DNA of 64,000 nucleotides from an uncultured Hyphomicrobiales bacterium (GTDB lineage Bacteria; Pseudomonadota; Alphaproteobacteria; Rhizobiales; Beijerinckiaceae): contig CAINED010000042.1 in NCBI GenBank assembly GCA_903847605.1, positions 1 to 64,000 of the forward strand. Direction: 5' to 3'. This document shows, in pieces, positions 1 through 64,000 of this stretch; the stretch's first letter is position 1, and each line of letters starts with the position of its first letter. Position numbers and translations under genes: made by a program. The notes under the pieces are model-generated. The model saw only the letters and a program-made list of their open reading frames with translations, was not told the origin of the DNA and searched no databases.

Positions 1-2
1 AG

Positions 3-107
3 CCACCCGCGCCGGAGGTCTTCGTGCCCGCAATGGCCGCGCGGGCAGCTGCGCAACCCAATCCAGCTTCGCCGCCCGCGCTGGCTTCCAGGCCGTCAAT
101 AAACTAA
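3..107 (+). CDS. possible 3' end of a CDS entering from the left edge (low-complexity Ala/Pro-rich C-terminus ...PAMAARAAAQPNPASPPALASRPSIN*)
   Basis: One open frame from the window edge to TAA at 105-107; no homology evidence. Confidence 0.2.
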   Translation, partial: PPAPEVFVPAMAARAAAQPNPASPPALASRPSIN

Positions 108-581
108 CATTCTAACTGGACCACTCAGTGGGGGCCGATCAGTCTCCACCTCTTCCCATTTCAGTTGGGAATGCACGGCCTGTCGCGCTGGCTTGATGCA
201 AACGCACAATCATTGCGGGGCATCATGATCAACATCTGCATCCTCGGACGCAAGATCTGACCTGCCGCCCCCGAAGCTGCCCGGAAAATCCAGCATGCAG
301 CACTGTCACGCACTCATGCGGGAGAATGCGGATTCAGGGCTAACAATGGCTGAAATTTTGAAGCGAATGCCTCCGCTCGGGCACGCCGAGCAAAGCAGGG
401 CGGGCAAGTTGCCAAGCTTGCCCCGATAGCACTTACCTCGGCCGCGACTGAAGAGCGCAAATTCTTTAAGCGAAGCCCGGCATATTGCCTGCCCGAAGGA
501 TTTACGCGAATGTGCCGCGCGCTCTGCCGGGGCGACGGCGGACCAGCCGATACGGCAGACAAGACCATTCCGGGAGGAAAA

Positions 582-2351
582 ATGAGCAGTTCCGTTTCGA
601 CACCCACCAATTTGCGCAACGATCTCGGCCGAGAGCAGCCGGAAGGACCACTGGCGCCCAAGGCCGGTTTCGGCAGCGACGTGGTCGCCGAAACGCTCCG
701 CGCGCTTGACCTGCCGTATATCGCGCTCAACCCCGGCGCCAGCTACCGCGGCCTGCACGATTCCATCGTGAATTTCCTCGGCAACACCCAGCCGGAAATG
801 CTGCTCTGCCTGCACGAGGAACATGCGATCCACATCGCGCAGGGCTATGCCAAGGTTACCGGCAAGCCCATGGCCTGCGCCGTCCATTCCAATGTCGGCC
901 TGATGCACGCGACCATGGCCATCTTCAACGCCTGGTGCGACCGCATGCCGATGGTGATCATGGGCGCGACCGGCCCCATCGACGCCGCCATCCGCCGTCC
1001 GTGGATCGACTGGATCCATACCTCCCGCGATCAGGCGGCAATGATCCGCAACTACATCAAGTTCGACGACACTCCGGGCTCGCCACAGGCGGCGCGGGAG
1101 GCGCTCGTCCGCGCCAAGTGGATCGCCGAAACGACGCCGAAGGGTCCCGTCTATATCAATCTCGATTCGCACCTCCAGGAAGCGCCGCTCGCGGGCGAAC
1201 TGCCGCCGATGGACGTGAATCGCTTCGCGCCGCCGATGCAGCTCGGCCCGAGCGCCCTGCAGGTCGAACAGATCGCAGGCCTCGCCCGCAAGGCGAAGAA
1301 GGTCGTGATCGTCTATGGGCGTTTTTCGCGCTCCGAAAAGGGCTGGGCCGAGCGCATTCAGCTTGCCGAAAAGCTGCGGGCGAGCGTGCTTACGGACCTC
1401 AAGGTTGGCTGTACATTCCCGAGCGATCATCCGCTGCACGTCGGATGCCCCGGCATGGGCCCGCATCCGGATGCGGCCGCGGCGATCAAGAGCGCCGATC
1501 TGGTTCTCGCTTTCGACGTCGTCGATCTCGGCGGCCTCTTTCGCGCCAATCTCGGCGATGCCGCTCCGTCGGCGAAGATCGTCCACATCTCCATGGATCA
1601 CCGCATTCACAACGGCTGGTCGATGGATCACCAGATCCTGCCGCCTGTCGATCACTTTGTCTCGGCCGACACCGATCTCTCGGTTACGGCTCTGCTCGGC
1701 GCGCTGTCGGATCTCAAGGCTCCCGAATTCTCGCCGCGCGAACCCAAGACCATCGAACTGCGTGCCGCGAACGAACGTCCGCTGGTGCGCGACCTCGCCG
1801 TTGCCCTCAAGAAGGCGCTCGGCAACCGCAAGACATGCCTCATGTCGACGTCCATCGCCTGGCACGAGGACTGGTGGCCGATGCGCCATCCGCTCGACTA
1901 CACGGGCGGCGCGGGCGGCGGCGGTCTCGCGGCCGGGCCCGGCATCACGGTGGGCGGCGCGCTGGCTTGCAAGGGGACCGACCGCATGGCGGTTGGCGTC
2001 ATCGGCGACGGCGACTTCCTGATGGGCAATACCTCCGTCTGGACCGCGGTGCGCTACAAGCTGCCGATGCTGATGGTGATCTCGAACAATTCGTCCTTCT
2101 ACAATGACGAGTTGCATCAGGAGCGCGTCGCCAAGGCGCGCAATCGCCCGGTCGAGAACAAGTGGATCGGCCAGAAGATGATCGAGCCCGACGTCGATAT
2201 TGCCAAGATCGCCGAAGGGCAGGGCGCTGTCGGCATCGGCCCGATCCACACGATCGGCGAACTCGCCGGCGCCTATGCCAAGGCCATCGCGGTGGTCGAA
2301 GCGGGCGGCGTCGCCGTGGTCGATGTGCGCGTCATTCCCGGCTATGCGTAA
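582..2351 (+). CDS. thiamine pyrophosphate-dependent enzyme (acetolactate synthase/benzoylformate decarboxylase-like large subunit)
   Basis: ORF with N-terminal TPP Pyr domain (LHEEHAIHIAQGYAKVTGKP) and C-terminal GDGDFLMGNTSVWTA...SNNSSFYN TPP motif; ATG 582 preceded by GGGAGGAAAA. Confidence 0.88.
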   Translation: MSSSVSTPTNLRNDLGREQPEGPLAPKAGFGSDVVAETLRALDLPYIALNPGASYRGLHDSIVNFLGNTQPEMLLCLHEEHAIHIAQGYAKVTGKPMACAVHSNVGLMHATMAIFNAWCDRMPMVIMGATGPIDAAIRRPWIDWIHTSRDQAAMIRNYIKFDDTPGSPQAAREALVRAKWIAETTPKGPVYINLDSHLQEAPLAGELPPMDVNRFAPPMQLGPSALQVEQIAGLARKAKKVVIVYGRFSRSEKGWAERIQLAEKLRASVLTDLKVGCTFPSDHPLHVGCPGMGPHPDAAAAIKSADLVLAFDVVDLGGLFRANLGDAAPSAKIVHISMDHRIHNGWSMDHQILPPVDHFVSADTDLSVTALLGALSDLKAPEFSPREPKTIELRAANERPLVRDLAVALKKALGNRKTCLMSTSIAWHEDWWPMRHPLDYTGGAGGGGLAAGPGITVGGALACKGTDRMAVGVIGDGDFLMGNTSVWTAVRYKLPMLMVISNNSSFYNDELHQERVAKARNRPVENKWIGQKMIEPDVDIAKIAEGQGAVGIGPIHTIGELAGAYAKAIAVVEAGGVAVVDVRVIPGYA

Positions 2352-2367
2352 GCCACGAACCGATTTC

Positions 2368-2398
2368 AGGACGACCGGACTTTTGGTCCGGTCGTCCT
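2368..2398. terminator. perfect 13-bp stem, 5-nt loop hairpin downstream of the TPP enzyme gene
   Basis: AGGACGACCGGAC-TTTTG-GTCCGGTCGTCCT, 17 nt after the stop codon; no strong U-tract. Confidence 0.65.
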
Positions 2399-2464
2399 GT
2401 ATTGAATTGTCGGTTCAGTTAATCTGCACGGCGGACGTTGATCCGCCCGCGTGTTCGGCCCACT

Positions 2465-3313
2465 TCACTCGACCTCTATGAAGACAGGCACGAACCTGCT
2501 GGTGTCGGCGTGACTGCGCCATGAATTCACGAAGATCATGGCGACGAGCGGTTGCTTCCCGCCTTCCTTGCGCGGGCCGGCAAAGATATCGCTGATGCGC
2601 GCGGCCTGCGGGCATTCGTCGTTGGTCGCGAAAGTAGCTGTCAGCTTGTTCGCTGATTCGAGTTTCGGTGCGCGCCCGCGCGGTTGAGGCGCCAGACTTT
2701 CGAGTGTCAGAACGATGGGTTTGTTCACGCTTCTCGGCGTTTCGCTAAAGCATTTGGCGCTCTCGGCCTGCATCTGAACGCGCAGGCGATATGTCGTCTG
2801 CTGATCTGGAATGCCGCCGAGCAATTCGCGATGAACCTGAAAGCTCAGCGTGTTCGCTGCCGGGGAGATCTGTGTGTAGGGCGTGCCGGCAATGCGGCGC
2901 ACACGTGCGGAGATGGAAAGCGCTTCCAGCTTCGGCGCTGCGAGTTTACGGATTTCCGCGCGCAGCTTTTCGAAATTCGCTCCATCTTCAAAATCGGATT
3001 CTTTCAGCCCGAGACGTTGCCACTTGTTCTGGCCGGGTTTTGAGGCATCCTCTTCGTCGCTGTCCGACAGGCCGAAAGGAAAGCCCATAACTGGCTTGTT
3101 CGTCGTACGGTCGATGACATGAACGAGCATGGCAGGCCCGCCATTGCCGTCGCCAACAAGCAATTCCTCGTAAGCGAAGTAACGTCCGTCCAGCGAAAAG
3201 CCGATCGGCTCGATTTCGAGCGGCGGCGCGGTTTCACGAGACTGCGCGACAGTTGCCGCAGCCAAAAGGGCGACGGCGGTTATGAATGAGCGAGAGGCGT
3301 ACTTCGACATCAT
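2465..3313 (-). CDS. predicted secreted protein, DUF2259-like
   Basis: Signal peptide (MMSKYASRSFITAVALLAAATVAQS) followed by IEPIGFSLDGRYFAYEE; family call from recall. Confidence 0.65.
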   Translation of the reverse strand: MMSKYASRSFITAVALLAAATVAQSRETAPPLEIEPIGFSLDGRYFAYEELLVGDGNGGPAMLVHVIDRTTNKPVMGFPFGLSDSDEEDASKPGQNKWQRLGLKESDFEDGANFEKLRAEIRKLAAPKLEALSISARVRRIAGTPYTQISPAANTLSFQVHRELLGGIPDQQTTYRLRVQMQAESAKCFSETPRSVNKPIVLTLESLAPQPRGRAPKLESANKLTATFATNDECPQAARISDIFAGPRKEGGKQPLVAMIFVNSWRSHADTSRFVPVFIEVE

Positions 3314-3453
3314 GACGTTTTCCGAATGGCGGAGCGCGTCACTAGAGCATGCATCTCCCCATGCCTGTGCGAGAGCGCACCTGGCGCAGCGGGCGCTCAA
3401 GTGCGTAGCGGTGGAGAGCGAAAAGTCGCGTTAGAAATGAATTTTCGGCCGCT

Positions 3454-4599
3454 CTAGGCGAACAGCGCTTCGAAAACGATATCTCCGATCTTCGCGTAGC
3501 CTTCGTCGCTGGGATGAAGGTGATCGCCGCAATCATAGGCGGGCAGGAGTTTCGAGGGCGCAGCGGGGTCACGCATGAGCTTGTCGAGATCGACGAGCGC
3601 GTCGAAATCCTTTTGCTTGCGCAACCAGGCGTTCACTTCCTGCCTGATCCGGTCGCGCTCGGGCGTCCAGCCGAATTCGTAGAAAGTCTCCTTCTCATAG
3701 GGTAGCAGCGTGCATGCGATGGCTTTCAGTCCGGCCGCTTTCGCGCGCGCGGCAATCTGGGAAAATGCGAAGATCATCTGCGGCGCCGCGACATACTCAT
3801 CCGCATTACCGCGCCGGTTGCGCAGATCGTTGACGCCGGCCAATACGACGAGATGCGTCGCGCCGGGCTGCGCCAGCACATCGCGATCGAACCGCCTTAG
3901 CATGCTGTCGCCGGTGAGATCGTGCAGCAGACGATTGCCGCCGATGCCCTGGTTCATCACGCCAAAGGCATTCGCGCCATGCGCGGCAACGAGTTGTCGC
4001 GCCAGTTGGTCGGGCCAGCGCATGTTGGCGTCGACCGTGGATATATTGCCATCCGTGAGTGAATCGCCGAGGCAGACAATGCCCTTCGTTTCGGTCGAGG
4101 ACAGGACTTCGATGCCTGTCGAAAAATACCAGCTTTCCGTCGTGCTTTCGACGGGCATATCGGGCCATTGCGAGAAATCGCCGGGCTGCGAAACATAGTT
4201 TGTTTGTCGCGCGGTCTTGTGGCCGGTGACTTCGTCGACCGAGCCCGGCACGTAGAAACTGATCGCGATGTCGGCAAGCGCGGGCAGATTGAAATTTACA
4301 CTGTCGCTCAGAGCCAGCGCGCCCGCGGGAATGCGAATGTCCCGCAGGCCGCCGAACGTAACGGCGCGCGCGCCGTTGATGTCGATGTCCGCGCCGGTGG
4401 TGCGGCGGGCAATGCTGACATTGCCGATGGTCAGCGGCTTGCGCCCATGCGCGTTGGAGAACCGGAGCCGGATTGTCTTCCCCGCCAGCGACGGCCGCAC
4501 GATCATTCGCACCGTTCGGTTTTCGATGCGCGCTTCGTCGACCAACGCAGGACTTGTCGTCCATGATCCTGTCCAGTGCGGGCGTGCCGTTTCTATCAT
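3454..4599 (-). CDS. SGNH/GDSL-family hydrolase
   Basis: GDSLTDG block, GGNRLL, GVNDL and C-terminal DHLHPSDEGY catalytic block; start chosen at internal Met (MIETARPHW). Confidence 0.85.
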   Translation of the reverse strand: MIETARPHWTGSWTTSPALVDEARIENRTVRMIVRPSLAGKTIRLRFSNAHGRKPLTIGNVSIARRTTGADIDINGARAVTFGGLRDIRIPAGALALSDSVNFNLPALADIAISFYVPGSVDEVTGHKTARQTNYVSQPGDFSQWPDMPVESTTESWYFSTGIEVLSSTETKGIVCLGDSLTDGNISTVDANMRWPDQLARQLVAAHGANAFGVMNQGIGGNRLLHDLTGDSMLRRFDRDVLAQPGATHLVVLAGVNDLRNRRGNADEYVAAPQMIFAFSQIAARAKAAGLKAIACTLLPYEKETFYEFGWTPERDRIRQEVNAWLRKQKDFDALVDLDKLMRDPAAPSKLLPAYDCGDHLHPSDEGYAKIGDIVFEALFA

Positions 4600-4762
4600 T
4601 TTCTTCTCCGTTTGCCGCAGGATTTCTGTTGCAGCTTGCGAAGTCAATCATCGCGCGCTCCGAACTTCACCAACCCGTGATTTCAGAATGTCACATACAC
4701 ATCCTAAATTCCGCATTGCAAACCATGAGCTGCGCCCATAGGCGCGCTGGAGGAGGGGATCA

Positions 4763-5746
4763 ATGTTCGATATTTCACGCCGCCGTTTCGTTGTTGGCGC
4801 GACGACAGCCGCCGCCGTCTTTGGGCTCGACCGGTCCGTCGAATTCCTGCCGTCAGCCTGGGCGCAGGGCGGACCGGTCGAAACCGGGCTCAACCCGAAA
4901 AAAATGCAGTTCTACCGTTTCACCATGGGCGATATGGAAATTTTCCAGATTTTCGAAGGCGAGGTCACACGCCCGCATAGCGACGGCTTCATTCGCAACG
5001 CGTCCGTCGAAGACACGAAAAAAGCCCTTGCCGCCGGCGGATTGAAGGACGACATCGTGCCGAATGTCTTCACAGTGACCGTTGTGAGGACCGGCGGTCG
5101 CACCATCATGTTCGACGCCGGTCTTGGCGCGGGAACGCTGCCCGCAACCGGACGCCTCGCGCAAAACCTGAAGGCCGCGGGCATCGAGCAGAAGGACATC
5201 AACCTGATCGTCGTCTCGCATTTCCATCCCGATCATATCTTCGGCCTGATGGACAAGGATAATGCGCAGATCTATCCCAATGCCGAAATCATGATGCCCG
5301 CGGCCGAATATGGCTTCTGGACCGACCCTGCGCGCACATCCAAATTGCCGGAAGGCGTGCAGGGTATCGCCAAGCGTGCGCAGGCGACATTCCCGAACTG
5401 GAAAAACATCAAGCAGATCGGCGACAATGCCGAAGTCGCGCCGGGCATTCGCTCTGTATCGACGCATGGCCACACGCCCGGCCACACGAGCTATGTTCTC
5501 GCCTCCGGCGGACGCCAGCATATCGTCCTCGCCGACATCACCAACATTCCCCAACTCTTCGTGAAGAACCCGGGCTGGCACGTGATGTTCGATGCGGACC
5601 CGAATTCTGCCGAAGCCAACCGCCGCAAGATGTTCGACCGCGCCATCGCCGACAAGGCGACGCTCGGCGGCTATCACTGGGGCATGCCCGGCTGCGGCAC
5701 GCTGGCGAAGGACGGAAATTCCTACGTCTATACGCCGATGGCGTGA
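4763..5746 (+). CDS. Tat-exported metallo-beta-lactamase-fold hydrolase, tandem copy 1
   Basis: Twin-arginine signal SRRRFVVGATTAAAVFG; HFHPDHIFG and HGHTPGHTSY metal motifs. Confidence 0.88.
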   Translation: MFDISRRRFVVGATTAAAVFGLDRSVEFLPSAWAQGGPVETGLNPKKMQFYRFTMGDMEIFQIFEGEVTRPHSDGFIRNASVEDTKKALAAGGLKDDIVPNVFTVTVVRTGGRTIMFDAGLGAGTLPATGRLAQNLKAAGIEQKDINLIVVSHFHPDHIFGLMDKDNAQIYPNAEIMMPAAEYGFWTDPARTSKLPEGVQGIAKRAQATFPNWKNIKQIGDNAEVAPGIRSVSTHGHTPGHTSYVLASGGRQHIVLADITNIPQLFVKNPGWHVMFDADPNSAEANRRKMFDRAIADKATLGGYHWGMPGCGTLAKDGNSYVYTPMA

Positions 5747-5841
5747 CGGCAAATGTGGCGGAAGCTTTGCGGCTTCCGCCCACGCCCGGTTTTCGCTAGG
5801 ATCGCGGGAGCGCGGAGGGCGCTTTTACCGGGGAGGGACTC

Positions 5842-6822
5842 ATGTACGACATTTCACGCCGCCGCTTTGTCGTGGGAGCAACCACTGCCACATCCGTGTT
5901 CGGCCTCGGCAAGTCCATCGAATTCATGCCATCCGCATGGGCGCAGGCCGCAGCGGGCGATCGGCAGAATCCACGCGGACTGACGCATTATCGCTTCAAT
6001 CTCGGCGACGTGGAAATCACTCAGATTTTCGACGGCGAAGTATTGACGCCGCCGAACCCGAACTTCATTCACAACGCGACCGTCGACGATACGAAGGCGG
6101 CCCTGCGCGCGGCCAATCTGCCGGACGACGCCATTCCCAGCAGCTACACTGTCACGATCGCTAAAATCGGCGGTAAATATGTGATGTTCGATTCGGGCAA
6201 TCCGCCGTCGAGTCAGCCACGCACCGGACGGCTCCTCGCGAACATGAAGGCGGCCGGCATCGACAAGACCGATATTTCGACAATCGTCATCACGCACTTC
6301 CACGGCGATCACATTTTCGGGCTCTATGGCGAAGGCAACAATCAGGCGTGGCCCAATATCGAGATCGTGATGCCTGCTGCGGAATACGATTTCTGGACCG
6401 ACCCGTCGAAAACAGCCCCGCTGCCGGAAGGACGGCAGGGGCTCGCCAAACGCATACAGGCGACGTTCCCGACGTGGAAGAATATTCGCCGATTCAGCGG
6501 TGAGGCCGAAGTCATGCCGAACGTGAAGGCCGTCTCGACGCCCGGCCACAGTTTTGGACATACGAGCTATCTCATCGCATCGGGCGCGCAGCAATATCTC
6601 GTCGTCGGTGATGTCGCCCATGTCACACAGTTGTTCGTGCGCAATCCGGGCTGGCATCTTTCATTCGACCAGGATCCGAAGGAAGCGGAAGCGACACGCC
6701 GGAAGGTTCTGGACAGAATCATCGCCGACAAGATGATGGCGGGCGGCTACCACTGGGGCATGCCCGGCTGTGGCACGCTGGCGAAGGATGGCAATTCCTA
6801 CGTGTTCTCGCCACGCGCGTAA
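5842..6822 (+). CDS. Tat-exported metallo-beta-lactamase-fold hydrolase, tandem copy 2
   Basis: SRRRFVVGATTATSVFG signal; HFHGDHIFG and TPGHSFGHTSY; same C-terminal GGYHWGMPGCGTLAKDGNSYV as copy 1. Confidence 0.88.
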   Translation: MYDISRRRFVVGATTATSVFGLGKSIEFMPSAWAQAAAGDRQNPRGLTHYRFNLGDVEITQIFDGEVLTPPNPNFIHNATVDDTKAALRAANLPDDAIPSSYTVTIAKIGGKYVMFDSGNPPSSQPRTGRLLANMKAAGIDKTDISTIVITHFHGDHIFGLYGEGNNQAWPNIEIVMPAAEYDFWTDPSKTAPLPEGRQGLAKRIQATFPTWKNIRRFSGEAEVMPNVKAVSTPGHSFGHTSYLIASGAQQYLVVGDVAHVTQLFVRNPGWHLSFDQDPKEAEATRRKVLDRIIADKMMAGGYHWGMPGCGTLAKDGNSYVFSPRA

Positions 6823-6949
6823 TTCCGCGCAGAGGACTATCTGGACGCAGAACGGCTGCCACGCTGCCAGCGTTGGCAGCTTTTCTGTTCTTGGCGAGGA
6901 TTTCGTGCTTTCATCTGCACCGGGAGAAATGAAATTTCGCGAGGACAAA

Positions 6950-7981
6950 ATGCAGTATCGGCGTTCCGCTCTTTCCTTCCTTGCTGTCGGAGCGGTTTCC
7001 TTTGCCGCTGCAATGCCGGCTGGCGCGAACCCCGTCGAGGAGTTCTATCGCGGCAAGACTCTTGTCGTCGCAATGGGGTCCGGGCCGGTGGGCACCTACG
7101 CCATCTATGCTCAATTGATCGCGGAGCATCTGCCACGCCATCTGCCCGGCAATCCCAAGATCATTGCACAGTCTATGCCCGGCGCCGGCGGCTTGCGCGC
7201 CGTCAATCATCTCTACAACGTCGCGCCGAAGGATGGCTCCTATATGCTGGTCGTCGTTCAGACTGTGGCGACAGACCAGATTCTGCAACGCGACGGCGCC
7301 AAATACGATGCGCGCCGCTTCAATTACATTGGCCGTTTCGCGGACAATACGCCCATCACTGTGGTCTGGAACGCGACGGGTCTCGCTTCGCTTGACGCCT
7401 TGCGCCAGCGCGAGGTGATGACGGCCGGGACGGGGGCAGCTTCGCCAACCGATATCTGGCCGAAACTGCTCAATACGATCGCGGGCACGAAGTTCAAGGT
7501 CATCTCGGGTTACAAGTCTATCGACGATTCCGCGCTGGCGATGCAGCGCGGCGAAGTGCATGCGATGATCGGTTCGCTCGCTTTCTTCCGCAGCGGCTTT
7601 GCGCCGCTCATCCGCGAAGGCAAAGCAAGCATCGTCATTCAGTATGCGATTTCGCGTCATCCCGACATCGCGGATGTGCCGACGGCAGGAGAACTCGCAA
7701 CGAAGCCTGAAGATCGCATCATCGCCGATTTCATGGCATCGTCTTCCGATATGGGACGCAGCCTGATCGCGCCGCCGGATGTGCCGGCCGAGCGCGTTAC
7801 GGCTCTGCGAAGTGCTTTCGACGCGACGATGAAAGATCCCGAATTTCGGCGCGATGTCGAACGCCGCGGCCTCGAATTGAATCCGGCAACGGGGGAAGAC
7901 TTGCAACGTCTGGTCGAGAAAACGCTGAGCGTTTCGCCCGACGTGATGGAACGCGCCAGAAAGCTGATCAACACCGACTGA
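6950..7981 (+). CDS. TctC/Bug-like periplasmic solute-binding protein (MPGAG-type)
   Basis: Signal peptide; FYRGKTLVVAMGSGP...QSMPGAGGLRAVNHLYNVAPKDGS; internal start within ORF 6770-7981 (ATG 6929 also possible). Confidence 0.8.
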   Translation: MQYRRSALSFLAVGAVSFAAAMPAGANPVEEFYRGKTLVVAMGSGPVGTYAIYAQLIAEHLPRHLPGNPKIIAQSMPGAGGLRAVNHLYNVAPKDGSYMLVVVQTVATDQILQRDGAKYDARRFNYIGRFADNTPITVVWNATGLASLDALRQREVMTAGTGAASPTDIWPKLLNTIAGTKFKVISGYKSIDDSALAMQRGEVHAMIGSLAFFRSGFAPLIREGKASIVIQYAISRHPDIADVPTAGELATKPEDRIIADFMASSSDMGRSLIAPPDVPAERVTALRSAFDATMKDPEFRRDVERRGLELNPATGEDLQRLVEKTLSVSPDVMERARKLINTD

Positions 7982-8149
7982 TTGCGCTTTTTCGAGGCGC
8001 ATTCTTTCTTTAACTTCCTATGCATGACGGACGTTGGTGCTCATCTCGCCGGCGTTGCTGCAGCGCAAAAATCAACGCGCCTCGCCAGATTTGCATTTAC
8101 AGTTCTTGCGGCGCAAGTTTCTTCTCGGAGATGTGAGCGGGAGGAGCCG

Positions 8150-9691
8150 ATGCGGCCGTCGTTACGCATGATTGCCATGGGGCTGGCGATTTTTTCCAGC
8201 ACTGCTTTGCACGCACAGAAGGCCAGGGACACGTTACGTGTCGCCGTTTACGAGCCGATAGCCACGGCCGACAACACGTTCGAACCGCAGCCGCAGACAA
8301 GCCTCTTCAGTGCGATGATATTCGATACGCTCGTATCCTTTGATACGGTCAATCGAAAGGTCGCGCCTCTGCTTGCGACATCGTGGCGGCAGATCGATCC
8401 GCTGACGGTTGAATTCACGTTGCGCAACGACGTGAAATTTCACGACGGCCAGCCGTTCGATGCCGACGATGTCGTTTATTCCTTCAACTTCCTCATCGAT
8501 CCAAAGGTCGTCTTTCGCACCAAGGAATCGCGTTACGGCATTTTCGATCGCATCGAAAAAATCGACCGCTATACCGTGCGTATCAAGACCAAGGCGCCCT
8601 TCGCGCCGTTGCTGCTGCGGCTTGCGAGCATTCTGCCTGTTTATCCCAGAATCGCGCACGAGAAGGCGCCGGACAAGGCGGCATTCGGGCGTACCCCCAT
8701 CGGCACCGGCCCCTATCGCGCATTGAGCGTCGGCAGCGAGGGCATCGTGCTTCAGCGCAACCGCGACTTTCATCATGCGAGCGCGGGAAAACACGCGGGC
8801 AGGATCGGCCGTATCGAGATCGTCACAGTACCGGACGTGCAGACACAGACGGCGCGCCTGCTCACCGGCCAGCAGGATCTCATGTACAACCTGCAAACCG
8901 AAACGGCGGAGTTTCTCGCCGCCAATCCAGCGCTCGAATTGGCGATGCAGGATTCCATTCAGATCGCTGCGCTCATTTTCGACATGAGCGATCGCTCGGG
9001 TATTGGAATTTTCAAGGATATGCGCATCAGGCAGGCGCTGCTGCATGCCATCGATCGCCGCGCCATCGCGCGGGCGATGTTGCCGAAGCAACTCGCCGAA
9101 CAGCCGTTGCAGGATGCCCTCTGCCACGACTGGTTCGTCGGCTGCGCCTATTCGCTGAAAGCGCCAGCCTACGATCCTTCGGCTGCCAGAAAGCTGCTCG
9201 CCGATGCCGGTCATGGAAACGGCTTCACGCTGACGCTGACGACCTGGGGGCCCGCCAAACCCGTCACCGAGATGATGGAAGCGCAATGGCGACGGATCGG
9301 CGTGCGCGCGCAGATCGAATCGCTGGCGATGCCGGCCTTCGTGAAGAAGCGCAGCGCCGGCCAGTTGCATGCTTTCGTCGCGCTCTGGGACAACGGCGGG
9401 GGCCAACCCGATGTCGATCAGACCGCCGCCTATTTCTTCGAACCGGACGGGCGCAATTACATCAAGGATCCAAAGCTGCTGAAACTCTATCACGAGGGCC
9501 GCACGGAACTCGATCCGCTGAAGCGGGAGGCCGTGTATCGCGAGATGTTCGATCACGCGCTGGCGAACCACTATGCACTGCCGATCTTCCGCACGCCGGT
9601 CATTGTCGCCCATAGCCGCGAATTGAAGGTGCCGGTGGAACTCTCGCGGCGGCCCGAGGGGTTCGAGTTCAACCTGTTGGAATGGAAGTAG
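8150..9691 (+). CDS. ABC transporter substrate-binding protein, peptide/nickel (SBP family 5) type
   Basis: Signal peptide; PLLATSWRQIDPLTVEFTLRNDVKFHDGQPFDADDVVYSF; start ATG 8150 after GGGAGGAGCCG. Confidence 0.85.
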   Translation: MRPSLRMIAMGLAIFSSTALHAQKARDTLRVAVYEPIATADNTFEPQPQTSLFSAMIFDTLVSFDTVNRKVAPLLATSWRQIDPLTVEFTLRNDVKFHDGQPFDADDVVYSFNFLIDPKVVFRTKESRYGIFDRIEKIDRYTVRIKTKAPFAPLLLRLASILPVYPRIAHEKAPDKAAFGRTPIGTGPYRALSVGSEGIVLQRNRDFHHASAGKHAGRIGRIEIVTVPDVQTQTARLLTGQQDLMYNLQTETAEFLAANPALELAMQDSIQIAALIFDMSDRSGIGIFKDMRIRQALLHAIDRRAIARAMLPKQLAEQPLQDALCHDWFVGCAYSLKAPAYDPSAARKLLADAGHGNGFTLTLTTWGPAKPVTEMMEAQWRRIGVRAQIESLAMPAFVKKRSAGQLHAFVALWDNGGGQPDVDQTAAYFFEPDGRNYIKDPKLLKLYHEGRTELDPLKREAVYREMFDHALANHYALPIFRTPVIVAHSRELKVPVELSRRPEGFEFNLLEWK

Positions 9692-9746
9692 GTGACAAGG
9701 CTGCGAGGCTGGCGTAGCTAGCCGCCATGCAGCAGGAGTTTTCGAA

Positions 9747-10610
9747 ATGACGGGCGCAGGCACAAATCTCGCCGCGCCGAACATCACGGGCGGCCCGGCC
9801 GTCATTCTGGTGCGCCCGCAGCTCGCTGTGAATATCGGCATGTGCGCGCGCGCCATGGCGAATTTCGGCCTCAGCGATCTGCGACTCGTCAATCCGCGCG
9901 AAGGATTTGCGGGCGACGCCGGTCAGCGCGCGCGCTCCATCCGCAAGGGCGTGTTTTCTTCGGCTGCAGGCGCAGTGCATCTTATCGAACAGGCGAAACT
10001 CTACGATACGCTGGAGGAGGCGGTCGCCGATCTCAACTTTGTCTGGGCGACGACGGCGCGCGAACGCGGACAAGGCAAGCGTATCGAAATGCCTGTCAAG
10101 GCTATGGCCGAGACCGCCGCTGGCATGGCCGATGGCGCCAGGCATGGCGTGCTCTTCGGGCCGGAGCGCACCGGTCTGGAGAACGACGAAGTCGCGCTCG
10201 CCGACGCCATTATTACCTTTCCCGTCAATCCCGCCTATGCCTCGCTCAATCTCGCGCAGGCCGTGCTGTTGACGGGATACGAGTGGTTTCGCGCCTCGCA
10301 AGGCGATGTGATGCCCTATGTGAAGGAGGAGCGCTCGCCGCCCGCGCCACGCGAAATGATGATTTCCTTCTTCGAATATTTCGAAGAGCATCTCGAGGCG
10401 AACGGCTTCTTCAAGCCGGAAGGGAAGCGTCCAATCATGAAGCGCAACTTGCGCAACATGTTTCATCGCATGGAAATGACGGAGCAGGATGTGCGCACAT
10501 TGCGCGGCGCATTCGTGCGCCTCATCGAGGGGCCGCGCGAAATGGGTCGCAAGGAAAAGATTGCCGAAGAGCAGCGCGAATTTGCTGCGAAGGCGAAAGA
10601 GGCCGAGTGA
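9747..10610 (+). CDS. trmJ: SPOUT/TrmH-superfamily RNA methyltransferase, TrmJ-like
   Basis: VILVRPQLAVNIGMCARAMANFGLSDLRLVNPREG ... LFGPERTGLENDEVALAD ... SLNLAQAVLLTGYE. Confidence 0.85.
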   Translation: MTGAGTNLAAPNITGGPAVILVRPQLAVNIGMCARAMANFGLSDLRLVNPREGFAGDAGQRARSIRKGVFSSAAGAVHLIEQAKLYDTLEEAVADLNFVWATTARERGQGKRIEMPVKAMAETAAGMADGARHGVLFGPERTGLENDEVALADAIITFPVNPAYASLNLAQAVLLTGYEWFRASQGDVMPYVKEERSPPAPREMMISFFEYFEEHLEANGFFKPEGKRPIMKRNLRNMFHRMEMTEQDVRTLRGAFVRLIEGPREMGRKEKIAEEQREFAAKAKEAE

Positions 10611-11621
10611 TCACTGCGGCTTCATTGCAGCAGCAAGCTTGTCCTTGACCTCCGGCGACGCGTTCGCGATCAGCCCGATCACCTTGTCCACCGCCTCGCC
10701 GGCGAGAAGCTGAAGATCGAGATTTGATTTCTTCGCCTCTTCGTGAAAGGCAGCATCCTTGTCGAGAGCCAGAAAGGCCCTGCGCAACAAGTCCACGCGA
10801 TCGGCTGGAACGTCGGGCGGTGTCAGTAGCGGACGCGCGACGGTCTTCTGCGTGAAATAGAGCTCGAGTACCTTGCGACTGACATCGTCCTTCACGAAGT
10901 CGAGCGCATTGGGAACATCCGGCAATTCCTTGTCGCGTTCCAGCGCGCCTTGCAGCAAGTAATGCACTTTCTTGTCCCGTATCCAGGCGGGCCGCTGCGC
11001 CTTGAGACTTGACCAGGACCAGTCGGCGATGCCCTGCACCTCGCCTCTTTCCATCGCAAGGCCGATGGCCGTCGTGCCGTTATAGCCCATGACAATCTTG
11101 AATTTTGTGCCGATGAGAGCGTTGTAGAGCCGTGCCGTCGTTTCAGGGTCGACGCCGGCGCTGGCGCCGATGATGAGTTCCTTCTCGAAGAGATCTTTGG
11201 CCGTGCGATGCGGCGCGCTCTCATATGCGAGCGTGACACCTGTTTCGCTCGCGAGCGAACCGATCCAGCGGAAAGAGGTGACGCTGTAGCGCACCGCCGA
11301 CGGATTGGTGATCGGCGCCAGCAATACGCCGCGCTGCATCAACCCGATCATTGTCCCGTCGCGCGGGGCGACATTGGCGAGGTGATTGGCGGCGACGAGG
11401 CTGCCCGCCGCGGGCATGTTCTGCACCACGAAAATGGGATTGCCCGGAATATGCTTGCCCATGTGGCGCGAGGTGAGCCGCGCGAGAAGGTCATACCCGC
11501 CGCCGGCTGCGCTGCCGACGACGATGACGATCTGCTTGCCGGCGTAAAAATCCTGCGCGTGAAGGGGCGAAGCAGCGGCTACGAAAGCCAAGGCGGCGAG
11601 AGCGGCTGTCAGTTGTTTCAT
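10611..11621 (-). CDS. TctC/Bug-like periplasmic solute-binding protein (MPGAG-type)
   Basis: Signal peptide; DFYAGKQIVIVVGSAAGGGYDLLARLTSRHMGKHIPGNPIFVVQNMPAAGSLVAANHLANVAPRDGT. Confidence 0.82.
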   Translation of the reverse strand: MKQLTAALAALAFVAAASPLHAQDFYAGKQIVIVVGSAAGGGYDLLARLTSRHMGKHIPGNPIFVVQNMPAAGSLVAANHLANVAPRDGTMIGLMQRGVLLAPITNPSAVRYSVTSFRWIGSLASETGVTLAYESAPHRTAKDLFEKELIIGASAGVDPETTARLYNALIGTKFKIVMGYNGTTAIGLAMERGEVQGIADWSWSSLKAQRPAWIRDKKVHYLLQGALERDKELPDVPNALDFVKDDVSRKVLELYFTQKTVARPLLTPPDVPADRVDLLRRAFLALDKDAAFHEEAKKSNLDLQLLAGEAVDKVIGLIANASPEVKDKLAAAMKPQ

Positions 11622-11655
11622 CGGATAAGTCCCCTCGCGATGCGCCTGTGTTCGA

Positions 11656-12708
11656 TCAACGGAATTGCGGCATCACGTCCCTGGAGAACAGACGCATGGA
11701 TCCGCGCGCCTTTTCCTGATTCATGCCGCCGTAATTCACCTGCATCGAGGCAATGTCGAAGCCGCCGCAGGCGTCGGAATAGTCCTTGATCTGTTTGGCG
11801 ATGGATTGCGGGGTGCCGATCCAGGCGGAGTTGTTGGCAATCTGCGACTCCACGGTCGCGCTGTCCAGATGTTCGACGATCTTGTCGTAACCGGGATAAT
11901 CCTTCGACTTCGTGCCCGTCGTCCATGCGCGCGCCGCATCGGCGAATGTCTTGAGATAGGCGGTGATTTCGGGGCCGGCGGTTGTCATTGCGTCGTCCAT
12001 CGAGGGCGAACAATACATGTGGAACGCCACCATCACGCGGCCATTGCCCGAGTGGCCCGCCTTTTTCCAGGCATCGCGATAGATGCCGATGAGTTTGCGC
12101 AGCACGGCCCCGGCAACCGGAATGGCCATGATCCCATACCCTGCGCGGCCTGCGGCCTCGAAGCTCGACTCGGTCTGCACGGCAGCGATCCAGAACGGCG
12201 GGCGCGGCTGCTGCGTCGGGCGCGGCAAGACTGTGGTTTCCGGGAAGCTCCAGAACTTGCCCTGATGGCTGACGTTCTCCTGCGTCAGCACCTTGCCGAT
12301 GATCGTCATCGCTTCTTCGAAGCGTGCGCGGCTTTCATCGAGTGACACGCCAAAGCGCTCGAACTCTATGGGCAGGAAGGCGCGTGCAAAACCCGCTTCG
12401 AGGCGGCCGTTGGAAACCGCATCGAGAAACATCAATTCGCTGGCGAGTTTCAGTGGATGCGAAAAGGCCGGGAGCACGGCGCCCGTCACGAGGCGGGCCT
12501 TCTGCGTGCGCATGGCCGCCGCGGAAAGAAAGGCTACGGGCGAGGGGCTGTAGCCGCCGTAGCGGCCAAAGTAATGCTCCACCGTGCGCACGCTCGTATA
12601 GCCGAGTTCGTCGCAGAGATCGACGCACTTGAGTGCATTGGCCCAGAACTCGGAGGCGGGCTGCTGCTGCGGTCCGTTCGTGGGAAAAAACTGGATGCCG
12701 AATTCCAT
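11656..12708 (-). CDS. LLM-class flavin-dependent oxidoreductase (bacterial luciferase-like)
   Basis: MEFGIQFFPT...EHYFGRYGGYSPSPVAFLSAAAMRTQKARLVTGAVLPAFSHPLKLASELMFLDAVSNGRLEAGFARAF. Confidence 0.85.
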   Translation of the reverse strand: MEFGIQFFPTNGPQQQPASEFWANALKCVDLCDELGYTSVRTVEHYFGRYGGYSPSPVAFLSAAAMRTQKARLVTGAVLPAFSHPLKLASELMFLDAVSNGRLEAGFARAFLPIEFERFGVSLDESRARFEEAMTIIGKVLTQENVSHQGKFWSFPETTVLPRPTQQPRPPFWIAAVQTESSFEAAGRAGYGIMAIPVAGAVLRKLIGIYRDAWKKAGHSGNGRVMVAFHMYCSPSMDDAMTTAGPEITAYLKTFADAARAWTTGTKSKDYPGYDKIVEHLDSATVESQIANNSAWIGTPQSIAKQIKDYSDACGGFDIASMQVNYGGMNQEKARGSMRLFSRDVMPQFR

Positions 12709-12825
12709 GGTGCTTTCCTCGCCGTTTGTTGCGGCGAGGATTGCCGGATTTCACGCCGACATTCAAGCGGCCGGGCCTGCGCAAGGGAGACGCGCGACCG
12801 GACGCCCTCGCCGCAAATCTTGTTG

Positions 12826-13809
12826 TTACTGCTTTTCTATTTTCGAGATGCGGACATACTCGCCCCAGCGCTTTTCTTCCTCGAGGAAGAGCTGGTTGGC
12901 CTGCGCTGCGGGGAGATAGAAAGTCTCGCCGCCTGTATCGAGAAAGAACTTCTGGGTTTCGGCAGTCTCGAGGATCTCCTTCACCCAGCCATTGACCTTG
13001 TTCACGACGGCGTCCGGCGTGGCGGCAGGCGCCATGATCGACCACCATCCGTTCAGGTCCATGCCGGTGACACCGGCTTCATTCATCGTCGGCACGTCGG
13101 GCGAAGACTTCAGGCGCTGTCCCGTGCTGATGGCGAGGATGCGCAGCTTGCCCTGCTTGGCCTGTGCGAGTGACACTTGCGGATCGATCGAGCCGAAATC
13201 GATTGCGCCCGAAGCAAGCTCGTTCAGGGAGTCGCTAGCAGTCTTGAAGCGAACCTGCGTTGTCTGAAGTCCAGCTATGGACTTGTAGAGTTCGCCGAGC
13301 ACGATGCCGGAGGGCGCGGCGACGGCATAATTGCCCTTTTCGCCTTTCTGCTTCATCGCGGCCGTCAATTCCGCGACGGACTTGAAGGGAGATTTCGCGT
13401 CCACAACAATCATGAAGCCTTGCTTGCTCAAGGGCGCAACAATGCGGAAGGCCTTGGTCACGTCGACGCTGGGATTCCTGTAGAGATGCATCGACGCGGC
13501 GGTCGCCGTCGCTGTCGAGAAGAGAAAGGTGTAGCCATCAGGCTTTGAACGAGCGACGGCTTCGACCGCAATCTGACCGGCAGCACCCGGGCGATTTTCG
13601 ACAACGACATTTGCCTTGCCAACGGTCTTGAATTTTTCCGCCATGAAGCGCGTCACGGTATCGGCGCCCGAGCCTGCAGCGAAGCCGACGATGAATTTCA
13701 TCTGCTGCGACGGGTAATCCTGCGCCGATGCAACCAACGGCAAGAGTGAACCACTGGCCAGCGCCATCGTCGCGATGAAACGAGCCCGTCTTCCAATCGT
13801 ATCACTCAT
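12826..13809 (-). CDS. Bug-family (TctC) tripartite tricarboxylate-type solute-binding protein
   Basis: Signal peptide; YPSQQMKFIVGFAAGSGADTVTRFMAEKF...VVENRPGAAGQIAVEAVARSKPDGYT. Confidence 0.88.
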   Translation of the reverse strand: MSDTIGRRARFIATMALASGSLLPLVASAQDYPSQQMKFIVGFAAGSGADTVTRFMAEKFKTVGKANVVVENRPGAAGQIAVEAVARSKPDGYTFLFSTATATAASMHLYRNPSVDVTKAFRIVAPLSKQGFMIVVDAKSPFKSVAELTAAMKQKGEKGNYAVAAPSGIVLGELYKSIAGLQTTQVRFKTASDSLNELASGAIDFGSIDPQVSLAQAKQGKLRILAISTGQRLKSSPDVPTMNEAGVTGMDLNGWWSIMAPAATPDAVVNKVNGWVKEILETAETQKFFLDTGGETFYLPAAQANQLFLEEEKRWGEYVRISKIEKQ

Positions 13810-13856
13810 GTCCCTCTCCCGTCTTCGTTTCAGTTATATGTATGCAGGCGAGTAAA

Positions 13857-13883
13857 GGTCCGGAAAGCATCGCTTCCCGGACC
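13857..13883 (-). terminator. hairpin downstream of Rieske gene (minus strand)
   Basis: GGTCCGGgAAGC-gat-GCTTtCCGGACC then TTT on minus strand, about 25 nt after stop at 13908. Confidence 0.6.
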
Positions 13884-13907
13884 CGCTGTTCCTAATGCGC
13901 ACGAAAT

Positions 13908-15128
13908 TCAAGAAACGGCGCGCCAGTCTTCGCTTTCCGAGATGACTTTGGCGACGGATTTGATCGCCTTGTAGTCAATCGGATTGTAACCCACCTTGCC
14001 TTCGCTCTGCTGGTAGCGCTGGACGCGCTCGAGGATAACGCGGCGCAGTCGCACGATTGCGCCATCCGCGTCGCAGAGCTGTTCATCCGCGCGATTGGCG
14101 ATACGGCCCTGGCTCATGAACATCGCGAAGTCCTCGGTCGCAAGATGCTGCGGGAAGCCTGAAAAATGTCCGCGTTGCATCATGCCGCGATCCTGCCCCC
14201 AGTTGTCCCTTGGTCCGCCCGGCGGCAGCGGCGGCCAGTTCAGCAAGTCGTTCGAGAGCGTATGCATCGTCGTGCCGAGCGGCCCGTGGACGTTGAAATG
14301 CACGAACCATGCGCGATGCGTCACGTCATCCACCGGAACGGACATGAACACGGTGCCCGGCCCCATATCGTCGGATGCGCAGATCACGGAATACCAGGGC
14401 ATGACGAAGTTGTTGACGCGCACATAGCGCTGTCCGCTCGCCTTCACATTGCGGATTGCCGCGTAGCGGAAGCCATAGGGCTTCTCCTCGAATTCGAGTT
14501 TGGCAGAGCCTTCGCCGAGCACGTGCTTGCGTGTTCCGCCCTGAATTTGAATCGTCGAGGAATGCAGGAAGGTAAGGTGCGAGGTATCCATCGTCGCCTC
14601 GACGCCCTGAAGCCAGTTTGTCGGCACTTCGACCGAAGTCACGAAACGCTGGTTCTTGGGCAGTTCCGTGAAGGGCAATTCGGGCATCGGTGGCTCGATC
14701 TCACCCTGTCCGAGCCAGACCCATGCGATGCCACCGAGTTCGCGCGCTTTATATTTTCCGAAGCGCACATTCTTGCAGAACTGCTCGCGTACACGCGCAT
14801 CGGCGTTGGGGACGTCAACGACATTGCCCTTCGTGTCGAAACGCCAGCCGTGATAGATGCACTGCAAGCCCTCAGGCTCGTTGCGCGCGAGGGCCAATGA
14901 AGCGAGGCGATGCGGACAGGCTTCATCGAGCACGCCGACCTCGCCTTGCGGATTGCGGAACAGCACGTAGTCCTTGCCGAACATGCGCAGACGGAATGGC
15001 TTTCCGCCCGCTTCCAGGGCGTCCGAAGGCGCTGCCGGCATCCAGTAATGCTGGCGCAGCATCTGGCCGAGCGGGGCGTCGCCCTCGACCCGCGTAATGA
15101 GATCGTTTTCGTGGGACGTGATGGCCAT
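13908..15128 (-). CDS. Rieske [2Fe-2S] aromatic ring-hydroxylating oxygenase alpha subunit
   Basis: CPHRLASLALARNEPEGLQCIYHGWRFD Rieske site; NWLQGVEATMDTSHLTFLH mononuclear Fe site; start at MAITSHENDLITRV. Confidence 0.9.
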   Translation of the reverse strand: MAITSHENDLITRVEGDAPLGQMLRQHYWMPAAPSDALEAGGKPFRLRMFGKDYVLFRNPQGEVGVLDEACPHRLASLALARNEPEGLQCIYHGWRFDTKGNVVDVPNADARVREQFCKNVRFGKYKARELGGIAWVWLGQGEIEPPMPELPFTELPKNQRFVTSVEVPTNWLQGVEATMDTSHLTFLHSSTIQIQGGTRKHVLGEGSAKLEFEEKPYGFRYAAIRNVKASGQRYVRVNNFVMPWYSVICASDDMGPGTVFMSVPVDDVTHRAWFVHFNVHGPLGTTMHTLSNDLLNWPPLPPGGPRDNWGQDRGMMQRGHFSGFPQHLATEDFAMFMSQGRIANRADEQLCDADGAIVRLRRVILERVQRYQQSEGKVGYNPIDYKAIKSVAKVISESEDWRAVS

Positions 15129-15258
15129 GTGTGTCTCCCGTGGCGGTGACCGCTTTGGTGCGGCTATTCCTGCGGGTAGAGCTAGCATTGCCGAAAATCG
15201 GTAACAAATGCCCGTTTGGGCTGCGAGCCATCGCAAACCGGCAAGAGTTTGCAGGCGG

Positions 15259-16185
15259 TCAGACCAGAAGCGTCCCCTGCCATAGGCCACCTTCGACGAG
15301 GTGGTGAACCTCCGAGGTAATCGCCTGGCGAACGAAGCGCACGGCTGGCCTGTCCCGTGCATCCCGGCGGGTCACCATGCAGAAGGTCCAGTGAACCGGC
15401 GGATCGAAGGGCAGGGCGACAAGCGTGCCGGCCTGTATCTCCTCGAAAAGGCCGGCATAGGCGAAAACCATGTAGCCGAGCCCGGCGGCGACGACCCCGC
15501 GAATGGTGAGAGTGCCATCCACCTGATTTTGGACGTTCAAAGGCTTTCCGCTTTGCTGCGAAAGGCGATCGAGCGTGCGCCGCAGGCTGTGCGAGCGGCT
15601 CGGCAGAATGAGCGGCACTTCGCCGAGGACATCGGCTTTCACGCTGCCCTTCTTGACGAAACGCTGCATCAGCTTCGGCGCGCCAGCGAAGAGCAGGGGC
15701 TCGCGCAGGAGCGGCGTGACATCCATCGCCGGCGTCTGTTCGGGATCGTAGAGCAGGGCGACGTCGATGCGCCCCTCGCTCAGCCATTCGTGGATCGAGC
15801 CGCTAAAGCCCTCGCGCAATTCCACGGTGAGTTTCGGATGGGCTTGCGCCGCCTTCAGCAGCAGAGGGCCGAGGATCTGGCCACTGTTGGGTGTGAATGC
15901 GACAGTGATGCGCCCGGTCGGCTCCGCCGCCAGCCCCCGGATGTCGTTGCCGATGGCAGCAAGTTCATTGATGAGACCCTCCGCCCGGGTCATGAGGGCT
16001 TCGCCATCGGGTGTCAGCCGAACGCCGCGTCCATGCCGCTCGAACAGCTTCATCCCGAGTTGATGTTCGAGCCGCGCCACGCGCCGGCTCAGCGCCGATT
16101 GCGCGGTTCGCAACGCGGAGGCCGCCTGAGAGAAGCCTCCCCGGCGCGCCACTTCATAAAAGGTTTCGAGATCGGCGAAGTTCAT
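15259..16185 (-). CDS. LysR-family transcriptional regulator
   Basis: N-terminal wHTH: MNFADLETFYEVARRGGFSQAASALRTAQSALSRRVARLEHQLGMKLFERHGRGVRLTPDG. Confidence 0.92.
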   Translation of the reverse strand: MNFADLETFYEVARRGGFSQAASALRTAQSALSRRVARLEHQLGMKLFERHGRGVRLTPDGEALMTRAEGLINELAAIGNDIRGLAAEPTGRITVAFTPNSGQILGPLLLKAAQAHPKLTVELREGFSGSIHEWLSEGRIDVALLYDPEQTPAMDVTPLLREPLLFAGAPKLMQRFVKKGSVKADVLGEVPLILPSRSHSLRRTLDRLSQQSGKPLNVQNQVDGTLTIRGVVAAGLGYMVFAYAGLFEEIQAGTLVALPFDPPVHWTFCMVTRRDARDRPAVRFVRQAITSEVHHLVEGGLWQGTLLV

Positions 16186-16217
16186 GAAGGCTTCACCCTG
16201 TGGTCAGGTTCGGAAGC

Positions 16218-17522
16218 TCACTTTCCGAAGACCCGATCGAAAATCGTATCCACATGTTTCAGGTGATACCCGAGGTCGAAGAGGTCTTCGAGTTCTCCGG
16301 CCGACAGCTTTGCAGAGACGTCCTTGTCGGCCTTCAGTAGCGTGAGGAAATCGCCCTCGCCGCGCCAGACAGGCATGGCGTTGCGCTGCACGTAGGCATA
16401 GCTGTCTTCGCGCGACAAGCCCTTTTGCGTCAGCGCCAGCAGCACGCGCTGCGAATGAATGAGGCCGCCGAGACGGTCGAGGTTCTTCTGCATGTTCTGC
16501 GGATAGACGATGAGTTTATCCACCACGCCTGTGAGCCGCGCCAGCGCGAAGTCGAGCGTCACCGTGGCGTCGGGGCCGATCATGCGTTCGACGGAGGAAT
16601 GCGAGATATCGCGCTCGTGCCACAGCGCGACATTCTCCAGCGCCGGCGTCACCATGCCGCGCACGAGGCGTGCGAGGCCGGTGAGATTTTCGGTGAGAAC
16701 GGGATTGCGCTTGTGCGGCATGGCAGAGGACCCCTTCTGGCCCTCGGAGAAGAATTCTTCCGCCTCGAGAACTTCGGTGCGCTGCAGGTGACGGATTTCC
16801 GTCGCGAGGCGCTCGATGCTGGATGCTACGACGCCGAGCGTGGCGAAGAACATGGCGTGCCGGTCGCGGGGGATCACCTGCGTTGACACCGGCTCGGGTT
16901 CGAGGCCCATCTGCTTAGCGACATGCTCTTCAACGCGCGGGTCGATATTGGCGAATGTGCCGACGGCGCCTGAGATCGCACAGGTCGCGACTTCCTTGCG
17001 TGCGTTGACGAGGCGCTCGCGGCAGCGCGAGAATTCCGCATAAGCCTGCGCCATCTTCAGGCCGAAGGTGACAGGCTCTGCGTGAATGCCGTGCGAGCGG
17101 CCGATGCTGGGCGTCATCTTGTGCTCGAAGGCGCGGCGCTTGATGGCGGCGAGCAGCGCGTCCACATCCTTGATGAGAATGTCGGCGGCGCGCACGAGCT
17201 GCACGTTGAGACAGGTGTCGAGCACGTCGGATGACGTCATGCCCTGATGCACGAAGCGCGAGTCAGGCCCGATGAATTCGGCGAGATGGGTCAGGAAGGC
17301 GATGACGTCATGCTTCGTTACGCGCTCGATCTCGTCGATGCGCTCGACGTCGAAGGTGACGTCCTTCGCATTCTTCCAGATGGCCGCAGCGCTTTCCTTC
17401 GGGATGACGCCGATTTCCGCGAGTGCATCGCAGGCATGCGCTTCAATCTCGAACCAGATGCGGAAGCGCGTCTGCGGTTCCCAGATTTTCACCATTTCGG
17501 GGCGGGAATAGCGGGGGATCAT
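16218..17522 (-). CDS. purB: adenylosuccinate lyase
   Basis: MIPRYSRPEMVKIWEPQTRFRIWFEIE...HQGMTSSDVLDT...SSAMPHKRNPV. Confidence 0.97.
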   Translation of the reverse strand: MIPRYSRPEMVKIWEPQTRFRIWFEIEAHACDALAEIGVIPKESAAAIWKNAKDVTFDVERIDEIERVTKHDVIAFLTHLAEFIGPDSRFVHQGMTSSDVLDTCLNVQLVRAADILIKDVDALLAAIKRRAFEHKMTPSIGRSHGIHAEPVTFGLKMAQAYAEFSRCRERLVNARKEVATCAISGAVGTFANIDPRVEEHVAKQMGLEPEPVSTQVIPRDRHAMFFATLGVVASSIERLATEIRHLQRTEVLEAEEFFSEGQKGSSAMPHKRNPVLTENLTGLARLVRGMVTPALENVALWHERDISHSSVERMIGPDATVTLDFALARLTGVVDKLIVYPQNMQKNLDRLGGLIHSQRVLLALTQKGLSREDSYAYVQRNAMPVWRGEGDFLTLLKADKDVSAKLSAGELEDLFDLGYHLKHVDTIFDRVFGK

Positions 17523-17544
17523 TGCGTCTCTCGTCTTTCTTGGT

Positions 17545-17637
17545 GCTGTCGTCCCGGACGCCGAAGGCGATCCGGGGCCGCAAGGTCAATCGCACCGCGA
17601 TCCCGGATCAATGCTACGCATTGTCCGGGATGACAGC
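17545..17637. repeat. intergenic REP-like palindromic element between rpe and purB
   Basis: 93 bp; terminal arms GCTGTCGTCCCGGA / TCCGGGATGACAGC (1 mismatch) plus inner CCGG-rich dyads. Confidence 0.65.
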
Positions 17638-17639
17638 GG

Positions 17640-18320
17640 TCAAATCACTTCGCCGCGCTGGCTCTCGGCAGCCCTGCGGATAGCGGCGATATTCTCAGCA
17701 TATTTCTGTGCGCCGCCCTTGAAGACGGCGGAGCCGGCGACGAGGACGTTGGCGCCGGCGGCGGCGATCTCGGCGGCATTGTCGGCCGTGACGCCGCCGT
17801 CGACTTCGAGATCGATGGCGCGGTCGCCGATCATGGCGTTGATGCGCGCGATCTTCTCGAGACCCGAGCGGATGAAGCTCTGGCCGCCGAAGCCGGGGTT
17901 CACGGTCATGACGAGGATGAGATCGACATCGTCGAGCACATATTCGATGACGCTCTCGTGCGTGCCGGGGTTCATCGTCACGCCCGCCTTCTTGCCGAGC
18001 TTGCGGATGGCCTGCAGCGTGCGATGCAGATGCGGCCCGGCCTCGGCATGGACGGTGATGATGTCAGCGCCGCCTTCCGCGAAGGCTTCGAGATAGGGAT
18101 CGACGGGCGAGATCATCAGATGAACGTCGAAGGGCTTGGGCGTCACGTGCCGGATCGACTTCATCACGCCCGGCCCGAACGAGATGTTCGGCACGAAATG
18201 CCCATCCATGATGTCGACGTGCACCCAGTCGCCGCCCGCATCCATGACGGCGCGCACATCCTCCCCGAGGCGGGCGAAATCGGCAGACAGGATCGAAGGG
18301 GCGATTTTAAAGGGACGCAT
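17640..18320 (-). CDS. rpe: ribulose-phosphate 3-epimerase
   Basis: [17 protein letters not shown]...[19 protein letters not shown]...[14 protein letters not shown]. Confidence 0.97.
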
Positions 18321-18493
18321 CGAAGGCAGGGCCCGGGCTGGTCGTGAGCGGGCGGGTTAGCATGGGGGGCGGGGCCAAGTCCACGAAGCACAGGCCCACC
18401 AGATGCCTCCTCAAGTCGGATTCGTAGACAATCCACAAGCGACTGGCGCAGTCATGCGATTGGCGTCACAATCCCTGAAAAAGGGAGGATGAT

Positions 18494-19522
18494 ATGCGGC
18501 CAAGGCTCAAGCTGCTCTTTTCGCTGCCATTATTGTTGGCCTCGGCCGTCGTTGCCCACGCCCAGACGGAGACGAGTTTCGCGGGCAAGACCGTGCGCAT
18601 CATCATTCCCTCGGCTGTCGGCGGCGAATACGGGCTCTATTCGCAGCTTATGGCGAACCACCTCGGCAAATACGTGCCGGGCAATCCGGCTGTCATCGTG
18701 CAGGCGATGCCGGGCGGCGCGGGCCTCATTGCAGTGAACTGGGTTTTCTCGGTCGCGCCGAAGGACGGCACGGTGCTGTTCATCCCGCCGGTCAATGCGA
18801 TCCAGGATGGCGTGCTCGATCCAAAGTCGAAATTTGATCCCGGCAAGATCCAGTGGATCGGGCGGCTCGCCGATCTGACGCAGGTCGGCGCCGTCATGAA
18901 ACGCAGCGGCATCACGAATCTCGACGGCGCGAAGCAGAAGCAGCTTGTTGCCGCCGGCATCGGCCTCACCAATCCGACCGCGTTCAATGCGCGGGTGTTG
19001 AACGAACTCGCCGGGACGAAGTTCAAGATCCTCGTCGGCTATCGCGGCACGGCGGATGTGGAACTCGGGTGGCTGCGCGGCGAGGTCGATCTGTGGACTG
19101 TCGGCTGGGATGCGGTGAAGACCAAGTATGCGAAGGAGCTAGCGTCGGGCGAGGTGATCCCGCTCTTCGTTTACGCACCGCAGCGTCTGCCGGAATTGCC
19201 CAATGTGCCGCTGCTCAGCGAATTCGGCCGCAACGATGTCGAGAATGCGTTCCTGAAAATCTACACGGTTGGCACGGCGATGGGGCGCTCGCTTGCCGCG
19301 CCGCCGGATGTGCCGCTTGCGGTCGTCGAGATGTATCGCAAGGCATTCGGCCAGATGCTGCAGGATCCGGCGATCCGCGAGACGCTGGACAAGGCTAATG
19401 CGCGCTACAATCCGATGGACAGCAAGGAACTTGAGCGCATGGTCGCCGATGCGCTGAAGCTGACGCAGGAGCAGGCCGAGAAAACCCGCGCCTTCTATCA
19501 GCACATGGTTGACAACCCATGA
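18494..19522 (+). CDS. TctC/Bug-like periplasmic solute-binding protein (MPGAG-type)
   Basis: Signal peptide; SFAGKTVRIIIPSAVGGEYGLYSQLMANHLGKYVPGNPAVIVQAMPGGAGLIAVNWVFSVAPKDGT. Confidence 0.82.
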   Translation: MRPRLKLLFSLPLLLASAVVAHAQTETSFAGKTVRIIIPSAVGGEYGLYSQLMANHLGKYVPGNPAVIVQAMPGGAGLIAVNWVFSVAPKDGTVLFIPPVNAIQDGVLDPKSKFDPGKIQWIGRLADLTQVGAVMKRSGITNLDGAKQKQLVAAGIGLTNPTAFNARVLNELAGTKFKILVGYRGTADVELGWLRGEVDLWTVGWDAVKTKYAKELASGEVIPLFVYAPQRLPELPNVPLLSEFGRNDVENAFLKIYTVGTAMGRSLAAPPDVPLAVVEMYRKAFGQMLQDPAIRETLDKANARYNPMDSKELERMVADALKLTQEQAEKTRAFYQHMVDNP

Positions 19523-20592
19523 GATATCTTTCCCCGGGACGGGCCTTCGTCATCGCCTTGCTCGCCGCTTCCGCGACGGGGAGCTGCGCGCGCGCCGACG
19601 ACTACTACAAGGGCAAGACCATCGGTCTCGTAGTCGGCTTTGCCGCCGGTGGCGGGATGGATCTGCCGACGCGGCATTTCGCGCGCTACCTCGCCAAGCA
19701 TTTGCCCGGCGCCAATGTTGTGGTGCGCAACATGCCCGGTGCAGGCGGGCTGATTGCACTCAATACGCTCTACGAGCGCGCGCCGCGCGACGGAACGGAA
19801 ATCGTCTTCGATTCCTGGTCGCCGATGAACACTATCACCGGCGCGGAAGGCGTGCGCTTCGACTATCGCAAATTCACGATGATCACGGGGCTGAAGACGG
19901 GGCCTTACGTGACCTTCGCGCGCAAGGACATCGTGCCGGGCGGGTTGGACGATCCGGCGGAAATCGTGAAGGCGGAGAACATCGTCTATGGCGGGCAGCA
20001 GCCTTTCGTGCCGCTTGATCTGCATGGCCGTTTGGCGCTGGTGCTGCTCGGCGCGAAGTACAAATATGTGCGCGGCTATGCCGGCGCGGTCGCCATAAGG
20101 ATCGCGGTCGAGAAGGGCGAAACGAACATTGCCACCCATGCCCTGCAGGGCTATCGCGCGGGCGTCGAGCCGACCGTGGTTAAATCCGGTGTCGTGGTTC
20201 CGCTCTGGCATTTTCCTTCGCGCGACAAGAACGGCCAGTATCACGCCAATCCGCTTTCGCCTGACCTGCCAAACTTCTTGGACGTGTTGCAACGCGTGAA
20301 ACCCGGCAAGCCCACAGGCCCTGAATGGGAAGCGTTCGAACTATTGAGTTCGCTTTATGGCACGATTTCCAATGTGATTTGGGGGCCGCCCGGTATGGAC
20401 GCGACTGCGGCGGCGGAGATGCGCAAGGCGTTTCTCGCCGCCGCCACCGATCCCGAATCGATCGATGAACAGAAGAAGGTGTTCGGCTTCAATTATGCGC
20501 CTGTATCCGATGCCGATACGCAAGGGATCATTTACCAAGTCGAAAACGTCGATCCCAAAATGAAGACCTTTTTCAAGGAATTTATCAAGTAG
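19519..20592 (+). CDS. TctC/Bug-like periplasmic solute-binding protein (MPGAG-type)
   Basis: ATGA overlap with preceding gene; YYKGKTIGLVVGFAAGGGMDLPTRHFARYLAKHLPGANVVVRNMPGAGGLIALNTLYERAPRDGT. Confidence 0.82.
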   Translation: MRYLSPGRAFVIALLAASATGSCARADDYYKGKTIGLVVGFAAGGGMDLPTRHFARYLAKHLPGANVVVRNMPGAGGLIALNTLYERAPRDGTEIVFDSWSPMNTITGAEGVRFDYRKFTMITGLKTGPYVTFARKDIVPGGLDDPAEIVKAENIVYGGQQPFVPLDLHGRLALVLLGAKYKYVRGYAGAVAIRIAVEKGETNIATHALQGYRAGVEPTVVKSGVVVPLWHFPSRDKNGQYHANPLSPDLPNFLDVLQRVKPGKPTGPEWEAFELLSSLYGTISNVIWGPPGMDATAAAEMRKAFLAAATDPESIDEQKKVFGFNYAPVSDADTQGIIYQVENVDPKMKTFFKEFIK

Positions 20593-20655
20593 CCACGAAG
20601 CGAAGCTGCCGTTACAAACGACGCAAGAAACCGGGCGCGAGAGGAACGCGAAGAT

Positions 20656-22221
20656 ATGAGCCAGCCGAATTTTCTGTTCATCATCACCGACCAGCATCGC
20701 GCGGATTACCTGGGATGTGCGGGGCATCCCGTATTGAAGACGCCGCATATCGATGCATTGGCGGCCGGCGGTACCCGTTTCGAACGTTTCTATGTCGCCA
20801 CGCCCGTATGCATGCCGAACCGCGCTTCGCTGCTGACGGGGCGCTATCCTTCGGTGCACGGTTTGCGGCAGAATGGCGAACATCTCACCTATCGCGCCAA
20901 CACGTTCGCCGACGTGCTCAGCGCCAACGGCTATCGCACCGCAGCGCTCGGCAAAAGCCACGTGCAGCCGATGACGGAGTTTCCGGCAGAGCCTCGCGTC
21001 GATCCGGCTGCGCTCGGCCTTATCCGCGAAGCCTGGAAAGAGGACGAGAGCGACTACGATCACGAAGTGCCCGAACGCTACGAAGGCAACCAGAAATACG
21101 AAATACCCACGCCTTACTACGGCTATCAGGAAGTCGACATGGTCACCAATCATGGCGATCAGGCGGGCGGGCATTATCTGCAATGGCTGCGCTCGAAGTC
21201 GCCAATGGCGGACCAGTGGCGCGACCGCAAGAACCAGTTGCCGCACGGTTACAAGTGTCCGCAGGCCTATCGCACACCGATCCCTGAAGAGCTTTATTCG
21301 ACGTCCTATATTCGCGACAAGGCGCTGGATTTTCTCGAAAGCGTGAAGAGCGATTCAAAGCCGTTCTTTACCTTCGTATCGTTTCCAGATCCGCATCATC
21401 CTTTCACGCCGCCAGGCAAATACTGGGATATGTACAAGCCCGAACAATTCGATGTGCCGCTACCCTGGGGCAGTCACAAGAACCCGACCAAACCTATGAA
21501 GTGGCTGCGCGCCCAGCACGAAGCGGGCAAGCGACTGGCGACATCGCAGGAGGCTTTCATGGCCGAGCCCGACGAAATTCGCGAGGCGATGGCGCTCTCC
21601 TGCGGAATGATCGCGATGATCGACGATGCTGTCGGCATGATTGTGCAGAAGCTCAAGGATATCGGCCAATATGACAACACCGTTATCGTCTTTAATGCCG
21701 ATCACGGCGATTATCTCGGCGACTACGGGCTGATGCTGAAGGGGGCGCTGCCCTTCCGCTCGATCATGCGCGTGCCGTTCATCTGGTCCGATCCTGCCGC
21801 ACGCGGCAAGGGCAGCGTCTCGAATGCGCTGACCTCGACGGTCGATCTTGCGCCGACGATCATGGCGCGGGCGGGCGTCAAGCCCTATCACGGCATTCAG
21901 GGCAAGAGCCTGTTGCCCTATGTGGAAGGCGCGCCGGGCGCGCGCGACCAATTGCTGACGGAGCATCAGGATACGTTCGTGCGCATGGGCATGCCGCGCT
22001 TCATGATAGTCCGCAATCTCATCACCGACGACTGGCGCTACACGATCTATCGTGGCGAGGATTGGGGCGAACTCTACGACCTCAGGAACGACCCAAACGA
22101 GTCGAACAATCTCTGGGACGATCCCGCCCATGCAAAAGTGCGGCGCGAAATGGGCGAGCGCCTGACGCAGGAAATGCTTGAGAATGTCGACCAGAGCCCG
22201 CACGCCAAGCGGCGAGCGTGA
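20656..22221 (+). CDS. sulfatase-family hydrolase (arylsulfatase / phosphonate monoester hydrolase-like)
   Basis: NFLFIITDQHRADYLGC; CMPNRASLLTGRYPSVHG (CxPxR formylglycine motif); NADHGDYLGDYG. Confidence 0.92.
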   Translation: MSQPNFLFIITDQHRADYLGCAGHPVLKTPHIDALAAGGTRFERFYVATPVCMPNRASLLTGRYPSVHGLRQNGEHLTYRANTFADVLSANGYRTAALGKSHVQPMTEFPAEPRVDPAALGLIREAWKEDESDYDHEVPERYEGNQKYEIPTPYYGYQEVDMVTNHGDQAGGHYLQWLRSKSPMADQWRDRKNQLPHGYKCPQAYRTPIPEELYSTSYIRDKALDFLESVKSDSKPFFTFVSFPDPHHPFTPPGKYWDMYKPEQFDVPLPWGSHKNPTKPMKWLRAQHEAGKRLATSQEAFMAEPDEIREAMALSCGMIAMIDDAVGMIVQKLKDIGQYDNTVIVFNADHGDYLGDYGLMLKGALPFRSIMRVPFIWSDPAARGKGSVSNALTSTVDLAPTIMARAGVKPYHGIQGKSLLPYVEGAPGARDQLLTEHQDTFVRMGMPRFMIVRNLITDDWRYTIYRGEDWGELYDLRNDPNESNNLWDDPAHAKVRREMGERLTQEMLENVDQSPHAKRRA

Positions 22222-22232
22222 GAAAGTTTGGC

Positions 22233-22261
22233 AGGAGTGCGGTGACCCTTACCGCACTCCT
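22233..22261. terminator. terminator between convergent sulfatase and Rieske genes
   Basis: AGGAGTGCGGT-GACCCTT-ACCGCACTCCT followed by TATTT. Confidence 0.75.
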
Positions 22262-22271
22262 TATTTGAAGA

Positions 22272-23528
22272 TTACGATTCGATCCCGATCGCCTCCACAA
22301 ACGCCTTCCGCACTTCTGGCGGCTGTCCGTAGTGATGGCGAAATTCCTTAAGGCGCGGCCCGAGCACGCGATCCTTCTTCAGGTCTTCCATCGCCAGCCC
22401 GTTGAGATTGATGTCGCGATACATGTCCGGCAGCAGCACGCATTTGGCGACGTCCGGATCGCGGATGACGGCCTTGGGGTCACGCCCTTCCTTGATCGCC
22501 TGCATGTCGCGCAGGAATTGCTCGCGCATCATGGAAATGCCGATGTCGCTGGAGCGCAGATTCTCTTTCGTCCTGTCGGCAATCGTGCCCTGTCCGACCC
22601 AGGCCACGATATCCTGATTGATCACATGGCTCGAAATCCAGCGCCCGTTCGCATCCCTGATCGGACTGATCCAGGTCGGCACGCTTTCCTGAACATAAGG
22701 CTCGCGTTCTTTCGGCACACGCATGAAGAACCATGCAACGCTCAGCGTGTTCTCGTCGTCGACGGGCACCCGCCATTCGAAATGATGGCCGAGATAAAAG
22801 CCGTTTGGCCACAATGCGACGCGTCCGACTGTCCAGTATTTGCTGTTCTCCGGCTGGTTCTCGCGCACGCGGCGATAGATCAGGCCGTAGTCGTAATCCT
22901 CGAAGACGACCTTCAGATGTTTCGCCGCGACATTGGCGTTCGCGCCCTTCATGCGCGCCGACCAATTGTCGTGCATCCACTCGAAGTGAACGGGATCGCA
23001 GGAGTTCTCCTGGCACTGGAGCCAGTTGCAGGGAATGTCAGCGAGAATGATCTCGCGAAATCCGTTGGCGTAGGTGAAAGGTTCCCACACCGGCAATTCC
23101 GGCGCCGGCTTCGGTCCCATATAGGCCCATAAAAGTCCGCCCATTTCGCGCACTTCATAGGCCTTCATGTCGCAATTCTCTTTCGAGCGCGGATTGCCCG
23201 AGGTCAGGTCTTCATAGGGCTGTTCCACCACCTTGCCGGTCTCGTTCATCAGCCAGCCGTGATAATTGCAACGGATGCCCTTGTCCTCGACCCAGCCGTA
23301 GGACATGTCGGCGCGCCGGTGCGGGCAATGGCGGTCGACAAGGCCGAATTTTCCAGAGAGATCCTTGTAGAGCACGAGGTCTTCGCACATCAGGCGAGTG
23401 GTCTTGATCGGCTCATTGTCGAGCTGGCTCGCACCGCCGATCGGATGCCAGTAGCGCCGCAGCAATTCGCCCATTGGCGTGCCCGGCCCGACACGGGTCA
23501 GCGTTTCATTGCGCGCGGCGCTCAGCAT
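22272..23528 (-). CDS. Rieske [2Fe-2S] ring-hydroxylating oxygenase alpha subunit (phthalate 4,5-dioxygenase-like)
   Basis: LTRVGPGTPMGELLRRYWHPIGG; CPHRRADMSYGWVEDKGIRCNYHGW; NWLQCQENSCDPVHFEWMH. Confidence 0.9.
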   Translation of the reverse strand: MLSAARNETLTRVGPGTPMGELLRRYWHPIGGASQLDNEPIKTTRLMCEDLVLYKDLSGKFGLVDRHCPHRRADMSYGWVEDKGIRCNYHGWLMNETGKVVEQPYEDLTSGNPRSKENCDMKAYEVREMGGLLWAYMGPKPAPELPVWEPFTYANGFREIILADIPCNWLQCQENSCDPVHFEWMHDNWSARMKGANANVAAKHLKVVFEDYDYGLIYRRVRENQPENSKYWTVGRVALWPNGFYLGHHFEWRVPVDDENTLSVAWFFMRVPKEREPYVQESVPTWISPIRDANGRWISSHVINQDIVAWVGQGTIADRTKENLRSSDIGISMMREQFLRDMQAIKEGRDPKAVIRDPDVAKCVLLPDMYRDINLNGLAMEDLKKDRVLGPRLKEFRHHYGQPPEVRKAFVEAIGIES

Positions 23529-23557
23529 GATCGTCTCCTCTTTTTGGGAGCGATCAT
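23527..23557 (-). promoter_or_regulatory. inverted repeat spanning the Shine-Dalgarno and start codon of the Rieske gene
   Basis: ATGATCG(t)CTCC ... GGAGCGATCAT; on the mRNA the SD GGAG would pair with CUCC. Confidence 0.4.
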
Positions 23558-23587
23558 TGAGTCAGAACGCGCGTCGCGCAAGAGGCA

Positions 23588-25669
23588 TCACGCGGGATTA
23601 CGCTTGCCCTTTTTCTTTTCGCCCCGCGCGCCCTTGTGCTTGGACCAATCGTACTTCGGTCCTTCCTGAGCGGGTTTCGGCTTGGGTCGGAGATGGGCAG
23701 GCGGAGGCGCGTCGCTTCTGGGCTTGTCGCTGCGCGCCTGATCGGGCTTGCGCGAGCGATATTTCTCGCCCCCCGGCGCCGCTGGCCCCTTCTGCCAGGT
23801 TGTGTGCTCACGATCTTCTTCCCTGCGCTTGTCAGGCTTGCGCGCAGCGTGCGCTGCATCCGAGAACTCGCGCTTGCGGCCTTCGTATTTCGGCGCGGAC
23901 GTCTTCGCGCTCTCCTGTCCATTGTCGCCGTCGACATAGTCGACGCGAATGTTCTCGCCGCCGGGCTTGCGGATGTTGACCGCGAACTCTTTCGCAACCG
24001 CGCCTGCGATTTCGACCTTGGTCTCGTTGTCGAAAATACGGATCGCGCCGATATCCTGCTTGGTTATGTTGCCCTTGCGGCAGAGCATCGGCAGCAACCA
24101 TTTGGGATCGGCATTCTTCTTGCGGCCGACATCGAGACGGAACCACACTCCATCGGAGAGGCCGCGTTCCTTCTGCGGCTTGAATTCGCGTGGCGGCGAT
24201 GTGCGCGCCTCGCGCGGTTCGCGCCTTTCAGGCCCGTCGCCGGGATCGCTCACGTCCTCGATCGCGGGCAGCCGCGAGCGGTAGAATTGCAGTAGCGCCG
24301 CACACAATTGCTCCGGCGTTCGCTGCTCGAGCATCAGGCGCGCCATTTCGAAATCTTCGTCTTCGGGCGCAGCCTGAAAGACCGGATCCTGCAACAGGCG
24401 GTCGCGATCCAGCTTTCGAATTTCCTCCGCCGTCGGCGGTCCGCTCCATTGCGCGCGCACGCCAGCGCCACGCAGCATGAACTCGACCTTCTTGCGTTTG
24501 TGCGCCGGCACAAGAATCGCGCTGACGCCCTTGTTGCCGGCGCGTCCCGTGCGCCCGCTGCGATGCTGCAGGGTCTCCGCGTCGTGCGGCAGTTCCGCAT
24601 GAATGACGAGACCGAGATTGGGCAGATCGATGCCGCGAGCCGCCACATCGGTCGCAACGCACACGCGTGCGCGTCCGTCGCGCAAGGCCTGCATGGACTG
24701 GTTGCGCTCGTGCTGGCTCAATTCGCCCGATAACAAAACGGAATTGAATCCACGTTCCTGCAAGGTTGCCTGCAGGTGCCGTACGGCTTCGCGTGTATTG
24801 CTGAAGACGATCGCCGTCTGCGCATCTACGAAACGCAGCAGGTTGACGACAACGTGTTCGTGTTCCTTCGGCGCCACGCGAATCGCGCGATATTCGATGT
24901 CGGCATGGCCTTTCTCTCCGGCCGCAACTTCGATGCGCAAGGCGTCGCGCTGGTAACGTTTGGCGAGCGCCGCGATGCCACGCGGAATCGTCGCGGAGAA
25001 CATCAACGTGCGGCGGGCCGGCGGCGTCGCTTCCAGAATGAATTCCAGATCCTCGCGAAATCCCAGATCGAGCATTTCGTCGGCCTCATCCAGCACGACG
25101 GCGGCGAGGCGGTCGAGCACAAGGCTCTTGCGTTCGATATGGTCGCGCAGGCGGCCGGGCGTGCCGACAACGATATGCACGCCCTCCATGAGACGACGGC
25201 GTTCGTCCCGGGGATTCATGCCGCCGACGCATGTGGTGATCCGCGCGCCCGTATAGGCGTAAAGCCAGACCAGCTCTCGCTCCACCTGCAGGGCAAGTTC
25301 CCGCGTCGGGGTCACGATGAGGGCCAGAGGCGAGGCGGCCGATTCGATTCGGCCGGCGGCATCGAGAACATCGGACGCGATCGCCAGACCGTAGGCCACG
25401 GTTTTGCCCGAGCCCGTCTGCGCCGAGACGATGACGTCGCGGCCCTCGTTCTGGTCTGCGAGAACCGCTGTCTGGACGGGTGTGGGGTCGATATAATTCT
25501 GCCCGGCCAGCGCACGGGCCAGCGTCGGGCTTGTTTTTGCGAAGTTCACGATGGACTGGACCTGATATAGGCGCGCGATCAAGAGTCGCGGAGGCGCATG
25601 GCAAAACGGAGCGACCCGTTTGGCGTGAGCATAACCCTTTAGATCATCCCGCTCGATTGCGCCATCCAT
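23588..25669 (-). CDS. DEAD-box RNA helicase with C-terminal DbpA-like RNA-binding domain and basic tail
   Basis: SAQTGSGKT, VLDEADEMLDLGF, FSATIP, HRSGRTGRAG; Lys/Arg-rich C-terminus; exact start uncertain (likely near VQSIVNFAKTSPTLARAL). Confidence 0.92.
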   Translation of the reverse strand: MDGAIERDDLKGYAHAKRVAPFCHAPPRLLIARLYQVQSIVNFAKTSPTLARALAGQNYIDPTPVQTAVLADQNEGRDVIVSAQTGSGKTVAYGLAIASDVLDAAGRIESAASPLALIVTPTRELALQVERELVWLYAYTGARITTCVGGMNPRDERRRLMEGVHIVVGTPGRLRDHIERKSLVLDRLAAVVLDEADEMLDLGFREDLEFILEATPPARRTLMFSATIPRGIAALAKRYQRDALRIEVAAGEKGHADIEYRAIRVAPKEHEHVVVNLLRFVDAQTAIVFSNTREAVRHLQATLQERGFNSVLLSGELSQHERNQSMQALRDGRARVCVATDVAARGIDLPNLGLVIHAELPHDAETLQHRSGRTGRAGNKGVSAILVPAHKRKKVEFMLRGAGVRAQWSGPPTAEEIRKLDRDRLLQDPVFQAAPEDEDFEMARLMLEQRTPEQLCAALLQFYRSRLPAIEDVSDPGDGPERREPREARTSPPREFKPQKERGLSDGVWFRLDVGRKKNADPKWLLPMLCRKGNITKQDIGAIRIFDNETKVEIAGAVAKEFAVNIRKPGGENIRVDYVDGDNGQESAKTSAPKYEGRKREFSDAAHAARKPDKRREEDREHTTWQKGPAAPGGEKYRSRKPDQARSDKPRSDAPPPAHLRPKPKPAQEGPKYDWSKHKGARGEKKKGKRNPA

Positions 25670-25724
25670 CCCGCGCTTGGCCTGAAACCGGCAAAGCGTG
25701 GCCGGTAGCGGCGGCAGGCGCCCT

Positions 25725-26768
25725 TTATTTCTGGTTCTGGGCGTTCAGAGCCGACTTGATGCGCTTGATGATGTGCGGCGGCGCTGCATAGACCTTCTTG
25801 ATCAACGCTTCGACATCTTCGCCGGAGACGGGATTGACCTCCATGTTGGCGCGTTTGGCTTCCTCGAGAAGGCCAGGATCGGCAAGCGCAGCGGCGAACG
25901 CCTTGCGCAATTGCGCCACACGCTCGGCCGGCACTTCCGGCGGCAACACGTAGGGCCGGCCGAAGATCATCTGGCTGAAGAAGACGTCGAGCGTCTGTTT
26001 GTCCTCGTCGTTTGTCGTCATGTTGTAGGCGTTCTGCACGCCCTGCTTGTTGAGATCTGGATGCCCTGTGGGATGCGTCTGCGCGATGAGGCGCATTTTA
26101 GGGTTTGCGCCGAACCAGCCGGGATTGGTGACCGAGATCGACGGCCAGGCGAAGCCACAGGCCCCCTCGACTTCCCCCCTCTCCATTGCAAGGCCGGATT
26201 CGCGGCTGCCGGGATAGCCCATCACGAGTTTGAATTTTGTCTTGAAGACCTCATTCAAAATCAGCGGAAAGTCCGATGTCGTCGACGAGTGCTGGGCGGC
26301 GACGATGAATTCACGCTGCTGTACGTCTTGCAACGTTTTTACAGGACTTTCGATGCGCCCCACGCAGACGTAGATGTCGTTATTCGCGCTGCCAAGAAAG
26401 TGCGATTTGCGTGGATCGTGCTGCACCGGCGTATTGCCGATCAGGGGTTCGATCGGCGCGCCTGCATAGAGCGCGCCGATAAACGTCCCGTCCTTGCGCG
26501 CGACGTTATAGATATAGTTCGCGGCGACGTTACTGCCTGCGCCGGGCATGTTGGAGACGACGATGGTCGGATTGCCTTCAATGTGCCTGGGCATATGTCG
26601 CGACAGCATGCGCGCATAGGTGTCGTAGCCGCCCCCAGGCGAAGACCCGACGACGATGGTGATCGTCTTGCCCTTGAAGAAGGCTTCCTGCGCAGCTGCA
26701 TTAGAAAGTCCCAGCGCAGCGGTCGCGCCAAGAATTGCAGCCTTCGCCATGGTCGCACGATAGGCCAT
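25725..26768 (-). CDS. TctC/Bug-like periplasmic solute-binding protein (MPGAG-type)
   Basis: Signal peptide; FFKGKTITIVVGSSPGGGYDTYARMLSRHMPRHIEGNPTIVVSNMPGAGSNVAANYIYNVARKDGT. Confidence 0.82.
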   Translation of the reverse strand: MAYRATMAKAAILGATAALGLSNAAAQEAFFKGKTITIVVGSSPGGGYDTYARMLSRHMPRHIEGNPTIVVSNMPGAGSNVAANYIYNVARKDGTFIGALYAGAPIEPLIGNTPVQHDPRKSHFLGSANNDIYVCVGRIESPVKTLQDVQQREFIVAAQHSSTTSDFPLILNEVFKTKFKLVMGYPGSRESGLAMERGEVEGACGFAWPSISVTNPGWFGANPKMRLIAQTHPTGHPDLNKQGVQNAYNMTTNDEDKQTLDVFFSQMIFGRPYVLPPEVPAERVAQLRKAFAAALADPGLLEEAKRANMEVNPVSGEDVEALIKKVYAAPPHIIKRIKSALNAQNQK

Positions 26769-26883
26769 GTGTTCCCCCTCCCTTTGCGCTTCCTCGCTGC
26801 GAAGTCAGCAGATTCAGCGCATGGATGCAACCTTGACTTCGAACGGGACGGTGACCAACATCGCCTTACTTCCGGAGGATGAA

Positions 26884-27417
26884 ATGGACGATGTGAAGAT
26901 CAACCAGCGCCCGCTGCAGGCCAGCACTGAGCGCCAGATGAAATTTTCAATGCGCGACCTGCCCATGCTGAAACAGGGCACGACCTACGATCCCCTGGCG
27001 ACCGCCGAAAACCTTTGGGCCAGCGTGAAGGTCTATGCCAGCGGCGGCGAGAACGCTTTGCATTCTCACTCCGCCGAAGACCATCTCTTCGTCATCATGC
27101 AGGGGAAGGCGACTTTCTTTTTTGGCGACGGCTCATCCACCGTCGCGCGGCAGTTCGAAGGCGTGATGATACCGAAGAATGTCGAATATCGCTTCGAAGC
27201 CGACACCGCGGAAAATCTTGTCCTGCTGCGCGTCGGTGGCGGCGCGCGCACTGGTCACAGGGGCATCGAACACCTTACGGCGCACGGGACGCCGCTTGAT
27301 GTCAATAGCGCGATGACCTACGCCACAGGCGATATGAAAATCGGCAATGAAGCGAAGAATGGCGAGTCCGGCAAGGAACGGATTTATGCGCCAGGCGAGT
27401 TCTTCGCGCCGGGGTAG
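26884..27417 (+). CDS. cupin-domain protein
   Basis: HSHSAEDHLFVIMQGKATFFFGDG ... FEGVMIPKNVEYRFEA cupin motifs; start ATG 26884 (MDDVKINQRPL). Confidence 0.8.
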   Translation: MDDVKINQRPLQASTERQMKFSMRDLPMLKQGTTYDPLATAENLWASVKVYASGGENALHSHSAEDHLFVIMQGKATFFFGDGSSTVARQFEGVMIPKNVEYRFEADTAENLVLLRVGGGARTGHRGIEHLTAHGTPLDVNSAMTYATGDMKIGNEAKNGESGKERIYAPGEFFAPG

Positions 27418-27420
27418 AAT

Positions 27421-27576
27421 TCAGCCGCTGGCGCGAAGGTCGTCGATCTTGCCGGCGACTTCGTCGCAGACTTCGGCGAGTTCGAGATATTCCTGCCTTT
27501 CGCGATCCTCGCGGGCATATTCTGCCAATTTGCGGTAACGCGCGGCTTCCTCGCGCAAATAATCGGAATAATGCAT
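27421..27576 (-). CDS. small protein, 51 aa, MHYSDYLREEAARYRKLAEYAREDRERQEYLELAEVCDEVAGKIDDLRASG (charged, predicted helical)
   Basis: Not in supplied ORF track; translated by hand; AAGGAGGCCGCC-ATG Shine-Dalgarno. Confidence 0.7.
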   Translation of the reverse strand: MHYSDYLREEAARYRKLAEYAREDRERQEYLELAEVCDEVAGKIDDLRASG

Positions 27577-27701
27577 GGCGGCCTCCTTGCAGGACAAATT
27601 GCCTCCCGCTTAATGACGCGGTCGGCGCAAATAGGCTGTTCATCTGAAACAAACGCTCGAAACCCGAACAGGTTCGGACCAGCTATGGGGGATCGCGCGG
27701 C

Positions 27702-27734
27702 TTAATCCGCGCCGGGCTTTATCGGTGGTTCCAT
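27702..27734 (-). CDS. very short ORF, 10 aa, MEPPIKPGAD, possible leader peptide
   Basis: AAGGAGGCAACC-ATG Shine-Dalgarno, upstream of the 51-aa ORF; in-frame upstream ATG would give MAKEATMEPPIKPGAD. Confidence 0.35.
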   Translation of the reverse strand: MEPPIKPGAD

Positions 27735-27801
27735 GGTTGCCTCCTTTGCCATCCGCCAGATTGCGGGCCGGAAGAGAGCAGACACATTCCAAAGCTCGGA
27801 A

Positions 27802-27830
27802 AGGCTCTCGCAAAACGACGAATTTGTCAA
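27802..27830 (-). promoter_or_regulatory. candidate promoter for the small-ORF transcript
   Basis: TTGACA (27830-27825) with GAGCCT 17 nt downstream; -35 is perfect, -10 is weak. Confidence 0.35.
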
Positions 27831-27936
27831 TACGAAATGCTGCATTGCAAAATGAAAGGTGGCAGTGGTTCTGCCGCCGTCATCATTCCATGCCCTGACG
27901 ATGCCTGCGTTTGGCCCGCACGCCCGACGCTTCTCT

Positions 27937-28485
27937 TCAGGAAAATTCCTTTTCATGCACCCATGCCGAGATTTTCGGCGGTTTGCGCGTCTTGGCCCAT
28001 TCCTCGATCATCGCCGGGCCTTCTTCCTGCAACCGCTTCTTTTGCTCCGGCGTTGCGGTCCAGGTCGATAGCTCGAGGCGGTGTCCATTGGGGTCGTGAA
28101 AGTAGATCGACTTGAAGATCGTATGATCGGTGACGCCGACGACATCCATTCCCAGGCCCTGCAACTTGGCTTTCGTTGTTTCGAGGGCATCGACGTCCTC
28201 GACCTGCAGCGCGATGTGCTGCACCCAATGCGGCGTGTTGCGGTCTCTATCCATCGGCGGCGAGTTCGGCAGTTCGAAGAAGGCGAGAATATTTCCACCG
28301 CCGGCGTCGAGGAAGACGTGCATGTAGGGGTCGGGCTCGTGCGTCGATGGCACACGATCTTCCGCCATGCATCCGACGAGGCCCATGCCGAGCACGTCGC
28401 GATAGAAGTCGACTGTCTGCTTCGCATCGTGGCAGCGGAACGCAACGTGATGAAATTTCTGGATCAGTCCGGAACCGGTGCTCAC
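27937..28485 (-). CDS. VOC-family (glyoxalase/dioxygenase superfamily) protein
   Basis: IQKFHHVAFRCHDAKQTVDFYRDVLGMGLV ... PHWVQHIALQVEDVDALE ... YFHDPNGHRLEL; GTG start. Confidence 0.88.
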   Translation of the reverse strand: MSTGSGLIQKFHHVAFRCHDAKQTVDFYRDVLGMGLVGCMAEDRVPSTHEPDPYMHVFLDAGGGNILAFFELPNSPPMDRDRNTPHWVQHIALQVEDVDALETTKAKLQGLGMDVVGVTDHTIFKSIYFHDPNGHRLELSTWTATPEQKKRLQEEGPAMIEEWAKTRKPPKISAWVHEKEFS

Positions 28486-28492
28486 CGCGCGC

Positions 28493-28530
28493 CTCCCGCT
28501 ATTAGTTTCACTTGAAACTAATAGCGGGAG
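28493..28530. promoter_or_regulatory. perfect palindromic operator candidate upstream of VOC gene
   Basis: CTCCCGCTATTAGTTTCA-ct-TGAAACTAATAGCGGGAG, 18-bp perfect arms, 2-nt centre. Confidence 0.7.
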
Positions 28531-28568
28531 TGGATGTCGGTTCGATTGATCCAGGTCAATTCGCCCAT

Positions 28569-28594
28569 GAAAAAGGCCGCCTCGGCGGCGGCCC
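28569..28594 (-). terminator. Rho-independent terminator of the kor operon
   Basis: Minus strand GGCCGCC-gccga-GGCGGCC-TTTTT, about 26 nt after the korB stop. Confidence 0.75.
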
Positions 28595-28619
28595 TTCCGG
28601 GAGGAGAACGCGAAAAGTG

Positions 28620-29675
28620 TCAGCGCAAGGCCGCATTCAGCCGGTCGAGAATGGCCTGGCCCGGGCTCAATTCTGGGGCATTCAATGTGTTGAGCGGGGC
28701 GTCCACCGTGCCGAGATGGGCGTGGAGATCGACCGGTTCCTCGTCGATATAGAGAAGCCCGGTGACGATTTCGCCCGCCGCCTTGTGCTTATGGATGGCG
28801 GCCATCGCCGCGCCGCGGTCGTGCACGTTGTGGCTCGCGTCAATTTTGCGCAGCATGATCTGTGAGCCATCATGCAGCTTGACGATTTCGGATTCGCCCT
28901 CGCCATATTCGGCGGTGATCGGCGCGCGCGGCGTGATGAAGTCGAGCGCGTTCAAGGCAGCATTATGCGCGCGGACATAGTCGAAGCTTTTGGTCGAACC
29001 CTCGTGATTGTTGAAGGCGACGCAGGGTGAAATGCAATCGATGAAGGCCGCGCCCTTGTGTTCGATGGCCGCCTTGATCAGCGGAACCAATTGGCCCTTA
29101 TCGCCCGAGAAAGAGCGCGCCACGAAGGTCGCGCCGAGTTCGATCGCCATCGAAACCATGTCGATCGGCGAATCCGTGTTGACGACGCCGCGCTTGTTCT
29201 TGGAACCCTTGTCCGATGTCGCGGAGAACTGGCCTTTGGTCAGGCCGTAAACGCCGTTATTCTCGACGATATAGACCATGTTGACGCCGCGCCGCATGGA
29301 ATGAGCGAACTGGCCGATGCCGATTGAGGCGCTGTCGCCGTCGCCCGATACGCCGAGATAGATGAGATCGCGGTTGGCGAGGTTCGCGCCCGTCAGCACG
29401 GAAGGCATGCGGCCGTGAACGGAGTTGAACCCGTGTGAAGCGCCGAGAAAATAGGTCGGGGTTTTGGACGAACAGCCGATGCCCGAAAGTTTCGCAATGC
29501 GATGCGGCGGCAGGCTCAATTCGTAAACGGCTTTGATTATGGCCGCTGAAATGGAGTCGTGCCCACAGCCCGCGCACAGCGTCGAAATCGCCCCTTCGTA
29601 GTCGCGATGCGAAAAGCCGAGATCATTGGTCTCGATCGCGGGGTGACGGAATTTTGGTTTCGGAAGGAAGCTCAT
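28620..29675 (-). CDS. korB: 2-oxoacid:ferredoxin/NADP oxidoreductase beta subunit (KorB-like)
   Basis: LCAGCGHDSISAAI; GVSGDGDSASIGIGQFAHSMRR TPP-binding; start MSFLPKPKF at 29675. Confidence 0.9.
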   Translation of the reverse strand: MSFLPKPKFRHPAIETNDLGFSHRDYEGAISTLCAGCGHDSISAAIIKAVYELSLPPHRIAKLSGIGCSSKTPTYFLGASHGFNSVHGRMPSVLTGANLANRDLIYLGVSGDGDSASIGIGQFAHSMRRGVNMVYIVENNGVYGLTKGQFSATSDKGSKNKRGVVNTDSPIDMVSMAIELGATFVARSFSGDKGQLVPLIKAAIEHKGAAFIDCISPCVAFNNHEGSTKSFDYVRAHNAALNALDFITPRAPITAEYGEGESEIVKLHDGSQIMLRKIDASHNVHDRGAAMAAIHKHKAAGEIVTGLLYIDEEPVDLHAHLGTVDAPLNTLNAPELSPGQAILDRLNAALR

Positions 29676-31507
29676 CCAATTGTCTCCTTGCGGCCGCCGC
29701 CGGTCGCCGTGTTGATGGCTTCGCCAATCGCCTTGCGAATGAAGCGGGCCGTGATGGGTGTGCCGTCGTAATGCAGAATCGGCGTCAGTTGCGCCGGATC
29801 GATGCCGCATTCGACCATGAGCAGCGTGCGCAATTGCGCGTCGCGATTCTGTTCCACGACGAAGACACGATCATGCTCGGCGATGAAGTCGTTCACTTCG
29901 TTCGCAAAGGGGAAAGCGCGAACGCGCAGGCCATCGACATGCACGCCATCCTTTTCGAGCAGGTCGAGCGCCTCGTCCATCGAGGGTCCGGTCGAGCCGT
30001 AGTAGATGACGCCGAGATCGGTCTTGCGCGAAGCCTTACGTTGAACCGGCGCAGGCGCGAACTTCTTCGCCGTGTCGAATTTCTTCAGCAGGCGTTCCAT
30101 GTTGCGAACATAGGGCGCGCCTAGTTCGGTATAGCGTGCGTATTCGTCCTTGGTCGTGCCGCGCGTGAAGAAGGCGCCGCGCTTGGGATGCGTGCCGGGA
30201 TAAGTGCGATAGGGAATGCCGTCGCCGTCGACATCGAGATAGCGCCCGAATTCCTTGCCGGCCTCCAGTTCCTCGGCAGTCATCACCTTGCCGCGATCGA
30301 GTTGCCGGCTGTCGTCCCACTTGAGCGGCTTGCAGAGCCGGTGGTTCGAGCCGATGTCGAGATCGAGCAGCACGAAGACAGGTGTCTGGAAACGGTCGGC
30401 GAGATCGAAAGCCTGCGCGCCCATTTCGAAACATTCGAACGGGTCTTCCGGGAAGAGAACGATATGTTTGGTATCGCCGTGCGAGGCATAGGCGGCGATC
30501 AGCACATCCGATTGTTGCGTCCGTGTCGGCAAGCCGGTCGATGGACCGCCGCGCTGCACATCGAACACAACCGCCGGTATTTCGGCGAAATAGGCGAGGC
30601 CGAAGAATTCCTGCATCAGCGATATGCCGGGGCCTGAAGTCGCCGTGAACGAACGCGCGCCGTTCCAGCCTGCGCCGATCACCATGCCGATAGAAGCAAG
30701 TTCATCCTCGGCTTGCACGATGGCGAATTTCTTCTGGCCGGTATCCTTGTCGACCCGCAGGCGATGACAATAGGATGTGAAAGCCTCGGCCAGCGATGTC
30801 GACGGTGTGATCGGATACCACGCGCAGACCGTTGCGCCGCCATAGACTGCGCCAAGGCCCGCCGCCGCATTGCCCTCGATGAAGATATTGTCGCCGACGG
30901 CGTTGGCGCGTTTCACCCTGACGCCGATGGGGCATTCGAAATTCGCTCTCGCGTAGTCGTAGCCGATGTGCAGGGCTTCGTGGTTAGGCGCGATCAGCTT
31001 GTCCTTGCCCTTGAACTGTTCGCCGATGAGCTTTTCGACTTCGGCGATTTCGATGTCGAGCAGCGCAGCGAGCGCGCCGACATAGATGATGTTCTTGAAG
31101 AGCTGGCGTTGGCGCGGATCGGAATACCGTTTTAGGCAGAGTTCCGTCAGCGGCATGCCCAGAATCGTCAGATCGTCGCGGAACGCCGATTTCGGCACCG
31201 GGCGGGAAGAGTCGTAAAAGATATAGCCGCCGGGTTCGATGCCCTCGACGTCCTCGCCCCAGGTTTCCGGGTTCATCGCGACGAGCAGGTCGCAATTGCC
31301 GCGCGCGCCCATGTGGCCGGCTTCGCTGATGCGAACCTCGTACCACGTCGGCAAGCCCTGAATGTTCGAGGGGAAGATGTTGCGCGGCGATACCGGCACG
31401 CCCATGCGCATGATGGAACGCGCGAACAACTGATTGGCGCTCGCCGAGCCGGAACCGTTGACGTTGGCGAACCGGACGACGAAATCGTTTACGCTCTGGA
31501 TTGGCAT
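29672..31507 (-). CDS. korA: 2-oxoacid:ferredoxin/NADP oxidoreductase alpha (gamma-alpha fused) subunit (KorA-like)
   Basis: FVVRFANVNGSGSASANQLF gamma domain; TATSGPGISLMQEFFGLAYFAEIPAVVFDVQRGGPSTGLPTRTQQSD; ATGA overlap with korB. Confidence 0.9.
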   Translation of the reverse strand: MPIQSVNDFVVRFANVNGSGSASANQLFARSIMRMGVPVSPRNIFPSNIQGLPTWYEVRISEAGHMGARGNCDLLVAMNPETWGEDVEGIEPGGYIFYDSSRPVPKSAFRDDLTILGMPLTELCLKRYSDPRQRQLFKNIIYVGALAALLDIEIAEVEKLIGEQFKGKDKLIAPNHEALHIGYDYARANFECPIGVRVKRANAVGDNIFIEGNAAAGLGAVYGGATVCAWYPITPSTSLAEAFTSYCHRLRVDKDTGQKKFAIVQAEDELASIGMVIGAGWNGARSFTATSGPGISLMQEFFGLAYFAEIPAVVFDVQRGGPSTGLPTRTQQSDVLIAAYASHGDTKHIVLFPEDPFECFEMGAQAFDLADRFQTPVFVLLDLDIGSNHRLCKPLKWDDSRQLDRGKVMTAEELEAGKEFGRYLDVDGDGIPYRTYPGTHPKRGAFFTRGTTKDEYARYTELGAPYVRNMERLLKKFDTAKKFAPAPVQRKASRKTDLGVIYYGSTGPSMDEALDLLEKDGVHVDGLRVRAFPFANEVNDFIAEHDRVFVVEQNRDAQLRTLLMVECGIDPAQLTPILHYDGTPITARFIRKAIGEAINTATGGGRKETIG

Positions 31508-33282
31508 GCGCCCTCCGCATGTGTCATTTCTAGCGTGAATCTCTGCATGTCCCAGGCGCCGGTCGGGCAGCGTTCGGCGCAGAAGCCGCAGTGCAGGCAG
31601 ACATCCTCGTCCTTCGCCATGATGCGACCGGTCTTCAACGTGCCGGAGACATAGAGGTCTTGCGTTTTATTGCTCGCAGGAGCGGAGAGACGTGTTCGCA
31701 AGTCATCTTCATCGCCGTTCTCTGTGAAGGTGATGCAATCGACAGGGCAGATATCGACGCAGGCGTCGCATTCGATGCACAGGTTGTCCGCGAACACCGT
31801 CTGCACGTCGCAATTGAGGCATCGCTGCGCCTCCTTGAAGGCGAGGTTCGGGTCGAAGCCGAGTTCGACCTCGACCTTGATATCCTTCAGCGCAATCTCG
31901 GCGTCCTTCATCGGCACCTTGAAGCGCTTGTCGATTTCGATCTTGTTGTCGTAGCTCCACTCGTGAATGCCCATTTTCTGGCTCACGAGCGTCGTGTGCG
32001 GCGGCGGGCGATCCTTTACGTCTTCGCCGATGCAGTATTTGTGAATGGAGACCGCGGCTTCATGTCCGTGCGCAACGGCCCAGATGATGTTCTTGGGACC
32101 GAAAGCCGCATCGCCACCGAAGAACACGCCCGCGCGCGTCGATTGCATCGTGGTATGGTCGACGACGGGCATGTCCCATTTGTCGAAGTCGATGCCGAGA
32201 TCGCGCTCGATCCAGGGGAAAGAATTTTCCTGCCCGACCGCCATCAGCACGTCGTCGCATTCGATATGAATGTCGGGTTCGCCAGCATTGACGAGACGGC
32301 GCCGGCCCTTGTCGTCGTATTGGGCCGCGACCTTTTCGAAGACGACGCCGGTGAGCTTGCCGTTCTTGTGCGTGAATTCCTTTGGCACGAGGAAATTCAT
32401 GATCGGGATGCCCTCGTGCATCGCGTCTTCTTTTTCCCACGGGCTCGCCTTCATCTCCTCGAAGCCCGAGCGCACGATGACTTTCACATCCTTGCCGCCG
32501 AGACGCCGCGCCGAACGGCAGCAGTCCATCGCAGTGTTGCCGCCGCCAAGTACGATCACGCGCTCGCCGATCTTGTCGATATGGCCGAAAGCGATACTGG
32601 ACAGCCAGTCGATGCCGAGGTGGATATTCGCCGCGCCTTCCTTGCGGCCGGGCAGGTCGTCGAGGTCGCGCCCGCGCGGCGCGCCCGTCCCTACGAAGAC
32701 GGCGTCGTATCCCTCACCCAGAATTTTCTTCAGGCTGTCGATATTCGTACCGCCGCGAAAGTCGATGCCAAGGTTGAGGATGTAGCCCATTTCCTCATCG
32801 ATCACGCTTTCGGGCAGGCGAAATTTCGGGATCTGCGAGCGCATCATGCCGCCGGACAGCGGATCGCGATCGAAGATCGTGATCTCGTAGCCGAGGGGGG
32901 CAAGGTCACGGGCAACAGTCATCGAAGCCGGTCCCGCGCCAATGCACGCTATGCGTTTGCCATTGGACTTCGCGGCCCTTTGCGGCATGCGGGCGGTGAC
33001 GTCATCCTTGTAGTCGGCGGCGACGCGCTTGAGGCGGCAGATGGCGACAGGCTGTTCCTCGATGCGCCCGCGCCGGCAGGCCGGTTCGCACGGACGATCG
33101 CATGTGCGCCCGAGAATCCCCGGAAAAACGTTCGACTTCCAGTTGATCATATAAGCGTCGCTGTACCGGCCCGCCGCGATCAGCCGGATATATTCCGGCA
33201 CCGGCGTGTGGGCAGGACAGGCCCATTGGCAATCGACGACTTTATGGAAGTAATTCGGGTCGGCTATTTCGGTGGGTGTCAA
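31489..33282 (-). CDS. korC: GltD-like FAD/NAD(P) oxidoreductase fused to 2x[4Fe-4S] ferredoxin domain (KorC-like)
   Basis: GAGPASMTVARDLAPLGYEITIFD; CIECDACVDICP and CLHCGFCAERCP; probable TTG start at 33282 after GGGAGGAATAACT (ORF extends to 33429). Confidence 0.82.
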   Translation of the reverse strand: MTPTEIADPNYFHKVVDCQWACPAHTPVPEYIRLIAAGRYSDAYMINWKSNVFPGILGRTCDRPCEPACRRGRIEEQPVAICRLKRVAADYKDDVTARMPQRAAKSNGKRIACIGAGPASMTVARDLAPLGYEITIFDRDPLSGGMMRSQIPKFRLPESVIDEEMGYILNLGIDFRGGTNIDSLKKILGEGYDAVFVGTGAPRGRDLDDLPGRKEGAANIHLGIDWLSSIAFGHIDKIGERVIVLGGGNTAMDCCRSARRLGGKDVKVIVRSGFEEMKASPWEKEDAMHEGIPIMNFLVPKEFTHKNGKLTGVVFEKVAAQYDDKGRRRLVNAGEPDIHIECDDVLMAVGQENSFPWIERDLGIDFDKWDMPVVDHTTMQSTRAGVFFGGDAAFGPKNIIWAVAHGHEAAVSIHKYCIGEDVKDRPPPHTTLVSQKMGIHEWSYDNKIEIDKRFKVPMKDAEIALKDIKVEVELGFDPNLAFKEAQRCLNCDVQTVFADNLCIECDACVDICPVDCITFTENGDEDDLRTRLSAPASNKTQDLYVSGTLKTGRIMAKDEDVCLHCGFCAERCPTGAWDMQRFTLEMTHAEGACQSRA

Positions 33283-33668
33283 AGTTATTCCTCCCGGCGC
33301 AAATCGGATTTTCCCCTTCCGACATGCGCGCGCCATACCATCCTTCTGAACTGCCGGCAGGCAGGGCAAAAAGCGGCATGTGCGAACGTGAGACAGGTTT
33401 CCGCTGCCGTCAAGCGATCCTGTGGGCAATCACCTGTTTGTCGAGATTAATTTGAGATCAAGGCGATCTACAGAATGCAACATCCCTTGAAATTCGAAGC
33501 AAATTACGCTGCGATGCAATCAAAAATGCTGCAAAGCAATACGGACTGGCGACATTCGGCCATAATCCCCTGCCGCAAATGATCTGCATGCGGTACACTG
33601 ACGCTCATGCAGGCCTGCCGCATCGACAAGCATATGCGGGTGAGAGCCTTTGCTTGGGAGGAAATGCC

Positions 33669-34685
33669 ATGAAGGCTCTTGTTCTGTCCTGGCCGGTACG
33701 CCGGGAACACGCAAAGGTCAGGCGCAGCCTGCGCTGGCTGGCAATGTCGCTCGCATTTGGCGGATTGGCAGCAGGCGCGCCGGCTCTTGCGCAAACCTAT
33801 CCTGCGAAGACCATACGTTTCATCTCGCCCGGGACGCCCGGCAGCACGACCGATATCATGCCGCGCCTTCTGGCGCCTGAACTCGGACGCCGGCTCGGCG
33901 CGACTGTTTACGTCGACAACAAGGCCGGCGGAAGCGGCATGATTTCCGCCCAGGCCATGGCCGCTGCGCCGGCCGATGGCGCGACGCTCTATCTTTCGAC
34001 GGTCGGATCGCTCTGCATCGCCCCGCATGTGCTGGCGGGATTTCCGCTCGACCTGAAGGATTACCTGCCGATCTCGCTGACGGCGTCCTTGCCGCTCATT
34101 CTCGTCGTGAATCCGAAACTGCCCGTGCGCAGCGTGCAGGAATTTGCCGCATGGATGAAAGCCAATCCCGACAGGGCGACCTACGGCTCAGCCGGCGCAG
34201 GCTCTACCTCGGCGATTGCCGCCGCCGTCTTCGGCAAGGCTGCGGGCGCCAATGTCATCCACGTCCCGTTTCGCACCATGCAGCTTGCTGCTGACTCGAT
34301 CATCAAGGGCGAACTGACCTTTCTCGTCTCGGATATCGGAGTCATCGCCGCCAAGGTCAAGGAAGGCGCGCTACGCCCGCTAGCTGCCTCCACGGCGAAA
34401 CGTTCCGCCTTGATGCCGGATGTGCCGACATTCGCCGAGAGCGGTTACCCGATGGACATCACGCTCTGGTATGCGGTCTTCATGAAGACCGGCACGCCCG
34501 CGCCGCTTGCGGAACGCATGATCAATGAGCTTTCTTCCATCATGGCGACACCGGAGATCGAAGCGAAATGGCGCGACCTCGGCCTTGAGACGGGAAAGTT
34601 GCATGGCGCGGAGTTTGCCAAATACTATCAGGCCGAGTGCAAGCGCTGGGCCGAGATATTGCCCCCGCTCGGCATCAAGGAATAA
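33669..34685 (+). CDS. Bug-family (TctC) solute-binding protein
   Basis: Signal peptide; TYPAKTIRFISPGTPGSTTDIMPRLLAPELGRRLGATVYVDNKAGGSGMISAQAMAAAPADGAT. Confidence 0.88.
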   Translation: MKALVLSWPVRREHAKVRRSLRWLAMSLAFGGLAAGAPALAQTYPAKTIRFISPGTPGSTTDIMPRLLAPELGRRLGATVYVDNKAGGSGMISAQAMAAAPADGATLYLSTVGSLCIAPHVLAGFPLDLKDYLPISLTASLPLILVVNPKLPVRSVQEFAAWMKANPDRATYGSAGAGSTSAIAAAVFGKAAGANVIHVPFRTMQLAADSIIKGELTFLVSDIGVIAAKVKEGALRPLAASTAKRSALMPDVPTFAESGYPMDITLWYAVFMKTGTPAPLAERMINELSSIMATPEIEAKWRDLGLETGKLHGAEFAKYYQAECKRWAEILPPLGIKE

Positions 34686-34715
34686 AATATCCCGACAAGA
34701 GAAGCCGAAGGCTCG

Positions 34716-35582
34716 ATGGAGGAAACCTTGGTCGAATTCACCAAACTCTCGAAGCACACGGGCGTCGAGGTTCACGGTGTGGATTTGCGCGACGAACTCC
34801 CGTCCTCGACGATCGCCGAACTGCGCCGCCTCTTCGTCGAGAATTGTGTCATTCTCTTTCGCAGCCAGACGCTGACGCAGGAACAGCTTGTGCGCGCGAC
34901 CGGCTTCTTCGGCGAAGTTGCGAACTACGACAGGCCGCTGGATTTGCAGACAGAGCAGCAGAAGCGCCAGCTTCCGCAGGTGATGCTCATCACCAACATC
35001 CGCGAGGACGGCAAACCCATCGGCGCGCTGCCGGATGGGGAGATGTGGTTTCACCACGACATGATTCACAACGAACGGCCGCACAAGGCGACAATGCTCT
35101 ATTCCATCGAGATTCCCACCTGGGGCGGCAACACCGTCTTCTCAAATCTCTATGCCGCTTATAACGAGATGCCCGCCGATCTTCGCAGCAAGCTGGAAGG
35201 CCGCATGGCGCTCAACGCCTTCAACTACGGTGCGCGCTTCAAGGGCGACCCGGAAGCGATGAAGACGCGCAAGCAGGCGATCCACCCCGCCATTCGTGTG
35301 CACGAAGAGACCGGACGCAAGGCTGTCTATGTCGACCGCCTGATGACGCAGCAGCTTATCGGCCTTCCCGACGATGAAAGCGAAGCCGTGCTCGAACGCG
35401 TCTTCGATTTCATCGAGCGCGAGGAGTTCTGCTACGAGCACGCCTGGCGCAAGGGCGACGTTCTCCTGTGGGACAACCGTTCCTCCATCCACGCGCGCCG
35501 CGATTTCCCCGCTGACCAGATTCGTCTGATGTGGCGCACGACACTTGTGGGCGCGCCCGTCAAAGTCGCTGAACCGGCATAA
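34716..35582 (+). CDS. TauD/TfdA-family Fe(II)/2-oxoglutarate dioxygenase, tandem copy 1
   Basis: WFHHDMIH (HxD) and SIHARRDFP distal His, LMWRTTL. Confidence 0.9.
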   Translation: MEETLVEFTKLSKHTGVEVHGVDLRDELPSSTIAELRRLFVENCVILFRSQTLTQEQLVRATGFFGEVANYDRPLDLQTEQQKRQLPQVMLITNIREDGKPIGALPDGEMWFHHDMIHNERPHKATMLYSIEIPTWGGNTVFSNLYAAYNEMPADLRSKLEGRMALNAFNYGARFKGDPEAMKTRKQAIHPAIRVHEETGRKAVYVDRLMTQQLIGLPDDESEAVLERVFDFIEREEFCYEHAWRKGDVLLWDNRSSIHARRDFPADQIRLMWRTTLVGAPVKVAEPA

Positions 35583-35599
35583 GATTCGGAAGAGATCCA

Positions 35600-36460
35600 A
35601 TGGTCGAATACAGAAAGCTCTCCGAGCACACGGGCGCGGAAATCCTCGGCGTCGATCTCTCGAAGCCGCAGCCGCGCGACATTGTCGAAGACATCAAGCG
35701 CGTCTTCGCCGAGCGCTGTGTCGTCATCTTTCGAGATCAGAAACTCACGCAGCCGCAACTCGTTGCGGCCAGCGCGCTCTTCGGCGAGCCCGGCCAATAC
35801 GATCTGCCTGTGGAACACCGAACCGAGGAAGAACTGAAACAATTGCCGCAGATCATGATGATCACCAACATCCGCAAGGACGGCAAGCCGATCGGGGCGC
35901 TGCCGGACGGCGAGATGTGGTTTCATCACGACATGATTCACAGCCAGAACCCGCACAAGGCGACGCTGCTTTATGCGATCGAGATTCCCTCCTGGGGCGG
36001 CGAAACCGTATTCGCCAATCTCTTCGCCGCCTACGACGATCTCCCCCAAGAGATGAAGAACAGGCTCGAAGGGCGCATGGCGCTGAATGCATTTAATTAC
36101 GGCGCGCAATTCCGGGGCGATCCCAATGCTGCCTCCACGCGCCGGCAGGCGGTCCATCCGGCGATCCGTGTTCACGAAGAGACCGGGCGCAAGGCGATCT
36201 ACATGGATCGGCTGATGACGCATTCCATCGTCGGCCTGCCGCAGGAGGAAAGCGACGAACTGCTCGCGTTCATCTTCGATCACATCGAGCAGGAAAAATT
36301 TACCTACGAGCACAAGTGGCGCAAGGGCGATCTCGTCATGTGGGACAATCGCTCCTCAATTCATGCGCGCAAGGATTTTCCAGCCGGCGAAGTGCGATTG
36401 ATGTGGCGCACGACATTGCTGGGCGAGGCCGCGCCGGCGAGAAGCGTTGCGGCAGGATAG
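35600..36460 (+). CDS. TauD/TfdA-family Fe(II)/2-oxoglutarate dioxygenase, tandem copy 2
   Basis: WFHHDMIH and SIHARKDFP, LMWRTTLLG. Confidence 0.9.
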   Translation: MVEYRKLSEHTGAEILGVDLSKPQPRDIVEDIKRVFAERCVVIFRDQKLTQPQLVAASALFGEPGQYDLPVEHRTEEELKQLPQIMMITNIRKDGKPIGALPDGEMWFHHDMIHSQNPHKATLLYAIEIPSWGGETVFANLFAAYDDLPQEMKNRLEGRMALNAFNYGAQFRGDPNAASTRRQAVHPAIRVHEETGRKAIYMDRLMTHSIVGLPQEESDELLAFIFDHIEQEKFTYEHKWRKGDLVMWDNRSSIHARKDFPAGEVRLMWRTTLLGEAAPARSVAAG

Positions 36461-36461
36461 A

Positions 36462-37331
36462 TCAATTCGCGAAAACCGCCCGCAGAAATTCCGTCGCGCC
36501 GCTTATGGAGGCTTGCGTCGCCGAAAAATTTGCAGGGTTCGATTGCCGTCGTGCGCCGGGATCGTCGAAACTGTGCGTCGCACCGGGATAGATCGCGATA
36601 TTGATCGCGCCGCCCTGCATCTGGGAAGCTCGCGCAAACCTCTCGCAACGGGTTGCGGAGACTTCTTCGTCAGCTTCGCCAGCGAACACTTGAATTGGCG
36701 CATGCGGAATGTATCGCCGGTCGAACCGGTTGTGCAGACCGCACGCCGGGTAGAATGAAAGGCCGCCGCGAAATCCTTCGCCCGGTCTGAAGCCATTGGC
36801 AGCGAGGACTACGTCGGACATCGCCGCGATTGTCGCGCTGCCGCCGTTCGACCATCCCATCAGGGCGATCTTTTGCCCATCGATATCCGCACGTGTTCGC
36901 AGATAGCGCAATGCGCCATAGGCGTCGAGCGGCCGTACCGTCACTTCATTCACGGCGTCCGGTCTGTCCTGATATGAGAAGCGCGGGAAGCCGGTGGGGT
37001 ATCCGCGTGGGCCGAAGCCGTCGACCATCAAAGCGGCGTAGCCTTGCGACGCCCAGTATTGACCCCAGAATTTGTGACGTTGAGTCAGGGTTGCGGCGTC
37101 GTATCGTCCGCGCGCGAGGCTCGAATAGGCGCCTGCCCGCCCGTGCATGAGGACGACGGCCGGCGACCGGTCCCGTTGCCCTTGCAGGCGAAACAGGTAG
37201 CCGACCAGAATTGTCCCATCGAGACTCTGAAACTGGAGAGTTTCCGGCGCTGCGCCGATTTGTGCCGTAACTGGTCCGGAATGAAGCATTGCGCCCAAGG
37301 CGGCACTGGCTGCTGCGATCATGACACGCAT
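36462..37331 (-). CDS. secreted dienelactone hydrolase-family alpha/beta hydrolase
   Basis: Signal peptide MRVMIAAASAALGAMLHSGPVTA; VVLMHGRAG, GWSNGGS nucleophile elbow, ATHSFDDPGAR. Confidence 0.82.
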   Translation of the reverse strand: MRVMIAAASAALGAMLHSGPVTAQIGAAPETLQFQSLDGTILVGYLFRLQGQRDRSPAVVLMHGRAGAYSSLARGRYDAATLTQRHKFWGQYWASQGYAALMVDGFGPRGYPTGFPRFSYQDRPDAVNEVTVRPLDAYGALRYLRTRADIDGQKIALMGWSNGGSATIAAMSDVVLAANGFRPGEGFRGGLSFYPACGLHNRFDRRYIPHAPIQVFAGEADEEVSATRCERFARASQMQGGAINIAIYPGATHSFDDPGARRQSNPANFSATQASISGATEFLRAVFAN

Positions 37332-37441
37332 CTGTAGCCCCTTTACTGGATCGGCTATCCTTGATCTTTTTTCCATGAGAACGGTGTGACCAATCGCACA
37401 AGGCGAGTTGCAACGGCGGACGGCAAATGCAGGAGAACCAT

Positions 37442-37939
37442 ATGGCGAGCGAAGTGGATTTCGATTTCTCGGCAGACGTGATCATGGCTGGCGGCGATGC
37501 CGCCGAACGCAACTGGGCGCTCTTACGCAGGCACATGGTGGCCGAATGGTCCTGCGATCTCGATGCGACGATGGCGACGATGACGCGCAACGGTCCCTTC
37601 CAGATCATGCACGCCACCGGTCTGCATATACGCGGATGGGACAATGTGCGCGCCTTTTATTCCGAGCGGATGAATACCTTTCAGGGTCAGGGCTTTTATG
37701 CCCATCGCCTTGTCGTTTCCGAGAAAGCTATCGTCGGCACGGGCTATTTCAGTGGCACGCCGAGCGGTGTCTTCTTCGGCACACAGACGAGTGGCAAGAC
37801 ATTGTGCCTGCCGATGACCGTGTGGATCTATTTCGAGGATGGGCTGATCAAGGGTGAGGCCGCCTATCTCGACGGACTCGAATTGCAGCGGCAAATCCGT
37901 GAGGGTTCGCAAATCGATCGCAATACACCGGTTTATTGA
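37442..37939 (+). CDS. SnoaL-like/NTF2-fold protein
   Basis: HMVAEWSCDLDATMATMTRNGPFQIMHATGLHIRGWDNVRAFYSERM. Confidence 0.7.
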   Translation: MASEVDFDFSADVIMAGGDAAERNWALLRRHMVAEWSCDLDATMATMTRNGPFQIMHATGLHIRGWDNVRAFYSERMNTFQGQGFYAHRLVVSEKAIVGTGYFSGTPSGVFFGTQTSGKTLCLPMTVWIYFEDGLIKGEAAYLDGLELQRQIREGSQIDRNTPVY

Positions 37940-38937
37940 GGGGGCGCGATCCTAAAGCCCGTGCGCTGCGCAAACGCCTTCCACTTCTCGACTTCGGAAA
38001 CGTAGAACGGCGCGAAGACCTTGCCCGGTTTCGACACGGGATCGGCATAGATGGTCTTGAACTTCGCCTGATGTGCCGGATCGGCGACGACTTTTTCGAT
38101 GGCGTCGCTGATGCGGTCGCGCAGCGCCAGATCGATTTTCGGAGGCGCAAAGGCGCCAAGCCAGCCGACGAGCGTCATCTCTTTCACGCCCAGTTCGGCC
38201 ATGGTCGGCACGTCAGGCAATTGCGGCAGGCGTTGCGGCGCCAGCGTTGCGAGAAAGCGCACGCGTGGATTGGTCAGGTGGCCGGCAATGCTCGCGACGC
38301 TCGGCATATAGAGATCGGTGACGCCCGCGATAAAATCATTCAGCACCGGCGCCGCACCCTGGTAGGGCACATGCACCATCTCGAGACCGAACTGGCTGGC
38401 GAGATAGGCCGAAGTTACATGCGGCGTGGACGCAATGCCTGAGGATCCATAGTTGAGTTTGCCAGGACTGGCTTTCGCATAGGCGACGAATTCCTGGAGG
38501 GTCTTGACTGGCAGCGCGGCCTTCACCGCCATGAGATATTGCGCTTCGACAACTTGCGCCACGGGCGTATAGCCGTTGCGATAGTCGAAATTGAAGGCAG
38601 GATCGACCGCGGGCGGGATGCCGATGCCTCCATCGTTATTCACCAGCAGGGTATAGCCATCGGGCTCTGATTTCACGAGTTCGCCGAGACCGATACGCCC
38701 GTTTCCGCCCGTCTTGTTGACGACAAGAAACGTCTGGCCCGTCTGTTGACGCAGGCCATCGGCGAGGAAGCGGGCAACCCCGTCGATATATCCACCTGCC
38801 GGATAGGGCACAATAACAGTCACGCGCTGTTTCGCCGGCCAAAGTTCCTGTGCCGGCGCTTCGCCTACAATGATGCAAGCAGCGCCCGCTGCCGCGCAGC
38901 TACGGGCGAAGACTTTCAAGAGTCTCGCGATATCCAT
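37933..38937 (-). CDS. Bug-family (TctC) solute-binding protein
   Basis: Signal peptide; LWPAKQRVTVIVPYPAGGYIDGVARFLADGL...VVNKTGGNGRIGLGELVKSEPDGYT. Confidence 0.88.
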   Translation of the reverse strand: MDIARLLKVFARSCAAAGAACIIVGEAPAQELWPAKQRVTVIVPYPAGGYIDGVARFLADGLRQQTGQTFLVVNKTGGNGRIGLGELVKSEPDGYTLLVNNDGGIGIPPAVDPAFNFDYRNGYTPVAQVVEAQYLMAVKAALPVKTLQEFVAYAKASPGKLNYGSSGIASTPHVTSAYLASQFGLEMVHVPYQGAAPVLNDFIAGVTDLYMPSVASIAGHLTNPRVRFLATLAPQRLPQLPDVPTMAELGVKEMTLVGWLGAFAPPKIDLALRDRISDAIEKVVADPAHQAKFKTIYADPVSKPGKVFAPFYVSEVEKWKAFAQRTGFRIAPPQ

Positions 38938-39121
38938 GGCGTTCTCTCCCGGCCGGTGCAGTTCTCTGCACTTTCCCTTCAAACTCTATCACCTGCGACT
39001 TTATTGGCAAATCGCCGCACTTGAGCCGCTTGCACGCGGTCGCGAAACGCTTAAAGTGTCGTCAAGCGGACCTGCGAGCCGCAGAACGCGAATGCGTAAG
39101 GTCATTCGCAGGAGGAAACTA

Positions 39122-40360
39122 ATGCGACGGCAATTTTTCTTCTTTTCGGAGATGGGCTACAATGTCTATCCCGAGGAAGAGGCGCAGAAGTACGGCTATA
39201 CTTCCCTGATGTTTCCCAACAGCATATTCGATCGCGAGAAGGCCCGCGACCTCTGGCAAATGTTCTTGCGCGAACACGAATTCGCTTCTGACGTGGGGTT
39301 CGACGGGTCCGTCTGCAACGAGCACCACAACAACGTGCTCTCGATGCAGGAGAGTGTGAACATCTCTGCGGCAGTGGTCAGCCAGCGCATAAAGGGCACG
39401 ATCGCGCTGATCGGAAATCCTCTCCCGATCCACGACAATCCCGTACGCGTGGCCGAAGAGATCGCCATGCTCGATCTGATCTCCAATGGCCGTATCATCT
39501 GCGGCTTCGTGCGCGGAACGGGTGTCGAGCAGCTTTCGACCAATGCCAACCCCGCCTATAACAGGGAACGCTTCGAGGAAGCCTATGCGCTGATCAAGAA
39601 GACGTGGACGACCCCGGGGCCGTTCCGCTGGGAAGGCAAGCACTATCACCTGCGCGTTGTGAATCCCTGGCAATTGCCGCTGCAGAATCCGCATCCGCCC
39701 ATCTGGGCCGGAGGCATCTTGTCGCCCGAGACGATCCGCTGGGCCGCGAAGGAGCGCATCGCCTATCTTGTTCTCGGCAGTGCGCTCGACGCAACGGCTT
39801 CCTGCCGCGAGATTTATCATGAAGTGGCGAAGGCCGACGGCTGGACGCCGGGCCCCGAACATCTCGGCTATCTCATCCATACCAGTGTGATGGATACGGA
39901 TGAGCAAGCCTATGACATGGGCAAGTATCATTATGGCGGCACGTCGGCCATCGGGCGTGATCGCGGCGGTGGCGGCGGCGCGCTGACGCAGGGCACCGGT
40001 TCCGGCGGCGCGACGGGAACCCCCCATCCCGAATGGGCTTCGCCGCCCGGCTATATGTCCAAACAGGCCAAGGCCGGCAGCATGGCGCGCGAGCGGCGGA
40101 TGTCCGAAGGCACATATGACGCTGCCGTGAAAGCAGGCCTTATCGTAACCGGAAGCCCCAAGACGGTGATCCAGAAATTCAAGCACATCATCGACCGCAC
40201 CGACCCGGGCTATCTCACGTTCTGGGCGCGCGAGGGTCGCAAGCCGCATGACGCCACGATGCGTGGCATCGAGCTCCTCGGCAAGGAGGTCATTCCTGCA
40301 TTGCGGGAACACAAATCGGCACTTGTCACAGGCAAGGAGGTAACGCCGTGGCCGCATTGA
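39122..40360 (+). CDS. LLM-class flavin-dependent oxidoreductase with Gly-rich insertion
   Basis: MRRQFFFFSEMGYN...EHHNNVLSMQESVNISAAVVSQRIKGTIALIGNPLPIHDNPVRVAEEIAMLDLISNGRIICGFVRG; SD AGGAGG. Confidence 0.88.
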   Translation: MRRQFFFFSEMGYNVYPEEEAQKYGYTSLMFPNSIFDREKARDLWQMFLREHEFASDVGFDGSVCNEHHNNVLSMQESVNISAAVVSQRIKGTIALIGNPLPIHDNPVRVAEEIAMLDLISNGRIICGFVRGTGVEQLSTNANPAYNRERFEEAYALIKKTWTTPGPFRWEGKHYHLRVVNPWQLPLQNPHPPIWAGGILSPETIRWAAKERIAYLVLGSALDATASCREIYHEVAKADGWTPGPEHLGYLIHTSVMDTDEQAYDMGKYHYGGTSAIGRDRGGGGGALTQGTGSGGATGTPHPEWASPPGYMSKQAKAGSMARERRMSEGTYDAAVKAGLIVTGSPKTVIQKFKHIIDRTDPGYLTFWAREGRKPHDATMRGIELLGKEVIPALREHKSALVTGKEVTPWPH

Positions 40361-41145
40361 TCGATACCCATAAAGAAGAGATCGTGCAGGCTGCAGGCAT
40401 TTCGACACAGGTCCGGCGTGGCGGAAAGGGCGCGCCGCTCCTCGTCATACACGGCGAACTGGGATTGCCGGGCTGGCTGAAATCTTTCGACATCATCGCG
40501 CAAGATCGCGAAGTGATCGCGCCCTCATTGCCGGGTTATGGCGCCAGCGAACGGCCAGACTGGATCATGAGCGTGCATGATCTCGCCGCATGGGTCTCCT
40601 GGTTCGTTCGCGACAACAAGATTGCAACGCCGGTCGATGTTGTCGGCTTCTCGATGGGCGGCTGGATCGCTGCCGAACTCGCGACGCTCAATCCGGCCAT
40701 CTTTAACAGGCTCGTGCTCGTGGGACCGATGGGCGTGAAGCCGCGCGAAGGCGAAATCTTCGATTATTTCCTCGAAGGCGGCATGACCGGCATCCGCCGG
40801 AATTTTCTAGCGCCAGACTCGTGTGAGGAATTCAAGCGCTTCTGGGGCCGCGACCTCACGCAGGACGAAACGGACGCCGTCGAGTGGCACCGCGAGACCA
40901 CATGCCGTATCGTGTGGAAGCCCTACATGCATTCCCTGACCCTGCCGCATTTCCTGCTGTCGATTGCAGTACCGACACTGATCGTGCAGGGCGAGAAGGA
41001 TGCGGTGACACCATTGGATTGCGGGCGAATGTTTCGGGACGTTATCCCGGGCGCGAAGCTCGAAACGATCGATGATTGCGGACACATGCCCGAGATGGAA
41101 ACGCCTGCCCGATTTGCAGAGATCGTCCGCAAATTTCTCGGCTGA
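40348..41145 (+). CDS. alpha/beta hydrolase
   Basis: GTG start overlapping previous gene; GFSMGGWIAAEL nucleophile; DDCGHMPEMETP His. Confidence 0.88.
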   Translation: MAALIDTHKEEIVQAAGISTQVRRGGKGAPLLVIHGELGLPGWLKSFDIIAQDREVIAPSLPGYGASERPDWIMSVHDLAAWVSWFVRDNKIATPVDVVGFSMGGWIAAELATLNPAIFNRLVLVGPMGVKPREGEIFDYFLEGGMTGIRRNFLAPDSCEEFKRFWGRDLTQDETDAVEWHRETTCRIVWKPYMHSLTLPHFLLSIAVPTLIVQGEKDAVTPLDCGRMFRDVIPGAKLETIDDCGHMPEMETPARFAEIVRKFLG

Positions 41146-41217
41146 CGAGAGGGCCAGTATCTTTACTTCGCGGATTCCCCGGTTAAGCTGCGCCCGCGTT
41201 CAATCTGGGAGGGCGGA

Positions 41218-41607
41218 ATGCAGAACTCGCCTGCAGTCAATCTTGTGCTTCTTTTCGCGCGCATCTGCGTCGCGATTCTCTTTCTTGTTGCCGCCTACAA
41301 CAAGATCAAGGGCTATAACTTCTTCCTCGGCTATTTCGGAAAACTCGGCATTCCCATGCCGGCGATTTCGACGCCCATCATCATCGCGATCGAACTTCTG
41401 GGCGGTCTTGCGATGCTGGTAGGCTTCAAGGTGCGGGTCTTCGGGCCGATCCTCGCACTGTTCTCGATTGTCGCGGGCCTTTACGCGCACACCAATTTCG
41501 CCGACGTGAACCACCTCAATCACTTCCTGAAGAACATCGGTCTCTTCGGAACGATTGCCCTGTTCTACGCGACCGGCGCTGGCGCCTATTCCGTCGACAA
41601 GGACTGA
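41218..41607 (+). CDS. DoxX-family membrane protein
   Basis: LFARICVAILFLVAAYNKIKGY...ELLGGLAMLVGFKVRVFGPILALFSIVAGLYAH. Confidence 0.85.
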   Translation: MQNSPAVNLVLLFARICVAILFLVAAYNKIKGYNFFLGYFGKLGIPMPAISTPIIIAIELLGGLAMLVGFKVRVFGPILALFSIVAGLYAHTNFADVNHLNHFLKNIGLFGTIALFYATGAGAYSVDKD

Positions 41608-41631
41608 CACCGAAACGGACCGCATACAACG

Positions 41632-41659
41632 AGCCCGGCCTGCGAAATAAGGCCGGGCT
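41632..41659. terminator. bidirectional terminator between DoxX and fumarylacetoacetase genes
   Basis: AGCCCGGCCT-GCGAAATA-AGGCCGGGCT-TTTG. Confidence 0.8.
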
Positions 41660-41665
41660 TTTGCC

Positions 41666-42934
41666 TTAGGTCGCCGGCAGAATTTCGCCAGAGGCCTCGC
41701 CGAAGCCGATGCGATAGTCCTTTCCGCGCGCCACGCCACGCATCGTCAGCATATCGCCGTCTTCGAGGAACGTGCGCGTCACGCCGCCTTCGAGCGTCAT
41801 CGGCTCCTTGCCGCCCCAGGCAAGTTCGAGCATCGAGCCGTACATGCCCTTTTCCGGGCCGCTGATCGTACCCGACCCCAGCACATCGCCGACCGACATT
41901 GCACAACCCGACGACGTGTGATGCGCAAGCTGCTGCGCGCTCGACCAGTACATATATTTGAAGTTGGTGCGGCTGATGGTGCTCGCGCTGTTTGAGCCGC
42001 CCGGTCGCAGGTCCACTTCGAGATCGATGTCGTAATTCATCCGCGCAGGTTGCTGCAGATAGGGCAGGGGCTGTGGCTCCTGCTTCGGCCCATCGACGCG
42101 GAAGGGCTCGAGCGCTTCGGCAGGCACGATCCACTGGCCAAGCGTCGTCGCAAAAGCCTTCGCCTGAAACGGCCCAAGCGGCACGTATTCCCATGCCTGA
42201 ATATCGCGGGCGCTCCAGTCGTTCAGCAGCGCGAAGCCGAAGATCGATGCCTGTGCTTCTGCCACGGAAATCATGTGACCCATCTTCGATGGCGCACCCA
42301 CGATGGCCGCCATTTCCAGTTCGAAATCGAGACGTCGTGAAGGTCCGAAAATTGGCGGCGCGTCCGGGGGCTTGATTTGTCCCTTCGGCCGGTGAACCGG
42401 CGTGCCGCTGGCCACGATCGTTGAGGCGCGGCTGTTATAGGCTATGGGAATATGCAGCCAGTTCGGCTGCAGGGCGTTTTCAGGCCCGCGGATCATGATG
42501 CCCGCATTCGTTGCATGTTCGCGCGAGGAATAGAAATCCGTGAAGCCGGCAACGCGGATCGGAAGGTGCAGTGTTGCTTGCGCGCGCGGCGTAATCGCCC
42601 GCTGGCGCAATACGGCATCGTCGCGCAGTTTCGCGTTGTCGTGGCGGAGCAATTCACTGACCGCGAGCCGCATGCCCGACCATGCCGCAGGGCCGAGCGC
42701 CATGAAATCGTTGAGCGTCGGCTGGTAGAAAATTCCCGGAGGCGCGATCTTCGGCAGAAGCCCCGCGCCATCGAGCGCGGCGAGATCGAGAACGAAATCG
42801 CCAATGGCCACGCCAATACGCGTCTTCGAATCATTCACCGTGGAGAATGCGCCATAGGGCAGGTTCTGGATCGGGAAGTCCGAACCCTGTGCGCTGTCGA
42901 CGAAGGATTTCAGTCTGGGATCGTTGGCTGACAT
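41666..42934 (-). CDS. fahA: fumarylacetoacetase
   Basis: DFPIQNLPYGAFS...VGVAIGDFVLDL-like N-domain; FTDFYSSREHATNAGIMIRG; LNDWSARDIQAWEYVPLGPFQAKAFATTLGQWIV. Confidence 0.93.
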   Translation of the reverse strand: MSANDPRLKSFVDSAQGSDFPIQNLPYGAFSTVNDSKTRIGVAIGDFVLDLAALDGAGLLPKIAPPGIFYQPTLNDFMALGPAAWSGMRLAVSELLRHDNAKLRDDAVLRQRAITPRAQATLHLPIRVAGFTDFYSSREHATNAGIMIRGPENALQPNWLHIPIAYNSRASTIVASGTPVHRPKGQIKPPDAPPIFGPSRRLDFELEMAAIVGAPSKMGHMISVAEAQASIFGFALLNDWSARDIQAWEYVPLGPFQAKAFATTLGQWIVPAEALEPFRVDGPKQEPQPLPYLQQPARMNYDIDLEVDLRPGGSNSASTISRTNFKYMYWSSAQQLAHHTSSGCAMSVGDVLGSGTISGPEKGMYGSMLELAWGGKEPMTLEGGVTRTFLEDGDMLTMRGVARGKDYRIGFGEASGEILPAT

Positions 42935-43080
42935 TTCTTCTGCCCGATGATTGGGATGACGGATCGGCACTAAAGCCTTCGAAACTGATTATCATGCCAA
43001 CCCGCGGCGGCAAATCTTGACGCGAAAGCACTCAGGCTGGAAAGTGCGCCGGAACGATAATCGCCGCAGGCGGGGGGAAA

Positions 43081-44031
43081 ATGACCGCAGTTCCACAGAT
43101 CGACGAGGATGCCGCCCGCATTCTCGAAAACATGAAAAAGGCCAATCTGCCACCGTTTGAGGCGCTGTCGCCTGCTGAAGGACGCGCTCGCATGCGCGCA
43201 ATGCGCGAGGCGATGAAGCAGGAGGTGCCCGAGATGGCGGAGGTGAAAAGCATCTCTGCCGATGGTCCGCACGGGGCGATCCCCGCCCGTCTTTATCGCA
43301 GCAAGGGCGCGGGCGCGGGTCCTGCGCCCGTGCTGGTCTTCTTCCACGGTGGCGGCTGGGTCGTCGGCGATCTCGAAACGCATGACAATCAGGCGCGCTT
43401 CTTTGCCGATGCCATGAGCGGCGTCGTCGTTTCAGTCGATTATCGCCTCGCGCCCGAGCACAAATTTCCGGCGGCAGCCGATGACAGTTTTGCTGCAACG
43501 CAATGGATCGCGAAGAATGCTGCTTCGCTGAACATCGACGCATCGCGCCTTGCTGTTGCCGGTGATAGCGCGGGCGGCAATCTCGCCGCGGTCGTTGCAC
43601 TGATGGCAGCGGAAAAAGGCTCGCCGAAAATCAGCGCACAGGTGCTCATCTATCCAACTGTCGACCTACGCATGAACTATGACTCCTACAAGCGCGTCGG
43701 GAGCGGTTACACGCTGACGACGGGGTCGATGGAATGGTTCCGCGATCATTACCTGAATTCGAAGTCCGAAGTGGAAGACTGGCGCGCCTCGCCACTGCTT
43801 GCAAAAAATCACGCTGCCGCCCCGCCTGCCTATGTCGTCACGGCCGGCCTCGATCCGCTTTGCGATGAAGGCGAGACCTATGCAAATGCGTTGAGGAAGG
43901 CAGGCGTGGAAACGCAGTTCCGTTGTTGCTCGGGCCAGATGCATGGCTTCATCGGTGCGAAAGGAATTATCCGTCAAGCTGGCGAAGTCATCGACGAAAT
44001 CGGCGCGTTTCTGAAAGCGAAACTGGCTTGA
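43081..44031 (+). CDS. alpha/beta hydrolase, hormone-sensitive lipase (HSL) family
   Basis: FFHGGGWVVGDLETHD, VSVDYRLAPEHKFPAA, GDSAGGNLAA. Confidence 0.92.
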   Translation: MTAVPQIDEDAARILENMKKANLPPFEALSPAEGRARMRAMREAMKQEVPEMAEVKSISADGPHGAIPARLYRSKGAGAGPAPVLVFFHGGGWVVGDLETHDNQARFFADAMSGVVVSVDYRLAPEHKFPAAADDSFAATQWIAKNAASLNIDASRLAVAGDSAGGNLAAVVALMAAEKGSPKISAQVLIYPTVDLRMNYDSYKRVGSGYTLTTGSMEWFRDHYLNSKSEVEDWRASPLLAKNHAAAPPAYVVTAGLDPLCDEGETYANALRKAGVETQFRCCSGQMHGFIGAKGIIRQAGEVIDEIGAFLKAKLA

Positions 44032-44034
44032 TCA

Positions 44035-44065
44035 CGGAGCCGGGCGCATGGGCGGCCCGGCTCCG
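44035..44065. terminator. terminator between HSL hydrolase and HCHL-like gene (convergent)
   Basis: CGGAGCCGGGC-gcatgggcg-GCCCGGCTCCG-AATTTTCTT. Confidence 0.75.
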
Positions 44066-44084
44066 AATTTTCTTAAGTCCATTC

Positions 44085-44939
44085 TCAGCGCGAACGGTCG
44101 TAAGCGCCGAGCCCGGGCCTGTAGCTCTTCTCGTCGAGGAATTGAGACATGCCCTTTTGCGCGCCGCTTTCGGGATCGGTAAACTTGTTCTGGTCCGACT
44201 TGGCGGAGAGATATTCCGCCGCCATGTCCCAGCTCATGTCGCGCACGTAGTGATAGGCGACCTTGCACGAGCGCAGCACGTGCGGGTTCTTCTTCATCAA
44301 ATTGTCGGCGATGGCCTTTACCTTCGCCATCAACTGGTCCTGTGGGACGGAGAAGGTGACGAGGCCGTATTGCTCGGCTTCCTTTCCGTTAAACGTATCG
44401 CCGGAAATTATGTAATACATCGCCTTGCGCGGTGTCATCGTATAGGTCGCGGACTTGGTAACGATGCCGGCGGGTATGATGCCCCAGTTGATCTCTGACA
44501 TGCCGAAGCTCGCTTCATCCGACGCTACCGCAATGTCGCAACCGACGAGCACCTGGAAGGCGCCGCCGAAGCACCAGCCGTTCACCATCGCGATGGTCGG
44601 CTTGTTGTAATAAAGCAGCTTGCGCCACTGCCAGCGCGCATTGTTGGTATGCAGACGCTCGCGGTCGACGGGATGCCATTTCGCCGGCTCGCGGAAATAT
44701 TCCTTGAGATCCTGCCCCGCCGAAAAGCTGTCGCCAGAGCCGGTGATGACGATCACCCTGGCGCGGTCGTCCTTTTCCAGCGCGTCGAGAATCGCGTTGG
44801 CGTCGTTGACGATACCCGGGCTGATGCAGTTGCGCTTTTCCGGCCGGTTCAGCGAGACGAAGGCAATGCCGTCGCGGATTTCGCAGACGACGTCCTTGCC
44901 GCCGGGCAGAGCGGGATCGTGTTTGAATTGCTGGCTCAT
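44085..44939 (-). CDS. enoyl-CoA hydratase/isomerase family, p-hydroxycinnamoyl-CoA hydratase/lyase (HCHL)-like
   Basis: FVSLNRPEKRNCISPG, SAGQDLKEYFRE, YNKPTIAMVNGWCFGGAFQVLVGCDIAVASDEASFGMSEINWGIIPAG, QKGMSQFLDEKSYRPGL; resembles HCHL from recall. Confidence 0.82.
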   Translation of the reverse strand: MSQQFKHDPALPGGKDVVCEIRDGIAFVSLNRPEKRNCISPGIVNDANAILDALEKDDRARVIVITGSGDSFSAGQDLKEYFREPAKWHPVDRERLHTNNARWQWRKLLYYNKPTIAMVNGWCFGGAFQVLVGCDIAVASDEASFGMSEINWGIIPAGIVTKSATYTMTPRKAMYYIISGDTFNGKEAEQYGLVTFSVPQDQLMAKVKAIADNLMKKNPHVLRSCKVAYHYVRDMSWDMAAEYLSAKSDQNKFTDPESGAQKGMSQFLDEKSYRPGLGAYDRSR

Positions 44940-44961
44940 GTGCGCTTCCTCTTGCCGTTTC

Positions 44962-46470
44962 TTACTTCAACAGATGACCGAATTTCTGGCGCGCCAGGCG
45001 GCGTATCTCTGGCGACGGCTGATTCACTTTCGGATATTGATCCTTCCACCAGAACGGCTTGCAGGCATCGATGATGGCGCGGCTGTTGGTGAAGTCGCCC
45101 TTCGCTTTGCGCTCCGGTTCGATGCGCGGATCCAGCGGCGTCGACCATGCATTGGTGATGATGTCGATGGATGTCGCCGGATCGGAGCGCGTCAGCACCG
45201 CCCAGATGACTTCTTCGAGATTGGACACATCGATATCTTCATCGACGACGATGACATAACGGCCGGCGTAAGCGCCTGCATGGCACATGGCGGCGACGTG
45301 ACCGGCCTGTTTCGCATGGCCGCCGTAGCGCTGCTTGATCGCGACGACCAGCAGCAGGCGCGAAACGCCGACTTCATGTGCCCATGCGGCCGTCACATCG
45401 GGCACACCGGCCTTCGTGATGTTCTCGCGCACGATGGCAGAACGCGTCAACGCACGATAGCGGCCGATCTCGTCGGGCGGGCGCTGCGGCGCGCAGCCCA
45501 GAAGGATCGGGTTGTTGCGGTGATAGATCGCCTTGATGTCCATGACGGGTTCATCACGGACATCCGAGCCATAGTAGCCGAACCACTCACCGAACGGACC
45601 TTCTGGCTTAACATTGCCGGGCTGCACAAAGCCTTCGATCACGATTTCTGCATTGGCCGGTACCGGCAGGCCGGTGATCGGCGCATGCACGAGATCGACG
45701 GGCTCGCCACGAATGCCGCCTATAACTTCATATTCGGAAATGCCGTGCGGGATTTCGCTCGACGACATGAGAAACGACATCGGATCGCAGCCGACGACGA
45801 TGGCGACCGGCATGGGTTCGCCGCGCTTCTCGTATTTGTCGCGCATGACGCGCCCATGCTTGCCGGGCGAGATGTAGAAACCGACAGATTTCTCGTCATG
45901 GATCATCACGCGATAGGTGCCGCAATTGATCCAGCCGTCGTCGGGATCGCGCGTGACGTTGAAACTGCCGGTGCCGATATAGCGTCCGCCGTCTTCCGGA
46001 TGCCACATGGGCGTCGGGAATTTGGTGATGTCGACATCCTCGCCCTTGATGACATTCTCGAAGATCGGGCCATCGTTCACGTAGCGCGGCTGGATGCGCT
46101 TCAGGTCGCTCATGTAATGAATGCGAAAGGCTTCGCTGAGCTGCAATTTGTCGAGATGATCGGGGAAACCGAGCGTCATCTTCTGCCTGACGCCGCCGAA
46201 GAAATTCACCAGCACCTTGCTACCGGGAATCGTGCCGGGGATATCCTCGAAAATCACGCAGGGTGCGGTTTCCTCGTGCAGGATGACTTCTGACGCCATG
46301 CCTATGTCTTCCTGCCAGGAAAGACCCTGCACGCGTCGCACCTCGCCGAGCTTGTCGGCCTCGCCGATCCATTCCCTGAGATCGCGGTATTTGAGATCCG
46401 GCGTCAGCGCGGCGATATCGACATCTGCCGGCCCATTTTTATTGCCCTCTGCAGCCATCATTTCCTCCAA
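44962..46470 (-). CDS. UbiD-family (prFMN-dependent) decarboxylase
   Basis: FPTPMWHPEDGGRYIGTGSFNVTRDPDDGWINCGTYRVMIHDEKSVG; GPFGEWFGYYG; VVDEDIDVSNLEEVIWAVLTRSDP. Confidence 0.93.
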   Translation of the reverse strand: MEEMMAAEGNKNGPADVDIAALTPDLKYRDLREWIGEADKLGEVRRVQGLSWQEDIGMASEVILHEETAPCVIFEDIPGTIPGSKVLVNFFGGVRQKMTLGFPDHLDKLQLSEAFRIHYMSDLKRIQPRYVNDGPIFENVIKGEDVDITKFPTPMWHPEDGGRYIGTGSFNVTRDPDDGWINCGTYRVMIHDEKSVGFYISPGKHGRVMRDKYEKRGEPMPVAIVVGCDPMSFLMSSSEIPHGISEYEVIGGIRGEPVDLVHAPITGLPVPANAEIVIEGFVQPGNVKPEGPFGEWFGYYGSDVRDEPVMDIKAIYHRNNPILLGCAPQRPPDEIGRYRALTRSAIVRENITKAGVPDVTAAWAHEVGVSRLLLVVAIKQRYGGHAKQAGHVAAMCHAGAYAGRYVIVVDEDIDVSNLEEVIWAVLTRSDPATSIDIITNAWSTPLDPRIEPERKAKGDFTNSRAIIDACKPFWWKDQYPKVNQPSPEIRRLARQKFGHLLK

Positions 46471-46474
46471 TGAA

Positions 46475-47365
46475 TTATTTTAGCAGGCCGAGGCTGCGAT
46501 AGGCAGACAGCGCGCCTTCGTGAAGTTTCACGCCGCCGAATTCCAGCGCCGACGCGCCTTCCGTCTTGAGTGGTTCGAACAGTTTTTCCATGCCACGATA
46601 GAGCGGGTTGAGGCTCACGAGTTCGGCTGTGTCCTCGGCCATCGTACGCGCAACGGTTTCGACGGCGCGCGCCTCCTGTCGCGCATGGGTCACAACGACG
46701 TTGACGACAGCGGCCTGCGAAACATCTTCATTGAGCGCGCGCAACTGCCCTTTCTCCATCGTGACAGGCCGATACCAGGGGACGGCAGCCAGCACCTTTT
46801 CGAGGTCGCCTGGCGCATAGGGAAGGACGCGCAGATCGCAGCGCTGGTCGAGCGACGTCATCTCCGGATTGGGAATCGGGCATTGCAGTTGCGCATCGAC
46901 ATCGCCTGCATCAAGCGAACGGCCGCCCTCCGCAAAGTGCTGGTAAATTGGGACGATATCGTTAAAGGTCATGCCCAGCGCCCCGAATATCGTATGTGCA
47001 TGTTGCGTCATGCCGCTGGTCTTCGCGCCGGTGCAAACGCGCTTGCCGCGCAGGTCGGCGACCGTCTTGATGGGCGAATCCGCGCGTACTATGAAGAATA
47101 GCGGCCCGGCATTCGCCGGCGCGACCATCCGCAGGTCGATCGGCCTGGAGAAGGGCGCTTGTCCGAGACGGGCGCGTCCGATCCAGTTCGAGGCCATGAA
47201 GCCGAAATCGAGGTCCCCGTCTTCCAGCCGCTGCGCATTCTCCGTGCTGGCGGCCATTGCGGTGAGAATTTCGACCGGTCCGGCACCGCGCTTTTCGAGG
47301 ATGGCTTTCAGGGCTAGGCCCTGATGAAGAAATGTGCTGTTCGGCTCGGCCGTTCCGATGCGCAT
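46475..47365 (-). CDS. TAXI-type TRAP solute-binding protein homologue lacking a signal peptide
   Basis: MRIGTAEPNSTFLHQGLALKAILEKRG...GDLDFGFMASNWIGRA...LRGKRVCTGAKTSGMTQHAHTIFGALG; in-frame TAG at 47377-47375 directly upstream of ATG. Confidence 0.78.
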   Translation of the reverse strand: MRIGTAEPNSTFLHQGLALKAILEKRGAGPVEILTAMAASTENAQRLEDGDLDFGFMASNWIGRARLGQAPFSRPIDLRMVAPANAGPLFFIVRADSPIKTVADLRGKRVCTGAKTSGMTQHAHTIFGALGMTFNDIVPIYQHFAEGGRSLDAGDVDAQLQCPIPNPEMTSLDQRCDLRVLPYAPGDLEKVLAAVPWYRPVTMEKGQLRALNEDVSQAAVVNVVVTHARQEARAVETVARTMAEDTAELVSLNPLYRGMEKLFEPLKTEGASALEFGGVKLHEGALSAYRSLGLLK

Positions 47366-47524
47366 ATTCGCTCCCTAGTGCGGACGCTTTTGGCCCGCTT
47401 GCCGTCTTGTCTCACAGGAAGCATGGCCGCGCAATCTCGCGAGCCGGGGCGCGTGGACGGCGCGGCGGACGGGTGCTAGGAACGGGCCCAACGGCAATAT
47501 AACAATCACAGGGAATGGAAACGC

Positions 47525-49615
47525 ATGTCTTCAGGGCCGCGCTATCGCCTCGGCGTCGATGTCGGCGGTACGCATACCGATCTCGTGCTGCTCGATGTCG
47601 GGAGCGGCGAATTGATGGTCGAGAAAGTCGCGAGCACGCCGGCCAACCCGGCCCTCGGCGTGCTCGATGGCGTCAATCGCTTCATCGCGCGCGGCATTGC
47701 ACCCGGCGATATCGGTTTCTTCGCGCACGGCACCACGATCACGACCAACGCTCTGCTTGAAATGCGCGGCGCGAAGGTCGGCCTGCTGATCACCAAAGGT
47801 TTTCGCGCCGTGCAGGAAGTGCAGATGCAGGCGCGCGACACCAATCTCTTCGATTACTTCTTTTCGCGTCCCCAGCCCATCGCGCCGCAGAGCATGACGC
47901 GTGAAATTCCTGAAAGATCCGACTATCGCGGCAACGTCCTCGTCCCGCTCGACCATGACGCCGTGCGCAAGGCGGCCCGCGAGCTTGCCGGGGCAGGCGC
48001 GGAATCGATTGCGGTCAACTATCTTTTCTCCTTCATGAATCCCGCGCACGAAGAAGAAACGCGCCGCATCGTGACAGAAGAATGCCCGGGCGTTCATGTT
48101 TCGCTCTCGAGCGAAGTGTTGCCGCGCATTCGCGAATGGCCGCGCCTGTCAACGACATTGCTGAATGCCTATCTCGAACCCGTGCTCGTTCGCTATATCG
48201 CGCATCTCAATCGTGGCCTCGACGATACCGGCGTTTCGACGCCACAGCGCTTCCTCATGCAGTCGAACGGCGGCGTCATGCCGTTTGCCGCGACAATGGC
48301 AGGTGGCCGTACCGTGCACACGCTCTTCTCGGGACCTGCAGCGGGCGCGCAGGCCGCCGCATGGCTTGCCGAAGAAGCGAAGACCGGCCTCGTCACCCTC
48401 GACATGGGTGGAACCAGCGCTGATATCGCCTTCATCGAGGGCGGCGCGCCGCTGGAAACGACGGAGAGCATCATTGCGCGGCGGCAACTCGATGTCCCCG
48501 CTCTCGACATGACGACGATTTCCGCTGGCGGCGGATCGATTGCCGGCGTCGATGGAGGCGGATTCCTGACGGTGGGCCCCCAAAGCGCTGGCGCCGATCC
48601 TGGCCCCGCCTGTTACGGACGCGGCGGCGTACGCCCGACCGTGACCGACGCCGATCTCGTCTGCGGCTATCTCAATCCCGAGTATTTCCTGGGCGGCAAG
48701 CAGAAGCTCGATGTCGAGGCTGCGCGCGCAGCGCTTGAAACCAATGTTGCCGGTCCCCTGGGCCTGAACGTGCGTGAAGCCGCGGTTGGCATCAGGCGCA
48801 TTGTCGACATGCGCATGGCTGACGAAGTGCGTGTCTTCGCTGCCAAGCGCGGCGTCGATCTCACATCCTTCACGCTTTTGCCCTTCGGTGGCGCTGGCGC
48901 GGTGCATGCGGCCGCCGTTGCCGACGAGTTGAACATGAACCGCATTCTCGTGCCGCCTCGTCCCGGCGCATTCTCGGCGCTTGGCCTGCTCTGCACCGAC
49001 ATCGTTCACGATTACATCCGCTCCGAATTGATGCCGATGGCCGAACTCACCGCGGATCATGCGGAAGCGATCTTCGACGAACTTGAAGCCCGCGCTCTGC
49101 AGGACCTTCTGGCCGAAGGAATGAAGCCCGAGGACGCGCGCTATCTGCGCGAACTCGATCTGCGTTACACCGGGCAGGGCTACGAATTGCGCACGCCCCT
49201 CGACGGACTTTACGCGAATTCTCTCGATTCAAAATCCCTGCAGGCGGCGCGTACGCGCTTCGATGAGCGCCATCGCCAGATTCATGGCCACGCCGCTGCC
49301 GACAGGCCCGTCGAGGTCGTCAGCTATCGCGTGCGCCTGCGCGTCGATGCGCCGAAATACAAGCCTGTGCCTGCTTCGCCACCCGCGCGCGCGCGAGACA
49401 TCTCCTCGGCTGCCAAAGGCAGCCGCGATGTGTGGTTTGAGGCGGCCGAATCGACGACGGCGATTGTTTACGAACGTGACGGGCTCGACATCGGAGCGAC
49501 AATCGCCGGCCCGGCCATCGTTGAACAGTTCGACGCAACGACGATTGTACCGCCGGGCTGGACTGGACGTGTCGATGCGCTTCGCAATCTTGTTCTGGTA
49601 AAGAAGGGAGCCTGA
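47525..49615 (+). CDS. hyuA: hydantoinase/oxoprolinase-family subunit A
   Basis: RLGVDVGGTHTDLVLLD, FAHGTTITTNALLE, LDMGGTSADIAFIEGG. Confidence 0.93.
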   Translation: MSSGPRYRLGVDVGGTHTDLVLLDVGSGELMVEKVASTPANPALGVLDGVNRFIARGIAPGDIGFFAHGTTITTNALLEMRGAKVGLLITKGFRAVQEVQMQARDTNLFDYFFSRPQPIAPQSMTREIPERSDYRGNVLVPLDHDAVRKAARELAGAGAESIAVNYLFSFMNPAHEEETRRIVTEECPGVHVSLSSEVLPRIREWPRLSTTLLNAYLEPVLVRYIAHLNRGLDDTGVSTPQRFLMQSNGGVMPFAATMAGGRTVHTLFSGPAAGAQAAAWLAEEAKTGLVTLDMGGTSADIAFIEGGAPLETTESIIARRQLDVPALDMTTISAGGGSIAGVDGGGFLTVGPQSAGADPGPACYGRGGVRPTVTDADLVCGYLNPEYFLGGKQKLDVEAARAALETNVAGPLGLNVREAAVGIRRIVDMRMADEVRVFAAKRGVDLTSFTLLPFGGAGAVHAAAVADELNMNRILVPPRPGAFSALGLLCTDIVHDYIRSELMPMAELTADHAEAIFDELEARALQDLLAEGMKPEDARYLRELDLRYTGQGYELRTPLDGLYANSLDSKSLQAARTRFDERHRQIHGHAAADRPVEVVSYRVRLRVDAPKYKPVPASPPARARDISSAAKGSRDVWFEAAESTTAIVYERDGLDIGATIAGPAIVEQFDATTIVPPGWTGRVDALRNLVLVKKGA

Positions 49616-49618
49616 GCC

Positions 49619-51322
49619 GTGGCAACGCAACAGGCGGGCAAGTCTCTTGATGCCATCACCATCCAGATCCTGCGCAACAAGATCGCCAGTCTCGTGGAAG
49701 AAATGCATTATCATTTCTACCGCTCGGGCTATTCGACGATCATAAGGGAGTCTCGCGATTTCTCCTGCGTGGTATTGGACAGGAACGGCCGGCTGATCGT
49801 CGCGCCCCCGATGTTTTTTCACGCGCCAGTCTATCGTCATCTCGTGCGCCGGACGCTCGAACTTTATAACAGCCGGGATGGCGAGCCCGGCGACATCGAG
49901 GACGGCGACGTTTTCGTCTGCAACCATCCGTATGAGGGCGGTTTGCCGCATGTGTCCGATATGGCCTTCGTCTCGCCTGTTTTCTCGAATGGAAAGATCG
50001 TCGCTTTCACTGGTTCCATTGCGCACAAGGCTGATGTCGGCGGTACCAATCCGGGCTCGACCTCTCCCAATGCCACGGAGATCTTTCAGGAAGGCCTGCT
50101 CCTGCCGCCCATGAAGATCTGGCAGCGCGGCCAGCTTTTGCAGGATGTCGAGCGCATCATTCTTGCCAATACGCGCCAGCCGGTTCTCGTGCGCGGCGAC
50201 ATGAATGCGCAGATCGCCGTGACGCACGACGGCGCGATGCGAGTCAAGGAACTGGCGAAACGCTTCGGCGCGCAGGTGCTGATGGACGCCTTTGCGGCCA
50301 TTCTCGACGGCGCCGCCAATGAATTGCGGCAGCGGATTTTAGCCTTGCCGCATGGTTCATCGTCGGCGGAAGGTTATATCGACAACGATGGCGTCACCAT
50401 CGACAAGCCCATCAAGCTCGCCGTCACGATCACGATCGAAAATGGCGTCGCTGAGTTCGACTTCTCCGCATCCGATCCGCAGACGCGCGGCCCCATGAAC
50501 CTGCGTCCCTCGATGATCGAAGCCTGCGTCTTCTATGCGCTGATCGGCAGCCTTGGCCCCAATCTTCATTTCAACGACGGCATGAGCGATTGCATAAGGC
50601 TGAAGTTCAAGGACAAGACGATTACCAATGCATCCGCGCCGGCATCGGTCTCCAATTACCAACAGGTTAATCTCAAACTCGTCGATGTGCTTCTTGAGGC
50701 CATGGCGCATTTCAATCCTTCGCGCGCCATCGCCAATGCAGGTTCATCGAGCGCGCTGGGAATATTCTGGACGAAGGGGTGGCCCGGGCAATCGACCATG
50801 CAATATGAAATTCTCGGCTCCGCTTACGGCGGCGGCGAGAAACACGATGGCGCGTCGGGCACGGCCTGCCATCTCAGCAATCTGCATGTAACGCCCATCG
50901 AAATCCTCGAATCCGAATATCCCTGCCGCATTCATCAGTTCGGACTTGTTCCGGACTCAGGTGGCGCTGGCCATTGGCGCGGCGGACTCAGCATGATCCG
51001 GGAATATGAACTCCTGGAAGATGCGACGGTTGTGCGCCGCTTCGACAAGAGCAAACATCCACCCAAGGGACTTGATGGCGGACAAAACGGGCAGGGCGCA
51101 AAATTCGCCATCAATCCCGGCACGCCGCAGGAATATATCTCGCCTGCGTCGGGCAAATGGGAATTGAGGAAAGGCGACCGCTTCATACTGCAAACCGCAG
51201 CCGGCGGCGGCTACGGCAAGCCAGCGCTGCGCGAACCCGTCGATGTCATCAAAGATATCCGCGAAGGCTATGTCACAAAAGATACGGCCGAAAGAATTTA
51301 CGACGTCAAACCGGAGTTTTGA
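49619..51322 (+). CDS. hyuB: hydantoinase B/oxoprolinase-family subunit B
   Basis: LDAITIQILRNKIASLVEEMHYHFYRSGYSTIIRESRDFSC ... SAYGGGEKHDGASG ... QTAAGGGYGKP. Confidence 0.93.
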   Translation: MATQQAGKSLDAITIQILRNKIASLVEEMHYHFYRSGYSTIIRESRDFSCVVLDRNGRLIVAPPMFFHAPVYRHLVRRTLELYNSRDGEPGDIEDGDVFVCNHPYEGGLPHVSDMAFVSPVFSNGKIVAFTGSIAHKADVGGTNPGSTSPNATEIFQEGLLLPPMKIWQRGQLLQDVERIILANTRQPVLVRGDMNAQIAVTHDGAMRVKELAKRFGAQVLMDAFAAILDGAANELRQRILALPHGSSSAEGYIDNDGVTIDKPIKLAVTITIENGVAEFDFSASDPQTRGPMNLRPSMIEACVFYALIGSLGPNLHFNDGMSDCIRLKFKDKTITNASAPASVSNYQQVNLKLVDVLLEAMAHFNPSRAIANAGSSSALGIFWTKGWPGQSTMQYEILGSAYGGGEKHDGASGTACHLSNLHVTPIEILESEYPCRIHQFGLVPDSGGAGHWRGGLSMIREYELLEDATVVRRFDKSKHPPKGLDGGQNGQGAKFAINPGTPQEYISPASGKWELRKGDRFILQTAAGGGYGKPALREPVDVIKDIREGYVTKDTAERIYDVKPEF

Positions 51323-51328
51323 ATTCAA

Positions 51329-52150
51329 ATGGCGAAGGAAAAGATCGGTATTATTGGCGCGGGCCGCATGGGCCAGCCGATGGTCAAGCACTTGCTGAAA
51401 CATGGCTTTGATGTCACCGCAGTCGATATCAGCAAGGACAATATCGAGAAATGCCGCGCCATGGGCGCGAAGATCGCGGGTCAGCCAAAAGATCTCGGCG
51501 ATTGCAGTTTCATCATTCTCGGCGTCGGCTACGACGGCGAAGTCAACGAAGTCGTGCTTGGTGAAAATGGCGTGTTGCAGGCGCTGAAACCCGGCAGCAT
51601 CATAGCCGTATCGTCCACGGTATCGCCTGATACAGTCAAGAACATCGATGCCAGGGCGCGAGAAAAGGGCTGCGACGTGCTCGATGCGCCGATTTGCCGG
51701 GGACGCTGGTTTGCCGATGAAGGCAAGCTGTTGGCGCTTGTCGGCGGCCGCGATGAAATCGTGGCGCGCGGGCGCGACGTCTATTCCTGCTTCTGCTCGG
51801 ACATTTCCCATCTCGGCGATGTCGGCCACGGGCAGGTCGGCAAGGCCATGAACAATCTCATGCTCTGGGTCACGAGCATCGGGCTCATCGAAGCCGGCCG
51901 CGTCGCGGAGTCGACAGGCATCGATCTCGTCAAGTTGCGCGACGCCTTGATGATGAGTTCAGGCAAGTCACAGGCGCTGGAAGACTGGGATCAGACCTCC
52001 TTCACCTGGGCCTTGAAGGACATGCAGATCGTCATGCAGATGGCCGACAAGGCCAATCTCTCGCTGCCACTCGCTGGCGCGATCAAGGAAATGGTGAAGG
52101 AAGCACGCCGGGTGAAGGCGACCAACCCGCCAAAGTGGACGGGAAAGTAA
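51329..52150 (+). CDS. NAD(P)-dependent oxidoreductase, 3-hydroxyisobutyrate dehydrogenase family
   Basis: IGIIGAGRMGQPMVKHLLKHGFDVTAVD; DAPICRG; GHGQVGKAMNN catalytic Lys. Confidence 0.92.
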   Translation: MAKEKIGIIGAGRMGQPMVKHLLKHGFDVTAVDISKDNIEKCRAMGAKIAGQPKDLGDCSFIILGVGYDGEVNEVVLGENGVLQALKPGSIIAVSSTVSPDTVKNIDARAREKGCDVLDAPICRGRWFADEGKLLALVGGRDEIVARGRDVYSCFCSDISHLGDVGHGQVGKAMNNLMLWVTSIGLIEAGRVAESTGIDLVKLRDALMMSSGKSQALEDWDQTSFTWALKDMQIVMQMADKANLSLPLAGAIKEMVKEARRVKATNPPKWTGK

Positions 52151-52154
52151 GCGC

Positions 52155-53393
52155 ATGGCGGGCGCGGGTTTCGGCGGCATAACCAAGGCGTTTGAGAGCC
52201 GCAATTTCCGCGTCTACTGGATCGGCAACCTGACCCATACGATCACGGTGTGGGTCAATCGCATGGCGATCGCCTGGCTCACATGGGAAATCACCCATTC
52301 GACAACCTGGCTCGGCATCATGGCCGCCGCAAACATGCTGCCGTCCATTGTTCTCGGCCCGCTCGGCGGTGTCACCGCGGATCGCTTTGGGCATCGATTC
52401 CAGCTTGTGACCGCTACCTATATCGGCGGCGGAATCGCCGCACTGATGACGGTGCTTGTCGCGCTGGATAAAGTCTCTATCGGCTGGCTCGCCTTCCTCG
52501 TCGCGCTCACTGGCGTGATCAGGGCATTCAACGTGCCTGCACGAACGGCGATGGTGAGCAATCTCGTCGAACGGCAATATCTGTCCTCCGCGATCGGCAT
52601 CAACAGCGCCTCCTTTCATGGCGGCAATTTCGTCGGCCCTGTCATCGGCGGGTTGCTCATCAATTATTTTGGTATATCGCTCGCCTTCCTTGCGTATGCG
52701 GCAGGCGAGTTCATCGCTGCGACATCATTCCTGATGCTGAAGATCAACGTCGTGCAGCGCTCCTCCAAGGGCGGCAGTCTTTTGGCCGATCTCGTCGAGG
52801 GCTTTCGCTACACATGGAATCATAGCGGCATATTCGCGGTTCTCTCGCTAAGCCTCGTCAGCGCCATCCTCATCAATCCCTACATTGAAATGCTGCCGGC
52901 CTTTGTCTCCAAGGTCTATCGCATGGATGCGGAAGGCCTTGCCTGGCTGACGGCCTCGACGGGCGGCGGCGCGATGGTCGGCGGCCTCTGGATCGCGCGG
53001 CGCGGCAGGCTTGATGGCCTCGTCCGGATTCAACTTGTAACGCTGGCGCTCGCCTATGTCTCGATCTTCATCTTCGCATGGACGGACCGCATGCCGCTCG
53101 CCATGGCGGCGCTCGCCGTCGCCGGCTTCTCGCTCGTCGCCGCGCAGACTTCCGCCTCGACACTGGTCCAGAACGCCGTCGATCCCCGCTTGCGCGCGCG
53201 CGTCGTCAGTCTCAACGGCGTGATTATCGTCAGCGGTCCCGCCATTGGCGCGTTGTTGATCGGCGCGATCGCCGAGCGCACGGGCGTACAGGCGCCGGTC
53301 ATGGCGGCAGCGGTTATCGCTTTGGCCTGCCTTGCTTTGCTCGCGCCGAAATCGGCGCAGACGGCGGCCGCGCTCGAACAGGAAGGCAAGTAA
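52155..53393 (+). CDS. MFS transporter (DUF894/enterobactin exporter-like)
   Basis: FESRNFRVYWIGNLTHTITVWVNRMAIAWLTWEITHSTTWLGIMAAANMLPSIVLGPLGGVTADRFGHR. Confidence 0.88.
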   Translation: MAGAGFGGITKAFESRNFRVYWIGNLTHTITVWVNRMAIAWLTWEITHSTTWLGIMAAANMLPSIVLGPLGGVTADRFGHRFQLVTATYIGGGIAALMTVLVALDKVSIGWLAFLVALTGVIRAFNVPARTAMVSNLVERQYLSSAIGINSASFHGGNFVGPVIGGLLINYFGISLAFLAYAAGEFIAATSFLMLKINVVQRSSKGGSLLADLVEGFRYTWNHSGIFAVLSLSLVSAILINPYIEMLPAFVSKVYRMDAEGLAWLTASTGGGAMVGGLWIARRGRLDGLVRIQLVTLALAYVSIFIFAWTDRMPLAMAALAVAGFSLVAAQTSASTLVQNAVDPRLRARVVSLNGVIIVSGPAIGALLIGAIAERTGVQAPVMAAAVIALACLALLAPKSAQTAAALEQEGK

Positions 53394-53406
53394 GTCAGAT
53401 ATCCGG

Positions 53407-53571
53407 CTATTGCTTTGGTGGTATCCTGCCCTTGTCGGAATCGTAACCGCCCAGATCCTTGCCGCCTACCGATACATTGCCGACGGAGACATGCGTCTTT
53501 CCGAAGAGCGCGAAGACGGCGATGACCAGCACGATGTAGCCCCACCAAGGAATCCGCTTCAGAAAATCCAT
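53407..53571 (-). CDS. small membrane protein, 54 aa, MDFLKRIPWWGYIVLVIAVFALFGKTHVSVGNVSVGGKDLGGYDSDKGRIPPKQ
   Basis: Not in supplied ORF track; hand-translated; AGAGGG SD 7 nt upstream; single hydrophobic helix; 35 nt downstream of the next minus-strand gene. Confidence 0.65.
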   Translation of the reverse strand: MDFLKRIPWWGYIVLVIAVFALFGKTHVSVGNVSVGGKDLGGYDSDKGRIPPKQ

Positions 53572-53605
53572 GTCTCAGCCCTCTGGATAACAGGGTGCGA
53601 AACTG

Positions 53606-54133
53606 TCACGCCTCTTCCAGCACCTTGTCCTTCAGTTTGCGGAAGCGGAAGCGTTCGATCTGGTCGAGATCGGTGCCGGTGACGCGTATCACCCAGCAGG
53701 TCTCCGGATGTTCCGTCGAATGAATGAAGCCGGGGCCATAGGCCTTGGTATCGCCGCCGCGCAGGTCGTATTCGGCGGATTTTTTTAGCACCGCGCCGTC
53801 CTCGCTCTCGGGGTTGGTGCGCACATATTCGCGCATGCGGGTCGCGCCGTTGATATTGCCGTAAATGGCCCAAGATGCGCCGTGGCTGTGCGGCGTGCCA
53901 CGTTTGCCGCCTTCCTGCACATGGGCGAGCACATAATAGTCGAGGTCGGGGTCGTGATAGAGTTCGCGCTTGCCGGCCGGAGTGTCCGCTGAAAACGTCG
54001 CCTTTACGAAGGCGTCGTTGCGCAACAGGCCCGACAATTTCGCCGCCACGGCGTCCAGACGGGAATGGATCGAGCCCTCGCCCTTCAGAATCGCGCTCGC
54101 ATCCCCGCAGAATTCCTGCAAACCATAGGCCAT
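53606..54133 (-). CDS. cupin-fold, cysteine-dioxygenase-like metal-binding protein
   Basis: GTPHSHGASWAIYGNINGATRMREY and GPGFIHSTEHPETCWVIRVTG; start MAYGLQEFCG with SD GGAGG. Confidence 0.65.
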   Translation of the reverse strand: MAYGLQEFCGDASAILKGEGSIHSRLDAVAAKLSGLLRNDAFVKATFSADTPAGKRELYHDPDLDYYVLAHVQEGGKRGTPHSHGASWAIYGNINGATRMREYVRTNPESEDGAVLKKSAEYDLRGGDTKAYGPGFIHSTEHPETCWVIRVTGTDLDQIERFRFRKLKDKVLEEA

Positions 54134-54246
54134 CGCTACCTCCTCATTTTTCTCGCTCAGGATAGCGCGCCCTTGCCGCAGGCGGAAGGGAGTTGCATAG
54201 GACGGGACGATCCGGGAAAATCCCAAAAACAAGAACGGAGGAAAAT

Positions 54247-55515
54247 ATGCTCAGGCAAGAGGATAACGAGCGGCTCGTTCGGGTCGGACCGGGAACGCCA
54301 ATGGGCGAGTTGATGCGCCGCTACTGGCAGCCTGCACTCCTCTCGTCCGAACTGCCGGAGCCCGATGGCGCCCCTGTCCGCGTGCGCCTCCTAGGCGAGG
54401 ATTTGATCGCTTTCCGCGACACTGATGGAAATGTCGGCCTCGTCGATGCGTTCTGCCCCCATCGCCGCGCGCCGATGTTCTTTGGCCGTAACGAGGAATG
54501 CGGATTGCGCTGCGTCTATCACGGCTGGAAATTCGACCGTCAAGGCGATTGCGTGGACATGCCCAGTGAGCCCTCCGGCACGCCATTGCAGGCCAAGGTC
54601 AAGATCAAGGCCTACCCCTGTATCGAAAAGGGTGGCGCGGTCTGGACCTATATGGGCCCGAAGGACAAGCAGCCTCCCGCGCCCGATCACGAATGGCTGC
54701 GCGCGCCGGAAACCCATCGCTTCGTGTCGAAGACCTTCGAAGCCTGCAATTACCTGCAGGCGCTGGAGGGCGGCCTCGATACCGCGCACGTCTCCTTCCT
54801 GCATCGGGACGGCCGCAACGATGGCACGCTGCTGGCCGCCATCGACGGCGCGCCGCGCCTCGACGTCGAAGTGACGGATTACGGCTATTACTATGTCTCG
54901 ACGCGCAAGGCGCACGACAAGAACTATGTGCGCCTCTATCAATATGTGATGCCCAATCACCAGATGCGCTCGAACGTGCTGGGCCATACCGGCAAGCGCC
55001 CGAAGGTACCGAAGATCGACGGTCACGTCTGGGTTCCGATCGATGACGAAAATGTTTGGGTCTGGAATTTCATGTATTCCTACGACGCCTCGACACCGCT
55101 CGACAGCGATTTCGCCTGGAACTACGAGACGGCTGCCGGGCGCGGTCCGGACGATCTGATACCCGGCACGTTCAAACTCAAGGCGAACATGTCCAACAAC
55201 TACAATGTCGACCGCGAGACGCAGAAGAAGGGTCTTTTCGCCGGCATTGAGGGCATCAATACGCAGGACTTCGCATTGCAGGAAGGTATGGGTTCGATCG
55301 TCGATCGCTCGAAGGAATTTTTGGGCACCACCGACAGGGCCATCGTGACCTTGCGGCGCCTTCTGCTCGATGCGACGCGCGCCGTCGAAAATGGCGAGAC
55401 GCCGCGCGGTCTCGACCCCAAGACTTATGCGCATGTGCGCGCGCATGACGAACTGGTTTCGCCCGACGAAGACTGGCGCAAACTCTTCGACAAGGAAGGC
55501 GTAGCGCGCTGGTAG
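54247..55515 (+). CDS. Rieske [2Fe-2S] ring-hydroxylating oxygenase alpha subunit (phthalate 4,5-dioxygenase-like)
   Basis: LVRVGPGTPMGELMRRYWQPALLSSELPEPD; CPHRRAPMFFGRNEECGLRCVYHGWKFD; NYLQALEGGLDTAHVSFLH. Confidence 0.92.
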   Translation: MLRQEDNERLVRVGPGTPMGELMRRYWQPALLSSELPEPDGAPVRVRLLGEDLIAFRDTDGNVGLVDAFCPHRRAPMFFGRNEECGLRCVYHGWKFDRQGDCVDMPSEPSGTPLQAKVKIKAYPCIEKGGAVWTYMGPKDKQPPAPDHEWLRAPETHRFVSKTFEACNYLQALEGGLDTAHVSFLHRDGRNDGTLLAAIDGAPRLDVEVTDYGYYYVSTRKAHDKNYVRLYQYVMPNHQMRSNVLGHTGKRPKVPKIDGHVWVPIDDENVWVWNFMYSYDASTPLDSDFAWNYETAAGRGPDDLIPGTFKLKANMSNNYNVDRETQKKGLFAGIEGINTQDFALQEGMGSIVDRSKEFLGTTDRAIVTLRRLLLDATRAVENGETPRGLDPKTYAHVRAHDELVSPDEDWRKLFDKEGVARW

Positions 55516-55534
55516 TTCAACAACAGGACAAGTA

Positions 55535-56200
55535 ATGGCTCTCGATCCGCTCATTGCGCGCTTGCGCGCACTCGATATCTGCGACCTTTCCGATGCCCTC
55601 GATGGTCTGGGGTTGCCGCCTGCCGTCACGGGCCTGCGGCAAGCATGCGCCGCGAGGCCGATTGCCGGACGCGCCGTGACAGTCAAACTCATTGCGGGCA
55701 ATGCGCCGCCGAGCGAGCACCCCCGTCACCTTTGCACCACAGCCGTGGAAGCGGCTGGGCCGGACAATGTCATCGTGATCGAACAACGCACCGGCATCGA
55801 CGCGGCCGCGTGGGGTGGGATTCTCTCGCGCGCCGCGCAGGTGCGCGGCATCGCCGGCACAATCGTCGACGGCCCGACGCGTGATATCGAAGAGGCTGAC
55901 CGTGTCGGCTACACCGTCTATGCGCGCACGCTCACCTGCCGCACGGCTCGCGGCCGCATCTACGAAAGCGAATGTCAGACGCCCATCGATTTCGGCGACA
56001 CGACAGTGCATCCCGGCGATTACATCGCCATTGACCGTTCCGGCTGCGTCGTCATTCCGGCCGCGCGCATCGGGGATGTTCTGGCGCGCGCGGAGCAGAT
56101 CCGCGACAAGAGCGATGATATGGCCGCCGCCGTTTATTCGGGCATGCCGGTGTCGAAGGTCATGGGTGGCGATTACGAGCGGATGCTGGAGAAGAAATAG
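55535..56200 (+). CDS. RraA-family protein (4-hydroxy-4-methyl-2-oxoglutarate aldolase/RraA-like)
   Basis: DICDLSDALDGLGLPPAVTGL ... GTIVDGPTRDIEEADRVGYTVYAR ... VHPGDYIAIDRSGCVVIP. Confidence 0.9.
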   Translation: MALDPLIARLRALDICDLSDALDGLGLPPAVTGLRQACAARPIAGRAVTVKLIAGNAPPSEHPRHLCTTAVEAAGPDNVIVIEQRTGIDAAAWGGILSRAAQVRGIAGTIVDGPTRDIEEADRVGYTVYARTLTCRTARGRIYESECQTPIDFGDTTVHPGDYIAIDRSGCVVIPAARIGDVLARAEQIRDKSDDMAAAVYSGMPVSKVMGGDYERMLEKK

Positions 56201-56230
56201 CCGCAAGCGCTTTCAGCGAAGGCATTGAAC

Positions 56231-57172
56231 ATGAGCGCAAATGAGTTTCCAAGTGGCCCGCGACTGACACGGAGGGCACTTGCCGGCGTCATGCTTTCGC
56301 CTCTGGCACTGACGCCGTGCGGCAGGGCATTCGCCCAATCGCGGTTCAGCGCCGATCTCGCTGCAGCACGCGCCAAACTGACGGCCTATAACGAACTCTA
56401 CCGCGCGACGCAGACCATGGAGGCGGGATGGTTGCGTTACTTCCGCTCGGTCGATCCCGATATCGGGCCGAAGGGTACGGAAACACGTCTTCTGGGCTTT
56501 CCCAAGCCGAACAGCGCCGCCGCACAGGCCGATGCCGCCGAAAAGGCCGCGAATGCGCCGCCGAAGGAAGATGAAGCTGACAGAGCCGCGAAGGCCCTCG
56601 TGCATTTCTACCGGCTGGCGTTTCCGGACATGGTCGAAGCTGCGGACTTCTATCCGAATTACGTTCCCAAGGACGATCTCGGCAAGGCAGGCCAGATCTG
56701 GCATCGCCGCCTGAAACAGAACACCGGCTTTATTCCCGGCGCACGTTCCGATCTGTACAAGGCCGCCGACGCCATGCGCGGCAAGATCGAGGCGCTGGAA
56801 CTGGTTGAACTCGAGAAGCGCGGGCGCAACGAACACTGGCATGTTCGTCGCCTCACCCTGCAGGGGCGCGCCGCGCGCGATGTCTTTCCACTCGGGCCGG
56901 GACCTTTCGATCCGGACGCGCTCGCCAAACAGGTGGCGGCATTCGAGGCGGCTGCGGCAGAGGCCGAGGCCTACAACAAGGCCAATCCGGGGAAGCTGTT
57001 GATGTTCGACTCTTCGCCGCGTTCCTTCATCGCCTCCATGAACCGGTTGCGGGAGCAGATCTCCAAACGTCCCGAGCCGCGCCAGGCGACCGAAGCCGAT
57101 CTCCGGGCGGCGCTAACGGCCTACGCCCAACTGGTCGAAATGGGCGACCTGTTTTTCATGAACAGCCCCTGA
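56231..57172 (+). CDS. hypothetical exported protein (possible Tat signal)
   Basis: GPRLTRRALAGVMLSPLALTPCGRAFAQ; long coding ORF between RraA and dapD; no family recognised. Confidence 0.6.
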   Translation: MSANEFPSGPRLTRRALAGVMLSPLALTPCGRAFAQSRFSADLAAARAKLTAYNELYRATQTMEAGWLRYFRSVDPDIGPKGTETRLLGFPKPNSAAAQADAAEKAANAPPKEDEADRAAKALVHFYRLAFPDMVEAADFYPNYVPKDDLGKAGQIWHRRLKQNTGFIPGARSDLYKAADAMRGKIEALELVELEKRGRNEHWHVRRLTLQGRAARDVFPLGPGPFDPDALAKQVAAFEAAAAEAEAYNKANPGKLLMFDSSPRSFIASMNRLREQISKRPEPRQATEADLRAALTAYAQLVEMGDLFFMNSP

Positions 57173-57322
57173 TTTTTGCTTTAGGGGACGACGGCACCCC
57201 AATCTCGGTTTCGGGTTCACCGGCTACGGCTGGCGTCGCTGTAGAGCCATTGACCTCTCCTGTCTGAATCGCCATACCACCGGCCAAATCCGGCGGATCC
57301 GGTGTAGACGACAGAGAGAGCC

Positions 57323-58188
<866 letters not shown>

Positions 58189-58189
<1 letters not shown>

Positions 58190-58659
58190 TGAGCGGGATA
58201 TTCAGCCGCGAAAGTCTGAATTTCCTTTATCGGCAGGATGAGGGGACGCTGAGCCGCGCGGCCTGGTGGGCGGGCCTCGCGCCGCTCGTGAGCCTGCTTG
58301 TTGTCCTGACTGTCGTCTGGCTGCTTCTCGCGCCCTGGGGTCAACGTGGTCTGGACGAACGCGCCTTTCTCGATCCGCGTACCATCGTCACGTATCTCTA
58401 TCTGATGATTTATACGTTCGCGGTCATCCTGATCGCGATTTGCTACACCAATCTTTCGGCCAAGCGCTTTCTTGCGCGCGGTCGTATTGGCGGACTTGCA
58501 GGCCTTCTGCCGCTCGCGGCGCTTTTGGCTGGCGCGCTCAACTGGCTCTACCCGCGTGTCGCCGAGACGATGCCGTACTGGACGGTGATCGCGGCCGATA
58601 TCGTCCTGATCGGCGTCATCGTCTGGCATGTCGTCGACTTGGGACTTGCAGGCGACTGA
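58189..58659 (+). CDS. DUF805-like integral membrane protein, divergent
   Basis: Overlaps dapD stop (TGATG); four hydrophobic helices; FLYRQDEGTLSRAAWWAGLAPL N-terminus, TNLSAKRFLARG. Confidence 0.7.
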
Positions 58660-58770
58660 CAGCCGCGATCACAACGATGTGCGCTCGCGCACACCTTAAC
58701 CTCGTCAATTGACGCCATCTTCCGTTACTGTCACGATGATCGTGCTGGGCAAAAAACACGGAGGCTGACA

Positions 58771-59118
58771 ATGGATTGGCAGAATCTCTTTTTGACTTAC
58801 GACGGCAGGCTCAATCGCCAGCCCTTCTGGATCGGCAATATCGTTCTAACCGTCATCAATATTGCCGCGACACTGCTCGGCCTTGCGATCGGCGGCGCGG
58901 TGGGAAATCTCATCTCGATCGTCGTCAGCCTCGCGCTGCTCTATCCCGGCATTTGCATCGCCATCAAACGCGCTCATGATCGCGACAAATCCGGCTGGTG
59001 GATTCTCATCATCCTGATCCCGCTGGTCGGCATCATCTGGTACATCGTCGAATTCGGCTGCCTGCGCGGCACGGAAGGACCCAACCAGTACGGCCCCGAT
59101 CCGCTCGCGGGTACATGA
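58771..59118 (+). CDS. DUF805 membrane protein
   Basis: LFLTYDGRLNRQPFWIGNIVL ... IAIKRAHDRDKSGWWILIILIPLVG ... GTEGPNQYGPDPL. Confidence 0.9.
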   Translation: MDWQNLFLTYDGRLNRQPFWIGNIVLTVINIAATLLGLAIGGAVGNLISIVVSLALLYPGICIAIKRAHDRDKSGWWILIILIPLVGIIWYIVEFGCLRGTEGPNQYGPDPLAGT

Positions 59119-59191
59119 TTCCATCGGGCTATGTTAGGTTGCCCGGGCGATTCCTCGAAGTTCGAAGAATTGCCCGAGGCGCCTGAGATTC

Positions 59192-59653
59192 ATGAACTGG
59201 CTACGCTTGTTCTTTTCGTTGGAAGGCCGCATCACCCGGCTGGAATTCTGGACGGGGATCGGGCTGATCGTCTTTTTCCAGTTGATGTTCCAGATGCCAG
59301 CCATGTCGAGCGTCGGCATCGACATCGAAAAGGGCTCGCCTCCGCTCTGGTTTAGAAATCTCTCCCTCGCGCTCGACACCGTCTGCGCATGGCCACTGTG
59401 CGCCGTCCTCGTCAAACGGCAGGCCGACCGCGATCAGGGACCGCGCCTCTCGCTTTACATCGTCACCCTGCTGTTGGCTTTCTCTACGCTCGAGGCGTTC
59501 GGCTTCACGCAACAGGGGAAGGACTTCACGCCGATCGGCTATGCTGTCGGACTGCCATTGCTCGGATTGCTTGGCGTTGCGATTGTCGAACTCGGCGTCA
59601 GGCGCGGCACCATTGGGCCGAACCGCTATGGCCCGGACCCCCTCAAGGGATGA
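59192..59653 (+). CDS. DUF805 membrane protein
   Basis: [21 protein letters not shown] ... [11 protein letters not shown] ... [15 protein letters not shown]. Confidence 0.82.
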
Positions 59654-59654
59654 C

Positions 59655-60803
59655 ATGACCGACGTACTTTCACTGACCCGCGACCTGATTCGCTGCCCTT
59701 CCGTCACGCCAGCCGATGCTGGCGCTTTGGGCCTTGTGGAATCGATTCTGAAAGATGCCGGCTTCGCAACCCACCGTCTCGTGTTCAGCGAGGAAGGCTA
59801 TCCTGATACCGACAATCTCTATGCGCGTCTCGGCACGGAAGCGCCTTGCCTTGTCTTTGCGGGGCATACGGATGTCGTGCCCGTCGGCGACGCGGCGCAC
59901 TGGCGTTTTGATCCTTTTTCGGCCGAGATTGCCGAAGGCATGGTGTGGGGCCGCGGCGCGGTCGACATGAAGGGCGGCGTCGCTGCCTCCATTGTCGCCG
60001 TGCTCGACTATCTCAAGGCGCATGGAAAACCGAAAGGCTCGATAGCCTTTCTCATCACGGGCGACGAAGAAGGCCCCTCCGTCAACGGCACGCCAAAGCT
60101 GCTGGAATGGGCGATCGCGCGCGGCGAGACATTCAACCAGTGCATTTTGGGCGAACCGACCAATCCCAACAATCTCGGCGACATGATCAAGATCGGTCGG
60201 CGCGGTTCGCTGTCGGGTACGCTCACCGTTCACGGCAAGCAGGGCCATGTCGGCTATCCCCATCTCGCCGACAATCCCGTGCATCAAATCGTGAGGTTGA
60301 TTTCGATCCTGCTCTCGACGCCGCTCGACAAGGGCAACGAGCATTTCGATCCATCAAACCTCGAAGTCACGTCGCTCGATACAGGCAATCGTGCCGCGAA
60401 CATTATCCCCGCCGAAGCGAAGGCTATGTTCAACATTCGCTTCAACGATCTGTGGACGCCCGAAACTCTGCGCGCCGAAATCACGCGGCGTATCGAGACG
60501 CTCAACGACAAGCCGCGCTATACGCTCGATTTCGCGCCGACCAATGCCGTCGCCTTCCTGACGAAGCCCGGCAAGTTTGTGGAGATGTTTTCCGCGGCTG
60601 TCGAAGCCGAGACGGGCCGCAAGCCCGTCCTGTCCACGACAGGCGGCACGTCGGACGCGCGTTTCATCAAGAACCATGCGGAAGTGCTGGAGTTCGGCCT
60701 TACCGGCCAGACCATGCATGCCGTTGACGAACGTGTCGCCATCGCCGACCTCGAAAAACTCGTGAAAATCTACGGGCGGGTTCTCGAAACCTACTTCGGC
60801 TGA
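59655..60803 (+). CDS. dapE: succinyl-diaminopimelate desuccinylase
   Basis: [27 protein letters not shown]...[20 protein letters not shown]...[13 protein letters not shown]. Confidence 0.97.
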
Positions 60804-60864
60804 GGTCCCGGGCGCGCACCCCGGTCATCTTGCGCCGGCCATTCATTTCCATTATTCTGGATAT

Positions 60865-61215
60865 ATGGATGAGATAAAGGCTGTCGGCGTCCTCGCGGCG
60901 CTAGCCCAGACCACAAGGCTCGAAACCTTCCGCCTGCTCGTGCGCAGCGAGCCGGAAGGCATGGCTGCGGGCGAACTCGCGCGCCAACTCGCCATTCCCC
61001 AGAACACGATGTCCGCGCACCTTGGCATCCTGACGCGCGCAGGGCTCGCGCGCGGGCAAAGGCGGGGACGGTCCATCGTCTATCGCGCCGGTCTCGATGA
61101 GCTGCGCGCGCTGACGCTTTACCTGCTCCGGGATTGTTGCGGCGGGCGGTCAGAGCTCTGCGCGCCGCTGATCGATGAACTCACCGCAACCTGTTCCACG
61201 GAAAAATGCTCATGA
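60865..61215 (+). CDS. arsR: ArsR-family transcriptional repressor with C-terminal Cys cluster
   Basis: ALAQTTRLETFRLLVRSEPEGMAAGELARQLAIPQNTMSAHLGILTRAGLARGQRRGRSIVYR; CC(91,92)-x6-C(99). Confidence 0.92.
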   Translation: MDEIKAVGVLAALAQTTRLETFRLLVRSEPEGMAAGELARQLAIPQNTMSAHLGILTRAGLARGQRRGRSIVYRAGLDELRALTLYLLRDCCGGRSELCAPLIDELTATCSTEKCS

Positions 61216-61736
61216 GCGACCGCACCTTCAACGTTCTTTTCCTCTGCACCGGCAACACCGCGCGATCTGTTCTTGCGGAATCCATTCTGCGCAAACTCGG
61301 CACTGGGCGCTTCAATGCATATTCGGCTGGCAGCCAGCCCAAGGGCATGGTCAATCCCTACGCGCTCAGGGTGCTCGCGGACAATGACTGCCCGGTGGAT
61401 GGACTGCGTTCGAAAAGCTGGGACGAATTCGCGACGCCGGATGCGCCGCGCATGGATTTCGTTTTCACCGTTTGCGACAATGCCGCGGGCGAGGCCTGTC
61501 CTTTATGGCCCGGCCAGCCCATGACGGCGCATTGGGGCATCGAAGATCCGGCCGCTGTCGAGGGAACTGATATCGACAAGCTCCGCGCCTTCAATCAGGC
61601 GTTCCGCTTCATGCGCAACCGCATCTCGGCATTCATCGCATTGCCGGTCGCCAGTCTCGACCGCATGGCGCTGCAGCACAAACTCGTCGAGATCGGCGAA
61701 CAGGAAGGCGCAACTCGCGCAACGCAGAAGGCTTGA
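61206..61736 (+). CDS. arsC: arsenate reductase, thioredoxin-coupled LMW-PTP type
   Basis: FLCTGNTARSVLAESIL P-loop, TVCDNAAGEACPLWPG redox Cys pair; overlaps arsR end. Confidence 0.93.
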   Translation: MLMSDRTFNVLFLCTGNTARSVLAESILRKLGTGRFNAYSAGSQPKGMVNPYALRVLADNDCPVDGLRSKSWDEFATPDAPRMDFVFTVCDNAAGEACPLWPGQPMTAHWGIEDPAAVEGTDIDKLRAFNQAFRFMRNRISAFIALPVASLDRMALQHKLVEIGEQEGATRATQKA

Positions 61737-61740
61737 TCCG

Positions 61741-62412
61741 TTGCAAGCGAACCTGCAAACACGGCTGCTCGCGGAGGCTCTCGGCACGGCGCTTCTGCTC
61801 GCCACGGTCATCGGTTCGGGCATAATGGGCGAGAGGCTCGCCGGCGGAAATATCGCCATCGCGCTGCTCGGCAACACGATTGCGACCGGCGCAATTCTTG
61901 TCGTGCTTATCCTGATTTTCGGTCCCGTCTCCGGCGCGCATTTCAATCCTGCCGTGAGTCTCGCCTTCGCAGGACGTGGTGAACTCCCGTGGCGCGAGTG
62001 CGGGGCCTATATCGCCGTGCAGACGGTCGCGGCGATTGCCGGCGTCTGGTCCGCGCATGTCATGTTCGAACTTCCCGTGTTGCAAATTTCCGAAAAGATC
62101 CGCTTCGGCGGCGCCCAATGGTTTTCCGAATTCGTCGCGACAGCAGGTCTGATGCTGACGATTTATGGTTGCGTGGCGCGCACGCCGCAATTCGTTCCTT
62201 TCGCCGTCGGCCTCTATATCACCGCCGCCTATTGGTTCACCGCCTCGACCTCTTTCGCCAATCCGGCGGTGACGTTCGCACGCTCGCTCTCCAACACGTT
62301 TGCGGGCATTGCACCCTCGGGCGTTGCGCCTTTTATCGTTGCGCAAATCATCGGCATGATCGGGGCTTCGCTGCTTGCCATCATGCTCTGGCCGCAGGAA
62401 AAGAAGAACTGA
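61741..62412 (+). CDS. MIP-family aquaglyceroporin (AqpS-like) in ars operon
   Basis: SGAHFNPAVSLAF and SFANPAVTFARS dual NPA motifs; TTG start. Confidence 0.88.
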   Translation: MQANLQTRLLAEALGTALLLATVIGSGIMGERLAGGNIAIALLGNTIATGAILVVLILIFGPVSGAHFNPAVSLAFAGRGELPWRECGAYIAVQTVAAIAGVWSAHVMFELPVLQISEKIRFGGAQWFSEFVATAGLMLTIYGCVARTPQFVPFAVGLYITAAYWFTASTSFANPAVTFARSLSNTFAGIAPSGVAPFIVAQIIGMIGASLLAIMLWPQEKKN

Positions 62413-62440
62413 GAAAATAACGGGAAACGGTGGAGGCGGA

Positions 62441-63625
62441 ATGGGGGTTGGCCTGCAGGAGCGCCGCATTGCCGTCATCATCATGCTCGGCATCACTCAG
62501 ACGCTCGCCTGGGCATCAAGCTACTATGTGCCCGCTATTCTCGCCGATCCCATCGCAAGGGATCTCGGCGTAAGTTCCACCCACGTCTTCACGGCCTTTT
62601 CCGCTTCGCTGATTCTCTCTGCGCTGCTCGGTCCTTCCGCAGGCCGGCGCATCGACCGTTTCGGCGGGCGCGGCGTATTGATCGCCTCGAATTTCGTTTT
62701 TGTCGCGGGACTTTGCCTTCTCGCTTCGGCGCAAACCGCTTTCGCGCTATGGCTTGCATGGATGGTGCTCGGTGTCGGCATGGGCATCGGCCTTTACGAT
62801 GCGGCTTTTGCCACGTTGGGACGCCTCTATGGTACCGGCGCGCGCGGCTCGATTACCGGCATCACGCTATTTGCGGGATTCGCCAGCACCATCGGCTGGC
62901 CCCTCAGCGCCTGGGGCCTCGCGGAGATCGGTTGGCGCAACACCTGTCTTGCCTGGGCCGCCGCACATATAGTGATCGGGCTGCCGCTGAACCTGTTGCT
63001 GCCGCGCGCTGGCGCGGTGGTCACGCTCACTGAAAGCGAGCGTGAAAAATTTCACGGCGATGGCGAAGTGCGCATGGACCGCACTATGTGGTTGCTGGCT
63101 TTCGCATTCGCGGCTGCGTGGTTCGTCACGGCGGCAATGGCTGCGCATCTGCCGCGCATCCTGGAAGGCGCGGGCGCAACGACAATGCAAGCGGTCGCGG
63201 CCGCAGCGCTGGTAGGTCCGGCGCAGGTCGCGGCCCGCATCTTCGAGGCGACAGCCCTGCGCACCATGCATCCACTCTCTGTCGCGCGCATCGCGGCAAC
63301 GACGCATCCAGTGGGCGCACTCGTCGCGATATCCTTCGCTGCAGGCGCATCCTTTGTCTTCACGATCCTGCACGGCCTGGGCAACGGCATTCTGACGATC
63401 GCGCGCGGCACCGTGCCGCTAGCGATCTACGGACCTGTCAATTACGGCTATCGCCTCGGCATTCTCGGCGCGCCTTCGCGCATCGCGCAGGCGACCGCGC
63501 CGCTGCTCTTCGGCTTGTTGCTCGAGCGGATGGGATTTGCCGTTCTCGCCGTCTCGGGCGCGATCAGTCTGCTCGCATTCGCGGCCCTGATGATGATCGC
63601 GCCGGGCGGAAAAGCATCACGCTAG
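62441..63625 (+). CDS. MFS transporter in ars operon (candidate arsenical exporter)
   Basis: 12-TM MFS pattern; ITQTLAWASSYYVPAILADPIARDLGVSSTHVFTAFSASLILSALLGPSAGRRIDRFGGR. Confidence 0.85.
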   Translation: MGVGLQERRIAVIIMLGITQTLAWASSYYVPAILADPIARDLGVSSTHVFTAFSASLILSALLGPSAGRRIDRFGGRGVLIASNFVFVAGLCLLASAQTAFALWLAWMVLGVGMGIGLYDAAFATLGRLYGTGARGSITGITLFAGFASTIGWPLSAWGLAEIGWRNTCLAWAAAHIVIGLPLNLLLPRAGAVVTLTESEREKFHGDGEVRMDRTMWLLAFAFAAAWFVTAAMAAHLPRILEGAGATTMQAVAAAALVGPAQVAARIFEATALRTMHPLSVARIAATTHPVGALVAISFAAGASFVFTILHGLGNGILTIARGTVPLAIYGPVNYGYRLGILGAPSRIAQATAPLLFGLLLERMGFAVLAVSGAISLLAFAALMMIAPGGKASR

Positions 63626-63626
63626 A

Positions 63627-63995
63627 TCAGCGTGCGCGGTCGAGCATAGTCACGATGGGATGCATCATTGGCAGGGCCGCATTGGCCCCGTCGAGGCTGG
63701 CGTCGGTGACGGAGACATTGACCTCCTGCTGTCGAGCGGATCGTCGCTTCCCCGCAGCGTTAGCAATGACGGAAAACACGACCCGCGCATTTTGCTTGTC
63801 GACCACTGTCGCATGGATTCGGAGCTCGGGAATGTCGCCATGTCCACCGGGCCGGACCGTGCGAATCCCTGCGATTCGGTTCAAATCCCATGCCAACCGG
63901 GTGCAAAACGCTTTCAAGGCGTCGCCAGACGACGTGCAATGGAGGCTAGCTTCCCGCAGAGATTGCGTCTCTGCGGGGAAGGCGGCCGTGATCAT
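63627..63995 (-). CDS. hypothetical protein, convergent to the MFS gene, reaches window edge
   Basis: Open frame with plausible composition; no recognised domain; start could lie further upstream. Confidence 0.4.
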   Translation of the reverse strand: MITAAFPAETQSLREASLHCTSSGDALKAFCTRLAWDLNRIAGIRTVRPGGHGDIPELRIHATVVDKQNARVVFSVIANAAGKRRSARQQEVNVSVTDASLDGANAALPMMHPIVTMLDRAR

Positions 63996-64000
63996 GAATA

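Follow-up and report, generated by a model that had tools for sequence, protein, structure and literature searches.

The window, by which we mean the whole stretch of 64,000 nucleotides that was analysed, carries on its minus strand an operon that begins with a TAXI-type gene and continues with genes for a UbiD-family decarboxylase and a p-hydroxycinnamoyl-CoA hydratase/lyase (HCHL). A divergent HydA gene is followed by HydB and an NAD-binding protein gene (Table 1). The divergent intergenic region was scanned for a promoter or terminator, and none was found.

Table 1. Features around the TAXI gene, in positions of the window
Feature	Position	Strand	Remarks
Leaderless TAXI-fold protein	46475..47365, stop codon included (ATG 47365, TAA 46477-46475)	(-)	TIGR02122 from residue 1; AlphaFold2; Foldseek
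In-frame TAG, three codons 5' of the TAXI ATG	47375..47377	(-)	Leaves no room for an N-terminal extension
Ribosome-binding site AGGGAG, 5 nt before the TAXI ATG	47371..47376	(-)	Kept in L038 and L039
UbiD-family decarboxylase, next operon gene	44962..46458, stop 44964-44962	(-)	EGPFGE motif; start most likely at ATG 46458
p-Hydroxycinnamoyl-CoA hydratase/lyase (HCHL), third gene	44085..44939	(-)	NF006588, 375 bits vs cut-off 276; 2j5i, E 7e-87
HydA (hydantoinase/oxoprolinase A type), divergent	47525..49615	(+)	Best NCBIfam match caprolactamase alpha, below cut-off
HydB (hydantoinase/oxoprolinase B type)	49619..51322	(+)	Profile matches
3-Hydroxyisobutyrate-dehydrogenase-type NAD-binding protein	51329..52150	(+)	Beside HydB also in L039, L040, L082, L085
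Cupin-like protein, no Pfam match	53606..54232	(-)	HSHG...H motifs; ORF from first possible start

The names UbiD and HCHL, already given in a sequence-only reading of this DNA, proved correct by profile and structure matches. The distance of 4 nt between the TAXI and ubiD genes given there has to be revised, since it relies on a TTG (46470) that overlaps the Shine-Dalgarno sequence. The ATG is most likely the true ubiD start; it has GGAGG at 5 nt and leaves a gap of 16 nt after the TAXI stop codon. Subunits of caprolactamase and of acetophenone carboxylase are similar to HydA/HydB, at scores that stay below the cut-offs. The cupin-like protein recurs in 13 leaderless-TAXI loci and is probably another member of the TAXI pathway. 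The hint of an aromatic pathway, for the window and close relatives, comes from HCHL and UbiD. The genome of the window (5.3 Mb) contains nine UbiD paralogues at 9 loci, a rich set of prFMN-type decarboxylases.

The TAXI gene encodes 296 amino acids with the N-terminus MRIGTAEPNSTFLHQG. The protein matches TIGR02122 with 139.9 bits (cut-off 84.35, E 8e-41), its residue 1 corresponding to position 32 of 320 in the profile, and the match to PF16868 spans residues 3-290. Only the leader is therefore missing; the domain is complete and begins at the first beta-strand. Between the in-frame TAG and the ATG lie the codons GGA GCG AAT. The sequence-only reading had held that no N-terminal export signal can be encoded here, and the TAG confirmed this.

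The upstream DNA was compared with that of L038 and L039, in which the TAXI proteins are 83-84% identical to that of the window. The ribosome-binding site is conserved in both, and farther upstream there are frame-breaking indels and stops of their own; a hydrophobic run was looked for in this upstream DNA and is not present. The dN/dS of the window gene against these two is about 0.09, which indicates that the gene is under selection, and values across longer distances are 0.17-0.25. A TAXI pseudogene was ruled out by these ratios. In the window itself, a hydrophobic run (VIVILPLGPFLA; 47410-47510, minus strand) stands in the TAXI frame beyond the TAG, roughly 35-50 codons 5' of the ATG. Since it is absent in close relatives, it is probably due to chance, and the lack of a leader cannot be put down to a simple sequencing error. 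Such an error, hiding a signal sequence, had been raised in the earlier reading; it was ruled out, as was a hidden start, by the 49 leaderless homologues described below and by the unconserved upstream DNA. One TAXI copy elsewhere (L041, G303:C172) has internal stops close to a contig end, which point to gene decay or else to a fault in the assembly.

The homologues came from a genome scan, which gave 35 loci, and from a search within the same family, which gave 24 genomes with E below 1e-50. All 49 homologues with a readable start (45-84% identity) begin at the same point as the window protein, with N-termini of the form MRIGTAE... or M(T/A/V)(L/I/F)RIGTSE.... They belong to Alphaproteobacteria, Binatia/"Delta" and one Vicinamibacteria MAG. 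Signal peptides and anchors were called by a hydropathy window and by inspection. An export signal (Sec, Tat or lipoprotein), as expected of a TAXI-TRAP binding protein, is missing in the window protein and in all 49; weak upstream hydrophobic runs in five of them (10-aa mean 1.5-1.8) are not conserved. The TAXI homologues at 37% identity or less, including two paralogues in the genome of the window, have a signal peptide, and each of the 36 other TAXI proteins in a wider set has a hydrophobic signal peptide or membrane anchor. Orthologues with a signal peptide at the same locus were searched for as possible counter-evidence, and none was found.

The trees placed all leaderless sequences together (FastTree 0.63, UFBoot 89) and closest to exported TAXIs from the same genus, with UFBoot 100 for both sets combined. 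Since the leaderless clade is nested inside exported TAXIs, the leader was lost. TIGR02122 is matched by 46 of 46 clade members, and 32 columns are invariant among 46 homologues. The leaderless form is thus a trait of the clade and not an artefact. No leaderless TAXI was found in 353 genomes from other genera of the family, and samples of about 400 genomes each from the order and the phylum returned the window's own copy only. The clade is therefore rare outside its own genus and the MAGs found; it nonetheless recurs in Binatia/"Deltaproteobacteria" and further MAGs. A search for plasmid relatives of the protein gave none at 1e-20.

According to published work, TAXI-TRAP systems were always found with a fused DctQM gene (PMC5812351), and one exception, a lipoprotein that works with GltS, has been described (PMC12344293). 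No such gene (TRAP_fused) adjoins the window TAXI. For a wider comparison, profiles were built from the loci and run on all ORFs of 52 leaderless and 20 exported control loci. TRAP_fused was near 0/52 leaderless loci and near 18/20 controls (Fisher p 5e-15). Exported TAXI paralogues of the window's own genome, on contigs C29 and C49, stand directly before TRAP_fused. Another exported paralogue of this genome (L163, G000:C79:6708-7592) has no TRAP permease nearby and lies amid several Bug-type binding-protein genes. At leaderless loci, an exported Bug-type gene overlaps the TAXI start in L043 and L050, and lies just upstream in L046, L080, L084 and L087.

The same comparison showed what stands in place of the permease. 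A UbiD-type or HydA/HydB-type gene was near 27/52 leaderless loci vs 0/20 exported controls (p 2e-5); about half of the leaderless loci, some with short flanks, have neither in reach. The order TAXI-UbiD on one strand is seen in the window and in L038, L039, L040, L046, L057, L074, L080 and L084. It had been proposed to check orthologues for a leaderless start beside ubiD, and this start was indeed found with UbiD adjoining in eight relatives, where the UbiD orthologue is 79-90% identical to that of the window. TAXI-HydA-HydB on one strand is seen in L073, L075, L078, L079, L082, L083, L085 and L086, plus L081, and UbiD is divergent in three of these (L075, L078, L079). Except in L056 and L058, the UbiDs linked to TAXI cluster closely, with 75-90% identity to that of the window, and stand apart from the other eight UbiDs of its genome.

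We also compared 44 genomes of the same genus, 23 with and 21 without a leaderless TAXI, and counted orthologues at 80% identity or more for UbiD and 75% or more for HydA. The UbiD orthologue was present in 17/23 of the former and 0/21 of the latter (p 2e-7), and HydA in 21/23 and 5/21 (p 7e-6); these p values overstate independence, owing to the kinship of the genomes, many of which are MAGs. The orthologues lie on a contig separate from that of the TAXI gene in three genomes for UbiD (G318, G228, G119) and in five for HydA (G236, G313, G181, G278, G338). The link is therefore not one of gene order alone. Strict co-occurrence of TAXI and UbiD was not found: every genome with the UbiD orthologue also has the leaderless TAXI (17/17), and TAXI occurs without this orthologue in 6/23 genomes, some of them incomplete. 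Two genomes that are 95-100% complete, G249 and G263, have the leaderless TAXI without the UbiD orthologue. The idea of a dedicated UbiD subunit is weakened by the half of leaderless loci with neither UbiD nor HydAB; since leaderless TAXIs extend beyond the loci linked to UbiD, TAXI is unlikely to be such a subunit.

In L057 (G372), UbiD is 87% identical and the gene order is much as in the window, and the TAXI protein comes from another leaderless lineage (UFBoot 100 with L051/L059). These facts suggest that the slot stays filled by a leaderless TAXI, as if the protein had been replaced in place.

Other gene contents were also observed. Seven leaderless loci (L040, L042, L044, L045, L047, L048, L074) encode arylmalonate-decarboxylase-like proteins (PF17645, about 245 aa), in two copies in L040 and L074, and these are paired with exported TctC-like binding proteins. 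Some MAGs of Binatia type or related to it (L061, L063, L065 and L066) encode the leaderless TAXI close to a nitrile-hydratase-alpha-like protein, joined in part of them by YcaO; these look like peptide natural-product clusters.

The AlphaFold2 model of the window TAXI (pLDDT 96.4) is a single two-lobed domain with no extra domain. A direct transcription regulator was rejected on this ground, as the model has no DNA-binding or effector part. Foldseek placed VcGluP first (9ibo/8s4j, TM 0.81), further TAXI structures next, and after these ABC binding proteins, along with THI5, at about 0.5. In VcGluP, glutamate is bound by Tyr45, Ser75, Gln93 and Glu125 among others, of which Tyr45 and Gln93 matter most (PMC11574862). 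Correspondence with the clade was taken from a sequence alignment. The determinants Tyr45, Gln93 and Glu125, which define the glutamate subgroup only, are absent from the leaderless clade, being replaced by F12 (50/50), A58 (47/50) and G87 (50/50), and the carboxylate-binding Ser75 is kept as S40 in 49/50. Exported TAXIs have mostly Tyr, Ser, Gln or Leu, and Glu or Asn at these four sites. An acidic residue (E7/D, at the position of VcGluP Ser40), N85, Q159, Q161 and N166 hardly vary among the clade members. Judged from the alignment, the amino-group contacts of glutamate appear to be gone and the carboxylate contact retained, which suggests one shared, non-amino carboxylate ligand. That the pocket is near-invariant across loci with differing neighbours argues against a UbiD-specific ligand.

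We therefore prefer, with a probability of about 0.48, a tentative reading in which the protein is a cytoplasmic TAXI-fold carboxylate binder that was freed from TRAP and acts in a UbiD/HydAB catabolic module. A TAXI solute-binding protein would have lost its signal peptide and become a soluble cytoplasmic protein that no longer works for a TRAP permease. Its old venus-flytrap cleft would bind a carboxylate without the alpha-amino group of glutamate. Its place of action would be the cytoplasm, within a catabolic module that also contains one particular UbiD decarboxylase and hydantoinase/oxoprolinase-type HydA/HydB, and it might open and close on a pathway compound, either capturing it and handing it over or serving as a signal. 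The lineage-wide loss of the export tag, the company of CO2-removing enzymes and the lack of a transporter indicate that the protein was probably given a new metabolic job. Stand-alone cytosolic binders have few precedents, and many one-domain proteins of this fold in the cytosol are enzymes; both points count against this reading. The sequence-only reading had suggested an intracellular role in (de)carboxylation. Its predicted cytosolic place and the (de)carboxylation link are supported by the leaderless clade, the absence of TRAP and the co-occurrence with UbiD/HydAB; its UbiD chaperone or partner role is unsupported, because about half of the loci have no UbiD/HydAB in reach and several share an operon with HydA/HydB rather than UbiD.

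THI5, MqnA/MqnD and 4,5-dihydroxyphthalate decarboxylase are enzymes on related periplasmic-binding folds. The protein could likewise itself catalyse a step of the UbiD/HydAB pathway, such as decarboxylation, dehydration or isomerisation, on the TAXI fold. This is somewhat unlikely in our judgement, although the gene stands alone in many differing catabolic clusters, THI5 enzymes are among the Foldseek matches, and the near-invariant polar residues, among which Q15 and H122 also count, lie in several cases in the cleft and are mostly missing from exported TAXIs. The best structure and sequence matches are all TAXI binders at TM about 0.8, as against about 0.5 for THI5, and the window protein showed no recognisable catalytic motif. 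Within the genus, moreover, TAXI is mostly more divergent (typically 57-64% identity) than UbiD (80-91%) and HydA (75-87%). It is somewhat unlikely, too, that the leaderless proteins form a new cytosolic enzyme family descended from TAXI receptors, with an unrecognised step (e.g. decarboxylation or ring-opening isomerisation) between the HydA/HydB and the prFMN-dependent UbiD reactions. In the literature searched, no cytosolic enzyme from the TAXI branch was found.

The protein might also sit in the cytosol as a sensor or allosteric subunit, docking directly onto UbiD or HydA/HydB and controlling their activity through its ligand; this would fit the operons shared with UbiD (the window and eight loci) and with HydA/HydB (eight loci). 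We consider it improbable, given the many leaderless loci with neither enzyme and the two nearly complete genomes without the UbiD orthologue; since UbiD and HydA/HydB are unrelated families, one shared docking face is unlikely. It is very improbable that the protein is still extracytoplasmic, through an upstream start masked by a sequencing error or a non-classical exit with a neighbouring exported Bug-type protein. The hydrophobic run before the ATG and the Bug genes that overlap or abut the TAXI gene in L043, L050, L087 and L046 could be read in this way, but the Bug proteins have their own signal peptides, and the homologues and the upstream DNA of L038/L039, with its conserved ribosome-binding site, show no leader. 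The internal stops in one related MAG recall a decayed paralogue carried by chance, an explanation that the low dN/dS and the invariant columns make scarcely credible for the window gene.

Both the name and the annotation of TAXI proteins tie them to TRAP transporters. In the present lineage as a whole, the fold has been retained, export signal, permease and glutamate pocket have been lost, and the occurrence of the protein goes hand in hand with that of one UbiD decarboxylase. Since automatic annotation labels these proteins as transport proteins, their real role has been overlooked. On the carboxylate-binder reading, they would offer a clear and testable example of how a transport receptor was taken into cytoplasmic metabolism. 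A literature search for leaderless TAXI proteins, or for TAXI with UbiD, found no report, most subscription journals being outside its scope.

Among known systems, VcGluP/VC0430 (PDB 8s4j, TM 0.81) and TTHA1157 (PDB 1us4, TM 0.78) share with the window TAXI the whole domain, the fold and, in the cleft, a carboxylate-binding Ser and Gly. Unlike them, the window protein has no signal peptide and no TRAP_fused nearby, has Phe/Ala/Gly in place of Tyr45/Gln93/Glu125, and carries an acidic residue at the position of Ser40. BP0403, the TAXI-GltS protein of Bordetella pertussis (PMC12344293), is likewise a TAXI without a TRAP permease; it is, however, a dimeric lipoprotein with an extra N-terminal domain that works with GltS outside the membrane, whereas the window protein is single-domain and leaderless. 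Cytosolic single-domain proteins that match solute-binding profiles are a recognised class (PMC9602780), and resemble the window TAXI in having no leader and in their metabolic roles. THI5, MqnA and 4,5-dihydroxyphthalate decarboxylase belong to other branches of the fold than TAXI. Finally, the arylmalonate decarboxylase clusters with orphan TctC/Bug or TRAP proteins (PMC4996985) are, as here, proteobacterial decarboxylase loci rich in binding-protein genes, and an AMDase-like gene is likewise contained in several leaderless-TAXI loci. The receptors of those clusters are described as periplasmic, whereas the TAXI proteins here are leaderless and the enzymes are of the UbiD and HydAB type.
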